Shown in pieces: positions 1-64,000 of a DNA stretch of 64,000 nt. Source of the stretch: an uncultured Clostridia bacterium (GTDB taxonomy: Bacteria > Bacillota > Clostridia > Christensenellales > Borkfalkiaceae); NCBI GenBank assembly GCA_947628675.1, contig CANRAR010000002.1:1-64000 (forward strand). The letters run 5' to 3'. The position numbers and the translations under genes are program-made. The first letter of the stretch is position 1, and every line of letters begins with the position of its first letter. Under the pieces are notes generated by a model that did no database searches, was not told where the DNA came from, and was given only the letters and a program-made list of their open reading frames with translations.

Positions 1-38
1 CAAGCGCGCTCTTCTATGGTAAGATGGTGGTAGTTCAT
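1..38 (-). CDS. IS30-family transposase, N-terminal fragment cut by window edge
   Basis: The minus strand starts an ORF at 38 reading MNYHHLTIEERA before the window ends. This is the usual beginning of IS30-type transposases (M-N-Y-x-H-[FL]-T-I-E-E-R), the helix-turn-helix region that binds the element's ends. An AGGAG ribosome binding site lies at 45-49, 6 nt before the ATG, and a TATAAT box at 78-83 could be its promoter. Only 12 residues are visible, so whether the element is intact and where its inverted repeat ends cannot be judged. Confidence 0.6.
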   Translation of the reverse strand, partial: MNYHHLTIEERA

Positions 39-150
39 TCGGATCTCCTGTGTTGTGGTTTGGTTTTGCACACTCTAATTATAACACAGTCTTCCGTTTG
101 AACTACTTTTTTTCTCACCCCCACCCGTTGCACTTGATAGTATAATTCAC

Positions 151-201
151 CCCCGCCCGCGCGCAGTTCCCCCCTATGGGGGGAACTGCGCGCGGGCGGG
201 G
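151..201. repeat. 24-bp perfect GC-rich palindrome
   Basis: Positions 151-174 are exactly complementary to 178-201 around a 3-nt TAT loop. No T-run follows on either strand, so it does not look like an ordinary intrinsic terminator. It sits between the transposase start and the 3' end of tsaD and could be tied to the insertion element or act as a transcription barrier. Confidence 0.7.
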
Positions 202-273
202 AAAGGAAAAATGAAAAAATACAATACATTGAACAAAGAAAAGCAATTGCAGAAGTCTTCAAAAAGCGCAAAG

Positions 274-298
274 AAAAACCGCCCTGTGTGCGGGCGGG
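274..298 (-). terminator. Intrinsic terminator of tsaD
   Basis: On the minus strand CCGCCC (284-279 region) and GGGCGG form a 6-bp stem with a 7-nt loop. Five T residues follow. It begins two bases after the tsaD stop codon and closes the secA-prfB-tsaD run. Confidence 0.7.
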
Positions 299-299
299 A

Positions 300-1319
300 T
301 CAGCGGAGCGGGATGCTCGCGGCGGCGTTCAGGGTGAGGGGCGCAAAGTTGCCGGCGCGGTACTGCATCAGCCCCTCCGCGGCAATCATCGCGCCGTTAT
401 CCGTGCAGTGCTTCTTGGCGGGAAGAACGAGCCGCAAGCCCGCCGCGTTGCAGGCCGCCTGCAAGCGTTCGCGCAGGTACCCGTTCGCCACGACGCCGCC
501 GCCCGCGGTCACGGTGGAAACGCCCCGCTCCCTTGCCCCCTCCACAACTTTCTGCACGAGGATATCGAGCGCCGCGCTCTGGAAGGAAGCCGCGACGTCG
601 GCGCGCGACCACGCCTCCCCTCTCTGCTCGCTGTTGTGGACGTAATTGATGACGTGCGTTTTGAGGCCGCTGTACGAAAAATCGTAGCCGCCCAAACCTT
701 TGAGCATCTTGGGCATGGGGACGACGGGTCTCCCCTCCCGTGCGAGCGCCTCGACGTGCGGGCCGCCGGGGTACGGGAGTGATAGAACGCGGGCGATCTT
801 ATCGAACGCCTCACCCGCCGCGTCGTCCAAAGTGCCGCCCAGCACTTCAAAATCCGTGTATGATTTGGTGTGGATGATGGCGGTGTGGCCGCCGCTTGCG
901 AGCAGCGTCATAAAGGGCGGCTCGAGCGTTTCGTCCTCCAAATACGCCGCCGCGAGATGTCCGCGGATGTGGTTGACGCCGATGAGCGGGATATTCAGCC
1001 CGTAGGCAAAGCCCTTGGCGAAGGAGAGCCCGACGAGGAGCGCGCCCAAAAGCCCCGCGCCGTAGGTGACGGCGACGGCGTCCAGCTCCTCCTTGCGGAT
1101 GCCCGCCGAATGAAGGGCGCGGGTGACGACCTCGTCCACGGCGTCGGTGTGGGCGCGGGAGGCGATCTCGGGCACGACGCCGCCGTACTTCGCCTGCACG
1201 GGGGCGGAGGAGATGATCTCGTCGGAAAGCAAAACGCGGCCGCGGATGACCGCCGCCGCCGTTTCGTCGCACGAACTCTCGATGCCTAAAATGATGGGAT
1301 TTTCCTTGACGTTTCTCAC
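300..1319 (-). CDS. tsaD: tRNA N6-threonylcarbamoyladenosine transferase TsaD
   Basis: With TsaB and TsaE, TsaD transfers the threonylcarbamoyl group to A37 of ANN-decoding tRNAs in the cytoplasm. The 339-residue protein begins with the ASKHA-type phosphate loop (LGIESSCDETAAAV) and carries the metal-binding NHIRGH motif near residue 115, and its length is normal. I place the start at GTG 1319 because it overlaps the prfB stop (GTGA) and leaves the expected N-terminus. An in-frame extension to 1460 would lie wholly inside prfB. Its order after secA and prfB and its terminator suggest it is the last gene of that run, translated by coupling since no ribosome binding site is visible. Confidence 0.95.
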   Translation of the reverse strand: MRNVKENPIILGIESSCDETAAAVIRGRVLLSDEIISSAPVQAKYGGVVPEIASRAHTDAVDEVVTRALHSAGIRKEELDAVAVTYGAGLLGALLVGLSFAKGFAYGLNIPLIGVNHIRGHLAAAYLEDETLEPPFMTLLASGGHTAIIHTKSYTDFEVLGGTLDDAAGEAFDKIARVLSLPYPGGPHVEALAREGRPVVPMPKMLKGLGGYDFSYSGLKTHVINYVHNSEQRGEAWSRADVAASFQSAALDILVQKVVEGARERGVSTVTAGGGVVANGYLRERLQAACNAAGLRLVLPAKKHCTDNGAMIAAEGLMQYRAGNFAPLTLNAAASIPLR

Positions 1320-2413
1320 GATTTTTTCAAATAGTCGATGATGAAGCCCTGAATTTCGCCGTCCATGACCGCCTGCACGTCGCCCATCTCGTAGCCCGTT
1401 CGGTGGTCCTTGACGAGGGTGTACGGGCAGAACACGTAGGAGCGGATCTGCGAGCCCCATTCTATCTTTTTGGTCTCCCCTTTGAGAGCCGCCTCCGCCG
1501 CCATGCGCTCCTCGATCTGCTTTTCGAGAAGGCGGGCGCGCAGGTACTTGAACGCCATTTCCTTATTTTGCAGTTGGCTCCGCTCGTTCTGGCAGGTGAC
1601 GACGATGCCCGTGGGGAAGTGCGTGATGCGGATGGCGGTCTCCGTCTTGTTGACCTTCTGCCCGCCCGCACCCGAGGAGCGGTACACGTCGATGCGGATA
1701 TCTTCGTCCTTGATTTCTATCTCGTTGTCGTCGTCCACTTCGGGCATGACTTCGAGGGAGGCGAAGGAAGTCTGCCGCCGCTTGTTGGCATCGAAGGGCG
1801 AGATGCGGACGAGCCGATGCACCCCGATCTCCGCCTTCAAGTAGCCGTAGGCGTTCTCCCCTTCCACCTTGAAGTCCACCGATTTGAGCCCCGCGGCGTC
1901 GCCGGGGAGACGATCTATTTCGGTGACTTTGTAGCCGCTCCGCTCGGCATAGCGGCAGTACATCCGGTAGAGCATGGAGACCCAATCGCAGGCCTCGGTG
2001 CCCCCCGCGCCCGCGTGGATGGAGAGGAGCGCGTTGGAACTATCGTACTTGCCGCGGAGAAGAGCGCGGACGCGCATATCCTCGATATCGTCCGCCGCCG
2101 CCTGCATCATCTTATCGAGTTCGGGGACGAGTTCCTCCTCGCCCGTCTCCTCGATGAGGTCGATAATTTCATTCGCGTCGTCGAGCGCCTTTCTCCCCTT
2201 TTGGTAAGCGGCGATCTTGCCCTCGATGGAGGAGATCTCCCGCCCGATCTTCGCCGAGCGCTCCAAGTCCTGCCAGACGGCGGGATCCTCCTGCTCGGCG
2301 CGCAAGGTTTTCAGCTGTTCGGCGCGGTGGTCGATGTCCAGCGCGTACTTCGCCTCGCCGAGCGTCTCCTCGAGCGATTTTATCTTCAATCTGTAATCGT
2401 CTGCCTTGAACAT
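1316..2413 (-). CDS. prfB: Peptide chain release factor 2, encoded without the programmed frameshift
   Basis: RF2 recognises UAA and UGA stop codons and triggers peptide release. The 365-residue product has the stop-codon-reading SPF tripeptide at 205-207 and the catalytic GGQ at 250-252. In many bacteria prfB needs a +1 shift at an internal CUU UGA C around codon 25. Here codons 25-26 are CTG GAC (Leu-Asp) in one continuous frame, exactly at the L25/D26 junction of the E. coli protein, so the autoregulatory site is absent. An AAGGG stretch precedes the ATG. secA lies 12 nt upstream and tsaD overlaps the stop. Confidence 0.96.
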   Translation of the reverse strand: MFKADDYRLKIKSLEETLGEAKYALDIDHRAEQLKTLRAEQEDPAVWQDLERSAKIGREISSIEGKIAAYQKGRKALDDANEIIDLIEETGEEELVPELDKMMQAAADDIEDMRVRALLRGKYDSSNALLSIHAGAGGTEACDWVSMLYRMYCRYAERSGYKVTEIDRLPGDAAGLKSVDFKVEGENAYGYLKAEIGVHRLVRISPFDANKRRQTSFASLEVMPEVDDDNEIEIKDEDIRIDVYRSSGAGGQKVNKTETAIRITHFPTGIVVTCQNERSQLQNKEMAFKYLRARLLEKQIEERMAAEAALKGETKKIEWGSQIRSYVFCPYTLVKDHRTGYEMGDVQAVMDGEIQGFIIDYLKKS

Positions 2414-2425
2414 ACGCGCCCTTGA

Positions 2426-5392
2426 TTATTTATGATACTTCCAATAGCAACAATCTTTATACTTCTTTCCGCTTCCGCAGGGGCAAGGCTCGTTGCGCCC
2501 GGGCTCCCTCGTCTTTTTGATGGTGGCGGGGTTGAACTTCGCATCGCCGCTCGTTTTGAGCGCATCCACATTGACGGCGGAGGGAAGCGCCTGCGGCGTT
2601 TGCACCTCGCTATCCTTCAAATTATCCTGCGCGGGCGCGGCGGGTGCTGCGGGTGCGGCAGGCTGCGCGGCGGGCGCTGTGGATGCGGCGGGTTGGGGCG
2701 CGGGCTGCGGGGCGGTGGGATAGACGCGCTGCACGGGCTGCTGCCGCACTTCAAGTTGCGCCTTTAAGAGCATGGCGATGGTGCGCTCCTGAATGCGCTC
2801 CACCATCTCGTCGAACATCGCAAAGCCCTCTTGCTTGTAGGCGATGACGGGGTCGGTCTGCCCGTAGCCGCGCAGGCGGATGCCCTTGCGGAGTTGATCC
2901 ATGGCGTCGATGTGGTCGATCCAGTTGCTATCGACGATGCGGAGCAAAATTCTGCGCTCGGCGACGCCGAAATCGAACCCGAGTTCCTCGCGGATCTTGG
3001 CGACCTTCTCCTCGTAGCACTTCGCCGTCTTATCCGAAATGCGCTTGATGGCCATCTCGTAGTCCCACTTCTCGAGTTTTTCGCGGGTGACGTAGTTGGA
3101 GCCGACGGGGATGAGTTTGCGCTCGATCGCCTCGTTGAGGTCGTTTTCGTTCCATTTTTCGGGCATCTGGTCGGCATTGACCGCCGAACGCACGACGCTC
3201 TCCACGTAGTCGGGAATGTATTTGAGCACCTGCTCGTGCACGTCTTCGCCCTGAATGACCTTCATGCGCTCCGCGTACATGATCATGCGCTGTTTGTTCA
3301 TGACGTCGTCGTATTGGAGGACGCTCTTGCGGATGCCGAAGTTCCTGCCCTCGATCTGCTTCTGCGCGTACTCGATGAGGCGGGTAAGCAGTTTGCTTTC
3401 GAGGCACTCCTCTTCCTCCATTTTGGACATCGCGTAAATTTTCTTCATGCGCTCGCCGCCGAAGCGAACCATGAGGTCGTCTTCAAGCGAGAGGAAGAAG
3501 ATGGAGACGCCGGGGTCGCCCTGACGACCCGAACGGCCGCGGAGCTGGTTATCGATGCGGCGGCTTTCGTGCCGCTCGGTGCCGATGATGCAGAGGCCTC
3601 CCGCCGCGATGACCTTCTCCTTCTCGGCGTCGGTCTGCTCCTTATACGTGCGGAAGAGTTCTTGGTACCGCTCGCGCACCTTCTGCGTCTCTTCGTCCAC
3701 CTCGGCGTAACTCGTTGCCGCCTCGATGACCTCGTGCTCGACGCCCTCCTCGCGGAGACGCTTCTTGGCGAGGTACTCGGGGTTGCCGCCGAGCAGAATA
3801 TCCGTGCCGCGGCCTGCCATGTTGGTGGAGATGGTGACGGCGCCGTATCTGCCCGCCTGTGCGACGATCTCCGCCTCGCGGGCGTGGTTCTTGGCGTTCA
3901 AAATGTTGTGCTGGATGCCGTTTCTGCGCAGAAGGCGGGAAATTTCCTCCGACTTTTCGACGGAGACGGTACCGACGAGGATGGGCTGCCCCTTTTCGTG
4001 CCGCTCGGCGATCTCGCGCACAATGGCCTTCTTCTTGCCCTCGACGGTCGCAAAGATCCGATCGTGCATATCGTTGCGGCAGACGGGGCGGTTGGTGGGG
4101 ATCTCCACGACGTCCAGAGAGTAGATGGTGCGGAATTCGCCCTCCTCCGTCTTGGCGGTACCCGTCATGCCCGAGAGTTTGCGGTACAGGCGGAAGTAGT
4201 TCTGGAAGGTGATGGTGGCGTACGTCTTATTCTCCTCGCGTACCTTGACGCCCTCCTTCGCCTCGATCGCCTGATGCAGCCCGTCGGAATATCTTCTGCC
4301 GATCATGAGACGGCCCGTGAACTCATCGACGATGACGATCTCATCGTTGCCGTCCTTATCCTTGTTGATGATGTACTCCTCGTTGAGATGGAAGAGTTCG
4401 TGCGCTTTGAGCGCCTGTTGGATGTGGTGGTTGAGGGAGGCGTTTGCCATATCGGCGATGTTCTCCACGCCGAAGAAGCGTTCCGCCTTCTCCGCGCCGT
4501 ACTCGGTGAGCTGGACTTGTTTATCCTTGCGCTCGACGACGTAGTCCCATTGCAGTTCCTCGGCGGCGGCAAGTTTGCGCGCCCCCGCGCCCTTCTCCTG
4601 CTTCTTCTTGCGGGCTTCCTCCGCCTCGAGATCTTTGAGTTCGTCGTCGAAGCCGCCCTTCAACGTGCGGACGAATTTATCCACCCGCTCGTAGAGGTCG
4701 GACGACTGCTCGCCCCTGCCCGAGATGATGAGGGGCGTTCTCGCCTCGTCGATGAGGATGGAGTCCACCTCGTCCACGATGGCGAAGTTGAGCCCGCGCT
4801 GTACCATGGCGGGAAGTTCGGATTTGAGGTTATCGCGCAGATAGTCGAAACCGAATTCGTTGTTGGTGCCGTAGGTGATGTCGCACTGGTAGGCGGCGCG
4901 CTTCTCGTCGTCGGGCATACCGGGCACGACGACGCCCACGGTGAGCCCCATGAAGCGGTGCACTTTTCCCATCCACTCGGCGTCGCGGCGGGCGAGGTAA
5001 TCGTTGACGGTAACGATGTGGACGCCCTTGCCCCCCAACGCTTCGAGGTAGGCGGGAAGGGTTGCGACGAGCGTTTTGCCTTCGCCCGTCTTCATCTCGG
5101 CGATGCGCCCCTGAAAGAGGCAGATGCCGCCGATGATCTGCACGGGGAAGTGCTTCATGCCGAGGACGCGCCAACTCGCTTCGCGCAGAGCCGCAAAGGC
5201 GTCGGGCAAAATTTGCTCGTACGTTTCGCCGCTTGCAAGGCGCTGTTTGAAGATGGCGGTCTGGCTCTGCAGTTCCGCGTCGCTCATCGCCTGATACTTG
5301 GGTTCCAGCGCCTCGACGAGCCGCGCCGTCTTGCGCAATTTTTTCAAACTTCTGCGGCTGTCGCCGCTTGCGATGTATTTGATAAGTCCCAT
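2426..5392 (-). CDS. secA: Preprotein translocase ATPase SecA
   Basis: SecA is the motor that drives unfolded preproteins through SecYEG. The 988-residue protein shows the Walker A segment MKTGEGKT near 100-107, the DEVDSILIDEARTP Walker B/preprotein region, helicase-like C-terminal motifs (RGRSGRQGDPG) and a C-terminal zinc-binding tail CPCGSGKKYKDCC. A long Ala/Pro/Gln-rich linker before that tail makes it larger than the Bacillus protein. I chose ATG 5392 (MGLIKYI, the usual SecA start) with GGAG about 8 nt upstream, rather than an upstream extension to 5452. It precedes prfB by 12 nt. Confidence 0.97.
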   Translation of the reverse strand: MGLIKYIASGDSRRSLKKLRKTARLVEALEPKYQAMSDAELQSQTAIFKQRLASGETYEQILPDAFAALREASWRVLGMKHFPVQIIGGICLFQGRIAEMKTGEGKTLVATLPAYLEALGGKGVHIVTVNDYLARRDAEWMGKVHRFMGLTVGVVVPGMPDDEKRAAYQCDITYGTNNEFGFDYLRDNLKSELPAMVQRGLNFAIVDEVDSILIDEARTPLIISGRGEQSSDLYERVDKFVRTLKGGFDDELKDLEAEEARKKKQEKGAGARKLAAAEELQWDYVVERKDKQVQLTEYGAEKAERFFGVENIADMANASLNHHIQQALKAHELFHLNEEYIINKDKDGNDEIVIVDEFTGRLMIGRRYSDGLHQAIEAKEGVKVREENKTYATITFQNYFRLYRKLSGMTGTAKTEEGEFRTIYSLDVVEIPTNRPVCRNDMHDRIFATVEGKKKAIVREIAERHEKGQPILVGTVSVEKSEEISRLLRRNGIQHNILNAKNHAREAEIVAQAGRYGAVTISTNMAGRGTDILLGGNPEYLAKKRLREEGVEHEVIEAATSYAEVDEETQKVRERYQELFRTYKEQTDAEKEKVIAAGGLCIIGTERHESRRIDNQLRGRSGRQGDPGVSIFFLSLEDDLMVRFGGERMKKIYAMSKMEEEECLESKLLTRLIEYAQKQIEGRNFGIRKSVLQYDDVMNKQRMIMYAERMKVIQGEDVHEQVLKYIPDYVESVVRSAVNADQMPEKWNENDLNEAIERKLIPVGSNYVTREKLEKWDYEMAIKRISDKTAKCYEEKVAKIREELGFDFGVAERRILLRIVDSNWIDHIDAMDQLRKGIRLRGYGQTDPVIAYKQEGFAMFDEMVERIQERTIAMLLKAQLEVRQQPVQRVYPTAPQPAPQPAASTAPAAQPAAPAAPAAPAQDNLKDSEVQTPQALPSAVNVDALKTSGDAKFNPATIKKTREPGRNEPCPCGSGKKYKDCCYWKYHK

Positions 5393-5563
5393 AAAGCGCT
5401 CCGTTTGCGCCCAAAAAATACGGGCGCATGATTTCACCCGTCTATTGTACAATATTTTCGGGAAAATTCAAAGCGTTTTTCGGGCGTTTTCGAGAATTTC
5501 TCTCTTTGTAATGTGCGCGAGCGCAGAGGGCGGCGCGACTTTCCCCCTTTTTCGACCGACTTT

Positions 5564-6331
5564 TCAGAAGATCTCCCCGTCCTCCGACCCGTGCGCCGCG
5601 GCATTTGCCTGCGGGACATACTCCCCGAGGGCGGCGTAGAGTTCCTCCGCGATCTTCTCGCACGAGCGGGAACAGGCGGCCGTCGCCCCCGCCCGCACGG
5701 CGGTGCGAAACTGCGCGGCGTTCTCCACCCCGCCGCAACAGACGTTGAGTTTGCCCGCGCCCACGGTGAGCGCGCGGAGGATGAGCTGCGCCTCGCCGCG
5801 GACACAGACGCCGTCCGCCCGCGCCTCCTTCGCCGCCCGCACCCCGAGCGCGACGTCGTCTTCGCCGAGTTCCCTATCTTCGAGGGAGACGTAGAGGGCG
5901 CAGTTTTTCAGCCCGCGGTGCACCTTTTTGATCTCGCGCTTGAGGTACGCCGCATTGCCGCCCGTGAGAGCCGCGTAGCACGGCATAAGGTGCAACTCCC
6001 TTGCACCCTGCTTGATGGCGCGCTTGGCCTCCGAATGCTTGACGGCGGGGAGGCTCTCCCCCGCCCCGCCGACGAGACAGACGACGACGGGGGTGCTTCC
6101 CTCCAAAAATTTGCGCGCGGCGGCGACGTTCACGGGCGAGACGAGCACCCCGTGCACCCCGAGTTTTTTGGCGGTATCGCAGGCGCTTTTGAGAAGATAG
6201 CGGTCGGTCTCCCGGCGGGATGCGTCCACGATCGCCTTTTTGAGGAGGAGGGAGATCTCCGCCTCCCGGCGGCTCCGCTTGAATTCCCCGAACTCCGCGG
6301 CCTCTTCCGCGGAAATGACAGTTGTATCCAT
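5564..6331 (-). CDS. DeoC-like aldolase-fold protein lacking all three catalytic residues
   Basis: The 255-residue protein follows the deoxyribose-phosphate aldolase (DeoC) pattern from about residue 35 on: VVCLVGGAGESLP, HSEAKRAIKQGARELHLMP, and a phosphate-loop-like NVCCGGVE region. By my alignment the active-site Asp (E. coli D102) is His114, the Schiff-base Lys (K167) is Cys176 and the second Lys (K201) is Asn196. It therefore probably cannot perform the aldolase reaction and may be a binding or regulatory relative. The start could be ATG 6331 or 6397; neither has a clear ribosome binding site, and only 6331 gives the compact N-terminus. It lies 171 nt upstream of secA. Confidence 0.6.
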   Translation of the reverse strand: MDTTVISAEEAAEFGEFKRSRREAEISLLLKKAIVDASRRETDRYLLKSACDTAKKLGVHGVLVSPVNVAAARKFLEGSTPVVVCLVGGAGESLPAVKHSEAKRAIKQGARELHLMPCYAALTGGNAAYLKREIKKVHRGLKNCALYVSLEDRELGEDDVALGVRAAKEARADGVCVRGEAQLILRALTVGAGKLNVCCGGVENAAQFRTAVRAGATAACSRSCEKIAEELYAALGEYVPQANAAAHGSEDGEIF

Positions 6332-6413
6332 GCGGCGTATTTTTCCCGAAAACTTCGGAAAATAACCGCTCGCCGCCCATTTTATGACAGAGTTCATGCG
6401 CTAAAATGGCGGT

Positions 6414-6665
6414 ATGAACCTCCTATCCGTGCAGGGACAGGGATTTTTGTACGTCATCATCCTGCTGCTCGCCTGCGTCATCGTCGTACATATCGTAAAA
6501 CTCGCCCTTCTCGGCTACCGCACCCTCGGCAAAAAATTGCCCGCCGAAAAGCCCAAAAAGCCCGCGAAAAAACGCGAGCAGGAACCGGTGTATTTTATTG
6601 TGGAGCGCAAGAAAAAGCGCTCGAAGCCCGAATATACCGAGCCCAAGCGCATTCAGTTTAAGTAA
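6414..6665 (+). CDS. Small single-pass membrane protein, unknown function
   Basis: The 83-residue ORF has one strongly hydrophobic segment (about residues 11-32) followed by a Lys/Arg/Pro-rich cytoplasmic tail ending PKRIQFK. It runs divergently from the DeoC-like gene. I do not recognise a family. The membrane segment plus basic tail is a plausible real protein, but the ribosome binding site (GGCGG 4 nt upstream) is weak, so a chance ORF is not excluded. Confidence 0.45.
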   Translation: MNLLSVQGQGFLYVIILLLACVIVVHIVKLALLGYRTLGKKLPAEKPKKPAKKREQEPVYFIVERKKKRSKPEYTEPKRIQFK

Positions 6666-6805
6666 ATCGTACTTTGCTTTGAGGTGCACGGCGGTTTTGG
6701 GACGCGACGCACCGTTTTGAGAGGCGGCGGTTGGTGCGCACTCCGCTATTTTTGATGCCGCAGCGGTCGGGGGCGCTTCGCTTTCGGGACGCCCTTTTCC
6801 GCCTT

Positions 6806-7432
6806 TTACGACCTGCGGAGGGTCAAGTTGCCGTCGGAGGTTTCCACATCGATCTCCACGCCGCCCACGCCGAAGAGGTAGGTGTCGCGCTCCCGCAGCT
6901 GCGCGCCGTAAGCATCGGTGAGCCGCCCGCTGCGCGTTTCGTACTCCAAAATAAATCCCGAAATGTCGCCGAGGACGAGATCGACGCTCCCCGCGCGCGT
7001 TTCGATGTGCATCTCCCGCCCGACGGCGCCGTTCACCGTGACGCTCGCCGACGTGGTCCGGATATCCAACTCCGAGAGCGTCGCGGGGACTGTGACCGTG
7101 AGTTTCTTGGAAAATCCGTCCGGGATGCTCGCACCCGCGGCGGCGTATTCGATGTCGAGTTCACCCGCACGGTCGAGATAGTGCAATTTCAGCGCGTCGT
7201 CCGCGGCGTCCGTCTCCTCGGAGAAGGTGACCGTCTCCGCCGTGGGAGACACCTCGACGACGACTTCCCCCGCGAGCCACTCGATATCCACCGACGAAAT
7301 GCCCGTGACCGACGAGCCGCCCACCGAGTAGAGCGCGGCGTCGTCGTAACGGTCGTACCCACCGCAACCCGCCATGAGCCCGAGGGCGAGCGCGGCGACC
7401 GCCGCACAGCCCGCGTAAAATGCTTTTTTCAT
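6806..7432 (-). CDS. Lipoprotein with DUF4097-like beta-helix domain
   Basis: The 208-residue protein starts with a lipoprotein signal peptide (MKKAFYAGCAAVAALALG, lipobox LMAGC), so it should be anchored outside the membrane. The rest resembles DUF4097/putative-adhesin proteins: repeating short strands such as ELDIRTTSASVTVNG and EMHIETRAGSVDLVLGD, where runs alternating hydrophobic residues with S/T/N/G form a right-handed beta-sheet stack. Function of the family is poorly known. It sits 19 nt downstream of rsfS on the same strand. Nothing in the sequence shows how it is regulated. Confidence 0.75.
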   Translation of the reverse strand: MKKAFYAGCAAVAALALGLMAGCGGYDRYDDAALYSVGGSSVTGISSVDIEWLAGEVVVEVSPTAETVTFSEETDAADDALKLHYLDRAGELDIEYAAAGASIPDGFSKKLTVTVPATLSELDIRTTSASVTVNGAVGREMHIETRAGSVDLVLGDISGFILEYETRSGRLTDAYGAQLRERDTYLFGVGGVEIDVETSDGNLTLRRS

Positions 7433-7451
7433 CGTTTCCCCCCTTCCTGCC

Positions 7452-7802
7452 TTATTCTTCGTAGTGCTCCACGTTCTTACCGCTGTCCCAGAGGCGTTCG
7501 AGGTAGTAGAAGAGGCGGCTCTCCTCGTTGAACACGTGCACGACGACGTCGCCGTAGTCGAGGACGCCCCACCTGCCCTCGCGCAGACCCTCCGTGCGGA
7601 CGGGCGAAAGTTCGTAGTTCTTCTTCATCTGCTCCTCGACGTTGTCGCAGAGCGCTTTTACTTGCGTGGTGGATTTGCCGCTTCCGATGACGAAATAACT
7701 GCACACCACCGTCTGCTCGCTCACGTTGAGGATGACGATGTCCTGCGCCTTTTTATCCGACAGAACTTTTGCAACAGCTTTGGCGATTTGGTAACTTTCC
7801 AT
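7452..7802 (-). CDS. rsfS: Ribosomal silencing factor RsfS
   Basis: RsfS binds ribosomal protein uL14 and blocks joining of the two subunits when nutrients are short. The 116-residue protein has the family core (KKAQDIVILNVSE, then CSYFVIGSGKS and the DYGDVVVHVFNEESR segment). ATG 7802 is preceded by GGGAGG at 7-8 nt. A TTG 15 nt upstream is in frame but unnecessary. The order nadD-yqeK then rsfS is the usual one in Bacillota, which supports the assignment. Confidence 0.95.
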   Translation of the reverse strand: MESYQIAKAVAKVLSDKKAQDIVILNVSEQTVVCSYFVIGSGKSTTQVKALCDNVEEQMKKNYELSPVRTEGLREGRWGVLDYGDVVVHVFNEESRLFYYLERLWDSGKNVEHYEE

Positions 7803-7825
7803 ACATTTTCCTCCCAAAATTCATT

Positions 7826-7844
7826 ATTATGTCACGCATAGTAC
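7826..7844. repeat. 19-nt intergenic repeat, copy 1
   Basis: The sequence ATTATGTCACGCATAGTAC occurs here, 2 nt beyond the stop of the nadD-yqeK gene, and again identically at 9801-9819. Both lie just downstream of minus-strand genes. Role unknown. Confidence 0.8.
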
Positions 7845-7845
7845 T

Positions 7846-8967
7846 TCACATATTGCGTTTTAACCAAAGATATGCCCGCTCTGTGAGGGGATAGACGGGC
7901 TCCTGCCGCGATTTGAGGTAGGAAAGCTGATGTTCGAGCGCGGCAAGCAGACATTCATCGAGGTCGCGCCAAAAGAGCGAACGGAGCCCCTCTACCCCCG
8001 CAAACGTGCGGCCTTCCTCCAAGAGATCGGCAAGATAGATGAGTTTTCCGAGCGGCGTCATATCCTCTTTTCCGCTCGCGTGGTAACGGATGGCATCGAG
8101 GATCTCCCCATCGTTTACGCGGAATTCGTGCTCCGCAAGGTACGCCCCGATGTACTGATGAAGGACGGGCGCGGGGACATCTTCGGGCGGCATAAAGCCT
8201 TCGAGCAGGGGCGACGAGAGCGGGACGTATTTGCCGCAGTCGTGGAGCGCCGCCGCGAGGAGCGCCTTCTCTTCGGGAATATTCGCACTGCGCGCGCGGG
8301 CGACCGCCATCTTCGCAACGCGGTAACTGTGGGCGCGGCGTTCCTCCTTCTCGAGGGCGAGCGCGGCGGGAATGGCGGGATAGCGGTAGAGCCCCTTCTC
8401 CTCAATATATTGCGCGACGGCGGGCGGGAGCGCGGGGGTCGGCATTCCGAAGGCGAGCGCGAGGCGCACGGACTGCGAGGAGACATCTTTCCCCATGAAG
8501 GGAAGTTCCAAGAAGTCCGTTCGGAAGCGGGCACGGAATTTTTCGTGCAGCGGCGCGGCCTCCACGCCCCCTCTTCCGCAGGCGACGAGGGTGGCGTTTT
8601 TCAGGATCTCCTCGGGGTTCTTCCAATGGAAAAAATTTTCCAGCATATCCGCCCCGACGAGGAAATAGAGGGTCGCCCCGGGGAAACGTGCGCGGAAGGC
8701 GCGGCAGGTGAGATAGGTGTAACTCGTGCCGCCCGCCGAAAGTTCGAAGTCGCTCGCCGTAGCAAAATCCCACCCCATTAGGGCAATTTTGCACATTTCG
8801 AGGCGCTCCTCCCCCGTGGCGACCGCCCCAAACTGCTTGTGGGGCGCGCGGAAGGACGGTATGACGAACACCTTATCGAGCCCGAGCGCTTCCTGCGCGG
8901 CGCGGATGAGGCGGAGATGTTCGGAATGGATGGGGTCGAACGAGCCCCCGAAGAGCGCAATTTTCAT
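7846..8967 (-). CDS. nadD: Fused nicotinate-nucleotide adenylyltransferase (NadD) and HD-domain hydrolase (YqeK)
   Basis: The 373-residue protein joins two enzymes that are usually separate neighbours. Residues 1 to about 190 are NadD, which makes deamido-NAD from nicotinate mononucleotide and ATP (GGSFDPIHSEHL nucleotide loop, SSQSVR near the end). Residues about 200-373 are an HD phosphohydrolase of the YqeK type, a family known to cleave Ap4A (HSYRVAKMA, ALHDCGKY, HQYIGAYLA, YLADLLEEGR). No stop or frameshift separates them. ATG 8967 follows a TATAAT box by only 6 nt, so the mRNA may be leaderless; no ribosome binding site is visible. rsfS follows 43 nt downstream. Confidence 0.93.
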   Translation of the reverse strand: MKIALFGGSFDPIHSEHLRLIRAAQEALGLDKVFVIPSFRAPHKQFGAVATGEERLEMCKIALMGWDFATASDFELSAGGTSYTYLTCRAFRARFPGATLYFLVGADMLENFFHWKNPEEILKNATLVACGRGGVEAAPLHEKFRARFRTDFLELPFMGKDVSSQSVRLALAFGMPTPALPPAVAQYIEEKGLYRYPAIPAALALEKEERRAHSYRVAKMAVARARSANIPEEKALLAAALHDCGKYVPLSSPLLEGFMPPEDVPAPVLHQYIGAYLAEHEFRVNDGEILDAIRYHASGKEDMTPLGKLIYLADLLEEGRTFAGVEGLRSLFWRDLDECLLAALEHQLSYLKSRQEPVYPLTERAYLWLKRNM

Positions 8968-8973
8968 ACCCGT

Positions 8974-9002
8974 ATTATACAATCTTTTTTCCCGCTTCGC
9001 AA
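8974..9002 (-). promoter_or_regulatory. Sigma-A-type promoter of nadD-yqeK, apparently leaderless
   Basis: TTGCGA (9002-8997), a 17-nt spacer and TATAAT (8979-8974) precede ATG 8967 by 6 nt. The expected transcription start falls on the A of the ATG. Confidence 0.65.
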
Positions 9003-9032
9003 GTTTAATTTGCGCGGTTTTCGTCAAAAATC

Positions 9033-9794
9033 ATGCGCATGAAAAAGTTATCCTTTCCCATGATCGCGGACGCCCTCTTTTACGCCGTGTGCGCGGGGCT
9101 GCTCTCGCTCGGCTTTCTGCGGTATTTCCGTGTGCCGCTCGGGGCGAGCATCGCCCTTGCGGTGGGGTTCGCCCTTGCGACGGGCTGTATTCTCCTCACC
9201 GTCTTCTATTCCAAGCGCAAGAAAAAACTGTTTACCAAGAAGGAACAGGAGGAGCGCGAGGCGCTGATGCTGCACTTCGCCCTCGAAAAGGAGGAACGGG
9301 TGCGCGCCGCCCTGCTCGAAGCGCTGCTTGCGGACGGGAAGGAGGCGCACTGCCGCGAGGAGGGCGTGGAGGCGGACGGGAAACTCATCGTGCCCCTCTT
9401 CACCATGCAACCGCTCTCCGCCGACGACGTGGCGCGGCTTTTGAAGCGGCACGGGAATGCGCCGTTCACCGTCGCCTGCAATGCGCTGACGCCCGAGGCC
9501 GAGAAACTGCTCCTATCCTTCGGGCGGGAGGCGATGCGCGCCGACGAGATTTACGCCCTCTTCGCGCGGACGGACACCATGCCCTCGCCCCTCATCTGCG
9601 GCGAGATCCCGCGCAAGACGGCAAAGCAAAAACTGCGCCGCGCCTTCTCCAAGGAGAATGCCCGCCCGTTCTTTGTGAGCGGGGCGCTGCTGCTCCTCAT
9701 GAGCCTCTTTACGCTCTTCCCCGCCTATTACCTCATTACGGGCAGCATTTTACTGTTTTCCTCGGTGCTCATCCGCGCGTTTGGGTACGCTTAA
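9033..9794 (+). CDS. Membrane protein with large cytoplasmic domain, unknown function
   Basis: The 253-residue product has two hydrophobic segments near the N-terminus (about 10-30 and 36-57) and two at the C-terminus (about 209-226 and 228-247). The roughly 150-residue domain between them is rich in charged residues and probably cytoplasmic. I do not recognise the domain. It is transcribed divergently from nadD-yqeK. ATG 9033 and ATG 9039 are both possible; no ribosome binding site distinguishes them. Coding appearance and membrane topology support a real gene. Confidence 0.7.
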   Translation: MRMKKLSFPMIADALFYAVCAGLLSLGFLRYFRVPLGASIALAVGFALATGCILLTVFYSKRKKKLFTKKEQEEREALMLHFALEKEERVRAALLEALLADGKEAHCREEGVEADGKLIVPLFTMQPLSADDVARLLKRHGNAPFTVACNALTPEAEKLLLSFGREAMRADEIYALFARTDTMPSPLICGEIPRKTAKQKLRRAFSKENARPFFVSGALLLLMSLFTLFPAYYLITGSILLFSSVLIRAFGYA

Positions 9795-9800
9795 AGGGCA

Positions 9801-9819
9801 ATTATGTCACGCATAGTAC
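9801..9819. repeat. 19-nt intergenic repeat, copy 2
   Basis: Identical to 7826-7844. It lies between the convergent ends of the membrane-protein gene and nnrE-nnrD. Confidence 0.8.
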
Positions 9820-9830
9820 ATCGCAAATTT

Positions 9831-9861
9831 GCAAAAAACGCCTTTTCAGGACGTTTTTTGC
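9831..9861. terminator. Bidirectional terminator hairpin
   Basis: GCAAAAAACG (9831-9840) pairs with CGTTTTTTGC (9852-9861) around an 11-nt loop. It lies between two convergent genes and overlaps the last codons of the minus-strand gene. The A/T-rich arms can supply a U-tract in either direction. Confidence 0.6.
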
Positions 9862-11300
9862 TGTACGGAGCGGATCGCGGCGGGGAGACGGTCGATGACG
9901 TCGGTCGCATTGACAGCGTATTCGCCGAGGTCGGATGCGGCGAGTTCCCCCGCCCTTCCGAGCAGATACGAGGCGACACACGCCGCCTCGAACGGAGGGA
10001 CGCCGCGGGCGCAGGTGCCGGCGAGAAACCCCGAAAGCACGTCGCCGCTGCCCCCCTTGGCGAGCGCGGGCGAACCCGTGGGATTTATCGCTGTGCGGGC
10101 GCCGTCGGCGATGACGCTCCGATTGTTCTTGAAGAGGACGGTGACGCCGTATTCCCGCGCGAACGCCTCGGCATAGTGAACGGGGTCTGAAAGCAGTTCT
10201 TGAACGCCCCTTCCCGTGAGGCGGGCGAACTCCTTGGGGTGCGGCGTTACAATGACGCGGCAGGACTTCTCCTTCAGGATCTCCACGCCGTACTGCGCGA
10301 CGGTGTTGAGGGCGTCGGCATCGAGCACCAAAACGCCCGTGTAGACGGAGAGAAGTTCGGCGATGTAGGCGTAGAGGCGCTCGCTCACGCCCGATCCCAT
10401 GCCCGCCGCGACGCAATCGGAGGCGAGAAGTTCCCCGTCGATGGCGTGAAATTCGCGCAAAACGACGGAGGGAAGCCGCCCGATGGCGTGGGGATAGACG
10501 GCGGAGGTGAGCGCGAGTTGCGTATAGCCGCAACCCGATTTGAGGCAGGCGCCCGCCGAGAGGAACGCCGCCCCCGTGGCGACCGCGCCGCCCGCAAAAA
10601 GATACGCACGGCCGAAACTCCCCTTGTGGGTATGCGACTTGCGCGCGGGGAAGAAGGCGGCAACATCCTCTTCCTCCCACACTTCCGCGCCGTGCTCTGC
10701 GGGAATGCCGATGTCGGCAACCGTAATTTTGCCCGCCGTATCGGCGCCGTCCGCGAGGAGCAACGCCTCTTTCAACTGCCCCATCGAGACGGTTTCATTT
10801 GCGCAGACGCAGGGCTCGAAGGCGATGCCGCCCGCAGAGAGGCCGCTCGGTAGGTCGCAGGCGACGACGTACGCGCCGCTTTCGTTGATAAACCGAATGA
10901 GCGCGGCGGCGTCCCCTTCGGGAGCGCGGTCGAGCCCCGTGCCGAAGAGGCAGTCGGCGATGAGCGCATAGCGGCGGCGGGGGATGCGACCCAAAATTTC
11001 GCCGCCGAACTTACTTTTTGCCGCGTTGCAGGCTTCGGAAAAGCGCTCGGCAAGGCACAAAACGGCGACATCGTAGCCGCGCTCCGCGAGGATGCGGGCG
11101 GCGACAAAGCCATCGCCCCCGTTTTTTCCCCCGCCGCAGACGAAGAGCATATCGCCTACGTTCAAATTTTGCGCGGCGCGTTCCATGGTGTCTGCGAGCG
11201 CTTCGCCCGCACGCTCCATGAGAACTTCCTCGGGCGTACCCGCGGCGATGGCGGCGCGGTCGGCTTCGCGCATCTGCGCGTTGGAATAGGCAAATTTCAT
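9846..11300 (-). CDS. nnrD: Bifunctional NAD(P)H-hydrate epimerase / ADP-dependent NAD(P)H-hydrate dehydratase
   Basis: This enzyme repairs hydrated NADH and NADPH. The N-terminal half (about 1-215) is the YjeF_N epimerase with GGGKNGGDGFVAAR. The C-terminal half (about 225-484) is the carbohydrate-kinase-like dehydratase with KGSFGRAYLFAGG and the nucleotide-site segments NPTGSPALAKGGSGDVLSG. At 484 residues it matches the usual fused length. It begins 7 nt after birA ends and so belongs to the recX-birA-nnr run. The end of the gene overlaps the convergent terminator. Confidence 0.95.
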   Translation of the reverse strand: MKFAYSNAQMREADRAAIAAGTPEEVLMERAGEALADTMERAAQNLNVGDMLFVCGGGKNGGDGFVAARILAERGYDVAVLCLAERFSEACNAAKSKFGGEILGRIPRRRYALIADCLFGTGLDRAPEGDAAALIRFINESGAYVVACDLPSGLSAGGIAFEPCVCANETVSMGQLKEALLLADGADTAGKITVADIGIPAEHGAEVWEEEDVAAFFPARKSHTHKGSFGRAYLFAGGAVATGAAFLSAGACLKSGCGYTQLALTSAVYPHAIGRLPSVVLREFHAIDGELLASDCVAAGMGSGVSERLYAYIAELLSVYTGVLVLDADALNTVAQYGVEILKEKSCRVIVTPHPKEFARLTGRGVQELLSDPVHYAEAFAREYGVTVLFKNNRSVIADGARTAINPTGSPALAKGGSGDVLSGFLAGTCARGVPPFEAACVASYLLGRAGELAASDLGEYAVNATDVIDRLPAAIRSVQQKTS

Positions 11301-11307
11301 AGTGACC

Positions 11308-11988
11308 TCACAATTTCAGGGTGATTTCGGCGGAGGAGAGGCGGCGTACGCCCTCCGCATTTTTCACGACGAGGCGGCCGTCGGGCAGAATTTCCTCCGC
11401 GACGGCGGAAAACAGGCGCCCATTTTCCTCCACCGTGACCTCGCGCCCCAAGAACTTGACGCGGGCAAGGTAGTCGGCAAAGGCGGACGGGCGGAGGAGT
11501 TCTTCGATGAGTTTTTGGCGCGCCTCGTCCGCCGTGACTCGCCGCCCCGCCGCCTCGGAAAGGCTTATGGCGATGCCGCCGAGCGCGGAGACGTCGTTTT
11601 CGGCGTTGAGACCGATGCCGATGATGCTGTGGTCGAGAAATTCCCCCTTGACGCCGTTCTCGATGAGGATGCCGCAAAGTTTTTTGTGGCCTGCGAGCAC
11701 GTCGTTCGCCCACTTGATCTCGGGCTGTACGCCGAACGCCTCCGCCGTGCGGCAGACGGCAACCGCGGAATGCGCCATCACCTCAAAGGCGCGGCTCGCG
11801 GGGAGTTTCTCATAAAAAAACAGCGCCGAGAGATACACGCCGCCCTCATTTGAGAGGAAACTGCGCCCCTTGGTGCCCTTGCCGCCCGTCTGACGGCGGG
11901 CGCAGACGATGACGTTTTCCCGCCCGCCGAGATAGCGGCGGATATATTCGTTGGTGGAACCCGTTTCGCCTAAATATTCAATCTTCAT
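11308..11988 (-). CDS. birA: Biotin-protein ligase BirA, catalytic domain only, with altered biotin loop
   Basis: It makes biotinyl-AMP and transfers biotin to carboxylase carrier proteins. The 226-residue protein starts directly at the ligase domain (TGSTNEYIRR) and lacks the N-terminal helix-turn-helix, so it should not act as a repressor. The lysine/active-site region KWANDVLAGHKKLCGILIE is intact. The adenylate-holding loop, normally GRGRxGR, reads GKGTKGR at residues 36-42; Thr39 aligns with E. coli Arg118. ATG 11988 overlaps the recX stop by 11 nt. A longer frame to 12255 lies inside recX and is rejected. Confidence 0.9.
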   Translation of the reverse strand: MKIEYLGETGSTNEYIRRYLGGRENVIVCARRQTGGKGTKGRSFLSNEGGVYLSALFFYEKLPASRAFEVMAHSAVAVCRTAEAFGVQPEIKWANDVLAGHKKLCGILIENGVKGEFLDHSIIGIGLNAENDVSALGGIAISLSEAAGRRVTADEARQKLIEELLRPSAFADYLARVKFLGREVTVEENGRLFSAVAEEILPDGRLVVKNAEGVRRLSSAEITLKL

Positions 11989-12589
11989 CTTTGAGCCCTT
12001 CGAGGGCGGCGCGCGCCGTTTCGTAGTCGTAGCCCTTGGAAAGGAGATGGCGGTATGCCTTGGAGAGGGTCTCCCGATCCGCCGTCTTGCCGCGCAGGTA
12101 CTTTTCGAGGGTGCGCTTTGCCCCCTCTTCTTCCCCCTCGAGCGAGGAAAGGGCGGCCTCGATGGCCTCATCCGAAACCCCCTTGCGCGAAAGTTCTGCG
12201 GCAATGAGGCGCTTGCCCTTCTTTTTGCCCGCACTCTCGGCATAAGTGCGCGCATATGCGGCGTCGTCCAGAAAGCCGTAGCCCTTCATCTTCTCCACGA
12301 CGTGGTCGCAGACGTCCTGCAAGTAGCCCTTGCGGCGGAGATAGTCGCGCACCTCGCGCTCCGTCTTCATGGAGGCGGAGATGTGGGTGAGAGCTTTATC
12401 GAGCGCGGTCTGCTTCTCGCTCTCGAGTTGCATCTGCGAGAGTTCGCCCTCCGAGACGGAGACGCCCGCTTTGAGGCGGTTTTGCATGACCGTTTCCAGT
12501 TTCATGCCGCAGTAGAACCTGCCGTCTACCTCGATATTGCAGCGGGTCTTATCCTTTTTTTGCGGGGTGATGGCGGTGATCTCGGGCAT
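11978..12589 (-). CDS. recX: Regulatory protein RecX
   Basis: RecX caps and restrains RecA filaments. The 203-residue protein has the three-helix RecX repeats: TEREVRDYLRRKGY, GFLDDAAYARTYAES followed by GKKKGKRLIAAELSRKGV, and the C-terminal KAYRHLLSKGYDYETARAAL. No recA is next to it here. ATG 12589 begins 3 nt after the stop of the collagen-like gene with no clear ribosome binding site. birA overlaps its 3' end. Confidence 0.93.
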   Translation of the reverse strand: MPEITAITPQKKDKTRCNIEVDGRFYCGMKLETVMQNRLKAGVSVSEGELSQMQLESEKQTALDKALTHISASMKTEREVRDYLRRKGYLQDVCDHVVEKMKGYGFLDDAAYARTYAESAGKKKGKRLIAAELSRKGVSDEAIEAALSSLEGEEEGAKRTLEKYLRGKTADRETLSKAYRHLLSKGYDYETARAALEGLKDED

Positions 12590-12592
12590 GGG

Positions 12593-14206
12593 TTATGATT
12601 GCCATGCCGCCGGGCAGGTGCGGTGTTCCTTAAACCATTGAGTATCTTTGAGAATTGTATTATTATTGCTGCAATTTACGGTTAACGTAGTACCATTCCA
12701 AGTTACGACGATATTTCCGTTCATTGAAGCAACTCCCCATAATTTATTGGGAGTGAACGACACGTCTGTTGCAAGCGAAGTGATATAAACTTTATCGGTA
12801 TACGGTGCTATGCGTTCAATCATCTCCTGCGTCGGAAAAGATGCGGGATCCGTATCGGCATATTCAGATGTGCCCGCGCAAGTACAAATACAGATTGTTT
12901 CCGGCGTGATCTCCTTCAAAAGAGCCTCCGTGCTTGATGTGCTGCTTCCGTGGTGTCCGCCTTTATACAGTTTGCAATGTGGAAGATCGTTTTCTTGTGC
13001 AAGACTTTGTTCGCCCGCGCTTTCAAGGTCGCCCGTAAATAGGAAATGATTATCCCCCTCCGAGAAAAGAACACAGACGGAATAATTATTTTCGCTTGAC
13101 GCGCTCTTCTCATAATATTGCTGATAAAGAATTTTCATTGTAACGCCCGAGCCGAGGTCGTAAGACTGTTTTGCGCCGCCCTCGTTTTTCCAGCATTGGA
13201 GTGCATTATAATGTACGGCACCATCCTCACTCACTTCTTTATCGCGTGCCGCTTCATACGACTGCGAAATTTTTGAGGTCGAATTTTTTCTTGCATAGTC
13301 GATAATCGTTCCGCACGTAAAACTCGAAAAGACACCTTTTGACGAGGAAGTATCGACAAAACCTGCAATATGATCTTGATGTGCGTGTGTTACGATCACA
13401 TAATCGAGTTCTCCTTCTACATAATCATCAATGTAGGAAGAGATCACGGGGCCGGAGTCCTCGCGCGAGCCCGCATCGATGAGCACTTCTACGTCCCCGA
13501 CCTTTACAAGTGTGCAGTCCCCTGTATACTTATTCCCAAGTTCAAGGAAATGGAACTGTAAATTGTTGGTCATCGTGCCCTCGTCGCCTTCAGAGCCGCC
13601 GCCTTCGGAGCCGCCGCCCGTGCCGCTTGTGCCGGGGTCGCCTTTGTCGCCCTTTTCGCCCTTGATGTTGCCGCGCAGCGTCCAGCCGGTCGTCTCCTTA
13701 GTATAGACGTCCCACGTGGAATAGTTGAGGTAGAGGTCGCCGACTTTGCCCAAATCGGCCGCGGGCGCGGTATCGCCGTACAGCCAGCTGTTGCCGTCCT
13801 TGCCGTCCTTGCCGTCGTCGCCCGTATCGCCCTTGGGCCCTTGCGGACCTTGGGGACCCGTCGGCCCCTGCGCACCTGCAGCGCCCGTTTCACCCTTGGG
13901 CCCCTGCGGACCCGTAGCGCCCGTTTCACCCTTGGGCCCCTGCGCGCCCGTAGCGCCCGTTTCGCCCTTATCGCCTTTGGCGCCCTTGATGGTGGCGAGC
14001 CATTCTTCGTAGGTGAGCGGCGTCGAGCCGTCCTCCGCGCAACTCTCCAAATACAAATCGTAAATTTCGCGGATCTGTGCGTCGCCGTTCTCCGTGGGAT
14101 CGGTGGCGGTATTCGGCCCGGTGAAAGAACAAGCGCAGGCGCCGAACGCGAGAAGCGCGCACAAAACGCCCGAAAGCATAATTTTCAAAAATTTCTTCCC
14201 TTTCAT
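12593..14206 (-). CDS. Secreted lipoprotein: collagen-like stalk fused to a ComEC-type metallo-beta-lactamase-fold domain
   Basis: The 537-residue protein has a signal peptide with a Cys at 24 (FGAC) or 26. It then shows about 21 consecutive Gly-X-Y triplets at residues 78-141, a short YSTWDVYTKETTGW segment like those in phage and Bacillus collagen-like proteins, a second GEKGDKGDPG patch and a Ser/Gly linker. A metallo-beta-lactamase-fold domain fills 215-537: THAHQDH at 276-282, FTGDLE and KGGHHGSS, the pattern of the ComEC/Rec2 C-terminal hydrolase. The zinc ligands look complete, so it may be an extracellular nuclease or hydrolase displayed on a stalk. The hydrolase part is visibly richer in A/T than the stalk. 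A paralogue lies 17 nt upstream. Confidence 0.85.
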   Translation of the reverse strand: MKGKKFLKIMLSGVLCALLAFGACACSFTGPNTATDPTENGDAQIREIYDLYLESCAEDGSTPLTYEEWLATIKGAKGDKGETGATGAQGPKGETGATGPQGPKGETGAAGAQGPTGPQGPQGPKGDTGDDGKDGKDGNSWLYGDTAPAADLGKVGDLYLNYSTWDVYTKETTGWTLRGNIKGEKGDKGDPGTSGTGGGSEGGGSEGDEGTMTNNLQFHFLELGNKYTGDCTLVKVGDVEVLIDAGSREDSGPVISSYIDDYVEGELDYVIVTHAHQDHIAGFVDTSSSKGVFSSFTCGTIIDYARKNSTSKISQSYEAARDKEVSEDGAVHYNALQCWKNEGGAKQSYDLGSGVTMKILYQQYYEKSASSENNYSVCVLFSEGDNHFLFTGDLESAGEQSLAQENDLPHCKLYKGGHHGSSTSSTEALLKEITPETICICTCAGTSEYADTDPASFPTQEMIERIAPYTDKVYITSLATDVSFTPNKLWGVASMNGNIVVTWNGTTLTVNCSNNNTILKDTQWFKEHRTCPAAWQS

Positions 14207-14222
14207 CTCGTTACCCCTTATT

Positions 14223-15317
14223 CTATTTTACGCCGTTTGCAGGCCACGTTCTGTTGGCCTTGAACCAATCGGTCTCCTTCAAAATGGTATCGTTGTTGCT
14301 CCCGTGAATGGAGAAGTCGGCGCCTTCGCACCGCACCGTGATTTCGCCGTTCATGGAGGCGTAATTTTTGGCAGTCCCATCGACGGAGCGCGTCGTCACA
14401 TAGATATTTTTCGTGTACATTGCGAGGCGGTTGATGGTCTCCTGCGCAGGGAACGTCGCATCGCCGTCGGTATATTCCGAAGACCCCGCGCAGCAGCAGA
14501 TGCACACGTTTTCGGGCGTGATCTTTTGGAGCAAGACGTCGTTGGAGGAAGTGGAACTTCCGTGGTGACCGCCCTTGAAGAGTTTGCAGTGAGGAAGGTC
14601 GTTGCTTGCAACAAGGCTCTCCTCGCCGCCCTTTTCCAAGTCGCCCGTGAAAAGATAGTGGTTTTCGCCCTGTGTGAAGAGGGTGCAGACGGAGTAGTTA
14701 TTCTCGTTCAAAGTGCTCTGCTCGTAAAATTTCTGATACAAAATTTCAAAGGAGATGCCCTCGGCGAGTTCGTAGGAGCGCTTGGCGCCGCCCGTCTCTC
14801 GCCAGCATTGCAGGGCGGTATAGTGCACTGCGCCGTCGTCGCTCACTTCCTTATCGCGCCAAGTGATGTAGTCTGTGGAGATCTTCGAGGTGGTCGCTTT
14901 CCCTGTAAAATCGATGATGGTTCCGCACTTGAAGTTCGCAAAGATGCCGTCCGTCCCGTCGCTGCCGACGAACGCCGCGATGTGATCCTCGTGGGCGTGG
15001 GTGGCGATGACGTATTCGAGTGTGTTATCCGTGCAATATTCCTTGATCTTGGGGACGAGCGTCTTTGCGGATCCCCGCTTGGAGCCCGCGTCGATGAGCA
15101 CTTCGGTATCCCCCGTCTTGACAAGGGTACAGTCGCCCGCGTTGCCGTTGCCGAGTTCGAGAAAGTGGATCTCGAGCCCGCCCGCCGTGACGCCGTCGGG
15201 ATCGCTCTGCGCCTTATCCTTCTTGTAGATGAGGAAATACCAGCAGACCGCGCCCACGATGGCGGCAATGAGCACGATGACGACGAGCGCGATGAGCAGC
15301 CGTTTTGTCTTTTTCAT
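14223..15317 (-). CDS. Membrane-anchored ComEC-type metallo-beta-lactamase-fold hydrolase
   Basis: The 364-residue protein has an N-terminal membrane anchor (about 7-30) and then one extracellular metallo-beta-lactamase-fold domain closely similar to that of the downstream collagen-like lipoprotein. Shared segments include HFLELGN, GDCTLVK, VLIDAGS, the metal motif THAHEDH (106-112), FTGDLEKGGE and KGGHHGSSTSS. Its domain resembles the C-terminal part of the DNA-uptake protein ComEC, but the ComEC channel is absent, so substrate and role are unknown. AGGAG precedes the ATG. The two genes look like a tandem duplication in which one copy gained the collagen stalk. Confidence 0.85.
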   Translation of the reverse strand: MKKTKRLLIALVVIVLIAAIVGAVCWYFLIYKKDKAQSDPDGVTAGGLEIHFLELGNGNAGDCTLVKTGDTEVLIDAGSKRGSAKTLVPKIKEYCTDNTLEYVIATHAHEDHIAAFVGSDGTDGIFANFKCGTIIDFTGKATTSKISTDYITWRDKEVSDDGAVHYTALQCWRETGGAKRSYELAEGISFEILYQKFYEQSTLNENNYSVCTLFTQGENHYLFTGDLEKGGEESLVASNDLPHCKLFKGGHHGSSTSSNDVLLQKITPENVCICCCAGSSEYTDGDATFPAQETINRLAMYTKNIYVTTRSVDGTAKNYASMNGEITVRCEGADFSIHGSNNDTILKETDWFKANRTWPANGVK

Positions 15318-15347
15318 TCCATTCTCCTATGGCTCTTTTGCGGTGCG

Positions 15348-16889
15348 TCAATATGTGAATTTCACAAAACTCCAACTCATGGCGGGAAGGCGGAGGATGA
15401 CGCGGGAACCGTCCTTCACGCGCGGCAGGTCGCGGCGGCGCGGCACGATGCGGTCGGGCGTCGTAAAGGTGTTGGCTGCATCGAGGTCGGTATCCTTCAT
15501 CTCGACGTACTCCGTCGCTTTGAGCGTTCCGAAGGAGCGGAGTTCGAGTTCCACCTCGCTCTCGCTCTGCCCGTAGTTGCAAAGGGATACGCACACCGTG
15601 CGCTTCTCGCGGTCGTGGTTGACCGCCTCGTTGATGAAGCGGGCGTAGCCGTACATATTGGAGAAGCGGGCGCTATCCGAAAACGTGCGCACCGTCTCCC
15701 CCCGCGCCGCGTTGGAGAGCAGTTTGAAGGGGTAGAAGATGGTCTGGCGGATGGCTTCGCCCCCCTTTTTCGTCATGATGGGCGCGATGACGTTGACGAG
15801 TTGGGCGAGGCACCCGATGGTCACCGTATCGCAGTTGTTGAGCAGGGTGTTCATGAGCCCCGCAAACACCAACATATCGCGGAAGGTGTACACGTCCTCC
15901 AAAAGGTGGGGCGCCCTCTTCCACAGCGGCTCCCTGCGGGGCGCCGTGACCGACCAGATGTTCCACTCGTCGAAGGAGATCTTGACCCGCTTCTGCGAGC
16001 GCACCTTGGCGCGGACGTATTCGATGGTCGCCTTCAATGTGCCGATGTACTCGTTCATGTCGTCGGCGGAGCCGAGGAAGTCCTCCAAGGGGTCTTCCCT
16101 GTCCTCGTCGTACATATAGTAGCGGTGCATGGAGAGATAGTCCACCTGCTTGTAGGTCTGCTCCAATACTACCCGGTCCCACTCGGGGAAGGTCTTCATT
16201 TCGTGCGTCGAGGAACCCGAGACGATGAGTTTCAGGGGCGATTTTGCCCAATTTCTGCCGCTCTCCTCTTTGAGTTCGCCGTTCGCCCAGCGCATGACTT
16301 TGGCGGCTTCGAGCGCCTTTCTGCCGTACTCCTCGGCGGTGAGATGCCCGATCTGCCACGCCCCGTCCATCTCGTTGCCGATGCACCAATAGCGCACGTT
16401 GTAGGGCTCCTCCGCCCCGTTGGCGCGGCGCAGATTGGAGATGGTCGTCCCGCCCGCGTGGTTGCAATATTCCACGAGTTCGGCGGCATCCTTGATGGAG
16501 CCCGTGCCCATGTTGACGCCCATCATGGGCTCGATGCCCGTAAGGTGGCACCACTTCATGAACTCGTCCGTGCCGAACTCGTTGGTCTCCGTAGAAAACC
16601 ACGCGAGGTCGAGGCGGGTCGGGCGGTTTTCGCGGGGGCCGATGCCGTCGCGCCAGTTGTAGCCCGAGAGGAAATTGCCGCCCGGGTAGCGCACGATGGG
16701 CACGTTGAGTTCCTTGACGAGGGATGCAACGTCGCCGCGGAAGCCGTTCTCATCCGCCGTGGGGTGCCCCGGTTCGTAGATGCCCTCATAGACCGCCCTG
16801 CCGAGGTGTTCGACAAAGGAGCCGTAGAGGTTGGGGTCTACCTTGCCGATGACGAGGTTGGCGTCTGCAAAAATTTTTGTTCTCTTCAT
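15348..16889 (-). CDS. abfA: Alpha-L-arabinofuranosidase, glycoside hydrolase family 51
   Basis: It removes terminal L-arabinofuranose from arabinan, arabinoxylan or arabinogalactan fragments. The 513-residue protein has no signal peptide, so it works on imported oligosaccharides. The general acid is Glu173 in CIGNEMDG and the nucleophile is Glu308 in ISFDEWNIW; RYPGGNF and a C-terminal beta-domain complete the family pattern. A GGGGAAAAAGG stretch precedes ATG 16889. It is the last sugar gene of the run led by araB, which would phosphorylate and epimerise the arabinose released. Confidence 0.95.
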   Translation of the reverse strand: MKRTKIFADANLVIGKVDPNLYGSFVEHLGRAVYEGIYEPGHPTADENGFRGDVASLVKELNVPIVRYPGGNFLSGYNWRDGIGPRENRPTRLDLAWFSTETNEFGTDEFMKWCHLTGIEPMMGVNMGTGSIKDAAELVEYCNHAGGTTISNLRRANGAEEPYNVRYWCIGNEMDGAWQIGHLTAEEYGRKALEAAKVMRWANGELKEESGRNWAKSPLKLIVSGSSTHEMKTFPEWDRVVLEQTYKQVDYLSMHRYYMYDEDREDPLEDFLGSADDMNEYIGTLKATIEYVRAKVRSQKRVKISFDEWNIWSVTAPRREPLWKRAPHLLEDVYTFRDMLVFAGLMNTLLNNCDTVTIGCLAQLVNVIAPIMTKKGGEAIRQTIFYPFKLLSNAARGETVRTFSDSARFSNMYGYARFINEAVNHDREKRTVCVSLCNYGQSESEVELELRSFGTLKATEYVEMKDTDLDAANTFTTPDRIVPRRRDLPRVKDGSRVILRLPAMSWSFVKFTY

Positions 16890-16902
16890 GTCCTTTTTCC
16901 CC

Positions 16903-17253
16903 TTACCCGGATACGAGTCCGAGTGCCGTTGCGATGTTGACGACGGCGCCGTTGATGTTGTGGAGAAGGCGGTTGAGCGCCGTCTGCGCGCCCGCGTCTA
17001 TGACGCCGTTCTCCGTCGTGCGGAGCACCTCTACGATCATATCGAAGTTGCCGTAGATGACGGCACACTCGGGCTCCAACGCCTGTAAAACTTTATCGCC
17101 GCTGCCGTGTTGCAGGCGGTACATCTCCTTGATGGCGGCGTTCAACTCGGAGATGAGCGCAATGTTGCCGCTCTTAAAGAGTTCCGCCATCGTGCCGCCC
17201 AGCCGCGTGAGTTGTTCGACAAATTCCGTAAGCGGTTTGCTTGCTTCTTCCAT
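16903..17253 (-). CDS. Small helical protein of unknown function
   Basis: The 116-residue product is predicted by eye to be almost entirely helical, with no signal peptide or membrane segment. I do not recognise it. Its start overlaps the stop of the UDP-sugar pyrophosphorylase gene (TAATG) and the arabinofuranosidase gene follows 13 nt later, so it is cotranscribed and translationally coupled within the sugar operon. The tight packing makes a real gene likely. Confidence 0.65.
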   Translation of the reverse strand: MEEASKPLTEFVEQLTRLGGTMAELFKSGNIALISELNAAIKEMYRLQHGSGDKVLQALEPECAVIYGNFDMIVEVLRTTENGVIDAGAQTALNRLLHNINGAVVNIATALGLVSG

Positions 17254-18467
17254 TATAAACGTACTCCGTTCTTTTGCAAAAGGGCGCGCGCGGTCTCCAC
17301 GCTGTCCGTCCCCGTTCTGTTCTTGACGGGCGCAAACTCGCGCTCGCGCTCCACTTCAAAGGGCAGGCAACTGCCCATGAGGCGCACCATGTCGAGGATG
17401 AGCGTCTCGAATTTATACCCGTTCTCCGTCTGCGGGGCGATAAGTTCCCCCGCTTCGTCGAGGTACGGCACCTTCTTTTTGACGACGTGCACGGGGATCT
17501 TCTCCGCCGCGATCTCGCCGAGGCGCTTCGCGTTGAAGAGATAGTTGAGGATGACGCCGAAGGAATAGGCGAGGGTGCCGTCCGCATTGCGCGCGTTTGC
17601 CATCTCTTCGGTGAGTTCGTAGTATTCGACGACGGAGGGAAGCCCGTCCTCGAGACACAGAACGCCCACCCGCTCGTGGGGCTCGCACTTGCGCACGACC
17701 TTCGCCCCGCTCATGAGCCCGCTACTTATCGTCGCGCCGACGAACACGGGGTCGGCGATGCGCTGCAACACGTTATCCACCGCAAAGACGTTGATCCACT
17801 CCACGCCGCGCCGCGCCATATCGGCATCGAGCCCCGCGCGCTGCATGGAGGAATACCACCCGCCGTTGCCGTTGGGCGAGAGCGCGAGCCTGCCCTTCTC
17901 CTCAAAGAGAAGTTTGCCGTCAAAGTCCACGCTCGGCGCCATCTCCTGCACGAAAAATTTGATGTCCCCGGCGGGATAGCCGAAATAGTTGTGCCCCTCA
18001 AAGAAGGCGCGCGTCTCGGCGTCGTTCTTCTCGCTCGTCATGATGTAGAGCGGCACATACGCGCCCGCCGCCTTCACGACGTCCATGAGGTTGGCGATGA
18101 GTTGTTCGAAGATGTAGCGGGGCTTGGTGAGCCCGATGTCGAACATCCCCTTGGGCGCGGGAGAGCCGAGCCTCGTGCCCTGCCCGCCCGCGAGGAGCAC
18201 CGCCGCCACCTTGCCCGCGCGGATGGCATCCGCGCCGATGCGGAAATATTCCTCCCTGCGCGCGGCAATGTCCTCCTTGGTGAGCCCGTCGATGGGCGCA
18301 ATTTGCCCCCGTTTAAGGCTTTCGGGGCGCTTCCACGCCGTGAGCGCCTCCCAATCGAGGGCGGAGAGGCGGGCAAAAAGTTCCTCCCGCTCCGCCGCCG
18401 CGAGCGTTTCGCACCGCTTCAAGACGTGCTCCTGCCCGTACAAACGCAATTTTTCTTCCACCGTCAT
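17253..18467 (-). CDS. UDP-sugar pyrophosphorylase (UTP:sugar-1-phosphate uridylyltransferase, UDPGP family)
   Basis: The 404-residue protein has the UDPGP-family nucleotide loop LLAGGQGTRLGSPAPKGM near residue 91, a second motif LSPNGNGGWY and the conserved VNVFAVDNVL. The family makes UDP-GlcNAc, UDP-glucose, UDP-galactose or UDP-arabinose from UTP and the sugar 1-phosphate; the substrate cannot be told from the motifs alone. It overlaps the alpha-galactosidase stop by 4 nt. That context suggests a role in handling galactose 1-phosphate, an inference only. GGAGGGGGAG lies about 5-6 nt before ATG 18467. Confidence 0.88.
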   Translation of the reverse strand: MTVEEKLRLYGQEHVLKRCETLAAAEREELFARLSALDWEALTAWKRPESLKRGQIAPIDGLTKEDIAARREEYFRIGADAIRAGKVAAVLLAGGQGTRLGSPAPKGMFDIGLTKPRYIFEQLIANLMDVVKAAGAYVPLYIMTSEKNDAETRAFFEGHNYFGYPAGDIKFFVQEMAPSVDFDGKLLFEEKGRLALSPNGNGGWYSSMQRAGLDADMARRGVEWINVFAVDNVLQRIADPVFVGATISSGLMSGAKVVRKCEPHERVGVLCLEDGLPSVVEYYELTEEMANARNADGTLAYSFGVILNYLFNAKRLGEIAAEKIPVHVVKKKVPYLDEAGELIAPQTENGYKFETLILDMVRLMGSCLPFEVEREREFAPVKNRTGTDSVETARALLQKNGVRL

Positions 18468-20545
18468 ACGCTCTCCCCCTCCGCGGCGCGCGTCAGAAGA
18501 AATGCGCCCGCGTGGAAATTTTCGCCCGCAATGCGGAGCGCATCGGCGTTTTTATCCACTCTGTAATTTAGGTCGGTATATGCCTCGGCGAGTTCGTAGC
18601 CCTCGAGCGGGAGTTTGACCCTCTCCTCGCCCTCCAAAAAGTGCACGATGACGAGGCGCTTTTCGCCGTAGTCCTTGACGTAAATTTGCCGCCCCTTGGG
18701 CGCGCGGTAGTACTCCACCGTGCTGTCGATGACTTTGATGTCGCCGCGGCGGACGATATCTTTGATTTTTTCGTAGAAGTCGAGCCCCGCCTTGATGAGC
18801 GCCATCTTCTCCTCGTCGCGGCGGTTGATGTCGCCCGAGAGGCAAATTCTGCCCATCATGGCGGCGCAGAGGGAATAAATGGTGCGGCTTGCGCTCTCCC
18901 CCTTGCGGATGACCGCCCAAATCTGCGACTGCCTTGCGGGAATGACGCGCGAGACGTTCGCCGCCACAAGCGGAATTTCGTTGCACTCGTGGGCGTCCGA
19001 GAAGGAGCACATGGAGACCTTGCTCATGCGCAGCGGCTCGATGCGGCTGCCGCCCGAGGAGCAGTTCTCGATGACGAGTTCGGGAATGGCGCTCTTCAAA
19101 CGGTCGTACCAATTCATGCTCTCTTCGGCTACCTGCCTGCCTCCCTCACCGGGCGCGGCGCCGTCGGGGCTGTCACACCCCAAGCCGTAGGTATCGTTGT
19201 AGTCGATCTTGATGTATTCGAACCCGTACTCTTTGAGCGGGCGGAGCATCTTGGCTTCCAAGTACTCCGTCACCTCGGGGAGCCGCAGATCGAGAAAGCG
19301 CCTGTTTTTGCTCGTGATGACGCGCCCTTCGCGGGAGAGGTGCTCCCTTTCGTAGGCGAACACTTCGCTGTCCCTGCCCGTCACCTCAAATTCGTACCAG
19401 ATGCCCGCCTTCATGCCCTTTGCGTTGATCTTTTCGACGACGCGGCGCATATCGGGGAAGTACTCGGGGTTGACGTTCCAATCGCCGATGGCGTTGCACC
19501 ACCCCCTATCCTGCGGCTTGTACCAGCCGCTGTCGATGATGAAATACTTCACGCCGAGCGGGGCGACCGCGGCGAGTTGTTTTTCTATCTTCTTCTCGGT
19601 GGGATTGCCCCATGTGGCGCAGTACTCGTTGTACATGACGGGCATCTCCTCCTCGCTCGCGGGAGGGCGGAGGCGGCTGTCCTGCTCGTGCACGAAGGCG
19701 TTGCAGACGTCGTTCGCCCCGCCGCGCTTGACGCAAAAGCGCGCGCTGTACGTGGTGAAAAAGCCGCCCGCGGGCACCGTCTTGCGCCAGTGCCCCGTCT
19801 CGTAGTCGGTAAAGCCGGAGGTTATGGAGCACGTCTCCTTCTCCTCGTAGACCTCCATCTGCCACGAGAACGGCGCTTCCTGCATGACGCCCCAAATAAG
19901 GCCGCTTGCCTCGTCTTCGACGGCGCCGAACGGGAAATAGCCGCGGTTGGGCATACTGCCCACCTGCCCCCATCTCTCCGACTTGACGCCGTAGCGTCCC
20001 CAACTCATATCGAGCCCGAGGTGGGCGAAGGTATCCGTTTTCAGGCGGCACTCGCGCGACCATGCGCTCGTCATGCGGTGGAGTTTGAGCCCCACCGTGT
20101 TGCCCTCCGCGTTCATGATGCCGCCGAGGGAGAGGCTCGCAAGGTACTCGAGAGTGCGCGGGGTCTTGGTGCGGTTGTCGTAGCGCACGTTGACGGTGAA
20201 CACGCCCGTCTTTTTGTCGTAGAACAGGCGGTGCACGTAGTCGTTGCCCGCGCCGTCGGTGAGGTAGGTGTTGAGATTGCCGCCCGTAAATTCCGTCTGG
20301 CGCACGATTTTGAGCGCGGTGGAACGGCGGTTGCGCATACTTACGCCGTAGGTGTAGTCGATGAGCGCCTCGTCCCCCGTGAAGGCGACCTGAATGAGGC
20401 TATCGAGGTGCAGCGTCTTGGGGTCTATCTCCATGTCGGCGGGAAATGCCGCAAAGCCCACCGTGGTGAGCTTCTCGTGCCCCTCGATGGGCGTCTCGAC
20501 AAAGTAGACGGCGGTATCGCCGTAGATATATTTTTTGAAGTACAT
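18464..20545 (-). CDS. Alpha-galactosidase-like glycoside hydrolase, family 36 type
   Basis: The 693-residue cytoplasmic enzyme has an N-terminal beta-sandwich, then a (beta/alpha)8 barrel with FIIDSGWY near 336, the nucleophile segment YIKIDYN (Asp448), ENCSSGGSRIEP and the acid/base region SFSDAHE (Asp517). These are the landmarks of clan GH-D enzymes that release alpha-galactose; other alpha-linked sugars are possible. I begin at ATG 20545 because the upstream in-frame TTG at 20596 would translate a palindrome. No ribosome binding site is evident. It lies between araA and the UDP-sugar pyrophosphorylase gene and shares their transcription. Confidence 0.85.
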   Translation of the reverse strand: MYFKKYIYGDTAVYFVETPIEGHEKLTTVGFAAFPADMEIDPKTLHLDSLIQVAFTGDEALIDYTYGVSMRNRRSTALKIVRQTEFTGGNLNTYLTDGAGNDYVHRLFYDKKTGVFTVNVRYDNRTKTPRTLEYLASLSLGGIMNAEGNTVGLKLHRMTSAWSRECRLKTDTFAHLGLDMSWGRYGVKSERWGQVGSMPNRGYFPFGAVEDEASGLIWGVMQEAPFSWQMEVYEEKETCSITSGFTDYETGHWRKTVPAGGFFTTYSARFCVKRGGANDVCNAFVHEQDSRLRPPASEEEMPVMYNEYCATWGNPTEKKIEKQLAAVAPLGVKYFIIDSGWYKPQDRGWCNAIGDWNVNPEYFPDMRRVVEKINAKGMKAGIWYEFEVTGRDSEVFAYEREHLSREGRVITSKNRRFLDLRLPEVTEYLEAKMLRPLKEYGFEYIKIDYNDTYGLGCDSPDGAAPGEGGRQVAEESMNWYDRLKSAIPELVIENCSSGGSRIEPLRMSKVSMCSFSDAHECNEIPLVAANVSRVIPARQSQIWAVIRKGESASRTIYSLCAAMMGRICLSGDINRRDEEKMALIKAGLDFYEKIKDIVRRGDIKVIDSTVEYYRAPKGRQIYVKDYGEKRLVIVHFLEGEERVKLPLEGYELAEAYTDLNYRVDKNADALRIAGENFHAGAFLLTRAAEGESV

Positions 20546-20558
20546 ATTTTTTGTGAGT

Positions 20559-20582
20559 GCGGGGGCGGCGCGCGCCGCCCCC
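20559..20582 (-). promoter_or_regulatory. 24-nt perfect palindrome between araA and the alpha-galactosidase gene
   Basis: CGGGGGCGGCGC is followed directly by its complement. In the transcript this forms a very stable hairpin 13 nt before ATG 20545. It could stabilise the araA part of the message or lower expression of the next gene. No T-run follows, so full termination is unlikely. Confidence 0.55.
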
Positions 20583-20596
20583 GTCTGCAAACCCAA

Positions 20597-22057
20597 TTAT
20601 CTTCTCGTCTTCCAAACGGCGTCCGACCACATAAGTTTCTCTTTGAACGCGTTTATCTCGGTATTCTCGTCGATGAGGACGACTTCCACGCCCCACATAT
20701 TGCCGAGATCGACCATCTCTTGCGCCGTGACGACGGAGGAGACCACCGTGTGGTGCGCGCCGCCCGCGTAGATCCACGCCGCAACGCCGTCCTTGAAGTT
20801 GGGCTGATACTGCCACATCAGGCCGCCGACGGGCAGGTTGGGCATCGGGTGAGGATATTTGACGAGTTTGATTTTCTGCACAATGAGGCGCATCCTGTCG
20901 CCCATGTCGATCATGGAGACGGCGATGGCGTGGGGCGCTTCGATGCCCTCGAACACGAGGCGGGCGGGATCGGACTTTCCGCCGATGCTCAAGGGGTGCA
21001 CCTGAATTTCGGGCTTCGTCGCCGCGAACTGCGGGGAGACCTCGAGCATATGCGCGCCGAGGCAGAGGCCGTCCTTCAAATCATAGGTGTAGTCCTCCAT
21101 GAGCCCCGTGCCCTTCTGGTCTGCCATGTACTGCATGGTGGCGCCGAGCGCGGCGATCTTCCAATCGCCCTCCGCGCCGAAGCCGTAGCCCTTGGACTGC
21201 AAGTCCTGAATGGCGAGCCCGGGGAGTTGGTTCATGCCGTGGAGCGCGCCGAAGTGATCGACGATGCCGATGTAGCCGCCCTTCTCTTTGCAGAATTTAT
21301 CCATGGCGATCTCGTACTTCGCCTGTTCGCGGACGACGGAGATGCGGTCGGTGCCCATCGTGTACTTCTCTGCGTACTCCGCCATGAGGGCATCCACTTC
21401 CTCCTCCGTGACGGCGTTGATGTATTCCACGAGGTCGCCGACGGGATAGTAATCGACCTGCCAGCCGAGGTTGATGTGGGCGTCGATCTTATCGCCCTCG
21501 GTGACGGCGACGTCGCGCATATTATCCGAGAAGCGCGCGACCTTCACCTTCTTGGAGAAGGCATAGCCCGCGGCGACTTTGCACCACGAGGCGAGTTCTT
21601 CGAGCGCCTTCTTATCCTTGTAGTACCCGACGATGACCTTGTTATCCATGCGAAGGCGGGCGACGATGTAGCCGAATTCCCTGTCGCCGTGCGCCGCCTG
21701 GTTCTCGTTCATGAAGTCCATATCGATGGTGTCGTACGGAAGTTTTTCGTTGTACTGCGTGGCGAAGTGGCACATGGGCTTTTGCAGCATCGTGAGCCCC
21801 TTGATCCACATCTTGGCGGGCGAGAAGGTGTGGCACCACGTGATGATGCCGATGCAGTTCTCGTCGGCGTTGACCTTTTTGACGGCCTCGACGACTTCGT
21901 CCGAACTCTTGCACGTCGTGAGATATTTCACCGTGACGGGCACGTGCTTGTTGACGTAATTCGCCATTTCCTTGGAGTGCTGGGCGACGTGCGCGAGCAC
22001 ATCGTCGCCGTACAGCGTCTGCGAACCTGTGAGCCAATAGACAATTTTTTCTTTCAT
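20597..22057 (-). CDS. araA: L-arabinose isomerase
   Basis: It converts L-arabinose to L-ribulose in the cytoplasm, the first step of the pathway completed by AraB and AraD. The 486-residue protein is of normal length and has WLTGSQTLYG at the start, WCHTFSPAKMWI, GYGFGAEGDWK with the active-site Glu, and the metal-ligand His in the LEVSPQF...VHPLSIGGK segment. GGGGG precedes ATG 22057. A 355-nt gap containing a structured repeat separates it from araD upstream, so araA may be expressed differently from araBD. Confidence 0.97.
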   Translation of the reverse strand: MKEKIVYWLTGSQTLYGDDVLAHVAQHSKEMANYVNKHVPVTVKYLTTCKSSDEVVEAVKKVNADENCIGIITWCHTFSPAKMWIKGLTMLQKPMCHFATQYNEKLPYDTIDMDFMNENQAAHGDREFGYIVARLRMDNKVIVGYYKDKKALEELASWCKVAAGYAFSKKVKVARFSDNMRDVAVTEGDKIDAHINLGWQVDYYPVGDLVEYINAVTEEEVDALMAEYAEKYTMGTDRISVVREQAKYEIAMDKFCKEKGGYIGIVDHFGALHGMNQLPGLAIQDLQSKGYGFGAEGDWKIAALGATMQYMADQKGTGLMEDYTYDLKDGLCLGAHMLEVSPQFAATKPEIQVHPLSIGGKSDPARLVFEGIEAPHAIAVSMIDMGDRMRLIVQKIKLVKYPHPMPNLPVGGLMWQYQPNFKDGVAAWIYAGGAHHTVVSSVVTAQEMVDLGNMWGVEVVLIDENTEINAFKEKLMWSDAVWKTRR

Positions 22058-22213
22058 GAGATTACCCCCAAATTGATTTTAGATTTGAAATTTATTTTTA
22101 CGCCAAAGCGTATTTTTTGAATTGTCCTCCCCCGCTTTGTCCTCCTCCACAGAGGGAGTTGGGAAAGTCACTGTGCGACGCCGAGCTACTGCACGGCAGC
22201 GCTCTGTGCCCTT
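22058..22213. other. Intergenic DNA between araA and the structured repeat; nothing assignable
   Basis: This part of the araA-araD gap holds a C/T-rich patch (22126-22150) and several short GC-rich hairpins around 22170-22210. I see no promoter and no gene here. Confidence 0.5.
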
Positions 22214-22412
22214 GCTGTAAATTACTGCGCGGAGCAAAACCACGCTTTTGCGGCAGCGCACTCAATTTGCGCGACACTTCGCGCTTAATGACTTTAAGAA
22301 CATCTCTATTCGCGGGCGAACCGTTGAGAGATGCACAAATTCAGTCCTCACGAAAATTCTTTGCCCGCAGTATGCCGCCTGCAAGGCTCTGTATAGAAAG
22401 AATTTTGTGAAC
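22214..22412 (-). ncRNA. Structured ~199-nt repeat element, copy A
   Basis: This segment aligns with 60047-60244; the left 56 nt align without gaps and total lengths differ by 1 nt. On the minus strand it begins 1 nt after the araD stop. Its first arm ACAAAATTCTTT pairs with AAAGAATTTT about 35 nt later. Inside is a small hairpin GCCT-TGC-AGGC (GCCC-TGC-GGGC in copy B). GCGGGC inside the loop can pair with GCCCGC outside it (GTGGGC/GCCCAC in B), making a pseudoknot. Later hairpins are GCGCGA/TCGCGC (GCCGCA/TGCGGC in B) and GCAAAA/TTTTGC (GGCGGAA/TTCCGCC in B). Compensating changes in stems argue for a functional RNA. I do not recognise the family; a small non-autonomous mobile element with folded ends is the main alternative. 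Confidence 0.7.
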
Positions 22413-23111
22413 TTACTTTTTTTGCCCGTAATATGCATTTTTCCCGTGCTTGCGCTGGTAGTGCTTCTCCATCATGAACTGGTCGGCGCGGGCGGCGTGA
22501 GGATTGATCTGCTCGGTGAGGAACGCCATCTTGGCGACCTCCTCGATGACCGTCGCGTTGTACACGGAGTTATCCGCGTCCTTGCCGAAGGCGAACACGC
22601 CGTGGCTCTTGATGAGCACCCCCGGCACTTCGAGGGGCTTCAAAGAGCAACTGCGGAACTTTTCGATGATGGCAAGCCCCGTGTTCTTCTCGTACTCGCC
22701 TTCAATTTCCTCCTTGGTGAGCGAGCGGGCGCAGGGAATGTCGCCGTAGAAATAGTCGGCGTGTGTCGTGCCGTAGAAGGGAATGGCGCGCCCCGCCTGT
22801 GCCCAAGCCGTTGCAAATGTGGAGTGCGTGTGCGTCACGCCGCCCACTTCGGGAAACGCCTTGTAAAACTCGATGTGCGTGGGCGTATCCGACGACGGGC
22901 GGAGATCCCCCTCCACCACCTTGCCATTGAGATCGACGACGACCATGTCGCTCGCCTTCATGCCGTCGTACTCGACGCCCGAGGGCTTGATGACGATAAG
23001 CCCCGTCTTTCTGTCGATGGCGGAGACGTTTCCCCACGTGAAGAGCACGAGTTTGTGCTTTACGAGGTCCAGATTTGCCTGCAATACTTTTTCTTTCAAT
23101 TCTTCGAGCAT
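22413..23111 (-). CDS. araD: L-ribulose-5-phosphate 4-epimerase
   Basis: It converts L-ribulose 5-phosphate to D-xylulose 5-phosphate, feeding the pentose phosphate pathway. The 232-residue protein has the class II aldolase fold marks: [21 protein letters not shown], the zinc ligands in [12 protein letters not shown], and [18 protein letters not shown] lies about 8 nt before ATG 23111. It follows araB by 17 nt and is certainly cotranscribed with it. The structured repeat begins 1 nt after its stop. Confidence 0.97.
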
Positions 23112-23128
23112 ACCTTTTCTCCTTGCGA

Positions 23129-24724
23129 TTATTTGAGGGAATGCACGGCTTCGCGCACGATGGGAAGCCCCGCAACGTAGCGGTCGGCAAATTCTTCGAA
23201 GCCCGCGACGTCGGCGGGATCGGGGGCGAGCGTCACGCCCTCCTGCCCCGCGAACACGCGCTCATCGAGGTACTCTTCGAGGCTCTCGCCCTTCTTCTTT
23301 GTGATGAGGTAGTTGGCGAGGATCGCCATGCCCCACGCGCCGCCCTCGCCCGCCGTCTTCATGACGGTGACGGGCGCATTGATGGCCGCCGCGAGGTAAC
23401 TCTGCCCGACGCGCTCCGTCTTGAAGAGCCCGCCGTGCCCCGTGATTCTATCGAGTTTGACGCCCTCCTCTTTGAGCATGATATCGCACCCCACTTTGAG
23501 GGCGCCGAACGCCGAATAGAGGTGGGCGCGCATGAAGTTTGCGAGGTTGAAGTTGCTGTCCGCCTTCCGCACGAAGAGCGGGCGGCCGTGCTCGACGTTG
23601 GTGACGTGCTCGTTGGAGACGTAGTTGTAGGCGAGCAGCCCGCCGCAGTCCTTATCCCCCTTCTCGGAGGCGAAGTACAGCATATCGTAGAGTTTCCACT
23701 TGGGAAGATCGACGCCGAGTTCCTTGGCGAACTCGCCGAACATACTCACCCACGCGTTGAGGTCGGACGTGCAGTTGTTGCAGTGCACCATGCCGACGAG
23801 GTCGCCCACGGGCGTCGTGACGAGGTCGATCTCGGGATACGCCTTGGAAAGTTCCTTCTCGAGCACGATCATCGCAAACACCGAAGTGCCCGCCGAGACG
23901 TTGCCCGTGCGCTTTTTGATGGAATTGGTGGCGACCATGCCCGTGCCCGCGTCGCCTTCGGGCGGGCAGAGCGGAATGCCGTATTTCAAATTTCCCGTGG
24001 GGTCGAGGAACTTCGCGCCCTCGGGCGTGAGCCGCCCCGCCTCTTCGCCCGCGACCAAAATTTCGGGCAGAATGTCCTCCACCTTGAAGGGAACTTTGCC
24101 CTTGACGAGTTCGTTGAACTGCGCGAGCATCCGCGGATTGTACTGCTTGGTGACGGGGTCTACGGGGAACATCCCGCTCGCCTCGCCGATGCCGATGACT
24201 TTCCTGCCCGTCAGCTTCCAATGCACGTACCCCTCGAGCGTCGTCTGGAACACGATGTCCTTGACGTGCTCTTCGCCGTCCAGAATGGCCTGATAGAGGT
24301 GCGCCACCGACCAGCGCGCGGGAATGTGATAGCCGAAGAGTTCGGTGAGCCTGTCCCCCGCGTATGCCGCCGTGTTGTTGCGCCACGTGCGGAAGGGAAC
24401 GAGGATCTCATCGTTCTTGTCGAACACCATGTAGCCGTGCATCATGGCGGAAAAACCGATGGCGCCGATGGTCGTGAGCGTGACGCCGTATTTTTCCTTG
24501 ACGTCCTTCGCCATGGCGGCGTAGCTGCCCTGTAAGCCCTCGCGGATGTCATCGAGCGAGTACGACCAAATGTTGCCGAGATGCCTGTTCTCCCAGTCGT
24601 GCGCGCCCGAGGCGACGGGTCTGTTTTCCTCGTCCACCAAGACCGCCTTGATGCGCGTGGAGCCGAACTCGATGCCGAGCGCAGTTCTGCCTTGCTCGAT
24701 GCGTTGTTTTGCGGTAAGTTGCAT
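23129..24724 (-). CDS. araB: L-ribulokinase (FGGY family)
   Basis: It phosphorylates L-ribulose with ATP. The 531-residue protein begins its FGGY fold with [16 protein letters not shown], has the FRTWRNNTA substrate region, a [12 protein letters not shown] segment and the C-terminal [13 protein letters not shown] and [11 protein letters not shown] nucleotide motifs. Sequence type is that of the Firmicutes AraB variant within FGGY; the neighbouring araD and araA settle the substrate. I start at ATG 24724, preceded by AGGGGGG 4-5 nt away. A longer frame to 25051 would run through the promoter and is rejected. It is the first gene of the arabinose operon. Confidence 0.94.
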
Positions 24725-24741
24725 ATATCCCCCCTTGATCG

Positions 24742-24777
24742 TTCGTACGAATACGTTTGTACCATACTTGTACGGAT
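24742..24777 (-). promoter_or_regulatory. Candidate AraR operator cluster
   Basis: TTCGTACGAA (24742-24751), TTTGTAC (24756-24762) and TTGTACGGAT (24768-24777) each carry the GTAC core and flanks of the B. subtilis AraR box (ATTTGTACGTACAAAT). They span the expected transcription start and leader of araB, as expected for repression lifted by arabinose. No araR gene is in the window. Confidence 0.6.
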
Positions 24778-24779
24778 AT

Positions 24780-24808
24780 ATTATAGTATAAAAGCCGCGG
24801 AATTTCAA
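24780..24808 (-). promoter_or_regulatory. Sigma-A-type promoter of the araB operon
   Basis: TTGAAA (24808-24803), a 17-nt spacer and TATAAT (24785-24780). The start would fall near 24773, inside the candidate AraR sites. Confidence 0.8.
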
Positions 24809-24848
24809 TAGGATAACGGAAAATATTTTTGCGGATTTTTTGCATAGG

Positions 24849-24876
24849 AAAAGCGCGGGGCGAAATGCTCCGCGCT
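24849..24876 (-). terminator. Intrinsic terminator of mscS
   Basis: On the minus strand AGCGCGGAGC and GCCCCGCGCT form a 10-bp stem with one mismatch. TTTT follows. It lies 14 nt past the mscS stop. Confidence 0.65.
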
Positions 24877-24890
24877 CTGCAAATTTTTTC

Positions 24891-25826
24891 TTATTTCTTC
24901 TCTTCGTGGACGACGACCTGCGGGAAGGGAACGCAGATGCCGTTTTCCTCGAACACCGTTTTGATGGCGCCGCGCATCTGGCGCTGGGCGGCGAAGAAGT
25001 CGCCCTCCTTGCACGTTGCGCCGAAGTGCAGATCGACGCTGGATGCGGCAAGGTTGTCCACCCCGTTGAAGTCGATATCCGAAAGGAGCACGGGGCACAT
25101 CTCCTTGATTTTCGCCTTATTCGCCTCGAACACTTCCTTGACGTGCTGCAAATTCTCCTCGTAGGGAACGCCCACGATGACGGTGGGATAGCTGTTTTCC
25201 CTGCTCTGGTTGATGAACACTTTGATGGTGGAGTTGTTCGCCACGCGGATATCGCCGCTGTAATTGATGAGTTTGGTGTTGCGGATGCCGATCTCCTGCA
25301 CGGTGCCGCGCCAGCCGTCGATGGTGACGATGTCCCCCACCTGAAGCGTTCCGTCGCACACGATGAAGATGCCCGCGACGACGTCGGCGATGAGGCTCTG
25401 CATTCCGAGACCGATGATAAGAGTGAGGACTCCGGCGCCTGCGATGAGGGCGGTGAGGTCGATGCCCCAGACGGCGAGGATGGCGATGACGCACACGACC
25501 CATACGACGACCTTGAAGATGCTGTTCACGAGCCTTCCGATGGTCACTCTGCGGTTGGTGCCCTTAAAGATGGACTTGATGATGGTGCACACGATGTACA
25601 GAACGAGCAAGGCGACGAACAGGATCTGCACGGTGCCGATGAGTTCGGGGATGAGATTGATGACGATATCGAGGATGCCGCCGCCGCTGTACCCTTCGCA
25701 CCATGCCCAAATTTTGTCGTGAAAGACAAATCCGAGCACCGTAATGGCCGCAAAAACGACGAGGAGAACGAGGCCTACGGTCGTCGTCTTTTTCCATTTG
25801 TGTTGCTGTTTGACTTCTTCTGCCAT
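24891..25826 (-). CDS. mscS: Small-conductance mechanosensitive channel, MscS family
   Basis: MscS channels open under membrane tension and release solutes on hypo-osmotic shock. The 311-residue protein has membrane segments at about 15-36, 63-87 and 103-125, then the pore helix ([30 protein letters not shown]) with its Gly/Ala pattern, and the cytoplasmic beta and alpha/beta domains ([22 protein letters not shown]). AGGAG precedes ATG 25826. It is a single-gene unit with its own near-consensus promoter and terminator. Confidence 0.92.
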
Positions 25827-25858
25827 GATAAAAACTCCTTTTCGATGAAATCGAACCC

Positions 25859-25887
25859 ATTATAGTCCCTGAAGAAAGTATTGTCAA
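25859..25887 (-). promoter_or_regulatory. Near-consensus sigma-A promoter of mscS
   Basis: TTGACA (25887-25882), a 17-nt spacer and TATAAT (25864-25859). This is a perfect match in both hexamers. Confidence 0.88.
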
Positions 25888-25970
25888 GAAATGAACTAAT
25901 TTTTCTCAAAAAATTCTTGCGCAATAATTATTCAGAAAAATGAGGGGAATTTTTATAAAATTTTCCCTAT

Positions 25971-26044
25971 AAAGACCTCCGCAGCGGCGCGCGCTGCCGC
26001 CGCCCGCGCGGCTGCCGCGCTTGCCGCAGCGGAGGTCTTTTTTT
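25971..26044 (+). terminator. Long orphan terminator-like hairpin
   Basis: AAAGACCTCCGC (25971-25982) pairs with GCGGAGGTCTTT (26029-26040). Pairing continues inward with a mismatch and further GC pairs; seven T residues end the plus-strand version. No plus-strand gene precedes it, so it may end an unseen small RNA or act in both directions upstream of mscS. Confidence 0.5.
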
Positions 26045-26157
26045 GCTCGCGCCGCCTCCACTTCGCACTCACGCTCTTCTCTACATAGATATGATACCAC
26101 AAAATTTTCGCTCAATGTTTTGTATATGACATTTTTTTTGGACTTTTTTTCCATTTT

Positions 26158-26202
26158 TTTTCGCCCGCCCCCGCGCGCTTTGCGCGCGGGGGCGGGCGAA
26201 AA
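26158..26202. repeat. 21-bp perfect palindrome, GC-rich core
   Basis: TTTT plus a 17-nt GC stretch (26158-26178) is exactly complementary to 26182-26202 around a TTT loop. On both strands the hairpin is followed by A residues, not T, so it is not a classical terminator. It resembles the palindrome at 151-201 in size and composition but not in sequence. Confidence 0.7.
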
Positions 26203-26336
26203 GCGAGGAGGAAGGACGGGGCGGACTGCGTTGGGGGGAAGATACACTCGCCGCGCGCCCGTCCACAGAAGCGGACGAGCGCGCGGCTCGGTATGAGGAC
26301 GGAGGCGCGGCGCACGTTCGGTATGAGGACGGGCAC
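26203..26336. other. Gene-free stretch with a 15-nt direct repeat
   Basis: The whole region 25888-26465 lacks a convincing gene. Besides the two hairpins, TCGGTATGAGGACGG occurs at 26288-26302 and 26318-26332, exactly 30 bp apart. A short minus-strand ORF near 26100 has no start signals and I do not call it. Confidence 0.5.
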
Positions 26337-26364
26337 AAAAAATCCCGCAAATTTCATGCGGGAT
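26337..26364 (-). terminator. Intrinsic terminator downstream of spoIVA
   Basis: On the minus strand ATCCCGCA and TGCGGGAT form an 8-bp stem with a 7-nt loop. TTTTTT follows. It stands about 100 nt past the spoIVA stop, beyond the repeat array. Confidence 0.8.
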
Positions 26365-26368
26365 CTTT

Positions 26369-26470
26369 GTATGTTACAGTTTTGTATTTGTATGTTATCG
26401 GTTTTATTTGTTTTTGTATGTTACAACTTTTTTTGTATGTTACAACTTTGAATGTTACAGGAATGTTACA
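26369..26470. repeat. Six-copy degenerate repeat of TGTAACATAC
   Basis: Read on the minus strand, TGTAACAT[AT]C or close variants occur at 26461-26470, 26450-26459, 26435-26444, 26416-26425, 26390-26399 (GATAACATAC) and 26369-26378. The first copy overlaps the spoIVA stop codon. Start-to-start distances are 11, 15, 19, 26 and 21 nt. The array could be a protein-binding site or simply a local expansion in the 3' untranslated region. Confidence 0.7.
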
Positions 26471-27932
26471 GAAGGATGCAGATGACTCCGCCTTTGCCCT
26501 CGTTGACGATGCGCGTCATGGTCTTCCGCATCTTCTTCTGCACGTTGCCGCCCATGGAGCGGTTCTTGACGGAGAGTTCCTCGCCGAGCATCTCCTTTAA
26601 GGTCTTGCCGAACATATTGGTGTTCCACGCCGTTTCGGGCTCCGCGCCCATGCTCTCGGTGAGTTTCTGCGCGAACGCCTCGCTCTGCTCCTCGGTGCCG
26701 AGGGCGGGGCTCACTTCGCCGTGGACATCCACCCGCACGATGTGGTAACTCGGCGCATCCGCCCTTAGGTTCACCCCCACCCTGCCGCTCTTTTTGACGA
26801 CCTTGGGCTCGGCGAGGTTCATCTCGTCCTCCTCGGGCGGCACGATGCCGTAGCCGTACTCCTGCGCATCGGCGAACGCCTTGCCCACGCGCTCATACAC
26901 CCGCTTGGCGTCCGCGAGGCGGCAGACGTAACGCATGAGGGCGAAATCGCCGTCGATCTCCTCCCCACACGCCTCGCCGAGGACTTCGTAGAACGTGCCC
27001 TCCTTGGCCTCCACGCTTATGTGCGCCCTGCCCGTCGCCGCGTCTAAATCGAGGGAGGCGGGCGGAAGCAGCCGCGAACTCTCCGCATACAGCCCGTCTA
27101 AAAGCGCGCAGTCGCTCATCTTCCCGATTTTGGGGGCGACTTCGCGGATGCCCGCAAGTACCTCGGAGATGAGGGGCGAATCGGCGTCGAGAACGCGCAT
27201 CCACTGCGGCAGATCCACATCGATGGAGAGCACGGGGAACTCGTAGAGGATGCGCTCGAGAATTTCAGAGATGCCCTGCGCGTCGAGCGCCTCGCAGTTG
27301 ACGGCGAGCACGGGCGCGCAGTATTTCTCCTCGAGAGAGGCGCACAGCGCCTCCGCCCCCGCGGGCTCCTTGCAGTTGAGGAGGATGACGAAGGGCTTGC
27401 CGATCTCCTTGACTTCGGCGACGGCGCGCGCCTCGGCTTCCTCGTACGCCTCCCGCGCGAGCCCCGCAATGGAGCCGTCCGTCGTCATGAGAATGGCGAT
27501 GGTGGAATGGTCGCGGATGACCCGCCGCGTCCCCTCCTCCGCCGCCGCCTCGAAGGGAACCGGCTCCTCGCTCCAAGGCGTCTTGACGAGGCGGGGCGCG
27601 CCCTCCTCCTCGAAGCCGTTGGCTCCCTCCACGGGGAAGCCCACGCAGTCGATAAGGCGGACTTTTGCGACCGCGTCCTTCACGCGGATCTGCGCCGCCT
27701 CCTCGGGCACGAACTTGGGCTCGGTGGTCATCACCGTCTTGCCCGCGGCGGACTGCGGAAGTTCATCCACATACCTCTGCCGCTTGCTGCCCTCGACGCC
27801 CGGCAGGACGAGTTCCTGCATGAATTTTTTGATGAACGTCGATTTGCCCGTTCGCACGGGCCCCGCAACGCCCACGAAGATCTCGCCCCCCGTGCGCGAT
27901 GCAATGTCCTCATATACGCTGAAAGTTTCCAT
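26466..27932 (-). CDS. spoIVA: Stage IV sporulation protein A (spore-coat base ATPase)
   Basis: SpoIVA polymerises with ATP hydrolysis on the forespore surface and forms the platform of the spore coat, anchored by SpoVM. The 488-residue protein has the GVAGPVRTGKSTFIKKFM P-loop at about 20-37, the conserved DELPQSAAGKTVMTTEPKFVP block and the family C-terminus ending GGVICIL. ATG 27932 has GGAGG 8 nt upstream and matches the Bacillus start; the frame open to 28007 lies in the leader. Its leader contains a sigma-E-like promoter and a hairpin over the ribosome binding site. The gene shows the organism can form spores. spoVM is at 54794. Confidence 0.97.
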   Translation of the reverse strand: METFSVYEDIASRTGGEIFVGVAGPVRTGKSTFIKKFMQELVLPGVEGSKRQRYVDELPQSAAGKTVMTTEPKFVPEEAAQIRVKDAVAKVRLIDCVGFPVEGANGFEEEGAPRLVKTPWSEEPVPFEAAAEEGTRRVIRDHSTIAILMTTDGSIAGLAREAYEEAEARAVAEVKEIGKPFVILLNCKEPAGAEALCASLEEKYCAPVLAVNCEALDAQGISEILERILYEFPVLSIDVDLPQWMRVLDADSPLISEVLAGIREVAPKIGKMSDCALLDGLYAESSRLLPPASLDLDAATGRAHISVEAKEGTFYEVLGEACGEEIDGDFALMRYVCRLADAKRVYERVGKAFADAQEYGYGIVPPEEDEMNLAEPKVVKKSGRVGVNLRADAPSYHIVRVDVHGEVSPALGTEEQSEAFAQKLTESMGAEPETAWNTNMFGKTLKEMLGEELSVKNRSMGGNVQKKMRKTMTRIVNEGKGGVICILL

Positions 27933-27982
27933 AAAAAACGCCTCCGCCATAGTCCTTGCGTGATTACTATATGGCGAAGGCG
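27933..27982 (-). terminator. Terminator-like hairpin covering the spoIVA ribosome binding site
   Basis: In the minus-strand transcript CGCCTTCGCCAT...AGT pairs with ACTATGGCGGAGGCG (about 15 bp, one G-U pair, a 2-nt bulge, 12-nt loop). TTTTTT follows, then the spoIVA ATG. The GGAGG ribosome binding site (27945-27941) is inside the 3' arm. It can end transcription from the upstream genes and also hide the start site of spoIVA in read-through RNA. Confidence 0.7.
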
Positions 27983-27994
27983 GCTCGGTTATGA
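27966..27994 (-). promoter_or_regulatory. Candidate sigma-E (mother-cell) promoter of spoIVA
   Basis: TCATAAC (27994-27988), a 14-nt spacer and CATATAGT (27973-27966) fit the Bacillus sigma-E pattern (KMATATT, 13-15 nt, CATACAnT) moderately well. In Bacillus spoIVA is under sigma-E. The -10 element lies inside the 5' arm of the hairpin, so a transcript from here would lack that arm. Confidence 0.45.
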
Positions 27995-28003
27995 CGGACG
28001 GCT

Positions 28004-28852
28004 TCAATTTACTTGCGTCTTTTTGAGGGGGTCGAAATCGGGCGGCATTTGCGACTGCTCGGAGATCTCCTTGAAATACGGGTCATTGGAAAAATCGCGC
28101 GGGCGGGTGTACTCGCCGCCGAGCGCCTCGATGGCAAACTTCAATTCCTGATATTCGAGATAGTTGATGTCTTCCCTGTCTATGACTTCGAGAAGAACGG
28201 GCAGCGCACGGGTATCGCCGTAGGCGGCGAGGTAACTCGCGTGCATGGGAATTTCGCCGCTCGTGCGGAATTCGGCAAGCAGAATATCGTAGATACGCTC
28301 GTCCCGCGCCTTACAGCGGGAGAGGATCTCCAGCATGAGGTCGCGCTCCGCGCCCCTTGCGTAAAAGGCGAGGGCGCGCTCCTTGGCGGCATCCGCATTG
28401 CCCTTGAGTTGTTCCACGACGGCGTCCTTGAGTTCCGCATCCTCCGTGCGCTCCAGAATGGAGAAATACGCCCCGAACGCGGCGGGATTCTCTCCCGCGA
28501 GATTGACGGCGAGCGTCAAGAGGCGTTCATCCCCCTCCTCGAGAAGGGCAACGAGCGCGGGCGGGCAATTTCTGCCCTCCAACTCGCGGCATAAAAAGTC
28601 GCTCACGGGCACGTCCTCCTCGATGTAACGGCGGAGAAGTTCCACGAGTTCATTGTCGGAACACTCGGAGAAATACTTGGTGGGCGTCGTGCCGATGCTC
28701 GCAATCGTGATGTCCCCGAACTGACGGTAGAGTTTGGGAATGAGGTTTTCCCACTGCTTTTCGGTGTACTGCCCCGCCTTCTCGCGCATATACTGCGCCA
28801 ATTTTTCATCGAACAGCCCGTCGAAATCCACGGGCTTTTTTGTGTTTGCCAT
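28004..28852 (-). CDS. HEAT-repeat-like helical protein, unknown function
   Basis: The 282-residue protein is soluble and helical. Its middle (about 75-250) reads like paired-helix repeats, for example SDNELVELLRRYIEED, DERLLTLAVNLAGE and ELKDAVVEQLKGNADA, followed by a segment DTRALPVLLEVIDRED typical of HEAT-like proteins. I do not recognise a named family. AGGGG lies about 5 nt before ATG 28852, 9 nt after the TPR gene, so the pair is cotranscribed and may act together. Confidence 0.75.
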   Translation of the reverse strand: MANTKKPVDFDGLFDEKLAQYMREKAGQYTEKQWENLIPKLYRQFGDITIASIGTTPTKYFSECSDNELVELLRRYIEEDVPVSDFLCRELEGRNCPPALVALLEEGDERLLTLAVNLAGENPAAFGAYFSILERTEDAELKDAVVEQLKGNADAAKERALAFYARGAERDLMLEILSRCKARDERIYDILLAEFRTSGEIPMHASYLAAYGDTRALPVLLEVIDREDINYLEYQELKFAIEALGGEYTRPRDFSNDPYFKEISEQSQMPPDFDPLKKTQVN

Positions 28853-28861
28853 AGTTTCCCC

Positions 28862-30523
28862 TTAAATCATGTAATCGAGAATTTTCTGCGCGAAAACGCG
28901 GTCGGCGTCGAAGAGTTTGCAGATCTCCGCAAACGAGCGCTCCACGCGCTGCATCCGCGCCTCGCGGCAGATGACGGCGGCGATCTCGGCGCGGCGGTCG
29001 AGAAGGTCGAGCGCGTCGGCCTCCTGGAGCGTCGCGTACACGTCCTCGGCGGCGGAGCAGAGTTTTTCCTCGTTCTCCTCGGCGAGCATCGCAAAGCGCG
29101 AGTATACGTCGGCAAACGCCTTCAAAAACGCCGTCTTTTTCTCCTCGCCGATGCGGATCTCGTGCGTGAAGAACTCGCGGTAGATGTTGAGGAAGACCGT
29201 TCCGAACGAGTCCTCCTCGTTCCGCACCGTGAGGCCGTGCAGAATGGAGAGTTTTACGACGTCGTCCCCCTCGCAGTCGAGAAGGACTTCGCGCAGAAAG
29301 TCGTCCGAGCGCGTACGCACCGCCACCTTTACGGCGAGCATCTGCAACTTTTCGTCCCGCCCCTCCATCTCGTCGAAGGCGATGCGGAAGAACTCATCGA
29401 GTTCGGAAAGCCCCGAAAGCCGCGCGATCTCGTGATCTTCCATCTCCGCCGCGGCGAGCAGGAAATCTGCCACGGTGCGGTATTCCTCCTCGGGCACACG
29501 GTAGTAGTAGGACATATTGAACTTCTCCCCGTCGCCGTCGCGCAGCCTTCTCATGCGTTCGAGAAAATACCGCGCCACCGCCTTGCGGGGGTACACCGTC
29601 GTGAGCCGTTCGAGGGAAGAGATGCCCTCCTCTGGCTTTCCCATATGATAGGCGGCGACGGCATGGAAGTAGAGCACGTTGTCATCGAAGGGCAGCCGCT
29701 TTTTGAGTTCCTCGAGAACGCGCAGGGCGTCCTCGTCGAGCCCCGTCTCGCACAGCGCCGTCGCAATGCGGTACAAATCGTCGGTGGAATCGGCCTCCAC
29801 GTGCGCGAGCCGTTCGGCGACCTCCCGCGCGCCCTTCTTGTTGCCCCGCGCGTCGAGCACGGCGCAGTATGTGGTGAGCGCCTGCACGTTTTCGGGGTGG
29901 TCTTTGAGAAGTTCCCGACACTCCGCTTCCGCCTTCTCCTCGTCGCCGAGCATGAGCGTACACATCGCCGAGAGCCCCATGGCGGAGGGATAGTCGCTGC
30001 TCGTCTCGTCGATCTCGGCGAGCCGCTTTTTCGCCGTCTCCAAGTCCCCCTCTTTGAGGAGGATGAGCCCCTCGCGCAGGGTATCGGGGTCGGGCGCGCC
30101 CTCCCCCACGAGGCGGATGCGGGGCGTTTCCGCCTCCTCCATAAAGGCGGCGGCGAGGTCGTCGAGATCGTCGTCCTCCGCCTCCCCGTCGTCCTCCATG
30201 GCGCGGTGGTAGTAGTACGCCGATTGGAGCTGATTGCCCATGTTCATGAAGGCGACGGCGAGCCCCTCGTACCCCTCGGCGAAGTCCGCCTCGTTGCAGG
30301 TATCGAGGAAGCGGAACCACGCGTCGGCGGCGAGGGCGTACAGTTCCATGCTCTCATAGACGTCGGCATAGAGCGCCCATGCGTCGGCGCTGGGCGGATA
30401 CTTCTCGCCCCGCTTGTTGAGCATGGTGAGCGCGCCCATATTGTCCCCCCGCTCGTAGCGCTTCTCCGCGCTCTCATAGAGGAACTCCTCGCTGAACATG
30501 AACTTTTCTTGCTTTGCTCTCAT
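28862..30523 (-). CDS. Tetratricopeptide-repeat protein
   Basis: The 553-residue soluble protein carries TPR-like helical pairs in its first 330 residues (for example GDNMGALTMLNKRGEKYPPS, GDLETAKKRLAEIDETSSDY, GLDEDALRVLEELKKRLPFD), an acidic stretch EDDGEAEDDDLDD near 110 and a helical C-terminal half of unknown type. Such proteins serve as scaffolds; no partner can be named. The start overlaps the hslO stop by 4 nt (ATGA), and the HEAT-like gene follows. The alternative start MFSEEF eight codons later is less likely given that overlap. Confidence 0.8.
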   Translation of the reverse strand: MRAKQEKFMFSEEFLYESAEKRYERGDNMGALTMLNKRGEKYPPSADAWALYADVYESMELYALAADAWFRFLDTCNEADFAEGYEGLAVAFMNMGNQLQSAYYYHRAMEDDGEAEDDDLDDLAAAFMEEAETPRIRLVGEGAPDPDTLREGLILLKEGDLETAKKRLAEIDETSSDYPSAMGLSAMCTLMLGDEEKAEAECRELLKDHPENVQALTTYCAVLDARGNKKGAREVAERLAHVEADSTDDLYRIATALCETGLDEDALRVLEELKKRLPFDDNVLYFHAVAAYHMGKPEEGISSLERLTTVYPRKAVARYFLERMRRLRDGDGEKFNMSYYYRVPEEEYRTVADFLLAAAEMEDHEIARLSGLSELDEFFRIAFDEMEGRDEKLQMLAVKVAVRTRSDDFLREVLLDCEGDDVVKLSILHGLTVRNEEDSFGTVFLNIYREFFTHEIRIGEEKKTAFLKAFADVYSRFAMLAEENEEKLCSAAEDVYATLQEADALDLLDRRAEIAAVICREARMQRVERSFAEICKLFDADRVFAQKILDYMI

Positions 30524-31380
30524 GCCTTCTCCGAAAACAGTTTTTCCACGTCCGCCGCGCCAAAGCGATAGTCGGTATTGCAGTAGTCGCAGTGCACGGA
30601 AATTTCCCCGCGCTCCGCGATGAGCGCCATGGCGTCCTCCCGCCCGAGGGAGATGACGGCAGCCGCCGCCCGCGCCTCAGAGCAGTGGCATTGATAGCAA
30701 AATTTCCGCTCGGAATAGGGCGCATTTTCGATGCCGAGGAGCACTTTCGCGGCACCCATGTCCGCGATCTGCGCCGAAATGTTGGAAAATTCCGCGATCT
30801 TCTTCTCCGTGCGCGAGAGCGCCTCTTCGCCCGCCCCGGGGAGGGGTTGCAGGAACACGCCGCCCGCGCCGAGGCACCTGCCGTCTGTGCCTATCTTCAC
30901 GCCGAGGGCGATGGCGGTCGGCCGCTGTTCGCTCGTCAGAAAGTAGGCGGAGAAGTCCTCCGCTACCTCGCCCGAGACGAGTTCGCTCGCCCCCGAAAAG
31001 GGCATATCGCCGTCGTCCCGAATGACCGAGAGGGTGCCGCGTCTTCCAACAAATCCGCCCACGTCGAGTTTTCCGTCCGCGCGCGGAGGCAGACTTACCT
31101 GCGGGTTCTCCACGAAGCCGCGCATCCGTAGCGCCCCGTCGCCCACGGCAAAAATTTTGCCGCCCGCGCCCCCGCCGTTCAAGATCACCGAGAGCGCGCT
31201 CTTCTCGTCTTTGAGCCAACTGCAAAGGTAGGCGGTCGCGGTGAGCGTCCTGCCGAGCGCCGCCGCCGCCACGGGAGAGAGCCCGTGCCGCGAAATTGCC
31301 TCGTTGACGAGCGCCGTCGTATCGAGCACGGCGAGGGAGACCCGCTCCCCCCAGATCAGCGATTTATAGATTGCACTCAT
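30520..31380 (-). CDS. hslO: Redox-regulated chaperone Hsp33
   Basis: Hsp33 is a holdase switched on when oxidation releases zinc from four cysteines. The 286-residue protein has the N-terminal domain start DTTALVNEAISRHGLSPVA, and the zinc site as CYQCHC (near 231) and CDYCN (near 263), so the redox switch is intact. ATG 31380 overlaps the methyltransferase stop (ATGA). The frame extends upstream to 31638 only within that gene. It is in the middle of a five-gene run (32114 to 28004). Confidence 0.95.
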   Translation of the reverse strand: MSAIYKSLIWGERVSLAVLDTTALVNEAISRHGLSPVAAAALGRTLTATAYLCSWLKDEKSALSVILNGGGAGGKIFAVGDGALRMRGFVENPQVSLPPRADGKLDVGGFVGRRGTLSVIRDDGDMPFSGASELVSGEVAEDFSAYFLTSEQRPTAIALGVKIGTDGRCLGAGGVFLQPLPGAGEEALSRTEKKIAEFSNISAQIADMGAAKVLLGIENAPYSERKFCYQCHCSEARAAAAVISLGREDAMALIAERGEISVHCDYCNTDYRFGAADVEKLFSEKA

Positions 31381-32111
31381 GCCTTTTTGCATATGACGTT
31401 GAGCCGATCGCTCCCCTCTCTGATCTCCCCGAGGTGTCCCTCGAGGGATAAAATTTGAAGCCCCGTCCCCGCGAGCGCGGAGATGAGAGCCGCCTCCCCG
31501 TGAATGTAGCGCGTGTGCGCCTCGTCGTAGCGGCGGAAGAGTTCCCCCTCCCGCACGAAGAGCGTCACGTCGGTCTCCACGCGGTCGGGAAGGAGTTTGT
31601 TTTGCTCCACATAGGTCACATCGTCCCGATCGTCGCAAAACATATTATTTGCAACTTTTTCCCGCAACTTGTATTCCGAACTCACGTCGAACCAAAAGAC
31701 GCCGTGCGGCACAAGACAGCGCGCGATATGCGAAAACGCCGAATGCAATTTTTTGGGCGGGAGATAGTTGATGCAGTCGTTGGGGGAGAGGATGAAATCG
31801 TACCTTTCGGGCGTTTTCAGCGCGGCGGCATCGGCGAGGACGAACTGCACCCTCACGCCCTCTTCCGCCGCCCGCCGCCCGGCTTCATTGAGCATGGCGG
31901 GGGAGTTATCCGCGCCCGTCATTTCATAGCCCGCCCTTGTGAGCGCGCGGCAGAACGCCCCGCTCCCGCAGCCGAGTTCGAGCCCCCTCTTGCCCGCGCC
32001 GAGACGGGAAAGTCCTTCAATAAAATACTGCGACCACTTGGGATAGTCGCAGTCGTCGTTCAAAATTTCAAACCATCCCGAGAGATAGTCGTAAGCCTGC
32101 GCCATCGCCAC
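31377..32111 (-). CDS. SAM-dependent methyltransferase, class I
   Basis: The 244-residue protein has the cofactor loop LELGCGSGAFCRAL near 44-57, the acidic second strand residue in TGADNSPAML and a DFILSPNDCINYL segment, which resembles small-molecule methyltransferases of the Methyltransf_25 type. The substrate is unknown. GAGG sits 5 nt before GTG 32111 and 11 nt before ATG 32105; I favour the GTG on spacing. It starts 2 nt after the stop of the upstream membrane-protein gene and overlaps hslO. Confidence 0.85.
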   Translation of the reverse strand: MAMAQAYDYLSGWFEILNDDCDYPKWSQYFIEGLSRLGAGKRGLELGCGSGAFCRALTRAGYEMTGADNSPAMLNEAGRRAAEEGVRVQFVLADAAALKTPERYDFILSPNDCINYLPPKKLHSAFSHIARCLVPHGVFWFDVSSEYKLREKVANNMFCDDRDDVTYVEQNKLLPDRVETDVTLFVREGELFRRYDEAHTRYIHGEAALISALAGTGLQILSLEGHLGEIREGSDRLNVICKKA

Positions 32112-32113
32112 GG

Positions 32114-33424
32114 TTACCTCTTGTTGAGGAGTTTGGGGCGCTTGGCGTTCTTTTTCTTCTTCTTTTTGCCCGGCTTGCCATCATCGTGAATGGCGCGCTC
32201 CTGCTCTTCGAAGAAGCGGTTGTATTCCACATACTGCGCGTCGCCCTTGTGCTCTTCCTCGTATTTTTTGACGTCCTCTTCGACGGCAGTCCTGCTCTCG
32301 CGCAGTTTTTGCAAGTCCTCGCGGGAGAAACTGTCGGGCAGCTGATACATATCCACGCCGTCATCCACGGGCATGATGGGGCGGCAGGCGAGTTTGCTCT
32401 TCCCCTGCGCCACGATCTGGCGGCGAAGTTCGCGCATGACGGCGCTGTCCTGCAAACTGACCTCCTGCGGGTTGGCGTCCGAGGGCTTGTCCTTATTGTA
32501 GAGCCCGCGCCCCGTCGCAAAGCCGCGGTCGGGGTTGACGAACTTATCGAACGCCCACTGGCTGTAATCCATCCAGACGAGCATGAGCCACGAGATGCCG
32601 AAGAGGAACAGGATGATGATGCCGATAATGAGTAAAAAGCCCGACCCGAAGATGCAGAGGAACACCGGCCACGTAGCAAGCACGGCGAAGAACACCGTCT
32701 GCGGGAAGGTGCCCACCGTCATGACGACGGCGTTGCGGATGAGCGCGAACGGCCCCTGCTTGTAGTTGACGCCGAGCGAGATCATCCACAGCATCACGAG
32801 CGTTGCAAAGGCGACGAAGATGTAGCCGATGACCTTGGAGGCGATCATCCAGCCCGCCATCGAGGAACCCGTTGCAACGAAGAAGTCGGCAAAGTCCCCC
32901 ACGACGGTCGCCACGAACAGGATGATGGAGAAGAAGAGCGAGGCTTCGAGAAGGTTCCAGAAGTTCCGCTTGATGCCGCGCAAAAAGTCGTTGGCGACGA
33001 AGATGCCCTCCGTCCACAGGAGGTTGCGGATGATATACATTCCGCCCGAAAAGCCCACGGCGGCGATGGCGCAAGCGGGAATGAGCAGCCCGAAATAGAA
33101 GAGGTCGAGTTGCATGATAGACCATTCTATCTGCCCCGCGACGAAGGGAACATAGGGGTACCCCACGCCGAGCCCTGCGCCGAACGAACCGCTCACGCCG
33201 AGGGCGGCGAGGCTGTAACTGTGGAAAAAGACGAGGAGAATGATGGGGATACAGGTGACAAAAACCATGAGGTTGACGAGGATGAGCCTGCCGAACCTCC
33301 CCTTCAAAATATCCCAAAACAGCGCCCAACGGCTCGTGGGCAGGGTGCTGCGCGCGTAGTCTTCACTGCGCTCCTTCCCTTCCAGCCAACGGGCAACCAG
33401 CCCTCTCTTCTCTCGATCCGCCAT
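32114..33424 (-). CDS. Multi-pass membrane protein, YesL/DUF624-like
   Basis: The 436-residue protein has about six hydrophobic segments between residues 45 and 300, with the N-terminal pattern WALFWDILKGRFGRLILVNLMVFV reminiscent of YesL/DUF624 proteins. A hydrophilic C-terminal tail of about 120 residues ends in a Lys-rich cluster (GKKKKKKNAKRP), suggesting contact with RNA or acidic membrane lipids. The function is unknown. GGAG precedes ATG 33424 and a good promoter lies 48 nt upstream, so this gene leads the run to the HEAT-like gene at 28004. Confidence 0.75.
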   Translation of the reverse strand: MADREKRGLVARWLEGKERSEDYARSTLPTSRWALFWDILKGRFGRLILVNLMVFVTCIPIILLVFFHSYSLAALGVSGSFGAGLGVGYPYVPFVAGQIEWSIMQLDLFYFGLLIPACAIAAVGFSGGMYIIRNLLWTEGIFVANDFLRGIKRNFWNLLEASLFFSIILFVATVVGDFADFFVATGSSMAGWMIASKVIGYIFVAFATLVMLWMISLGVNYKQGPFALIRNAVVMTVGTFPQTVFFAVLATWPVFLCIFGSGFLLIIGIIILFLFGISWLMLVWMDYSQWAFDKFVNPDRGFATGRGLYNKDKPSDANPQEVSLQDSAVMRELRRQIVAQGKSKLACRPIMPVDDGVDMYQLPDSFSREDLQKLRESRTAVEEDVKKYEEEHKGDAQYVEYNRFFEEQERAIHDDGKPGKKKKKKNAKRPKLLNKR

Positions 33425-33471
33425 AGTCTACTCCGAATGGTATATCTCGGCGGAAATACCGCCATATCGCT

Positions 33472-33500
33472 ATTGTACTACAAACGCGAAAATATTTCAA
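33472..33500 (-). promoter_or_regulatory. Sigma-A-type promoter of the 33424-28004 run
   Basis: TTGAAA (33500-33495), a 17-nt spacer and TACAAT (33477-33472). A small hairpin GGCGG-TATTT-CCGCC lies in the leader before the start codon. Confidence 0.75.
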
Positions 33501-33519
33501 TTAAATTCGGGCATTTTCC

Positions 33520-33548
33520 TTGATTTTTATATTTGCGTATGATAAAAT
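33520..33548 (+). promoter_or_regulatory. Sigma-A-type promoter of asd-dapA-dapB
   Basis: TTGATT (33520-33525), a 17-nt spacer and TAAAAT (33543-33548). It is placed just ahead of the lysine riboswitch. Confidence 0.7.
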
Positions 33549-33559
33549 AAATTTTGCTG

Positions 33560-33736
33560 AAAAGAGGAGCGGAAGAACATGAGTACCGCCGTTCGAGGGA
33601 GCGCAGGGCTGCCCGCGGAGAGCGGAGGGAAAGGGTATCTCCGCCGAAATGCGACGTTTCCCCTGCCCCGCCGCATTGGAAGTACGGGAGAATACCCGCC
33701 CTTCTGTCGCCGACATTGCGGTGAAGCGCTTTTTGG
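33560..33736 (+). promoter_or_regulatory. Lysine riboswitch (L-box)
   Basis: The leader matches the lysine aptamer in order: AGAGGAGCGGAAGAACAT then GAGTA (consensus GAGGUGCGAAC...AGUA), GAAAGGG, CTCCGCCGAA (consensus GCGCCGAAG), GCCGCATTGG, CTGTCGCCG and the closing strand near GCGCTTTTT. An intrinsic terminator follows at 33767, so lysine binding should cause early termination. The genes downstream make lysine, which fits. The U to A change within GAGGUGC is unusual. Confidence 0.75.
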
Positions 33737-33766
33737 TGTCCCCTCGGGGCAAAAAGGGCTCTGTAT

Positions 33767-33790
33767 GAACGGCGCGGCCGTTCTTTTTTT
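33767..33790 (+). terminator. Terminator of the lysine riboswitch
   Basis: GAACGGC and GCCGTTC form a 7-bp stem with GCG loop, followed by seven T residues, 15 nt before the asd ATG. Confidence 0.85.
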
Positions 33791-33805
33791 CATAGAGGAG
33801 AAAGT

Positions 33806-34882
33806 ATGAAACATTACCGCGTTGGAATTATCGGCGCAACGGGCATGGTGGGGCAGCGCTTTGTCACCCTGCTCGAACGCCACCCTTGGTTCACCCCCGT
33901 AGCGCTCCTTGCGAGTGCGCGCTCGGCGGGGAAATTATACCCCGAAGCCGTGGGTGAAAAGTGGGCGATGGCGACGCCCATTCCCGCCTATGCGGAGAAG
34001 ATGACGGTTCTCGATGCCGCCGATCCTAATGAGATTGCGGGCAAGGTGGACTTCGTGTTTTGCGCCGTCAACATGAAAAAGGACGAAATAAGAGCGCTGG
34101 AAGAGGCGTATGCCCGCGCGGAGATCCCCGTGGTCTCCAACAACTCGGCACACCGCTCCACGCCCGACGTGCCCATGATCATTCCCGAGATCAACTCCGA
34201 TCATCTTGCCGTCATCGCGGCGCAGAGAAAGCGCCTCGGCACCAAGCGGGGCTTTGTCGCGGTGAAGAGCAACTGCTCGCTGCAATCGTATGTGCCCCTT
34301 CTTCATCCCCTCCTCTCCTACGGCGTGGAGAGCGCGGCGGTTTGCACCTATCAGGCGATCTCGGGCGCGGGCAAGACGTTCAAAACGATGCCCGAGATCG
34401 TCGATAACATCATTCCGTACATCGGCGGCGAGGAGGAAAAGAGCGAAGAGGAGCCCCTCAAAATTTGGGGCGCCGTGGAAAGCGGGCGCATCGTTCCCGC
34501 AACTGCTCCCGTCATCACGGCGCAGTGCCTCCGCGTCCCCGTCTCCGACGGCCACACCGCGGCGGTGTTCGTCAAATTCAAACAAAAGCCCACGCGCGGG
34601 CAAATCCTCTCGGCGTGGCAGTCTTACGCGGGCGAGCCACAGACGCTCGGGCTCCCCTCCGCGCCCAAGCAGTTCATTCACTATCTCGAAGAGGTTGACC
34701 GCCCCCAGCCCAAACTCGACAGGCTGACGGAAAACGGCATGGCGGTCTCCGTCGGGCGGCTCCGCGAGGATACGCTCTTCGACTACAAATTTATCGGCTG
34801 CTCGCACAACACCCTGCGGGGCGCGGCGGGCGGGGCGGTGCTGCTCGCCGAACTCCTCGCCGCCAAGGGCTATTTCGACTGA
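33806..34882 (+). CDS. asd: Aspartate-semialdehyde dehydrogenase
   Basis: It reduces aspartyl phosphate to aspartate semialdehyde with NADPH, the branch point to lysine, diaminopimelate, threonine and methionine. The 358-residue protein has the nucleotide loop GIIGATGMVGQRF and the active-site Cys in VAVKSNCSLQSY, the form seen in archaeal/fungal-type enzymes and in many clostridia. GGAG lies about 6 nt before the ATG. It is the first gene of the riboswitch-controlled operon with dapA and dapB. Confidence 0.96.
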   Translation: MKHYRVGIIGATGMVGQRFVTLLERHPWFTPVALLASARSAGKLYPEAVGEKWAMATPIPAYAEKMTVLDAADPNEIAGKVDFVFCAVNMKKDEIRALEEAYARAEIPVVSNNSAHRSTPDVPMIIPEINSDHLAVIAAQRKRLGTKRGFVAVKSNCSLQSYVPLLHPLLSYGVESAAVCTYQAISGAGKTFKTMPEIVDNIIPYIGGEEEKSEEEPLKIWGAVESGRIVPATAPVITAQCLRVPVSDGHTAAVFVKFKQKPTRGQILSAWQSYAGEPQTLGLPSAPKQFIHYLEEVDRPQPKLDRLTENGMAVSVGRLREDTLFDYKFIGCSHNTLRGAAGGAVLLAELLAAKGYFD

Positions 34883-34930
34883 CCTCAACGGCTCCTGCGG
34901 CATACAATGACAAATGATAAGGAGAAAATT

Positions 34931-35821
34931 ATGACGGGATTTTTGAAGGGAAGCGCAACGGCGATGATCACGCCGTTTACAAAAGATGGCATCAATCTGG
35001 ATGCCTTCGCCGCCCTCGTCGAATACCAGATCGCGGGCGGCACGGATGCCCTCGTCGTCCTCGGCACGACGGGCGAGCCCGCCACCATGTCCGAGGAAGA
35101 GAAGTTCGAACTCATGCGGTTCGCCCGCAAAATTACGCCCGAAAACGTCAAACTCATCTTCGGCACGGGGAGCAACTGCACGGAAAAGGCCATAGCCATG
35201 TCCGAGGTCGCGCAGGATCTGGGCGCGGACGGCATCCTCGCCGTCACCCCCTACTACAACAAGTGCACCCAGCGCGGGCTGTACGAATATTACAAGTCCA
35301 TTTGTAATGCCGTCACCCTGCCCGTCATCGCCTACAACGTGCCCGGGCGCACGGGCGTCAACATCCTGCCCGAGACGGCGGAGGCCATCGCGGGACTTGA
35401 AAATCTCGCGGGCATCAAGGAGGCGAGCGGCAACATGGCGCAGGTCATGGAGACAGCCCGCCGCATCCGCGGAAAGTGCGACCTCTACTCGGGCGAGGAT
35501 GCCCTGAATTTGCCCATTCTGTGCGCGGGCGGCACGGCGGTCATCTCCGTCGTCTCCAACCTCGCCCCGCGCGCCGTCAAAGCGCTCTGCACGGCGGTGG
35601 AAAACAGAGACCTTGCCCGCGCCAACGGGATAAGCGATGCGCTCCTTCCCCTCGCCGCGGCGTGTTTTTCAGAGGTCAACCCCATCCCCGTCAAGGCAGG
35701 CGCAAATCTTCTCGGGTTTGAAGCGGGTCTGCCGCGCGCGCCCCTCACCGAGATCGAGCCCCAACATTCAAAGCAACTCAAAGCCGCCATGATTGCCTGC
35801 GGCTTGAAGGTGAAAGCATGA
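34931..35821 (+). CDS. dapA: 4-hydroxy-tetrahydrodipicolinate synthase
   Basis: It condenses pyruvate with aspartate semialdehyde. The 296-residue protein has GTTGEPATMSEEE, the catalytic Tyr in YNVPGRTGVNI and the Schiff-base Lys in AGIKEASGN. ATG 34931 is chosen over 34907 because GGAG sits about 7 nt upstream and the protein then begins MTGFLKGSATAMITPF as usual. The last bases overlap the dapB start (ATGA), so the two are coupled. Confidence 0.97.
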   Translation: MTGFLKGSATAMITPFTKDGINLDAFAALVEYQIAGGTDALVVLGTTGEPATMSEEEKFELMRFARKITPENVKLIFGTGSNCTEKAIAMSEVAQDLGADGILAVTPYYNKCTQRGLYEYYKSICNAVTLPVIAYNVPGRTGVNILPETAEAIAGLENLAGIKEASGNMAQVMETARRIRGKCDLYSGEDALNLPILCAGGTAVISVVSNLAPRAVKALCTAVENRDLARANGISDALLPLAAACFSEVNPIPVKAGANLLGFEAGLPRAPLTEIEPQHSKQLKAAMIACGLKVKA

Positions 35822-36573
35822 AAATTCTTCTCTGCGGTGCCTGCGGCAAAATGGGTAAAATGGTGGCGGAACTCGCCGCTGCACAGGGCGAAACCGTAGT
35901 CTGCGGCGTAGACCTCGCCCCCGCCCCCATGCCCTTCCCCGTCTACCCCTCCTTTGCGGAGGTCACGGAGGCCGCCGACGTCCTCATCGACTTCTCCTCC
36001 CCCTCCCGTCTTGAAGAGCGCCTCCGCTTCTGCGAGACGCGCTCTATTCCCGCCGTGCTCGCCTCGACGGGCTACACGGAGAGCGACCTCTCCCTCATCG
36101 AAAACTACTCCACGCGCGTTCCCGTCTTCAAGACGGGCAACCTCTCCCTCGGCGTGAATATTCTGCAACGCCTTGTCAAGGAGGCGGCGCGCGCGCTCGG
36201 CGAGGGGTTCGACGCCGAGATCGTCGAGCGCCACCACCGCGAGAAGAAGGACGCCCCCTCGGGCACCGCGCTGATGCTTGCAAAGAGCGTCAACGAGGGC
36301 TTCGGCGGCGGCAGGGAGAACGTCTACGGAAGGCAGGGCGTAATCGGCGCGCGGAAGGCGAATGAGATCGGCGTCCATGCCGTCCGCGGCGGCACGATCG
36401 TGGGCGAGCACGAGGTGATGTTCGCGGGCGAGGACGAAATTTTAACGCTCTCGCACTCGGCGCGGAGCCGCAAGGTATTCGCGGCGGGCGCATTGAAGGC
36501 GGCGCACTTCATGCTGAAAAAGCGCCCCGGCATCTACGATATGGACGACCTCCTCGCCGAACTTTTCCAATAA
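35818..36573 (+). CDS. dapB: 4-hydroxy-tetrahydrodipicolinate reductase
   Basis: It reduces the DapA product with NAD(P)H on the way to diaminopimelate, used for peptidoglycan, lysine and, in spore formers, dipicolinate. The 251-residue protein has the nucleotide loop LLCGACGKMGKM and the signature EIVERHHREKKDAPSGTA with the catalytic His and Lys. The length is normal. It overlaps dapA by 4 nt and closes the operon before two hairpins. Confidence 0.97.
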   Translation: MKILLCGACGKMGKMVAELAAAQGETVVCGVDLAPAPMPFPVYPSFAEVTEAADVLIDFSSPSRLEERLRFCETRSIPAVLASTGYTESDLSLIENYSTRVPVFKTGNLSLGVNILQRLVKEAARALGEGFDAEIVERHHREKKDAPSGTALMLAKSVNEGFGGGRENVYGRQGVIGARKANEIGVHAVRGGTIVGEHEVMFAGEDEILTLSHSARSRKVFAAGALKAAHFMLKKRPGIYDMDDLLAELFQ

Positions 36574-36583
36574 ATTAGGTTTA

Positions 36584-36608
36584 CGCCCCGCGGCTCTGCC
36601 GCGGGGCG
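36584..36608 (+). terminator. Hairpin after dapB
   Basis: CGCCCCGCGGC pairs with GCCGCGGGGCG around TCT. There is no T-run on the plus strand, so its terminating power is doubtful, but it is the first structure beyond the dapB stop. Confidence 0.45.
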
Positions 36609-36613
36609 CACCA

Positions 36614-36654
36614 TAAAACAGAGAGCCGCCGCTTCCGAAGAAGCGGCGGCTCTC
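36614..36654 (-). terminator. Terminator of the ABC exporter operon
   Basis: A perfect 15-bp stem (36640-36654 with 36621-36635, loop of 4). On the minus strand TGTTTT follows. It begins 14 nt after the exporter stop codon. Confidence 0.75.
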
Positions 36655-36668
36655 CCCCATTTCCCCTC

Positions 36669-38678
36669 TTACTCGAGTTCAAACGCCCCCGTGTAGAGTT
36701 GATAATATTTGCCTTTCATGTCGATGAGTTGTTCGTGCGTCCCGCGCTCGATGATGCGTCCCTGCTCCAAGACCATGATGACGTTGGAGTTCTTGACGGT
36801 GGAGAGCCTGTGCGCGATGACGAACACCGTTCTCCCCTCCATGAGTTTATCCATGCCGCGCTGGACGATGGCTTCCGTTCTCGTATCGATGGAGGAAGTC
36901 GCTTCGTCCAAGATCATCACGGGCGGGTCGGCGACGGCGGCGCGCGCAATGGAGAGAAGTTGCCTCTGCCCCTGCGAAAGGTTTGCGCCGTTCTGGTGGA
37001 GCATCGTGTTGTACCCCTCGGGGAGGCGCACGATGAAGTCGTCCGCGCCCGCAAGTTTGGCGGCGGCGATGCACTCCTCGTCCGTCGCGTCCAGTCTGCC
37101 GTAGCGGATATTCTCCATGACGGTTCCCGTGAAGAGGTTGGTATCTTGGAGCACCATGCCGATGGCGCGGCGGAGTTCGCCCTTCTTGATTTTGGTGACG
37201 TTGATGCCGTCGTAGCGGATCTTGCCGTCCTGAATGTCGTAGAAGCGGGTCAAAAGGTTGGTGATCGTCGTCTTGCCCGCGCCCGTCGCGCCCACAAAGG
37301 CGACCTTCTGCCCGGGCTTGGCGTAGAGATTGATGTCGTGCAGCACGATCTTCTCGGGGTCGTAGCCGAAGTCCACGTCGAACATCCGCACGTCGCCCGC
37401 GAGCCGCTCATAGGTCACGGTGCCGTCCGCCTTGTGCGGGTGCTTCCACGCCCAGATGCCCGTGCGCTCCTCGCATTCGGAGAGCGTCCCGTCGGCATTT
37501 TCCTTGGCGTTGACGAGCGTCACGTATCCCTCGTCCTCCTCCGCCTTCTCGTCGATGAGGGCAAACACGCGCGCCGCGCCCGCAAGCCCCATGACGACGG
37601 GGTTAACTTGGTTGGAGACTTGGTTGATGTTGTTGGAGAACTGCCGCGTCATCTGCAAAAACGCCGCGACGTTGGCGACGGTGAACAGCCCCTCCTCCGC
37701 CGAATCAAAGAGGTTGATGAGCCCGAAGTTATGCACCTTGGAGAGGATGAACACGCCGCCGAGCAGCGCAATGAGCACATAGAGAACGTGCCCCAAATTG
37801 CCCAAAATGGGCATCAGCATATTGGCGTAGGCGTTCGCCTTGGTGGACTGCTCGCACAGGTGATCGTTCACCCGGTCGAAGTCGGCTTTGGCGGCCTCCT
37901 CGTGGCAGAAAACTTTGACGACCTTCTGCCCGTTCATCATCTCCTCGACGAAGCCCTCTTCCGCCGCCACGGCGCGCTGTTGCCCGAGGAAGAACCTCCC
38001 CGCGCCGCCGCCCACGACCTTCGTCACGAACAGAATGATGAAGATAAACCCGAACACGATGAGTAGCAGCCACACGCTGTACACCATCATGATGACGAAG
38101 AGGGTGATGACCATCACGCCCGACGTCAGAAGTTGGGGCAGCGACTGCGAGATGACCTGCCGCAGCGTATCGATATCGTTGGTGTAATAACTCATGATGT
38201 CGCCGTGGTTGTGGGTATCGAAGTACTTGATGGGCAGATCCTGCATCCCGTCGAACATCTGCTCGCGCATCTTCTTCAAAAAGCCCTGCGTGATGATCGC
38301 CATGAGTTGCTTATCCACCGCGCCCGAGGCGAGGGAGACGACGTACAGCCCGATGAGCGTGAGCATACTCGTCGTGATATACGTAGCGATGTTCTTCATG
38401 ACGGGCACGGCCTCGGTGCCGAGGTTTGCCATGCCGCCCCACAAAACGTGTTGCTCCGTCGCCGCCTCGATGGCCTTGAAGATGCGCTCCATGAAGATGG
38501 AGGGCAGCGCGGAGATGATGGCGTTGAAGATGATGCACACGAGTGCAATGGTCATCATCTTAGGGTAGTAATGGAAGAGCGCCTTGATGGTGCGCTTAAA
38601 GGTACCCTTGGGGGCTTTGAGATTGGGCACGGAGCCCTTTGCGCCGCGCGCCGGCCGCGCCATCGCCATTTTCGCCAT
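36669..38678 (-). CDS. ABC exporter half-transporter with canonical ATPase site
   Basis: The 669-residue protein is a membrane domain (six segments, about 35-360) fused to an ATPase: Walker A GATGAGKTT, signature LSQGQRQLLSIARA, Walker B VMILDEATSSID with the catalytic Glu. A roughly 25-residue insertion with the Cys/Glu-rich SECEERTG sequence precedes the ATPase domain. It overlaps the partner gene (TAATG). Together they resemble heterodimeric multidrug or peptide exporters such as BmrCD and TM287/288. The substrate is unknown. Confidence 0.93.
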   Translation of the reverse strand: MAKMAMARPARGAKGSVPNLKAPKGTFKRTIKALFHYYPKMMTIALVCIIFNAIISALPSIFMERIFKAIEAATEQHVLWGGMANLGTEAVPVMKNIATYITTSMLTLIGLYVVSLASGAVDKQLMAIITQGFLKKMREQMFDGMQDLPIKYFDTHNHGDIMSYYTNDIDTLRQVISQSLPQLLTSGVMVITLFVIMMVYSVWLLLIVFGFIFIILFVTKVVGGGAGRFFLGQQRAVAAEEGFVEEMMNGQKVVKVFCHEEAAKADFDRVNDHLCEQSTKANAYANMLMPILGNLGHVLYVLIALLGGVFILSKVHNFGLINLFDSAEEGLFTVANVAAFLQMTRQFSNNINQVSNQVNPVVMGLAGAARVFALIDEKAEEDEGYVTLVNAKENADGTLSECEERTGIWAWKHPHKADGTVTYERLAGDVRMFDVDFGYDPEKIVLHDINLYAKPGQKVAFVGATGAGKTTITNLLTRFYDIQDGKIRYDGINVTKIKKGELRRAIGMVLQDTNLFTGTVMENIRYGRLDATDEECIAAAKLAGADDFIVRLPEGYNTMLHQNGANLSQGQRQLLSIARAAVADPPVMILDEATSSIDTRTEAIVQRGMDKLMEGRTVFVIAHRLSTVKNSNVIMVLEQGRIIERGTHEQLIDMKGKYYQLYTGAFELE

Positions 38679-40600
38679 TATTCCTCACCCCCTTCTTTGT
38701 TGCTATTTGTTGCAGAGCCCCCTCTCGGCTGCCCCTTTTCCAAAGGGGCGGCTCCGCCATCGGCGGTGGTGGGGATTGGGGTTTCCTCCAATTCCCCCAT
38801 CTCGCCGAGCGAAGAGATGGCCTTCCCGCCCTTGTTCTGGGTGGTGTACACCTCGGTGTAGATGTCGTTGGTGCCGAGCAGCTCCTCGTGCGTACCCACG
38901 GCAACGATCTTGCCCGCGTCCATGATGACGATGCGGTCGGCGTCCTCCACGGAGGAGGTGCGCTGGGCGATGATGATCTTGGTCGTCGAGGGAATGTAAT
39001 CGCGGAACGCCTTTCTTATCAGCGCATCGGTGTGCGTATCGACGGCGGAAGTACTGTCGTCCAATATAAGAATTTTGGGCTTTTTCAGAAGTGCCCGCGC
39101 AATGCAGAGGCGCTGCTTCTGCCCGCCCGAGACGTTGGTGCCGCCCTGCTCGATGTAGGTATCGTATTTTTTGGGGAAGGTCTGGATGAACTCATCCGCC
39201 TGCGCCAACTTGCAGGCCTCCTCCATCTCCTCGTCCGTGGCGTCGGGGTTGCCCCACCGCAAATTTTCTTTAATGGTGCCCGAGAAGAGCACGTTCTTTT
39301 GCAGCACGACGGCGACGTTGTTGCGGAGAACTTCCAAATCGTACTCCCTCACGTCGCGGCCGCCCACCTTCACGCACCCCTCCGTCGCATCATAGAGGCG
39401 GGAGATGAGGTTGACAAACGACGTCTTCCCCACGCCCGTGCCGCCGATGATGCCGATGGTCTCGCCCGATTTGATATGCAGGTCGATATCGTCGAGCACG
39501 TTTTTCTCGGCGGTCGTCGCATACTTGAAGGAGACGTCGTCAAAGTCAATGGAGCCGTCCGCAACCTCGGTAATGGCATTTTCGGGGCTGTGCAGGGTGG
39601 GCTCCTCGTTCAAAACTTCGTAGATACGCCGCATACTCTCAATGGACATGGCGATCATGGCGAACGTCATGGAGAACATCATGAGGGACATCAGAATTTG
39701 CATCCCGTACACGATGAGTTGGGAAATATCCGTGTATTGGAGGGTCACGCCGAGGCCGACGGGCGTCTCCGAGAGCACGAGATAGGAACCCAAAAAGAGC
39801 ACCGTCGAGAGCACGGAATAGAAGAAGAACTGCATCACGGGGTTGTTCCACGCGAGGATGCGCTCCGCCTTGGTGAAGTCCTTCTGCACGTCGGTCGCGG
39901 CGCGGTCGAACTTCTCCTTCTCGAAGTCCTCGCGCACGTACGATTTGACGACGCGGATGCCCGAGATGTTCTCCTGAATGCTCTCGTTGAGGTTATCGTA
40001 TTTTTTGAATACCCGCCTGAAGAGCGGCATCGTCTTCCACATGATGAAGAAGAGGATGAACGCGAGCGGCGGAATGACGCCCACGAAGATCCACGCAAGA
40101 TTGCCGCCCATGATGAACGCCATCACGACGGAGAAGACCATCATCATGGGGCTTCTCACCGCCACGCGGATGATCATCATGAACGCCATCTGCACGTTCA
40201 TGACGTCCGTCGTCATGCGGGTGACGAGCGAGGGCGTCGAGAACTTGTCGATGTTCTCGAAGGAGAAATCCTGCACCTTGTAGTAGAGGTCTTTGCGCAA
40301 ATTCTTGGCGAAGCCCGCCGAGGCGCGCGCACAGAAGAGCCCGGAGAGCATCCCGCAGACGAGCGACGCAATGGCGATCGCAATGAGGATGCAGGCGTAT
40401 TGCCCGATGCCGAATACGCCCTCCGTCCCCCACAACTCAAGGGAATGCTGCCCGAGCCGCGCCTCCTCCATATAGCCGAGGAGCCCCGCGATGAAGAACG
40501 GGAGCAGACACTCCAAAACCACTTCAAACGTCACGAAGATGGGCGAGAGAATGGTGGAAACTTTATATTCCCGAATACATTTTGCAAGCCGCTTTAACAA
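38678..40600 (-). CDS. ABC exporter half-transporter with degenerate ATPase site and TTG start
   Basis: The 640-residue partner has six membrane segments, Walker A GGTGVGKTS, signature VSGGQKQRLCIARA and Walker B ILILDDSTSAVD. Asp replaces the catalytic Glu, as in the inactive-site half of heterodimeric exporters. I place the start at TTG 40600 because GGAGGTG lies 5 nt upstream (40612-40606); it gives MLKRLAKCIREYK, a typical exporter N-terminus. The in-frame TTG at 40621 lies upstream of that ribosome binding site. The last ~30 residues (TPIPTTADGGAAPLEKGQ onward) are low-complexity and encoded by a palindromic repeat. Confidence 0.92.
   Translation of the reverse strand: MLKRLAKCIREYKVSTILSPIFVTFEVVLECLLPFFIAGLLGYMEEARLGQHSLELWGTEGVFGIGQYACILIAIAIASLVCGMLSGLFCARASAGFAKNLRKDLYYKVQDFSFENIDKFSTPSLVTRMTTDVMNVQMAFMMIIRVAVRSPMMMVFSVVMAFIMGGNLAWIFVGVIPPLAFILFFIMWKTMPLFRRVFKKYDNLNESIQENISGIRVVKSYVREDFEKEKFDRAATDVQKDFTKAERILAWNNPVMQFFFYSVLSTVLFLGSYLVLSETPVGLGVTLQYTDISQLIVYGMQILMSLMMFSMTFAMIAMSIESMRRIYEVLNEEPTLHSPENAITEVADGSIDFDDVSFKYATTAEKNVLDDIDLHIKSGETIGIIGGTGVGKTSFVNLISRLYDATEGCVKVGGRDVREYDLEVLRNNVAVVLQKNVLFSGTIKENLRWGNPDATDEEMEEACKLAQADEFIQTFPKKYDTYIEQGGTNVSGGQKQRLCIARALLKKPKILILDDSTSAVDTHTDALIRKAFRDYIPSTTKIIIAQRTSSVEDADRIVIMDAGKIVAVGTHEELLGTNDIYTEVYTTQNKGGKAISSLGEMGELEETPIPTTADGGAAPLEKGQPRGGSATNSNKEGGEE
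38706..38790. repeat. Palindromic repeat inside the 3' end of the exporter gene
   Basis: GCCCCTTT (38731-38738) pairs with AAAGGGGC (38742-38749), flanked by GGCT/GGCTCCGCC sequence. It encodes the odd tail ADGGAAPLEKGQPRGG after the end of the normal ATPase domain. It looks like an inserted repeat that extended the reading frame. Confidence 0.5.
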
Positions 40601-40703
40601 CCAATCACCTCCATACGCCAAACTACACTTTTTACTCGATCTGTTTCTGAATTTTTTTCTCTTGATTTTCCGTCATCCCGACAAAGCCCCGAAGCCTTCA
40701 CGT

Positions 40704-40983
40704 CCGCCCGCTTCTTTGTCTTGCCTCGTCCGACTGTCGGTTCGCTGGCGCCTCGTTGGGAAACCCCTGTTTGCTACTGCTACGGCTTCTCCCGCTCCGT
40801 CCTGCTTGACTTTGGGATAGCCGTTTGATGAGAGACTTCTCTTCCGCCCGCTTCTCCGTCTTGCCGCGTCCGACTGTCGGTTCGCAGTCGCCTCGTTGGG
40901 AAACCCCTATTCGCTGCTGCTACGGCTTCTCCCGCTCCGTCCTACTTGACTTTGGGATAGCCGTTTGATGAGAGAAATCTCAC
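40704..40983 (-). repeat. Two tandem 140-bp units in the leader of the ABC exporter operon
   Basis: Unit 1 (40704-40843) and unit 2 (40844-40983) are about 90% identical. On the minus strand each holds ACGGCT...AGCCGT enclosing TCCC/GGGA, then a GGGGTTTCCC segment and CCGAC-A-GTCGG. A promoter at 41005-41033 would transcribe both before the exporter, so they may form a tandem regulatory RNA. An attachment-site-like duplication next to the restriction-modification island is the alternative. Confidence 0.7.
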
Positions 40984-41004
40984 CTGAAATAAGCGATTGT
41001 AAGT

Positions 41005-41033
41005 ATATTAACATTATTATAAGAGAAAGTCAA
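41005..41033 (-). promoter_or_regulatory. Promoter of the ABC exporter operon
   Basis: TTGACT (41033-41028), a 17-nt spacer and TAATAT (41010-41005). The leader to TTG 40600 would be about 400 nt. Confidence 0.65.
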
Positions 41034-41331
41034 ACAAACTGCGCCGAAAAAAACAATTTTCACAAAAATGTAAAAAAATAAAAAAATTTTTGACATATAA
41101 AAATTTTATCCGCATTCACCCCTCTCTTGCCTTTCCCGCGCCATGCCACCCCACCCGCACTGTTCGTCTACGAAGGGCGGCACAAGCCTTCAGGGCGAAG
41201 AAATCCCTCACGCTTTGGCAGAGTTCTTGCGCAAATGCGCCATGCGGTTCAACCATCAACATTTACGCCCCTCCACGAAAAAAATTATCAGAAAATTAAA
41301 TGAATCGTGTGCAACAAAGCGTCTTTTATGT
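41034..41331. other. AT-rich gene-free stretch before the restriction-modification genes
   Basis: It holds poly-A/T tracts near 41040-41110 and a GC-richer patch at 41150-41270. Two overlapping 69-codon frames there lack ribosome binding sites. I see no gene. Confidence 0.5.
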
Positions 41332-41337
41332 TATAAT
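41329..41337 (+). promoter_or_regulatory. Extended -10 promoter of the methyltransferase gene
   Basis: TGTTATAAT fits an extended -10 (TGn-TATAAT), 23 nt before ATG 41361. A convincing -35 is not visible. Confidence 0.55.
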
Positions 41338-41360
41338 GAAAGTAAATTATAGGTATCTAT

Positions 41361-43007
41361 ATGAAAAAAATAGCAACATCGGATCAAATCAGCATATTTG
41401 ACTTGTTCTACGCATACGGGCAAACAAATCTTGGGCAAAACAAGCCGGAAGATGACAATGTCGATATTTCACATATAGAGGTTTGGAAATATTCTGTTTA
41501 CGACTTACCTTGCTATGAAACTGATGTTTTACAACGTGGTTTAGAAAAGACATGGGAGGGAATCATTTCCTATGTTCTCAACTATGACGTAACAAATCAG
41601 CTTTTAGAGTTAAATAATTTGACAGAATTGTATGAAATCGGGCTCGCTTTGCAGGACAAACAAGGAAAAAAGAATTCCGGGCAATATTATACTCCCGATG
41701 ATGTTGCAAATGTCATGGCTGATTGGTTTGACAGGCAAAAGGGATCAAACATTTGCGATGTGGGTTGCGGAACGGGAAAGCTTATCTTGACGTATTTAGA
41801 TTTGATCGGTAAAAATGCAGCGATAGAATTATTGCGCGATGGCAGGATATATTTATACGATTCAGACAGGACTGCGTTAAATATTTGCAAAACGATTTTA
41901 TTGCTGAAATACGGAAAAGACCTCGAACCTTATATCCACGCCATACATTGCGATTTCTTATCGAAGGAGATAAAATTACCGAAAGATTGTAAAGTGATTT
42001 CCAACCCTCCCTATGCATCGGTCAAATACATAAACCCGGCTTGGGAAAAAACAGACGTCGCAACACACACCAAAGAACTCTATTCCATGTTTATGGAAAA
42101 GATAATAATACAGAGCCAAAGTGCGGTAATCATTACTCCATACAGTTTTATCGGGAGCCCCAAATTTTATCCTTTAAGAGAGCGCATGAATCACTATAAT
42201 GGGTTTATCGTCTCATTCGATAATGTGCCGGGCAATATTTTTTGTGGTCGCAAACACGGGATATTCAATACAAATACATCCAATTCCGTCAGGGCGGCAA
42301 TCACTGTCATTGAAAACCGAGATGGCCTCATGGGGTTCAAAACAACCCCTCTTATAAGATTTAAGAACATAGAGCGAAAAAAATTGCTGAAAAGTGAAGT
42401 TCTGGAATCGTTTATCAATGAAAAATATCAAATCGTATCCGAAGATAATCCAATGTACCTCAAATGTGCAAAGGAATTAAATATCATTTGGAATACATGG
42501 AACACAAACAGCGATCACCGCCTGGGTGATTATGTAACCGAAACAGGCAAATATGTGTTGTCTATGCCCAATACGTGCAGATATTTTACGACTGCGTCCG
42601 TTGGTAAAATGAATCGGAACGGACAAATCGTTCTGAACTTCGACGATGAGTGCGTGTTTTATTATGTCTATTGCCTTATCAACTCTTCCTTTGCATATTG
42701 GTTTTGGCGGTTATTCGACGGCGGGATCACCTATCCCAGGGGGTTGTTGCTGAATTTACCCACGTTTTATGATAAATTATCCGCTAGCGATAAGCAATTC
42801 TTCCACAATCAGGCAGAAGAAATGATACGTTCCGCCGACAAATACGTGGTAACAAAAAACAACGTCGGAATCCAAGAAAATATTAAATTCCCGCGGGCGT
42901 TCAGGGATAAAATCAATCGGAAAATCCTGGATATATTACATTTGCAAGTGGATGAAAAAATTTTTGATATTATACACTCAAATATGGCATTGGAGATAAG
43001 CATATGA
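41361..43007 (+). CDS. DNA adenine-N6 methyltransferase of a type II-like restriction-modification system
   Basis: The 548-residue protein has GQYYTPDDVANVM ahead of the cofactor motif DVGCGTGKLILT (near 134) and the catalytic NPPY (near 217), the gamma-class N6-adenine arrangement of TaqI and HsdM. The C-terminal half probably recognises DNA, but the target sequence cannot be inferred. It overlaps the next gene by 4 nt (ATGA). Base composition is far more A/T-rich than the flanks and codon choice differs (many AAA, ATA, TTA), marking the pair as recently acquired. No strong ribosome binding site is visible. Confidence 0.92.
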   Translation: MKKIATSDQISIFDLFYAYGQTNLGQNKPEDDNVDISHIEVWKYSVYDLPCYETDVLQRGLEKTWEGIISYVLNYDVTNQLLELNNLTELYEIGLALQDKQGKKNSGQYYTPDDVANVMADWFDRQKGSNICDVGCGTGKLILTYLDLIGKNAAIELLRDGRIYLYDSDRTALNICKTILLLKYGKDLEPYIHAIHCDFLSKEIKLPKDCKVISNPPYASVKYINPAWEKTDVATHTKELYSMFMEKIIIQSQSAVIITPYSFIGSPKFYPLRERMNHYNGFIVSFDNVPGNIFCGRKHGIFNTNTSNSVRAAITVIENRDGLMGFKTTPLIRFKNIERKKLLKSEVLESFINEKYQIVSEDNPMYLKCAKELNIIWNTWNTNSDHRLGDYVTETGKYVLSMPNTCRYFTTASVGKMNRNGQIVLNFDDECVFYYVYCLINSSFAYWFWRLFDGGITYPRGLLLNLPTFYDKLSASDKQFFHNQAEEMIRSADKYVVTKNNVGIQENIKFPRAFRDKINRKILDILHLQVDEKIFDIIHSNMALEISI

Positions 43008-44128
43008 TGATTCCTTTAACGAAATTACAAAAAGAAATCATGGCGGAATTTTACCATTGCGCTCCGCACAAAGTGATTTTCAACAAAACTGCAAGAACCC
43101 GCTTGTGGAAAAAGGCAACCGCGAAGGAAGATTTGGATCTTGATTCTATAAGAGTGAAGTGCCCTGCATTGGCTCATCGGATCGAAAAAAGCTATGAAAC
43201 CGGAGGGAATATTCAATCTGCCGTTTTTAGTGAATGTGTTTACGCTCAAACGCTGGCAGATATGTTACATTTGGAAATTTTCACAAATTGTACGGAAAAT
43301 CATGCATTCATTCCGCAAAGAATTTTAGCACTATTACAGTCATATAACCTTTCCCCAAGATATGCGTATTCCAATCGTAACAAATCAAGGATGTTGATAC
43401 AAGCCGGTGGATGCAAAGGGATTGATAGCGCTTTGATTACCGTTATTGATCTAAATATCTATACCATCGAATTCAAAGAACCGGGAGCAAAAACTTGTGA
43501 GCCCGATTTACCTAAATATAGGGAGGACGGAAAGCTCTTAATAACTACCGATTTCCTGAAAAGATATCCGCAATTTGAACAAATGCTGATGGAGCAGCGA
43601 GATCTTAACTTTTTTGATATTATAGGAAGCAATGAACATGACTTCAGCCCTGAAAGTGTAAATATTGCCGTTACGAACAATTATGTCAAAAAATATGCGG
43701 ATGTCGTCTGCACGGAAGATGTCGATGGCTATTTAGTCATGATGCCCGCCAATCAAATCTCTTTATGGGCTGAAATCGTCGGTGAAATAAGACCCGCCGG
43801 AAGAAATCACTATAATGTATGGACGCCGAATGCCCTAAAAAGTTTCATAGAAGAAAAAGGCGGTACAATCGTTCACTCTATTGCTACCATGGAAAAATCA
43901 AAATTGGCTATAAGAAAAGAACGCGGCGGACACGGAAAAATATCCGGTTATAAGATAAACCCTCTATTCTTTATTTATACCCGACACTGTACAGATTTAG
44001 GGGATTTTATTCGGTTCGATCTACATGATGTTCAACAGTTAAATCCAACCATTGCGGGCAAAATGTTTTTCAAATCGTTACAATATGGCAATGTGAAAAA
44101 ATATTATTTTAATGAAGCGACATCATGA
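43004..44128 (+). CDS. Putative restriction endonuclease partner
   Basis: The 374-residue protein follows the methyltransferase with an ATGA overlap, the classical position of the cognate nuclease. GIDSALITVIDLNIYTIEFK (about residues 140-159) has the spacing of a PD-(D/E)xK centre: an Asp, then E-x-K on the next strand. A second strand follows with GAKTCEPDLPKY. I recognise no named enzyme. It shares the A/T-rich composition of the methyltransferase and is followed by a strong terminator, so the two genes form a self-contained island. Confidence 0.7.
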   Translation: MMIPLTKLQKEIMAEFYHCAPHKVIFNKTARTRLWKKATAKEDLDLDSIRVKCPALAHRIEKSYETGGNIQSAVFSECVYAQTLADMLHLEIFTNCTENHAFIPQRILALLQSYNLSPRYAYSNRNKSRMLIQAGGCKGIDSALITVIDLNIYTIEFKEPGAKTCEPDLPKYREDGKLLITTDFLKRYPQFEQMLMEQRDLNFFDIIGSNEHDFSPESVNIAVTNNYVKKYADVVCTEDVDGYLVMMPANQISLWAEIVGEIRPAGRNHYNVWTPNALKSFIEEKGGTIVHSIATMEKSKLAIRKERGGHGKISGYKINPLFFIYTRHCTDLGDFIRFDLHDVQQLNPTIAGKMFFKSLQYGNVKKYYFNEATS

Positions 44129-44185
44129 ACGTAGCAGGGCACATAAAGTGCCCCGCCGATGCTTTTGCATGAGATAGCGCCTTAT

Positions 44186-44223
44186 GCCGCGCCCCACCGA
44201 ATGGCGGTGTGCGGCGATTTTTT
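44186..44223 (+). terminator. Terminator of the restriction-modification operon
   Basis: GCCGCgcCCCACCG pairs with CGGTGtGCGGC, followed by about six T residues. It overlaps the end of the convergent minE gene. Confidence 0.75.
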
Positions 44224-44458
44224 ATTTCAGCGTAGTGAAATTTTTGACGCGGGTGGCGCGGAAGGTCAGGGAGACGCCGAAGCCGTCGCGGTCGCGCCCG
44301 ACGGTGAGCACGGGGTCGCCTTCCACGTCGAAATATTCCCGTGCGACGCGCCCGAAATCTCGCGCCGCCGCCGCGCGGCTCTCGTCGTTCATGTCCTCTT
44401 TGTCGTGGTCGAGAAGCCGCGCAATGCGCTTTCTCTCCTCAAACAGGCGTTCCTTCAT
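44222..44458 (-). CDS. minE: Cell division topological specificity factor MinE
   Basis: The 78-residue protein matches the short MinE family: KERLFEERKRIARLL (the MinD-contact helix), then KDEM-like middle, ARDFGRVAREYFDV in place of the usual DILEVICKYV, and a beta-strand end VSLTFRATRV. MinE drives MinD oscillation and places the septum. The start overlaps the minD stop (ATGA). The N-terminal membrane-binding leader is short compared with E. coli MinE. The assignment leans on the minD neighbour. Confidence 0.75.
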   Translation of the reverse strand: MKERLFEERKRIARLLDHDKEDMNDESRAAAARDFGRVAREYFDVEGDPVLTVGRDRDGFGVSLTFRATRVKNFTTLK

Positions 44459-45216
44459 GTCCTGCCCTCCCCTCTCCGTCCACGGCGGAGAGAACTCCAA
44501 AATCCGCCCTTTTCCTCGTCCGCGGGTCTTCCGTAGGCATAGTGGTCGGCAAGCCCCTTGAAGGCGCGCGAGCGCCCCATCACGTTCTCCAAGAACAACT
44601 TGTCTTCCTCGGGGACGACGGCGACGAGCGGGATCCCGAGCGCCGCCTCGATCTCTTTCGGCTGCAAAATTTCCCCCCGTCGCACAAAATCTTTTCGCAC
44701 GAGGTTGACGGCAAGCCCCACGCTCTTGAAACGGTAGCATTTGAGAATACCCGCGACTCTGTCGGCATCGCGCATGGCGGAGATGTGCGGCGTGGTGACG
44801 AGAAGCGCCTCCTCGGCGCATGATGCGGCGCGGTGGAAGCCCTCCTCGATGCCCGCGGGCGAATCGATGAGGATGAAGTCGAACTGCGGGGCGACGGCGT
44901 CGAGGATCAGCCGTACGGCCTGCGGGGAGACGTAGCGTTCGGAGACGCGGTTGCTCGCCAGACAGTACAGCGTGGGGTACTGCGGATGCTGTACGAGCGC
45001 CTGTTTGGGGCGGCACCGCCCTTCCACCGCATCGACGACGTCGTAGAGGGCGAGATGCTCCACGCCGAGCACGACGTCCACATTGTTGAGCCCGAAGTCG
45101 AGGTCGCACACGGCGACGCGGTATCCCCGCTTTGCAAGTTGTACGGCGAGGTTACAGCAGACGGTCGTCTTGCCGACGCCGCCCTTCCCCGAAGTTACCA
45201 CAATCTTCCTCGCCAT
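44455..45216 (-). CDS. minD: Septum-site determining ATPase MinD
   Basis: MinD is a membrane-bound ATPase that, with MinC, prevents polar division. The 253-residue protein has the deviant Walker A GKGGVGKTT at 10-18, the VCDLDFGLNNVDVVLG block and LIDSPAGIEEGF. The extreme C-terminus (WSSLRRGRRGEGRT) is strongly basic and could be the membrane-targeting helix. ATG 45216 has GGAGGG just upstream; the frame open to 45414 is leader. An extended -10 (TGTTATGAT) lies about 25 nt upstream. minC is not adjacent in this window. Confidence 0.93.
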   Translation of the reverse strand: MARKIVVTSGKGGVGKTTVCCNLAVQLAKRGYRVAVCDLDFGLNNVDVVLGVEHLALYDVVDAVEGRCRPKQALVQHPQYPTLYCLASNRVSERYVSPQAVRLILDAVAPQFDFILIDSPAGIEEGFHRAASCAEEALLVTTPHISAMRDADRVAGILKCYRFKSVGLAVNLVRKDFVRRGEILQPKEIEAALGIPLVAVVPEEDKLFLENVMGRSRAFKGLADHYAYGRPADEEKGGFWSSLRRGRRGEGRT

Positions 45217-45330
45217 GCCGCCCTCCGCGCGTTTTTGCAAATCATAACACGCCAAAGTGCGCGCATTGCGGGAAACTCTGTCGCATCGTGCAAGAAAAAA
45301 GAAAAAATAAATTTTGACATAGAAAACCGG

Positions 45331-45363
45331 AAAAGCGCGCCGGGGCAGATGCCCCGACGCGCC
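45331..45363 (-). terminator. Terminator of the sipW-calY pair
   Basis: On the minus strand GCGCGTCGGGGCA pairs with TGCCCCGGCGCGC (one mismatch), followed by TTTT. It lies about 20 nt past the CalY-like stop. Confidence 0.7.
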
Positions 45364-45380
45364 GCGCCGTTTGTGCTTTT

Positions 45381-46007
45381 TCATGCGCTCACATTTTGCA
45401 CGGCGTGGATACACAGATCGAACATGACAAACTTGCTCTCCACGCGGTTATTGTTTGCATCGTCGAGAAATTCCAGCGTCACGGTAAAATTTTCCGCGCC
45501 GCCCGCTTCCACCGTGCCCAATGCATCGTTCTCGCCGCCCAAGTTGAGCCCATCGCTTACGAGCATCTCCCGCTTCTCGCCGCGCTCGGGCTGCACCGAG
45601 ACTTTGAGCATGGAGGCAAACGTCGTATCGCTGATGACGGAATTGCATACAACTTCCACGTAGTAGGAAAACGCCACGTCGCCGCTGTTGCCGATGCACA
45701 TTTCCACGGTGAAGCTGCTCGTCGGCGCCACTACAGTCCCTTGCGTGATGCCAAAGATGTTGTCCTGCGTGTTGGTGGAAAAATCCTTCTCCGCGTCATC
45801 GACGGTGCGGACGAATTCTCCCCCTTCGCCGAGGTTGACGGTGGTGAGTTTGTGCCGCACGAGGGTCGCCTTCAACGTGCCCGCCACGAGGTGGGTCTGC
45901 GAGGACACCGTCTCATGATACAGCCCGTACGTCGTACCCAGCGCAAGGGCAAAACAGCATACGGCAAGCGCGATGGCAAGAAGGATCACAATTGCCCTAT
46001 TTTTCAT
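45381..46007 (-). CDS. CalY/TasA-like secreted protein
   Basis: The 208-residue protein has a SipW-type signal peptide (about 1-24, LALGTTYGLYHETVSSQ), where cleavage leaves a mature start like that of TasA/camelysin. The body is beta-rich (EMCIGNSGDVAFSYYVEVVC, ENFTVTLEFLDDANNN) as in TasA fibre proteins. In Bacillus such proteins form biofilm amyloid-like fibres. The gene overlaps the SipW-like peptidase by 11 nt, has GGAGGGAAAG before its ATG and ends before a terminator. The link between substrate and peptidase is inferred from the operon. Confidence 0.8.
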   Translation of the reverse strand: MKNRAIVILLAIALAVCCFALALGTTYGLYHETVSSQTHLVAGTLKATLVRHKLTTVNLGEGGEFVRTVDDAEKDFSTNTQDNIFGITQGTVVAPTSSFTVEMCIGNSGDVAFSYYVEVVCNSVISDTTFASMLKVSVQPERGEKREMLVSDGLNLGGENDALGTVEAGGAENFTVTLEFLDDANNNRVESKFVMFDLCIHAVQNVSA

Positions 46008-46650
46008 CTTTCCCTCCCTTGGAGGGAACCCTCCCGATGTGCGGAGGGTCGCTTTCGTTCAAAAGTTCCAAGAGAAGCGCCGCCGCCAAAACCAAAATGA
46101 CGACGGAGAGCAAAAAAAGCGGGTCGCGCAAAACACAGACGCAGACGCCGAGCGCGTGGCTGCAATAGACCGCCTTGCCAACGATGTAGCCGCCCGCGGG
46201 ATCGGCGGTGCTAATGATCTGCGGGCCGACGGAAGTTCCGTTGTCACCGCGCAGGGTGATGACGTATTCCCCGCCGCGCTGCTCTATTTTGCGTACCCTG
46301 TGCGTGATGGTGACGTTCCCGCCCATCACCTGATACACAAACGTGAGAACGTCCCCTTCGCGGAGCCCTGCGTAGAACGTCTCCCGCGCCCCTTCTTCGG
46401 TCGGGACAAGTTGAATGAGCACAAAACTCCGCGCGGGAATATCCCCGATGGCGTATCCATCGACGTCGGTCTCGGAATTTTTCTCCATCGACGTAGACAT
46501 GACGATCCGCGCGCTATACCCCAATAGCCCGCGCGAGGTGAAGGCGTGGATCGCCAACACGGCGGCGACGACGCCGAGCGCGAGAATGAGGACAAGGTAA
46601 AGTTTTATCAGGTTTTCGGCGACTGCGCGCCCATCTTTTGTGTTTCCCAT
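45997..46650 (-). CDS. sipW: Signal peptidase I of the SipW/ER type
   Basis: The 217-residue protein has one membrane segment near 15-37, the catalytic Ser54 in STSMEKN and His117 in TITHRVR. The Ser-His pair marks the archaeal/ER-type enzymes (SipW) rather than the Ser-Lys bacterial type. A second membrane segment lies at about 185-210. ATG 46650 follows GGAGGG by 12 nt. A TATAAT box at 46690-46695 lies downstream of the alternative start at 46704, supporting the shorter form. It is coupled to its likely substrate gene. Confidence 0.88.
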   Translation of the reverse strand: MGNTKDGRAVAENLIKLYLVLILALGVVAAVLAIHAFTSRGLLGYSARIVMSTSMEKNSETDVDGYAIGDIPARSFVLIQLVPTEEGARETFYAGLREGDVLTFVYQVMGGNVTITHRVRKIEQRGGEYVITLRGDNGTSVGPQIISTADPAGGYIVGKAVYCSHALGVCVCVLRDPLFLLSVVILVLAAALLLELLNESDPPHIGRVPSKGGKDEK

Positions 46651-46734
46651 GGTATTTTCGAACCCTCCCGAAGCAGTCCCCCCGCTATAATTATATGAAA
46701 CCATTGTAAAAAGTTGAACATATCGCCGCGGCGG

Positions 46735-46766
46735 CGGAATAGCGGGCGAGTGCTCCCTCGCCCGAC
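46735..46766. other. GC-rich hairpin upstream of sipW
   Basis: GGGCGAG (46744-46750) pairs with CTCGCCC (46757-46763), loop of 6. No T-run. It sits between the terminator at 46796 and the sipW promoter. Confidence 0.4.
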
Positions 46767-46795
46767 TTCCGGCAATGAAACCGATGATCGGGACA

Positions 46796-46822
46796 TAAAA
46801 AAATTGCAGTTCGCCTGCAATT
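46796..46822 (-). terminator. Intrinsic terminator between recG and sipW
   Basis: AATTGCAG pairs with CTGCAATT around a 5-nt loop and is followed on the minus strand by about seven T residues. It probably ends the transcript containing the structured RNA at 46853-46927. Confidence 0.8.
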
Positions 46823-46852
46823 CATTCGTCGTGACTATTTTATCGGTTTACG

Positions 46853-46927
46853 AAAAAAGACGGATCCGTCGGTGCGAGTTCCTTGACCGACTTTTACACA
46901 TAGGCAGTCCCTATGCAACCGTCTTTT
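46853..46927 (-). ncRNA. Candidate three-way-junction RNA with its own U-tract
   Basis: On the minus strand AAAAGACGG (46927-46919) pairs with CCGTCTTTT (46863-46855), enclosing CATAGG-GACTG-CCTATG and GTCGGT-12 nt-ACCGAC. Six T residues complete the outer stem. The arrangement is that of a small regulatory RNA or riboswitch-like attenuator in the 348-nt gap between recG and sipW. No open frame covers it. I do not recognise the class. Confidence 0.5.
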
Positions 46928-47068
46928 CGCTGTTATGATACACCAATTCGGGGGCTCAAACTCTCTTGCAAAAGATACAAGCCGGTTTTTACGCTACCCG
47001 ATTTCAGACATTTTTTGATTCGCGCATCGCCTATATACGCGCATCATCTATATAAAGGGTGCCCCTTT

Positions 47069-49072
47069 TCAGTTCAGAACGACGTCCTTCAAACTCTCGT
47101 ATTTTTCCATGGCGGCGCGGCGCACCTCGTCGAAGTTCAGCCGCCGCTCAAACGCCTCGTCGGCGAGTTTCTTCGCCGTGAAGATGACCTCCGTAGAATA
47201 CCGCAGGTTTTTAATGTCGGTGAGGAACTTCCCGCTCTGCCGCGTCCCCAAAAAGTCGCCGCTGCCGCGCAGTTCCAAGTCCTTTTCGGCGAGTTTGAAG
47301 CCGTCCGCCGTCGTTTTGAGAATGTTCAGCCGCTCCGTCGCAGTCTCACTCTCCGCCCCCACGAGGAGGAAGCACCAGCTCTTCTCGCTCCCCCTTCCCA
47401 CGCGGCCGCGGAGTTGGTGCAGTTGCGAAAGCCCGAACCGCTCGGCGTTGTACACCACCATGATGGTCGCATCGGGCACGTCCACGCCCACCTCGATGAC
47501 GGTCGTGGAGACGAGGCAATCGTACCTCTTTTCCTTGAACGCCGCCATCACTTCCGCCTTCTCCCTGTCCTTCATCCTGCCGTGGAGCAGGGCAAAGCGC
47601 ACGTCGGGGAGCCGCCCGCACAGTTCCTCAAAGAGTTCGGTGACCGACGTCACCTCGCCCTCATCGTCGTCTATCTTGGCGCAGACGAAGTACGCCTGCC
47701 TGCCCTTTTTGGTCTCGCCGCGGATGTATTCGAGCATATCGGCGTACTTCCGCTCGGGAATGACGGCGGTGGAGATCTCCTGCCGCGCGCGGGGCTTATC
47801 GGGGATGGTCGTGATGTCGAGATCGCCGTAAAAGATGAGGGAAAGGGTGCGCGGAATGGGCGTTGCGGACATGACTAAAACGTCCAAATTCTCACCTTTT
47901 TCACTCAATATATTACGCTGTGCTACGCCGAAACGGTGCTGCTCGTCGCACACGCAGAAGGCGAGATTTTTGAAATGCACGTCCCCCTGCAACACGGCGT
48001 GGGTGCCGCATAAAATGTCCACTTCGCCCGCGGCGAGCGCCGCCTTTATCTCCCGCTTTTCCTTTGCGGAAGTCCCGCCCGCAAGGTAGGCGACGCGGTA
48101 TTCGGGGAACATCTTCTGAAGAAGCGCAAAGTTCTGCGCGGCGAGCACCTCCGTCGGCGAGAGGTACACGGCCTGATAGCCGCTCTTTACCGCCATGAAG
48201 ATGCCCGTGAGCGCCACCGCCGTCTTGCCGCTCCCCACGTCGCCCTGCAGGAGCCTGTTCATGCGGTGCGGCGAGGTGACATTGTCGTAAATGGCGCGCA
48301 CGGCGGCCTGCTGTCCGGGGGTAAATTCAAAGGGAAACCGCCGCTCGAACGCCGCCACTTCGCGCTCCGAAACGGCGTACGGATTGGTGCGCACCTCGTT
48401 TCTGTCCCCCTTGATGAGTTTGAAGGCGGTGAGCAGGACGAAGTACTCCTCGAGGGCGACGCGCGCCGCCCCATTCAGCATTTCTTCGTGCGTTTTGGGA
48501 AAATGAGTGCTGAAAAACGCCTCTTTGAGGGCGGAAAGCCCGTATTTTTTTTGAAGCGCCTCGGGGATCACCGAGCGCAATTGCTCGGCGCGGAGGGCAC
48601 CCAAAACGGCGTCGCGCACGATGCGCTGGGTGAGGCTCCCCTTCAGGGGGTACACGGGCACGAGCCCCTTGAGGCGCGCATTCTTTTCGAGCGGCTCGAA
48701 GGTGGGGTTGACGATGCTCACCTGCCCGTAGCGGTTCTGCACCCGCCCGTAAAAGAGGTAATCGCCGGGCTTCAAGCGCGTGGCGAGATAGGGCATATTG
48801 AACCAGACCGCCGTGAAGAGGTCGCCGTCCTGTTCGAGGTGCGCCCGCACGAGTTTCAGCCTGCCCGTATAGCGCACAGGCTCGACGGCGACGAGGCGGC
48901 AGGCGAGGAGCGCCATATCGTTGTGGTAGACCTCGCGCACCGACGCCCTGTTTGTCATGTCGAGATAGGCGCGCGGAAAGTACCGCACGAGGTCGGCGGT
49001 CGTTCTGATCCCCAGCTTATTCAGTTCCTTGGCGCGCTTTTCCGTCACGCCCTTCACTGCCGTTAAATTCAT
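47069..49072 (-). CDS. recG: ATP-dependent DNA helicase RecG
   Basis: RecG remodels stalled forks and branched DNA. The 667-residue protein has the N-terminal wedge/OB domain (about 1-230), Walker A QGDVGSGKTAVA (near 270), the DEQH box CDEQHRFG, VMSATPIPRTL and the C-terminal helicase motifs STTVIEVGVDVPDA and QLRGRVGRG. ATG 49072 is preferred to the TTG four codons earlier. It follows the FakA-like gene by 110 nt, the same order as in Bacillus except that the serine dehydratase genes are absent between them. Confidence 0.97.
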   Translation of the reverse strand: MNLTAVKGVTEKRAKELNKLGIRTTADLVRYFPRAYLDMTNRASVREVYHNDMALLACRLVAVEPVRYTGRLKLVRAHLEQDGDLFTAVWFNMPYLATRLKPGDYLFYGRVQNRYGQVSIVNPTFEPLEKNARLKGLVPVYPLKGSLTQRIVRDAVLGALRAEQLRSVIPEALQKKYGLSALKEAFFSTHFPKTHEEMLNGAARVALEEYFVLLTAFKLIKGDRNEVRTNPYAVSEREVAAFERRFPFEFTPGQQAAVRAIYDNVTSPHRMNRLLQGDVGSGKTAVALTGIFMAVKSGYQAVYLSPTEVLAAQNFALLQKMFPEYRVAYLAGGTSAKEKREIKAALAAGEVDILCGTHAVLQGDVHFKNLAFCVCDEQHRFGVAQRNILSEKGENLDVLVMSATPIPRTLSLIFYGDLDITTIPDKPRARQEISTAVIPERKYADMLEYIRGETKKGRQAYFVCAKIDDDEGEVTSVTELFEELCGRLPDVRFALLHGRMKDREKAEVMAAFKEKRYDCLVSTTVIEVGVDVPDATIMVVYNAERFGLSQLHQLRGRVGRGSEKSWCFLLVGAESETATERLNILKTTADGFKLAEKDLELRGSGDFLGTRQSGKFLTDIKNLRYSTEVIFTAKKLADEAFERRLNFDEVRRAAMEKYESLKDVVLN

Positions 49073-49182
49073 TGTAAATCGCAAAATTTTATTTCAATTT
49101 TTTGAGAAAACTTCCCGCCCGCTCAACCGCCGTAAAAACCCTCCCCCTCTATCAAAAAAGAGCGGCGGCGCCGCTCCTTTCT

Positions 49183-50835
49183 TCATTCGAGGGAAAGCAA
49201 ATAGAAGTACACGGGCTGCCCGCCGTAGTGGAAATCCACATCGCAGTCGGGGAACGCCTCCTGCACCTTGGCGGCGAGCGCCTGCGCATCGGATTCCTGC
49301 ACGTCCTCGCCGTAGTAGAGGGTGATGACCTCGTGGTAGTCCTCTTTGAGTTTATCGAGAAGTTTCAAAACCGTCTCGTCGATGGAGTTGCTCTTGGCGA
49401 GAATTTTCTTGTCGTCGAGCCCGATGATGTCCCCCTCCTTGATGGAGAACCCGTTGACGCTCGTCGTGCGCACGGCGTGGGTCACCTGCCCCGATTTCAC
49501 GTTGTCCAAGGCGTGGATCATGTTGGTCTTGTTCTCCTCGGCGCTTGCCTCGGGGGAGAAGGAGAGCGCCGCCGCAAAGCCCTGCGGCACGTTCTTTGTG
49601 GGAATGACGTGGATGGTGCGGTTTTCGACGAGCGCCTTCGCCTGTTCCGCCGCCAAAATGATATTCTTGTTGTTGGGGAAGACAAACACATTCTCCGCGT
49701 TGATCTTCTGCACGGCGGTCGCAATGTCGGATGCCGAGGGGTTCATCGTCTGCCCGCCCTCGATGACGCGATCGACGAACAGGTCTTTGAAGATCTCCGA
49801 AAGCCCCTCGCCCGCGCACACCGCGAGCATTCCCTGATCCTTCTTTTCCGCCTCGCGCTTGGCGCGCAGAGCCCTGTTCTGCTCGAGCATATTCTCGATC
49901 TTGGGTCTGTCGAGTTCGCCGAGTTCCAAGGCATAGGTGAGCGCCACGCCGGGGCAGTTGGTGTGCACGTGCACCTTGATCATCTCGAGATCGCCGATGC
50001 AGATGACGGAATCGCCGATCGCCATCAGGTTTTCGCGCAGTTTATCGATGTCGGCGAGCGTCGTGCTCTTCTTTAAGTTGATGACGAAGAACTCGGTGCA
50101 ATAGGCGAATTGGATCTCGCCGAGGTCCATGTTGATGATGTCGGAATTGTCGCCGAAGTCGGCGTCCATCGACTGTGCGTTGTTCGCGGCCTCCGTCTGC
50201 ACTTCGGAGACGATCTCGTCGCCCATGAGCGCCGCCAAGAAGCCGCGCATGATGGTCATGAGCCCCACGCCGCCGGAGTCCACCACGCCCGCCTTCTTCA
50301 GAACGGGCAGAAGTTCGGGGGTCTGGGCGAGCGCCCTGTCGCCCTCCTCGATGACGGCGGGGAGGAAGGTCTCGAAGTCCTTATTCTTGCCCGCCACCTT
50401 CACTGCATACTCGCTCATCATGCGGACGACGGTGAGAATGGTGCCCTCCTTGGGAATGGCAACGGCGTTGTAGGCGACCTTTGTGCCCGCTTCCAGCGCC
50501 CTTGCGAAGGCCTTGGTATCCACTTCGGGTTTGCCGTCGCGCAGAACCGAGCAAATGCCGCGGAAGATCTGCGAAAGAATGACGCCCGAATTGCCCCTTG
50601 CGCCGCGGAGCGCCCCCTTAGAGACGCTGTCGCACACCTCGGGGAAACTGTTGGATGCCGTGCCCGAGAGTTCCTTGATGGCGGACTGCATCGTGAGCGA
50701 CATATTGGTGCCGGTGTCGCCGTCGGGGACGGGGAACACATTCAAAGCGTCCACCTTCGCCCGATTGTTATCGAGCATTTTTGCGCCGACCAACACCATT
50801 TTGCGGAAGACGGCGCAATTTATGGTTTTTTGCAT
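49183..50835 (-). CDS. fakA: Fatty acid kinase catalytic subunit FakA (YloV/DAK family)
   Basis: FakA, with a fatty-acid-binding FakB, phosphorylates exogenous fatty acids. The 550-residue protein has the DhaL-type ATP domain at the N-terminus (FPVPDGDTGTNMSLTM, KGALRGARGNSGVILSQ, KAGVVDSGGVG), a central domain and the C-terminal DAK1_2/YloV domain with NVFVFPNNKNIILAAEQA. The length matches the family. GGAG lies 6 nt before the ATG. It follows the Asp23-family gene by 36 nt, as in most Bacillota. No fakB is in the window. Confidence 0.93.
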   Translation of the reverse strand: MQKTINCAVFRKMVLVGAKMLDNNRAKVDALNVFPVPDGDTGTNMSLTMQSAIKELSGTASNSFPEVCDSVSKGALRGARGNSGVILSQIFRGICSVLRDGKPEVDTKAFARALEAGTKVAYNAVAIPKEGTILTVVRMMSEYAVKVAGKNKDFETFLPAVIEEGDRALAQTPELLPVLKKAGVVDSGGVGLMTIMRGFLAALMGDEIVSEVQTEAANNAQSMDADFGDNSDIINMDLGEIQFAYCTEFFVINLKKSTTLADIDKLRENLMAIGDSVICIGDLEMIKVHVHTNCPGVALTYALELGELDRPKIENMLEQNRALRAKREAEKKDQGMLAVCAGEGLSEIFKDLFVDRVIEGGQTMNPSASDIATAVQKINAENVFVFPNNKNIILAAEQAKALVENRTIHVIPTKNVPQGFAAALSFSPEASAEENKTNMIHALDNVKSGQVTHAVRTTSVNGFSIKEGDIIGLDDKKILAKSNSIDETVLKLLDKLKEDYHEVITLYYGEDVQESDAQALAAKVQEAFPDCDVDFHYGGQPVYFYLLSLE

Positions 50836-50871
50836 TTTGATCTCCTGAATGATGGGATCGCGGAGACGGAG

Positions 50872-51222
50872 TTACAATTTGAGACCGATGACGTTTACGT
50901 TTACGGTATCCACGATCATGCCCGTGAACTTTTCCACCTTGTACTTGACGGCCTCTTTCAGCGATTCCGCCACGGCTTCGATGGAAACGCCGTACTTGAT
51001 GAGCACGTAAACGTCGATAAAAATACGGTTCCCTTGGGTCGTGATTTTTACGCCCTTGCCTCCCGCGTCCTTTTTGAGAAGTTCGGCGAGCGTGTCGGTA
51101 AAGCGGTGCGAGACGGTATCCACGATGCCGTAACTCTCCACCGCAGCCTGCGACGCAACCTTGGCAATGGCAAGGTCAGAGATAGAAATTTTTCCGTATG
51201 CGTTGCTCGTGCTAACAGACAT
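50872..51222 (-). CDS. Asp23/Gls24-family protein (YloU)
   Basis: The 116-residue protein has the family pattern: GKISISDLAIAKVASQAAVESYGI, then VKITTQGNRIFIDVYVLIKYGVSIEAVAESL and a final VNVNVIGLKL. Asp23 proteins sit at the membrane and affect envelope stress, and this short form is always next to fakA, suggesting a link to lipid metabolism that remains unproven. AGGAG precedes ATG 51222. It diverges from rpmB. Confidence 0.92.
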   Translation of the reverse strand: MSVSTSNAYGKISISDLAIAKVASQAAVESYGIVDTVSHRFTDTLAELLKKDAGGKGVKITTQGNRIFIDVYVLIKYGVSIEAVAESLKEAVKYKVEKFTGMIVDTVNVNVIGLKL

Positions 51223-51441
51223 ATGCGCTCCTTGAACCTGTCAATACCTATTTTATCCTATCGCGCCTGTTTTTGCAAGCGATATTGTAAAAAATTTCCC
51301 CATTCTTAAAAAATTTTCGCGTTTTTCCCTCAATTTTAATTGCCTTTTTGGCCTCGGTTATGGTATCATAAGAAAGCGCGGCAAGGGGCGCTTTTGTTTG
51401 TCGCGCCACGAAATACGGAAATACCCATCGGAGGTGGAGAT

Positions 51442-51630
51442 ATGTCGAGAGTATGCAGTATCTGCGGAAAGGGTCAAGTTGCGGGCAACAACGTCAGCCA
51501 CTCCCACCGCAAGACGAAGAGAACGTTTGCGGCGAACGTCCAGAAAGTCACCTATAAGCAGGATGGCAAAGTGACGACGGGTTACGTCTGCGCACGTTGC
51601 CTCAAAAGCGACAAGGTAGAGAGAGTATAA
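51442..51630 (+). CDS. rpmB: 50S ribosomal protein L28
   Basis: The 62-residue protein begins MSRVCSICGKG and has HSHRKTKRTFAANVQKV and a second Cys pair CARCLKS, so it is the zinc-binding form with four cysteines. The ribosome binding site GGAGGTGGAG is strong. A TGGTATCAT extended -10 lies about 70 nt upstream. It stands alone on the plus strand between thiN-spoVM and yloU-fakA genes as in related genomes, and ends at a strong terminator. Confidence 0.97.
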   Translation: MSRVCSICGKGQVAGNNVSHSHRKTKRTFAANVQKVTYKQDGKVTTGYVCARCLKSDKVERV

Positions 51631-51644
51631 CTTGTAAAGAGAGC

Positions 51645-51679
51645 GGGAGCCGCAACGTTTGGTTGCGGCTCCCCTTTTT
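51645..51679 (+). terminator. Terminator of rpmB
   Basis: GGGAGCCGCAAC pairs with GTTGCGGCTCCC, followed by C and five T residues. Confidence 0.92.
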
Positions 51680-51704
51680 ATGCGGAAATTTTTTTGTGCG
51701 AACG

Positions 51705-51735
51705 CGCCGCGGCAACATTGCCGCGGCGTTTTTTT
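51705..51735 (+). terminator. Second terminator hairpin between rpmB and the convergent lipoprotein gene
   Basis: CGCCGCGGCAA pairs with TTGCCGCGGCG around a 2-nt loop, followed by seven T residues on the plus strand. On the minus strand it is the only structure after the lipoprotein stop. Confidence 0.75.
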
Positions 51736-51742
51736 GCACTTT

Positions 51743-53593
51743 TTACCATTTGACAGGCTCGCCGCTTCCGTCGTAATGCCAATAACTTCCATTCTGCTGC
51801 GCTTGGCTGTAAAAATACGCCTGCGAGGGATATTTGAAGGAGCCGAACGCCTTATCCGCGCAGATGACCTCGTTCCACTGCGCCTCTTCCCCGTGGTAGA
51901 ACAGGTTCGTGATCTTCGAGATGCCCGAGCCGAACGCATTCGCCCCGATCTCCTGCACTTTGCTGCCGATCACAATGGTGGTGAAGTGCGGCGTGAGATA
52001 CTCCCATGAGAACGCATTTTCGCCCACTTTGGTCACGCAGTCGGGAATGATAAGCTTTTCAAACCGTTCGATGTTCGTAAAGGAAGTCTTTGCTCCCTCG
52101 TAGTTGAAATAGTTTGAACCCCTTCCATAGCCGCTGAACAGCGCGAAGTACCGCCCGATCTCATAAGTATCGCCGTAGGGCGAACTTGCGGGGAGTTCGG
52201 AGAAGACGCCCTCGCCCGTATAAGCACAGAGAATGACCCTGTTGAGTTTCTCGTTGATATACCAGCGGAAGTCCCCCTGTTCTTCGATCCTGCCGCACTC
52301 CTCGTCGGAGGAGACCTCCACGACGCCGATATCGTAATTCTCAAAGACATATTCGGAGCGGTTGTTTATTTCGATGATGCCCGCCCACGTCTTATAGCCC
52401 GTATAGCCCGCAAACGAGCCGCCGGCGTCATGATAGCCGCCCGTCACAATGGTTTTCAAGCCCTTTCCGATCGTCAGGTGATAGATATTCATCTGTCCGA
52501 AGGATTCCTCTCCGATCTCCTCCACGGAATCGGCGAGCACGAGCCTGTCCACCTTTTGGTAGAACCAAAACGCATAGTCCGCGATCTTCGTCACTCCCTC
52601 GGGGATGGTGAGTGTGCCCACGACGGGCTCGCCGCCCGCATAGAGAGTCGCGCCGTACTCAAAGGGCGTCGTGCCGCGATAGGCGCGGTTTTTCAAACTC
52701 ACCGAACACCAATCGGCGATGCTCGGCGTCTCCACCCGCGCGAGCGCGGTGCATTCCACAAACGCCTTCTCGCCGATCTGAATATTTCCGCCGCCGAACA
52801 CGACCGTCTCCAACGCGGGGCACTGATAGAAGGCGCTCTCTCCCACCTCTTTCAACCCGTCGGCAAAAGTGACCTTTTGGAGGTTTTCGCACGACCAAAA
52901 TACATAAGTCCCCCACGTCTCCACGCTCGCGGGCACGGTGAACTCTGTGAGCGAATTGCACTTGGAAAAACTGCAATAGCCGAGCGTCTCCAACCCCTCT
53001 GCGAGCGTCACCGATTGGAGCGAGGACTTCTGGAACGCACATTGCCCGATGCTCTTGACGCTCGCGGGAATGACAATGCTCTCGATCTCCTCGCCGAGAA
53101 ACGCCTCATCGCCGATGGCAACGACGGTCTCGCCCTCGTGGGTCGCGGGGATGATGATCTCCGTCCCCTGCGCCTCTCCGATGCCGGTCACGGTGTACCC
53201 GCCCCCATCGGCAACCTCATAGGCAAGCCCTTCCGTCGCAGGTTGCGGCAGGCCGCACACCGTGCACACGCCGTTTGCGAAGTCGTGATTTTCGTGCGCG
53301 TGTTTGCACGTGCCGCAGACGCCGTTCTTGTAATCGTGCGCCGCTCTGCCGCTTACTTCGTTTGTGTGCTCGCAGGTCGCCGCGTGCCAGTGGAATTCCT
53401 CGTCCGACGTCCATGTTGAGGCAAATGTGTGGGTGTGCGGAAGTTCGCCGCCACCGCCGCCACTGCCGCCGCTTCCGCCTGTTCCACTTGTGCCTCCGCC
53501 GGGTTCACCCCCGCCGCCACAGGCGGCTAACCCGAATGCCGCCGTCGCAGCCATCAAGGCCGCCAACAGTCCGCTCATCAATCTGTGCTTCAT
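51743..53593 (-). CDS. Surface lipoprotein with BspA-type leucine-rich repeats
   Basis: The 616-residue protein has a lipoprotein signal peptide (lipobox GLAAC, Cys25), a Gly/Ser linker (about 26-49) and a His/Cys-rich region (THTFASTWTSDEEFHWH then CGTCKHAH and CTVCG) that often precedes repeats in gut Firmicutes. From about residue 155 it carries LRR_5 units such as IVIPASVKSIGQCAFQKSSL and LTIPEGVTKIADYAFWF. These proteins usually mediate adhesion. GGAGG precedes the ATG. Its leader contains a promoter, a structured RNA and a terminator, so expression is probably controlled by attenuation. Confidence 0.9.
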   Translation of the reverse strand: MKHRLMSGLLAALMAATAAFGLAACGGGGEPGGGTSGTGGSGGSGGGGGELPHTHTFASTWTSDEEFHWHAATCEHTNEVSGRAAHDYKNGVCGTCKHAHENHDFANGVCTVCGLPQPATEGLAYEVADGGGYTVTGIGEAQGTEIIIPATHEGETVVAIGDEAFLGEEIESIVIPASVKSIGQCAFQKSSLQSVTLAEGLETLGYCSFSKCNSLTEFTVPASVETWGTYVFWSCENLQKVTFADGLKEVGESAFYQCPALETVVFGGGNIQIGEKAFVECTALARVETPSIADWCSVSLKNRAYRGTTPFEYGATLYAGGEPVVGTLTIPEGVTKIADYAFWFYQKVDRLVLADSVEEIGEESFGQMNIYHLTIGKGLKTIVTGGYHDAGGSFAGYTGYKTWAGIIEINNRSEYVFENYDIGVVEVSSDEECGRIEEQGDFRWYINEKLNRVILCAYTGEGVFSELPASSPYGDTYEIGRYFALFSGYGRGSNYFNYEGAKTSFTNIERFEKLIIPDCVTKVGENAFSWEYLTPHFTTIVIGSKVQEIGANAFGSGISKITNLFYHGEEAQWNEVICADKAFGSFKYPSQAYFYSQAQQNGSYWHYDGSGEPVKW

Positions 53594-53636
53594 TTGTTAC
53601 CTCCGAAAAAAATTTTTTCGCAGTAAAAAGCGGCAC

Positions 53637-53668
53637 AAAAAAAGTGTGCCTCCAACCGAAGACACACT
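53637..53668 (-). terminator. Attenuator terminator in the lipoprotein leader
   Basis: AGTGTG pairs with CACACT around a 14-nt loop and seven T residues follow on the minus strand. It lies 43 nt before ATG 53593 and after the structured RNA, so it would stop transcription before the gene. Confidence 0.65.
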
Positions 53669-53689
53669 GCGTTGGTATCTCCGATTGTT

Positions 53690-53789
53690 GTCACACAAGT
53701 TTTTTCCGGAATAAAAAGTTCACAGAGAAAAGAGAGATACGCAATGCCTATTATGCGTTCCCTATGAACTTTCTATTAACTTGTGTGAC
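53690..53789 (-). ncRNA. Candidate riboswitch-like leader RNA
   Basis: On the minus strand GTCACACAAGTT (53789-53778) pairs with AACTTGTGTGAC (53701-53690). Inside, AAAGTTCA pairs with TGAACTTT, and ACGCA with TGCGT. The three nested stems are separated by conserved-looking internal loops. The predicted transcription start (about 53789) coincides with the first paired base, and a terminator follows 22 nt after the last. I do not recognise the class. A small mobile element with 12-bp inverted ends is the alternative. Confidence 0.6.
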
Positions 53790-53795
53790 GCAATC

Positions 53796-53824
53796 AGTAT
53801 ACCACAACGGAAAGCAATTTACAA
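53796..53824 (-). promoter_or_regulatory. Sigma-A-type promoter of the lipoprotein leader
   Basis: TTGTAA (53824-53819), a 17-nt spacer and TATACT (53801-53796). Confidence 0.75.
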
Positions 53825-53872
53825 GTATTTTTGAAAATTATCCAACACCCGCGCCGCGTTCCCCTTAACTTG

Positions 53873-53897
53873 CCCTCCCCCTGCGTAAGGGGGAGGG
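53873..53897. repeat. REP-like GC palindrome
   Basis: CCCTCCCCC pairs with GGGGGAGGG around a 7-nt loop. It continues into a G-rich run (to about 53920). It lies 19 nt past the dipeptidase stop. No T-run, so it is an interspersed palindrome rather than a good terminator. Confidence 0.55.
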
Positions 53898-53915
53898 GTG
53901 GGGAGGGGGTCGCCC

Positions 53916-54797
53916 CTATTGTTGCACCCGCCCCAACACCCTTTTTGCATTCCCAAACGCAATTTTCTCCGCCACGCGCGCACCGAACGCCCGTTCCAAA
54001 TCAAAAATCAGCTTGGGCACATCGGCGGGGCTCTTGATGTACGCATTCGCGGGCGCACCGTCGAAGTCGGAACCCAACGCCAAAACGTTCTCGCCGCCCA
54101 CCTTCACGATGTGCCGCGCGTGAGCGAGAAGCGCCGCCCGCTGCCCCTCCGCGCTGCCATCTGCCGAGAGGAACTTTGCCACGAAGTACAGCCCGACGAC
54201 CCCGCCGCCCTCCGCCACGGCGCGGATGCCCTCGTCCGAGAGGTTGCGGGAATGAAAAAACACCTCGCGCGCCCCCGCATGGCTTATTGCAAAGGGCGCG
54301 CCCCGTCTCCCGCAAATTTCGGCGACGTCTGAAACCAGCCCGTCGCTCCCGTGCGCCGCGTCGGGGATCATGCCTATTTCGCACATTTTTTCCACGCATT
54401 CCCGCCCGAATTTCGTCAGCCCGCCCACGCCTCCGTGCGCCGTGCCGAGCGCATTGTCCCTGTTCCACGTCAGCCCCAACATCCGCACCCCGCGGGCACA
54501 GAGCGCGTCCAAATTCTCTAACTTCCCCCCGATCGCCTCACCGCCCTCCACGGTGAGCAGGGCGTTCCCCTCTTGGAGGCGCGAACCCCGCCGCACGGCA
54601 GTCAAGCCCTCCCGCCTGCACAGTTCATCGAACTTATCGCACAACGCCGCCGCCCTCTCGTACCCCTCCCCCCTCGTGCCGTCCACGAAGGCGGCGAAGC
54701 ATTGGAGGGCGCACCCGCCCGCGCGCAAATTTTCCGCAGTAACACAAGCGGCGCCCTCCTTGGTGAGAGCGTCGCAGTGCAAATCGATGTAATTCAT
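53916..54797 (-). CDS. Membrane-type dipeptidase, peptidase family M19
   Basis: The 293-residue protein starts MNYIDLHCDAL with the zinc-binding HxD, has EGGEAIGGKLENL with the bridging Glu, a SHAGAREVF His and the C-terminal GSDFDGAP Asp, the complete M19 metal site. Such enzymes split dipeptides and some act on D-amino-acid products. There is no signal peptide. ATG 54797 overlaps the spoVM stop (ATGA) and the only ribosome-binding-like sequence (AGGGG) is inside spoVM, so it is translated by coupling. Confidence 0.87.
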   Translation of the reverse strand: MNYIDLHCDALTKEGAACVTAENLRAGGCALQCFAAFVDGTRGEGYERAAALCDKFDELCRREGLTAVRRGSRLQEGNALLTVEGGEAIGGKLENLDALCARGVRMLGLTWNRDNALGTAHGGVGGLTKFGRECVEKMCEIGMIPDAAHGSDGLVSDVAEICGRRGAPFAISHAGAREVFFHSRNLSDEGIRAVAEGGGVVGLYFVAKFLSADGSAEGQRAALLAHARHIVKVGGENVLALGSDFDGAPANAYIKSPADVPKLIFDLERAFGARVAEKIAFGNAKRVLGRVQQ

Positions 54798-54859
54798 CCC
54801 CTGTAGAACAGCCGAAGCACGAGCCGAATACACAGCGGCGGCTTAATGCAGACGATCAT
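54794..54859 (-). CDS. spoVM: Stage V sporulation protein M, 21-residue amphipathic peptide
   Basis: SpoVM is a tiny peptide that senses the curved forespore membrane and anchors SpoIVA. This 21-codon gene encodes MIVCIKPPLCIRLV followed by LRLFYRG. Its IVxIKxP start, basic residues at 6, 12 and 16 and hydrophobic spacing match SpoVM (MKFYTIKLPKFLGG), including the Pro at alignment position 9. GAGGAGG lies 5 nt before ATG 54859. The start overlaps the thiN stop and the dipeptidase start overlaps its stop. The place between thiN and rpmB is the one spoVM holds in Bacillus. It is one residue shorter at the N-terminus than the Bacillus peptide. Confidence 0.75.
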   Translation of the reverse strand: MIVCIKPPLCIRLVLRLFYRG

Positions 54860-55479
54860 GTTCCCTCCTCGCTCAAAATGACGAGCACACACCCCTCCTT
54901 CACGCAGAAGCAAATTTCTTCGCCCCGCGCAATATTGGAGATGCCGCGCGTAGAGCCGTAGCGGAGCCGTAAATTTTCCTCCGCGTATTTGAGCCCCCGC
55001 ATCTTCATGATATGCGCGTCGCCGCCGAAAGGCAACAGGGAAATTGTCTGCCCCTTCTTGCAGGGAAAGGTATGCTCCCCCTCGCAAGCGAGTACGATGT
55101 CCGCACCGTTGGTCTTGAGCGCGGCAGCCATGCCCGCCGCCCGCGCCTTATAGAGAAGGTGCAAATTGCCCAAAAAGTGATCCTCACGGCCGCCTCCGCC
55201 GCCGTAGAATATGAGGTCGGTCGCCCCAAGTTCCAGCGCCCGATCCACGGCGAGTTCGCCGTCCGTCTCGTTCTTCTCGGAGGGGAAGGTAAAGAGCGGC
55301 GCGGGCACGGGTGTTTCGCCCAAAGAGTCGAAGTCGCCCAAATTCTCGTCGATGCGCACCCGCCCCTTCGCCCACGCATACGCCCCGTCGCAGCAGATGA
55401 CGTAGGCGTTCTCCGCGCAAATTTCGCCGCGGTAGGGCTCGCCGTTGAGGAGGATGACGGCGGTTTTCGCGCCCTTCAT
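54856..55479 (-). CDS. thiN: Thiamine pyrophosphokinase
   Basis: It makes thiamine diphosphate from thiamine and ATP. The 207-residue protein has the family blocks CCDGAYAWA, ENLGDFDSLGE, the NETDGELAVDRALE motif (usual KDxTD) and FYGGGGGREDHFLGNLHLL. The C-terminal beta-domain ends with RGISNIARGEEICF. It overlaps rpe and spoVM by 4 nt each (ATGA), so rpe-thiN-spoVM-dipeptidase is a tightly coupled run. Confidence 0.93.
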   Translation of the reverse strand: MKGAKTAVILLNGEPYRGEICAENAYVICCDGAYAWAKGRVRIDENLGDFDSLGETPVPAPLFTFPSEKNETDGELAVDRALELGATDLIFYGGGGGREDHFLGNLHLLYKARAAGMAAALKTNGADIVLACEGEHTFPCKKGQTISLLPFGGDAHIMKMRGLKYAEENLRLRYGSTRGISNIARGEEICFCVKEGCVLVILSEEGT

Positions 55480-56126
55480 CCGCGGAGCCTTCTGATGGTC
55501 GCCGCCATATCGGGCGCGCGGAACACGGTGCTCCCCGCCACGATGACGTTCGCGCCCGCCGCAATGACTTCGCCTACGTTCTCCTCGGTCACGCCGCCAT
55601 CCACCTCGATGTCGAAGTCGGGCAACCCGCGCTTCACGCAGTAATTGCGCAGCGCTTGCAATTTATCGAGCGTCTCGGGGATGAACTTCTGCCCGCCCCA
55701 GCCGGGGTGCACACTCATGACGAGCACCATATCCGCGCCCGCATCCACGGCGGAAAACACCTTTTCGATGGGCGTCTCGGGGTTGACGACCGCGCCCTTT
55801 TTTACGCCGAGCGCGGCGATTTTGGGGAACAGCGCGGCGGGGTCACAGGCCTCCACGTGCACGGTGATGATGTCCGCCCCCGCCCTTGCGAAGTCCTCGA
55901 TGTGCGTCTCGGGGTGCAGCACCATGAGGTGGCAGTCGAGGGGCAGGCTCGTGTGCGGGCGGATGGCTCTCACCATCTGCGCGCCGAAGGTGATGGGCGG
56001 CACAAAATTCCCGTCCATGACGTCGCAGTGCACATAGTCCGCCCCGCTTGCCTCCAACTTTTTCACCGTCTCGCCGACCCTCGAAAAGTCGCTCGCCAAA
56101 ATACTCGGCGCAATCTTGATTTTCAT
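55476..56126 (-). CDS. rpe: Ribulose-phosphate 3-epimerase
   Basis: It interconverts ribulose 5-phosphate and xylulose 5-phosphate, so it also handles the xylulose 5-phosphate produced by the AraD step in this genome. The 216-residue TIM barrel has PSILASDFSR, the metal and acid residues in HCDVMDGNFVPPITFG and HLMV, SVHPGWGGQKF and EVDGGVTEEN. GGAGGGGGAAGG directly precedes ATG 56126. Confidence 0.97.
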   Translation of the reverse strand: MKIKIAPSILASDFSRVGETVKKLEASGADYVHCDVMDGNFVPPITFGAQMVRAIRPHTSLPLDCHLMVLHPETHIEDFARAGADIITVHVEACDPAALFPKIAALGVKKGAVVNPETPIEKVFSAVDAGADMVLVMSVHPGWGGQKFIPETLDKLQALRNYCVKRGLPDFDIEVDGGVTEENVGEVIAAGANVIVAGSTVFRAPDMAATIRRLRG

Positions 56127-56164
56127 CCTTCCCCCTCCCCGCTCGCGGAAAAATTCATCGTTCG

Positions 56165-56485
56165 TTACAACTTAAGTTTGCTCAGATCCATACGCGTATA
56201 ACAAAAACGCAGAATTCTGATGCTGTTTTCGCTTTCGTTGATCTCGTAAATCAAAACATAGTTTCCTACGAGAATATGGCGGATATTTTCATCCGCCACA
56301 AGAAACAAACTACAATCGGTTGCGGAATAAGGAAATTCGCAAATCGTCTCGATCGCTCCTTCGATCTTGTCCAAGAGGTCGATCGCGGCTTTCCCGTTAC
56401 AGAGCGTTTCCGATATGTACACAAGCGCCGCGTCCACCTCCTGTTCGGCGAGCGGCGTCAACTTGTAGCCGTATTTACTTGCCAT
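56165..56485 (-). CDS. RelE/ParE-type toxin
   Basis: The 106-residue protein has the RelE/ParE fold pattern: YKLTPLAEQEVDAALVYISE helix, a central IEGAIETICEFPYSA segment and the strand pair IRHILVGNYVLIYEI and IRILRFCYTRMDL. It is likely an mRNA interferase or gyrase poison; the sequence does not decide which. It overlaps the upstream antitoxin by 11 nt and is the last gene of that pair. The composition is more A/T-rich than rpe and rlmN around it, suggesting a mobile cassette. Confidence 0.82.
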   Translation of the reverse strand: MASKYGYKLTPLAEQEVDAALVYISETLCNGKAAIDLLDKIEGAIETICEFPYSATDCSLFLVADENIRHILVGNYVLIYEINESENSIRILRFCYTRMDLSKLKL

Positions 56486-56735
56486 ACTTTGCTCTCAATT
56501 TTGCAAGCGTGGCGGGGCCGTCCAAAAGTTCCCCGCGGTCAGCCTGCGCCTTGCCCTCCATAATTTTAGAGTACATTTCGACCTGCGCAAGCCTCTGTTC
56601 ATACGCGACCATGCTCATAACGACCATATCTCCGTAGCCGTTTTTTGTGACGAAGATCGGCTCGTTGCTTGCATTGCACATCTCCGAAAGTTTTGTCGTA
56701 TCTCTTAAATCTCGAATGGGAATGATCTGCGGCAT
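56475..56735 (-). CDS. Phd/YefM-type antitoxin
   Basis: The 86-residue protein begins with the Phd/YefM DNA-binding fold (IIPIRDLRDTTKLSEMCN, EPIFVTKNGYGDMVVMSM, AYEQRL) followed by a helical C-terminal tail that would wrap the toxin. The family normally represses its own promoter. GGAGG is about 8 nt before ATG 56735 and a near-perfect promoter lies just upstream. Confidence 0.85.
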   Translation of the reverse strand: MPQIIPIRDLRDTTKLSEMCNASNEPIFVTKNGYGDMVVMSMVAYEQRLAQVEMYSKIMEGKAQADRGELLDGPATLAKLRAKYGK

Positions 56736-56772
56736 CTTTCACCTCCACAACATTTTATGTTTTTGTGCCATT

Positions 56773-56801
56773 ATTATAGCACAATTATGTACCAATGTCA
56801 A
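56773..56801 (-). promoter_or_regulatory. Consensus promoter of the toxin-antitoxin pair
   Basis: TTGACA (56801-56796), a 17-nt spacer and TATAAT (56778-56773), both hexamers perfect. Antitoxin binding here is expected from the family, not shown. Confidence 0.88.
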
Positions 56802-56821
56802 GAGAAATATAAAAAATCCCT

Positions 56822-57862
56822 CTATTCCTTTTCCGCAATATACCTCGCCCGCAGTTGCCCACACGCGCCGCCGATGTCGCTTCCCATGCTGCGGCGCAGC
56901 GTTGCCGAAATGCCGCGGCGGGTGAGTTCCGCCAAAAATTCCTGCGCGGCCTCCTCGTCCGTCCCCTTCAAATCTCGCTCCTTCACCGCGTTGAGGCGGA
57001 TGAGGTTGACGTGGCACGGCCTTCCCTTCAACAGATCGGCGAGCGCGGCGGCGTGGGCAGCATCGGCGTTCTCGCCATCGATGAGCGAGTACTCGAAGAT
57101 ATACCGCCGCCCCGTCCTTTCAAAATAGTAGGCGCAGGCGTCCAGAATGTCGGCGATCTTGTAGCGGTTTGCAATGGGCATGGTGCGGGCGCGCTCGGCG
57201 TCGGTCACGGCGTGGAGGGAGACCGTCAGGTTGAGCGGGATGCCCTCCTCCGCAAATTTCCGCATCTCGGGCACGAGGCCGCACGTCGAGAGCGAAATAT
57301 TCCGCGCGCTGATGCAAATGCCGCCCGCCGCGGTCACATTGCGCAAAAATTTCACAACGTTTTCATAGTTGTCGAAGGGCTCGCCGCTCCCCATGAGCAC
57401 GACGTTGGTGACGGCGCGCTCCTTCAAATTTCCGCCTTCGGCGCGGTTGACGGCTAAAATCTGCCCCAAAATTTCGCCCGCCGTAAGGTCGCGCACCCTT
57501 CCGCCGAGCGTGGAGGCGCAGAACTTGCACCCCATGCGGCAGCCGACCTGCGTGGAGACGCACTGCGTGTTGCCGTACTTATACTTCATGAGAACGCCCT
57601 CGATGAGGTTGCCATCGGCAAGTTGGAACAAAAATTTTTTGGTGCCGTCCTTGGAGACGAACGTCTCGCGGATCCTCACGGGCTCATCTTCATAATGTTC
57701 GAGTAGAACGCCGCGCAGTGCGGGCGGCACGGGCAATTCGGCAATTTTTTTGCCCCGCATGAGCCCCTCGAAAATTTGCCGCGCGCGGAAGGGCTTCTCC
57801 CCCGCCGCCTCCACGAGCGCAACCATTTCCTCCAAACTTTTGTCCTGCAAAACGCCCTTCAT
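56822..57862 (-). CDS. rlmN: 23S rRNA (adenine-2503-C2)/tRNA methyltransferase RlmN
   Basis: RlmN is a radical-SAM enzyme that methylates A2503 of 23S rRNA and A37 of some tRNAs. The 346-residue protein has the iron-sulfur motif CRMGCKFC (about 110-117), GSGEPFDNYENV, the resolving cysteines near STCGL and MGSDIGGACGQL at the C-terminus. The start overlaps rsmB by 4 nt (ATGA). In Bacillus the next genes would be prpC-prkC-rsgA. Here the toxin-antitoxin pair follows. Confidence 0.96.
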   Translation of the reverse strand: MKGVLQDKSLEEMVALVEAAGEKPFRARQIFEGLMRGKKIAELPVPPALRGVLLEHYEDEPVRIRETFVSKDGTKKFLFQLADGNLIEGVLMKYKYGNTQCVSTQVGCRMGCKFCASTLGGRVRDLTAGEILGQILAVNRAEGGNLKERAVTNVVLMGSGEPFDNYENVVKFLRNVTAAGGICISARNISLSTCGLVPEMRKFAEEGIPLNLTVSLHAVTDAERARTMPIANRYKIADILDACAYYFERTGRRYIFEYSLIDGENADAAHAAALADLLKGRPCHVNLIRLNAVKERDLKGTDEEAAQEFLAELTRRGISATLRRSMGSDIGGACGQLRARYIAEKE

Positions 57863-59082
57863 ACGCGCCTCATCTTGGCAATGTAGAACCCCGCCCCGAA
57901 CGCCTTATCGGGCAAAAACTGCACCCCATGTGCCGTTTTTTCGTGTTCGAGGGGGGAAGATACGGGCTCCGCTATAAACTCCGCGTGTCCGCGCAAAAAG
58001 GCGCCGACCGTCCCGTCGTTCTCGCACGGCAGAAGGGAGCACGTCGAATAGTACAGCGCGCCGCCGCGCTTCACATACCGCGCGCAGTTCGCAAGAATTG
58101 CAAGTTGCGTCTCCCGCAGCCCTACAAGGTCTTCCTCTTTTTTATTGAGGGGAAGGTCGGGGTTCTCGGCAACCGTCCCCAGCCCCGAGCACGGCGCATC
58201 GCACAGTACCCCGTCAAACGCGCCCTCCCACGCGGGGTCGAACGCGGTGCCGTCCTTCTCCACCGCGGTCACATTTTCCGCGCCCATGCGCGCGCAGTAA
58301 CTTCGGATGAGGGCAACGCGGTGCGGGTGCAGTTCCGCGGCGGTCACGTGCCCGCACTTTTCGGCGAGGAGCACCGATTTCCCGCCCGGCGCGGCGCAGG
58401 CGTCGAGCAAATTTTCGCACGGCTCCACGGCGTCGCATATAGCCACGCTCCCCACCGATTGGAAGGTATACTCGCCGCGGTCGAACCCCTCGTCCCGCGC
58501 GAAATTTCTGAAAATTTTGAGGGTCTCAAATGGCGTATCGATGTGCTCGCGCCCCAAATACTTCTCCATACCCCGCGCAAACCGCACCGCAACGCCTTGG
58601 CTCTTTGCAAGCACAATGTCCCGCACCCGCTCGCCATACGCCTCGCGCAACATCTTCACCGCAAACGGCGGAAAATTGCTCTCCACCGAGAGCCCCTCGT
58701 CGCCCGCGGGCAGTACGACTTTTTCCGCGTTGAACCGCCGCAAAAAGGCGTTCACGAAGCCCGCCATGCCGCCCTTGCCCATCTTTTTGAGGAGGTCCAC
58801 CGCCGTATCCGTCACCATGTAGCGCGGTTTCCCGAGAAAGATGAGGTGATAGAGCGCGATCTTCAGCAAGATGCGCACGGCCGCCTTGGGCGATTTTTCG
58901 GCGAACGTTTTAATGCACAGCGAAAGGTACCCGTCGTGCTCCAACACGCCGTACACCGTCTTCACCGTTCGGGCGCGGTGCAGTTCCTCGATGGGCTCCT
59001 CTGAAAGAGCAATTTTGAGGTGCGCGCCCTCGCCGTACACCCGCGCCAGAATGCGGTACGGGTCATAGAACGGGTTGGTCAA
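57859..59082 (-). CDS. rsmB: 16S rRNA (cytosine-967-C5)-methyltransferase RsmB
   Basis: The 407-residue protein has an N-terminal NusB-like helical domain (about 1-130, ILLKIALYHLIFLGKPRY) and a C-terminal methyltransferase with DACAAPGGKS, CDAPCSGLGT holding one catalytic Cys, and STCSLLPCEND holding the other. It starts at TTG 59082, with AGGGGG about 7 nt upstream, and overlaps the end of fmt by 20 nt. It overlaps rlmN at its 3' end. Confidence 0.95.
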   Translation of the reverse strand: MTNPFYDPYRILARVYGEGAHLKIALSEEPIEELHRARTVKTVYGVLEHDGYLSLCIKTFAEKSPKAAVRILLKIALYHLIFLGKPRYMVTDTAVDLLKKMGKGGMAGFVNAFLRRFNAEKVVLPAGDEGLSVESNFPPFAVKMLREAYGERVRDIVLAKSQGVAVRFARGMEKYLGREHIDTPFETLKIFRNFARDEGFDRGEYTFQSVGSVAICDAVEPCENLLDACAAPGGKSVLLAEKCGHVTAAELHPHRVALIRSYCARMGAENVTAVEKDGTAFDPAWEGAFDGVLCDAPCSGLGTVAENPDLPLNKKEEDLVGLRETQLAILANCARYVKRGGALYYSTCSLLPCENDGTVGAFLRGHAEFIAEPVSSPLEHEKTAHGVQFLPDKAFGAGFYIAKMRRV

Positions 59083-59992
59083 AGCGATCCCCCTTTTGTA
59101 GTTTTCTCCCGTTACAAAAGTCCCGCGCGCTCATTCTTCTGCCGCCCGCGGGCTGCAATTCGGTAACGGAGACCGCCCCCTCGCCGCACTTTATGATGAG
59201 CCCCTCCTTCGCGGAGGCCGCCACCACGGTGCCCGCGGGAACGTCCGCATCGCAGGGTATTTCCTCGGCGAACCAAAAATTCAGCGTGAGATCCCCCACC
59301 CTCGCAAAGGCAAACGGCGAGGGCGAGAGCCCGCGGATAAGGCAACTCACCTCGCGCGCCGTCCTCGAAAAATCCACCTCGGTGCGCTCCACCTTCTTGC
59401 AGGTGGACCCCTCGCCCTGCTTTTGGAGAACGACCCCGCCGCGCCCGATCCTTTCGAGCGCCTCGGTGATGCACTCCGCCGCCATGCGCGAGAGCCTCTC
59501 TTCGAGGGTGCCGCAGTCGTCGCTGTCGTAGATGGGCGTCTTTGCTGCAAGCAGCATATCCCCCGTGTCGAGCCCGAGTTCGGTCTTCATAATGGTGACG
59601 CCCGTCTCCCGTTCGCCGCCGATGAGGGCGCGGGCAATGGGCGCCGCGCCGCGGTAGGCGGGCAGGAGCGAGGCGTGGATATTCCACACACCCATGGGGA
59701 ACAAATCGAGTACTTCCTGCGTGAGAATTTGCCCGTATGCGCACGTCACCATGAGGTCGGCATGGAGCGCCGCGAGTTCGGCGGCGTTGTCGCGGATGCG
59801 CGAAAATTGCAGCACGGGCACCCCGAGCCGCTCTGCCTCTTCCTTGACGGGCGGCGGCGTCAAAATGCCCTTTCTGCCCTGCGGCCGATCGGGCTGGGTG
59901 ACGACGGCAACGAGCGCTTCTCCGTACGCCTCGTAAATTGCTTGAAGGGCGGGCACGGCAAATTCGGGCGTCCCCGCAAACACAATTCTCAC
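59063..59992 (-). CDS. fmt: Methionyl-tRNA formyltransferase
   Basis: It formylates initiator Met-tRNA, creating the substrate later removed by the peptide deformylase encoded upstream. The 309-residue protein has FAGTPEFAVPALQAI, the catalytic Asn/His in NIHASLLPAYRGAAPI and an Asp in ELGLDTGDML, then a C-terminal tRNA-binding domain. It begins at GTG 59992, preceded by AGGAG about 8 nt away. It is separated from def by a 252-nt gap holding a structured repeat. Confidence 0.96.
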   Translation of the reverse strand: MRIVFAGTPEFAVPALQAIYEAYGEALVAVVTQPDRPQGRKGILTPPPVKEEAERLGVPVLQFSRIRDNAAELAALHADLMVTCAYGQILTQEVLDLFPMGVWNIHASLLPAYRGAAPIARALIGGERETGVTIMKTELGLDTGDMLLAAKTPIYDSDDCGTLEERLSRMAAECITEALERIGRGGVVLQKQGEGSTCKKVERTEVDFSRTAREVSCLIRGLSPSPFAFARVGDLTLNFWFAEEIPCDADVPAGTVVAASAKEGLIIKCGEGAVSVTELQPAGGRRMSARDFCNGRKLQKGDRFDQPVL

Positions 59993-60046
59993 TATTTTCT
60001 CCTTCCCATTCGAGGAAAACGTCTCTCAAACGGAAACAATTAAGTG

Positions 60047-60244
60047 GCTGTAAATAATGTGCCTTAGGCGGAATTCACTTCCGCCGTGGGCGACCCAATT
60101 TGCCGCATACCTGCGGCTTAATGACTTTGAGGACGAACTATTCGTGGGCGAACCATTGAGAGATGCACAAACTAACCCCTCACGAAAATTCTTTGCCCAC
60201 AGTATGCCGCCCGCAGGGCTCTATATAAAAAGAATTTTGTGAAT
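60047..60244 (-). ncRNA. Structured ~199-nt repeat element, copy B
   Basis: Counterpart of 22214-22412. On the minus strand it begins 1 nt after the def stop. Shared landmarks include TTCACAAAATTCTTT, GGCGGCATACTG, GTGCATCTCTCAA, GAATAG and CATTAAG. The sequences between differ mainly in paired positions. The GCCGCA/TGCGGC hairpin and the 7-bp GGCGGAA/TTCCGCC hairpin replace different stems of copy A at the same places. It occupies most of the def-fmt gap. Confidence 0.7.
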
Positions 60245-60697
60245 TTAGTCCGCATTGCGAATATTCGTCGCCTTGTCGGTATAGAGTATCCCATCGAGGT
60301 GGTCTATCTCATGGCAGATGGCGCGGGCGAAGAACCCGTGCGCGACGAGGGAAAACCTGTCGCCCCGCCGATCCTGAAAGACGATCTTCACCTTGTCGGG
60401 GCGGGTGACGGTGCCCGCCTTGCCGCGCACCGAGAGGCACCCCTCCGCCCCCGTCTGCTCGCCCTTTTGCCAGACGAACACGGGGTTCACGAATTCAAAG
60501 TAGCCCTCTTCCACGTCCACGACGACGGCGCGGATGGGAACGCCCACCTGCGGGGCGGCGAGCCCCGCGCCATCCTCCTTTTTGAGGGTCTCCTTCATAT
60601 CGTCGAGGAGGGCGGCAAGTTCCGCGTCGAACCTCGTCACTTTTTCACATTTTTTGCGGAGGACGGGATCGCCCACCTGCACAACTTCTCTTATCAT
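60245..60697 (-). CDS. def: Peptide deformylase
   Basis: It removes the formyl group from new proteins. The 150-residue protein has motif 1 GAGLAAPQVG, motif 2 EGCLS with the metal-ligand Cys and motif 3 HEIDHLDG with the two His ligands and catalytic Glu. GAGG precedes ATG 60697. It follows priA by 7 nt. The distance to fmt is enlarged by the repeat element. Confidence 0.96.
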   Translation of the reverse strand: MIREVVQVGDPVLRKKCEKVTRFDAELAALLDDMKETLKKEDGAGLAAPQVGVPIRAVVVDVEEGYFEFVNPVFVWQKGEQTGAEGCLSVRGKAGTVTRPDKVKIVFQDRRGDRFSLVAHGFFARAICHEIDHLDGILYTDKATNIRNAD

Positions 60698-60704
60698 ACT
60701 TTCC

Positions 60705-62885
60705 TCAACTCAAATTGCTCGGATTTTCTTCCACATAGCAGAGCACGTTTTTATGTTTGACGGCAGCCACCGCGTCGTAAATTTCGGCGAGCGGCGCACC
60801 GGGCAAGAGGCGCATGAGCACCTGATAGCGGTATTTATTCTGGATGCGCTTGACGGGCGCGTGCATCCGGTTGAAAAACAAAAATTTGTCCGCGTTTTTG
60901 CCGTAGATTTCCGAGAGCGAAGAATACACCTCTTTGAGGCAGGCAAGCGTCTCCTGCTCGTTTTCGCCCGTCGCCATCACGCGCACGATCTTGGCAAAGG
61001 GCGGGAACATGGTCGCCGCGCGCATGGAGATCTCGTGCTCGTAGAAGCCCTCGTAGTCGTACGCGGCGGCAAAGCGCAGAATGGCGTTCTCGGGGTCGTA
61101 CGTTTGAAGCACCACCTCGCCCTTCTCCTCCGCCCTGCCGCTCCTGCCCGCGACCTGCGTCACGAGTTGAAAGGTGCGCTCGCCGCTGCGGTAGTCGGGG
61201 AAGTACAGCCCCATGTCGGCGTCGAGAATGCCCACGAGCGTCACGGCGGGGAAGTCGTGCCCCTTGGCGACCATCTGGGTGCCGACGAGAATATCCGCCT
61301 TGCGGTCGGAAAATTGCTTCAAAATTTTGTAGTGCCCCTCTTTGCCGCTCGTCGTATCCACGTCCATGCGCAGAATGCGCGCCTCGGGGTACAGTTTTTT
61401 CAGTTCGCCCACGACGCGCTGGGTGCCCGTGCCCACGTAGCGGATGTGCTTGCCGCCGCATTCGGGGCACCCCTCGGGCATCTTGTAGCGCGCGCCGCAG
61501 TAGTGGCATTTGAGGCAGTCCTCCTCGCTGTGGTAGGTGAGCGCCACGTCGCAGTGCTCGCACTTGATGACGTTTCCGCAGTCGCGGCACATCACCGTCT
61601 GCGAATAGCCCCGACGGTTGAGAAAGAGAATTGCCTGATTTCCGCTCGAAAGGCAGGCTTCGAGGCGCTCCTTGAGGAGGGCGGAGAAGGGCGAGGGATT
61701 GCCGCGGCGCACCTCCCGCCGCATATCCACGAGGCGGACTGCGGGAAGCGGGCGGGCGTTGATGCGGTCGGGCAGCGTGATGAGTTCAAACTCCCCCTCT
61801 TTTGCGCGGCGGTAGGTCTCCACCGCGGGCGTGGCGCTACCCAAAACCAACTTGCACCCGTTGTATTTTGCGCGCAGGAGTGCGATGTCGAACGTGTTGT
61901 AGCGGGGCGAACTCTCGGAGGAGTAACTGCCGTCGTGCTCCTCGTCGATGACGATGAGCCCGATGTTCTCGACGGGCGCAAAGACTGCCGAGCGCGCGCC
62001 GACGGCGATCTTTGCCTCGCCCGAGCGGAGGCGCTCCCACTCGTCGAACCGCTCCCCCGCCGAAAGGCCGCTGTGCAGAATGGCGACGGCGCTCTGGAAG
62101 CGCGAGCGGAGTTGGAAGAGCATCTGCGGCGTCAGCGAAATTTCTGGCACCAAAAAGAGCGCCGTCTTGCCCGCCTTCAACTGTTCCGCGATGAGCGTCA
62201 AATAAATTTCCGTCTTGCCGCTCCCCGTCACGCCGTGCAGGAGCGTCACGGTTTTTTCCGTCGTACGGATGCGGCGGACGGCTTCGCTTTGGGCGGGCGT
62301 TAAAACGTGCTCCGCCTGCGCACCGCTCCTTCCGCCGTAGGGATCGCGCATCTTGCGCTTTTTTTCGAGGACAAGAAGCCCCTTTTTTTCGAGCGCGCTG
62401 ACCGCCGCCCCGAACCGCTTGCGAAGTTCGGAGGCCTCCTGCTCGCCGTTTTCCAGCAAAAATTCGGCGAGGGCGCGCTGGGCTTTTGCCTTGGGCGGAA
62501 CTTCGGCGGGGTCGCCCGTGAGCCGCGCGTAGGTTTTATACGCCTCGCTCACCTTGCCCGTGCGCATCTCGGCGGGCAGAAAGAGCCGCAAAGAGAGCGC
62601 GAGCGGGACGCGGTAGCGCGTTGCGATCTTCTGTGCGAGCGCGAGGCACTCCGCATTCAGGGCGGGGAATTTATCGAGCGGGCGGTAGATTTTCTTGAGT
62701 TTTTCGGGCGCGATGTCCGTCGAGGATTTGAGCCGTATGACAAAGCCCGTCGTCGTTCCCTTTCCAAACCCGAACGGGACGGCGACGCGGGTGCCCACGG
62801 CAATTTCGAAATCGCACACGTAGTCGAAAATTTTATCGACGTCGCTGTGCGCAATATCCACGATGACTTCCGCTACCATATCCAT
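60705..62885 (-). CDS. priA: Primosomal replication restart helicase PriA
   Basis: PriA reloads the replisome at collapsed forks. The 726-residue protein has the N-terminal DNA-binding domain, Walker A GVTGSGKTEIY (near 220), DEEH in VIDEEHDGSY, an eight-Cys zinc region (CRDCGNVIKCEHC, CLKCHYCG, CPECGGKH) and C-terminal helicase motifs VAGRSGRAEEKG. ATG 62885 and 62879 are both possible. A hairpin with TTTT ends 2 nt before the first. It follows rpoZ by 31 nt. coaBC, often found here, is absent. Confidence 0.96.
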   Translation of the reverse strand: MDMVAEVIVDIAHSDVDKIFDYVCDFEIAVGTRVAVPFGFGKGTTTGFVIRLKSSTDIAPEKLKKIYRPLDKFPALNAECLALAQKIATRYRVPLALSLRLFLPAEMRTGKVSEAYKTYARLTGDPAEVPPKAKAQRALAEFLLENGEQEASELRKRFGAAVSALEKKGLLVLEKKRKMRDPYGGRSGAQAEHVLTPAQSEAVRRIRTTEKTVTLLHGVTGSGKTEIYLTLIAEQLKAGKTALFLVPEISLTPQMLFQLRSRFQSAVAILHSGLSAGERFDEWERLRSGEAKIAVGARSAVFAPVENIGLIVIDEEHDGSYSSESSPRYNTFDIALLRAKYNGCKLVLGSATPAVETYRRAKEGEFELITLPDRINARPLPAVRLVDMRREVRRGNPSPFSALLKERLEACLSSGNQAILFLNRRGYSQTVMCRDCGNVIKCEHCDVALTYHSEEDCLKCHYCGARYKMPEGCPECGGKHIRYVGTGTQRVVGELKKLYPEARILRMDVDTTSGKEGHYKILKQFSDRKADILVGTQMVAKGHDFPAVTLVGILDADMGLYFPDYRSGERTFQLVTQVAGRSGRAEEKGEVVLQTYDPENAILRFAAAYDYEGFYEHEISMRAATMFPPFAKIVRVMATGENEQETLACLKEVYSSLSEIYGKNADKFLFFNRMHAPVKRIQNKYRYQVLMRLLPGAPLAEIYDAVAAVKHKNVLCYVEENPSNLS

Positions 62886-62886
62886 A

Positions 62887-62913
62887 GAAAAGCGCCCCGC
62901 GATTGCGGGGAGC
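62887..62913 (-). terminator. Terminator-like hairpin between rpoZ and priA
   Basis: On the minus strand GCTCCCCGC pairs with GCGGGGCGC (one mismatch), followed by TTTTC and the priA ATG. It leaves no room for a normal ribosome binding site outside the stem. Confidence 0.55.
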
Positions 62914-62916
62914 CAC

Positions 62917-63138
62917 TTAATCCTTTACGCTCTTTACCTTGCCGTTCATCACTTCCTGGCAGGCGACCACGATCTCCTTTTGCTTGCCGGGAAGTTCGGT
63001 CGCGCCCGTCGATTGCATCTGTTCGATGATCTGCCTCGTGCGCTTGGCGACGACGATGCACAGTTCGTAGCGGCTTGCGGGTTCCTCCTCCGTGCCGAGT
63101 TTGCGAACGAGCGCGTCTACCGAAGGTTCGTTTATCAT
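62917..63138 (-). CDS. rpoZ: RNA polymerase omega subunit
   Basis: Omega helps assemble the polymerase. The 73-residue protein has the family pattern PASRYELCIVVAKRTRQI with the conserved Arg-Tyr and Ala-Lys-Arg positions. GAGG lies 7 nt before ATG 63138. Its position between gmk and priA is the standard one. Confidence 0.93.
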   Translation of the reverse strand: MINEPSVDALVRKLGTEEEPASRYELCIVVAKRTRQIIEQMQSTGATELPGKQKEIVVACQEVMNGKVKSVKD

Positions 63139-63147
63139 ATTGTTACC

Positions 63148-63720
63148 TCACTGGTTATTTTTTTCTTTTCTGATGATGCCGAGGATCTCCTCGGTCGCGC
63201 GGGGGACTTCGTCGTTGAGGACGATGTAGTCGAACTTATCCGCCTGTTTGTATTCGAACTTCACGCGCTCCCTGCGCGCCGCAAGTTGCTCCTCGCTCTC
63301 CGAGCCGCGGCGGTGCAGGCGGTTTTCGAGTTCCTCGAGCGACGGCGGCATGATGAAGATGTTGATGACCTTGCACGTCGGCCCGAAGTATTCCTTCGCC
63401 TTGAACGCACCCACGACGTCGATCTCCAGAATGACTGCCTTGTCTTCATCGGCGCGCTTTTGCACGTAGTCGATGAGCGTCCCGTAGTAATTTCCGAAGT
63501 GCTCGTCGTACTCCAAAAATTCGCCGTTTTCAAGTTTGCGCCTGAACTCTTCGTGCGAGATGAAGAAGTAGTGCACCCCGTGTATTTCGCCGGGACGGGG
63601 CGCGCGCGTCGTGCAGGAGACGGAGAGCGCCAGATCGGGGTCTCGCGCCATGAGTTCGTTTACGATGGTGCCCTTGCCGACGCCGGAGGGGCCGGAAATA
63701 CAGAAAATGACGCCCTTCAT
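63148..63720 (-). CDS. gmk: Guanylate kinase
   Basis: It phosphorylates GMP to GDP. The 190-residue protein has the P-loop SGPSGVGKGT (9-18), the GMP-binding SCTTRAPRPGEIHGVHYFF and the lid region RRGSESEEQLAARRERV. GGAG is about 7 nt before the ATG, which follows the yicC stop by 3 nt. Confidence 0.97.
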   Translation of the reverse strand: MKGVIFCISGPSGVGKGTIVNELMARDPDLALSVSCTTRAPRPGEIHGVHYFFISHEEFRRKLENGEFLEYDEHFGNYYGTLIDYVQKRADEDKAVILEIDVVGAFKAKEYFGPTCKVINIFIMPPSLEELENRLHRRGSESEEQLAARRERVKFEYKQADKFDYIVLNDEVPRATEEILGIIRKEKNNQ

Positions 63721-63723
63721 CCC

Positions 63724-64000
63724 TTACTCCAAATTCTGCACCTGCTCGCGCACCTTCTCGATCTCATTCTTCATCTCGAGGGCGGCGGCGGTGACCTCTT
63801 TATCGTTGGATTTGCTGCAAATGGTGTTGCACTCGCGGTTGAATTCCTGAATGAGGAAGTCGAGTTTTCTGCCGACGGGCTCGCTGCTCTCCGCGATGGA
63901 ATAAAATTCTTTGATGTGCGAGGAGAGGCGGGTGAGTTCTTCATCGATGTTGCACTTGTCGGCAAAGATGGCGGCCTCCGTCAAAATTCTCGTCTCGTCC
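63724..64000 (-). CDS. yicC: YicC-family endoribonuclease, C-terminal part (runs off the window)
   Basis: The last 91 codons are visible. They contain the characteristic C-terminal block: EAAIFADKCNIDEELTRLSS, GRKLDFLIQEFNRECNTI, CSKSNDKEV and a final EIEKVREQVQNLE. The family (YicC/YloC) includes endoribonucleases in which this half carries acidic catalytic residues. It precedes gmk as in Bacillus, but remA, which usually lies between, is absent. Confidence 0.9.
   Translation of the reverse strand, partial: DETRILTEAAIFADKCNIDEELTRLSSHIKEFYSIAESSEPVGRKLDFLIQEFNRECNTICSKSNDKEVTAAALEMKNEIEKVREQVQNLE

Follow-up and report, generated by a model that had tools for sequence, protein, structure and literature searches.

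What kind of element places matching sets of hairpins into two gene junctions of an uncultured Clostridia bacterium, one between araA and araD and the other between fmt and def? Both copies, here called A and B (Table 1), lie in the window, the 64,000-nucleotide stretch of DNA that was analysed. The initial annotation had read them as a structured RNA of a class that it did not recognise, with four stems kept by compensating changes and a predicted pseudoknot. The two copies are present where it had placed them, and the four exchanges from A to B are found in the sequence: GCCT/AGGC becomes GCCC/GGGC, GCGCGA/TCGCGC becomes GCCGCA/TGCGGC, GCAAAA/TTTTGC becomes GGCGGAA/TTCCGCC, and GCGGGC..GCCCGC becomes GTGGGC..GCCCAC. 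The difference between GCAAAA and GGCGGAA, although real, reflects an exchange between entire versions of the left module, which are seen repeatedly across the genus, and not a series of point compensations. Read on the + strand, copy A (z = -3.10, with 1 of 200 shuffles as good) and copy B (z = -2.97, with 2 of 200 as good) both form better folds than their dinucleotide shuffles, as is also the case for copy B read on the reverse strand (z = -3.15). For shorter stretches taken from four copies, the z values were -3.04, -2.09, -1.73 and -1.51, the latter two being weaker.

Table 1 Parts of the two repeat copies and their neighbouring genes in the window
Feature	Position	Strand	Remarks
Copy A, whole repeat	22214..22412	+	+ is the element's reading direction; read from the sequence
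Copy A, setting	araA 20597-22057; araD 22413-23111	araA -; araD -	element lies between the two genes, antisense to both
Copy A, P1	22226-22230 / 22256-22260	+	TGCGC / GCGCA; encloses P2; P1 and P2 together span 22226..22260
Copy A, P2	22234-22239 / 22246-22251	+	GCAAAA / TTTTGC; inside P1
Copy A, P3	22269..22284	+	GCGCGA / TCGCGC
Copy A, middle hairpin	22301..22333	+	CATCTCT / AGAGATG; loop holds small hairpin around GCGGGCGAACCG
Copy A, right-terminal hairpin	22348..22410 (arms 22348-22362 / 22397-22410)	+	TCACGAAAATTCTTT / AAAGAATTTTGTGA; loop holds inner GCCT/AGGC stem
araD stop codon	22413..22415	-	TAA; 2 nt off copy A terminal stem
Copy B, whole repeat	60047..60244	+	read from the sequence
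Copy B, setting	fmt 59063-59992; def 60245-60697	fmt -; def -	element lies between the formyltransferase gene fmt and the peptide deformylase gene def
Copy B, P1	60060-60063 / 60089-60092	+	TGCC / GGCG; encloses P2; P1 and P2 together span 60060..60092
Copy B, P2	60067-60073 / 60079-60085	+	GGCGGAA / TTCCGCC; inside P1
Copy B, P3	60102..60117	+	GCCGCA / TGCGGC
Copy B, right-terminal hairpin	60180..60242	+	TCACGAAAATTCTTT / AAAGAATTTTGTGA
def stop codon	60245..60247	-	TAA; 2 nt off copy B terminal stem

No family of Rfam 15 matches the repeat at gathering score, in agreement with the earlier reader's failure to recognise the class. The only match in the window at that score is a lysine riboswitch (RF00168, 81.6 bits, 33554-33739, + strand) located away from the repeat, and local scans at low thresholds returned one match each (E = 1.4 and 1.5), to unrelated families. 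A group II intron was considered and dismissed, with no Rfam match at gathering score. Word searches of the open-licence literature found no published description of the repeat.

The two window copies belong to a large, interspersed and modular repeat family of about 190 nt. In the source genome (1.53 Mb in 34 contigs, 93.9% complete), a DNA search gave 24 matches at E ≤10, 15 of them with E <1e-8 and both window copies among these. The same kind of search across 61 genomes gave matches in 26, all within the 37 genomes of the same genus, and none in the 24 genomes of other genera. The initial annotation had also proposed a search of the genome and its relatives with a covariance model, and such a model, R1, which covers the stems P1, P2 and P3, detects the repeat in 31 of the 41 genus genomes searched, where a single genome can hold as many as 79 matches and the source genome holds 14. 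Run with strict filters against 151 genomes of the order, R1 returned, among the matches listed, four of the six genus members listed and one marginal outsider (G048, E = 0.004). Since this sole listed match beyond the genus is a lone hairpin, occurrence elsewhere in the order was rejected. The commonest left module, used as an exact pattern that favours one version, occurs in at least 120 stretches of the genome_contigs collection; the 80 matches listed all come from uncultured Clostridia bacterium isolates named Lapin-nnn, the French word for rabbit, which suggests a rabbit-gut origin. In total, 301 unique left modules were gathered from the loci. The phage and plasmid collections gave no match at E 1e-5, and viral_contigs held no exact match to one left-module pattern; a phage or plasmid origin was rejected on this basis. 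That the repeat might be a product of chance or of assembly is practically out of the question, as it recurs in many genomes and at many sites throughout the genus and stands out against shuffle, shift and permutation controls.

In element direction, a copy consists of an A/T-rich start, P1 around P2, P3, a middle that comes in at least two versions, about 50 or 57 nt up to the terminal stem, and, at the right end, a long terminal hairpin of the form TC...GA with A or AA behind it. The median length across 162 copies, counted from where the left module starts to where the terminal stem ends, is 187.5 nt; the terminal loops of these copies, as delimited by the script, range from 3 to 283 nt with a median of 26. 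A terminal hairpin lies near 214 of 263 left modules, while 15 have a distant match that resembles chance, 17 have none and 17 are cut by the end of the stretch. The right-terminal hairpin exists as dozens of differing self-complementary stems, a feature that is new here: 77 distinct outer-10 stems occur among 215 copies. The 69 arm-loop versions listed for P3 include some that are unpaired or that the script framed wrongly. Versions of the left module, the middle and the terminal hairpin occur in mixed combinations, some copies stand in tandem about 170-200 nt apart, and at two loci (L006 and L051) the terminal arms come from two versions and match only partly. The left boundary is not exact, and no target-site duplication was found.

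Is this pairing maintained? Covariation is strong in P1, P2 and P3 as well as in the terminal stem. In an alignment of 20 sequences picked in one register, 97.4% of the cells of P1-P3 are paired, compared to 86.3% after shuffling, and controls slid along the alignment pair at 34-50%. Both sides have changed in 8 of 17 pairs, a count that none of 500 shuffles reached and in which, as in R1, other P2 versions and longer P3 stems are under-weighted; for the number of further pair types, 22 of 500 shuffles did as well. The claim of a structured repeat with compensating changes thus holds beyond chance. A MAFFT alignment of 50 of the 52 copies with the 57-nt middle (L101 and L175, which carry another middle, were omitted by hand) has changes on both sides in 9 of 10 predicted pairs; one version does not share the same P3 and has C-C at one pair in 9 of the 50 rows. 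A broader alignment of 47 of 59 chosen representatives and the two window copies mixes registers between left-module versions and was therefore kept out of the counts. For the terminal stem, positions 5-10 were held out of the choice of hairpin, and in the 54 different arm pairs that 90 copies supply they are Watson-Crick paired in 88.6% of cases, as opposed to 50.3% (maximum 57.4%) when the arms are permuted.

The pseudoknot fared less well. The GCCC loop that it involves occurs in 27 of the 288 left modules examined; both extension pairs of GGGC/GCCC are kept in only 11 of these, at least one is broken in 9, and the GGGC partner is absent from 7, so that the pseudoknot does not stand as a general feature. 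A narrower loop pattern, which omits loops such as TTCGCCC, gives 8 copies that keep the pairs, 8 that break them and 5 without a partner (n = 21). The change from GCGGGC to GTGGGC also fits a small local hairpin, in which CGG-GCGAA-CCG becomes TGG-GCGAA-CCA, and all three of its pairs (with G-T allowed) are present in 31 of the 61 copies that have the motif. Neither the pseudoknot nor the small hairpin is universal.

The initial annotation took the compensating changes as a mark of selection on RNA structure, and here only the pairing itself is borne out. Selection on one RNA strand should leave more G-U than A-C exceptions on the selected strand. When hairpins were chosen by Watson-Crick pairs only, the terminal stem has 22 G-T and 15 A-C exceptions and P3 has 6 G-T and 17 A-C; the held-out positions of the terminal stem have 11 and 5, respectively. 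Taken together, the pair exceptions show no clear RNA-strand bias and do not speak for selection acting on a single RNA strand. As such, selection on DNA hairpins, selection on either RNA and palindrome-correcting copying are each compatible with the pairing. These counts bear directly on the idea that the repeat is a structured non-coding RNA, either trans-acting or self-standing, which is transcribed in element direction and dispersed by copying. Protein or tertiary contacts would then be made by its conserved stretches outside the stems, namely CCCAATTT as well as CTTTGA, GAGATG and CCTC of the 57-nt middle. The conservation of such stretches between covarying helices in the 50 copies of the 57-nt version speaks for this idea, as do the covariation of the stems in the P1-P3 alignment and the base of P1, where T-G is the commonest pair (43 of 50 copies) and favours the + strand at that position. 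We nevertheless regard it as rather improbable: overall, the exceptions do not separate the strands, the stretches around the two window copies have no sigma-70-like site, the middle occurs in unlike versions, and 10 of the 41 genus genomes are without a match.

As for its position relative to genes, the right end of the repeat often lies a few nucleotides from a stop codon, antisense to the gene in question. Measured on 135 of the 162 copies with a terminal hairpin (those with a right flank of at least 900 nt, with genes represented by ORFs of at least 200 aa, and with homologous sites of related species kept in, so that the counts are not independent), the right end is within 5 nt of a facing stop codon in 33, within 10 nt in 45 and within 20 nt in 52, whereas control positions shifted by 30-500 nt reach these distances in 4, 6 and 15 of 1,299. 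Within 500 nt, 74 of the 135 right ends face a stop codon, 47 a start codon and 14 neither; two thirds are more than 10 nt from any facing stop. Of the 102 copies (among the 162) that have at least 900 nt of flank on the left, none begins its left module within 20 nt of the end of a long ORF; the true left border may lie elsewhere than at this start. Some copies end at a start codon, as at L054, where the GTG start of a gene that we take to be rbgA-like lies within the right end. Another kind of right-end neighbour is seen at L010 (about 1670-1760), where a copy ends a few nucleotides before a riboswitch-like leader, presumably an FMN riboswitch by its motif. The placement at stop codons might in part reflect selection against other insertions rather than targeting.

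A hairpin directly behind stop codons calls to mind a transcription terminator that would end the transcript of the upstream gene. Of the copies whose facing stop is at most 20 nt away, 41 have enough left flank to be placed, and 10 of these lie between convergent genes, as would suit this function, while 20 lie between genes of the same direction, which does not, and 11 have no long ORF nearby on the left. Copy A is among the few copies with a T run on the + strand, with seven T at 22417-22423, 7 nt behind the terminal stem, and there is one terminator-like site in its left module, on the - strand. However, runs of at least five T within 15 nt of the terminal stem, found in 5 (+) and 6 (-) of 162 copies, are no commoner than in the background (40 of 1,620). 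The pattern scans for terminators around copies A and B cover loops of 3-8 nt, and the terminal hairpins are thus beyond their reach. As judged from the T runs, the terminal hairpin does not look like an intrinsic terminator, and we consider this explanation very unlikely.

Comparison of homologous junctions indicates that the family has not stayed in place. A def gene was matched in 38 of 41 genomes, and 30 loci were fetched, of which 28 could be assessed; the left module is present at the def junction in 3 of these, the source copy included, and in none of the other 25. At several def loci without the repeat, the def stop codon abuts or overlaps the next start. At the araD site, 8 of 30 loci have the left module at the same place and a ninth has the hairpin only; these nine right ends differ from each other, except that those of L249 and L260 are nearly alike. 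The source genome and two related ones, G003 and G008, often have a repeat at corresponding gene ends: the L002 site carries a different version in each of the three, and at the L004 and L013 sites the version is unchanged in G008. Sites with and without the repeat, together with version switching at homologous gene ends, imply that the family moved or was exchanged after the species split. Mobility is thus suggested by dispersal and by occupied and empty sites. At three repeat-free sites (L292, L306 and L310), a short right-end-like stretch lies beside the abutting gene, possibly a remnant or deletion scar.

What might have moved the repeat? Short elements derived from IS200/IS605 have end hairpins, are dispersed and possibly follow a single-stranded-DNA logic. 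In a similar manner, the repeat could move as single-stranded DNA and have its hairpins recognised by an HUH (Y1) transposase, as for REPINs, with pairing kept at the DNA level and perhaps aided by palindrome-correcting replication errors. Pair exceptions without a clear strand bias, end hairpins, dispersal, tandem copies and the mixed arms at L006 and L051 are all in line with this. Yet the source genome, at 93.9% completeness, yielded no Y1 transposase (PF01797); such genes occur in 11 of the 41 genus genomes, and the repeat is about equally common with them (8 of 11) and without them (23 of 30). TnpB is over the cut-off in 0 of 41 genomes, with two weak matches below it and none in the source genome, and no gene was found inside the repeat across 263 left modules. 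This account is accordingly unlikely. Nor does the repeat pass as an IS200/IS605 derivative, with no Y1 or TnpB gene in the element and none tracking it among genomes. The reverse transcriptase PF00078, found in 6 of 41 genomes and not in the source genome, likewise does not track the repeat, and a retron or retroelement was dismissed. Of Y1, reverse transcriptase and TnpB, none follows the repeat as a mover among the 41 genomes.

The reading that we favour, with a probability of roughly 60%, is that of a non-autonomous, REP- or BOX-like repeat that belongs to one Clostridia genus and puts a stable hairpin immediately after stop codons. It would spread, or would have spread, among gene junctions, its right end settling at the end of a gene, and the mRNA of the abutted gene would then carry a stable hairpin just past its stop codon. 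By analogy to REP elements near stop codons, such a hairpin could insulate the termination of translation or protect the 3' end of the message. This effect, in turn, would make the insertion tolerable or even useful and keep the pairing under selection, and gene conversion, that is, exchange among copies, would be the likely source of the mixed versions. A related but improbable scheme is a gene-end-seeking element, in which a predicted enzyme inserts the unit at stop codons in one orientation and the terminal stem constitutes a changeable recognition or identity part that is swapped or rewritten at old sites.

Bacteria commonly carry small interspersed repeats, and the question arises whether the Clostridia repeat is one of the known kinds. 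REP/BIME elements and REPINs are likewise high-copy palindromic intergenic repeats, many of them just behind stop codons, a placement shared here by one third of the right ends (45 of 135 lie no more than 10 nt from the stop that they face). According to passages of one report, a significant share of REPs lies 1-20 nt from the end of an ORF, REPs less than 16 nt behind an ORF can lower translation, and in E. coli 446 of 4,072 predicted REPs are within 15 nt of an ORF end (PMC12306157). REP units, however, are described as 20-40 bp in size in an excerpt of another (PMC3733652), whereas the Clostridia repeat is about 190 nt long, comprises several hairpins, has a preferred orientation to the gene and comes with many terminal-stem versions. 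It further differs from REPs and REPINs in its relation to a cognate Y1 transposase, none being found in the source genome. The BOX element of Streptococcus pneumoniae is introduced in part of a further source as a composite interspersed repeat with modules in varying numbers and a predicted secondary structure (PMC3049150). The Clostridia repeat also combines its modules in varying ways, a likeness drawn from the description of BOX; a terminal hairpin in many versions and a placement at stop codons are absent from the BOX descriptions in those passages (PMC3049150). A ribosome termination structure, a stable mRNA structure directly behind stop codons, is presented as a widespread gene feature in PMC7518266; the likeness to it is the stable structure right behind the stop codon, with the difference that here it is brought by a repeat. 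With the short IS200/IS605-derived elements, the Clostridia repeat shares end hairpins and dispersal but not the link to Y1 or TnpB. As such, the tests made do not show membership in the REP or BOX family, and the repeat works most like the REP/BOX type.

Copy number, modular swapping, the many versions of the terminal stem and the position at stop codons, antisense to the gene, were all lacking from the initial annotation, which covered a single window. A repeat that combines several covarying hairpins with a preferred orientation, and whose terminal hairpin lies only a few nucleotides away from stop codons, would constitute a natural experiment in how mobile DNA settles harmlessly at gene ends. 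Moreover, dozens of stem versions and their switching at homologous sites would allow one to ask what keeps the pairing: selection on RNA, DNA hairpins or copying errors.

Further short G+C-rich repeats are nested in individual copies, in the left module (L054 and L055), in the middle (L160 and L109) or in the terminal loop (L086 and L087), and some terminal loops contain other inserted repeats. Small repeats of several families seem plentiful in the genus.
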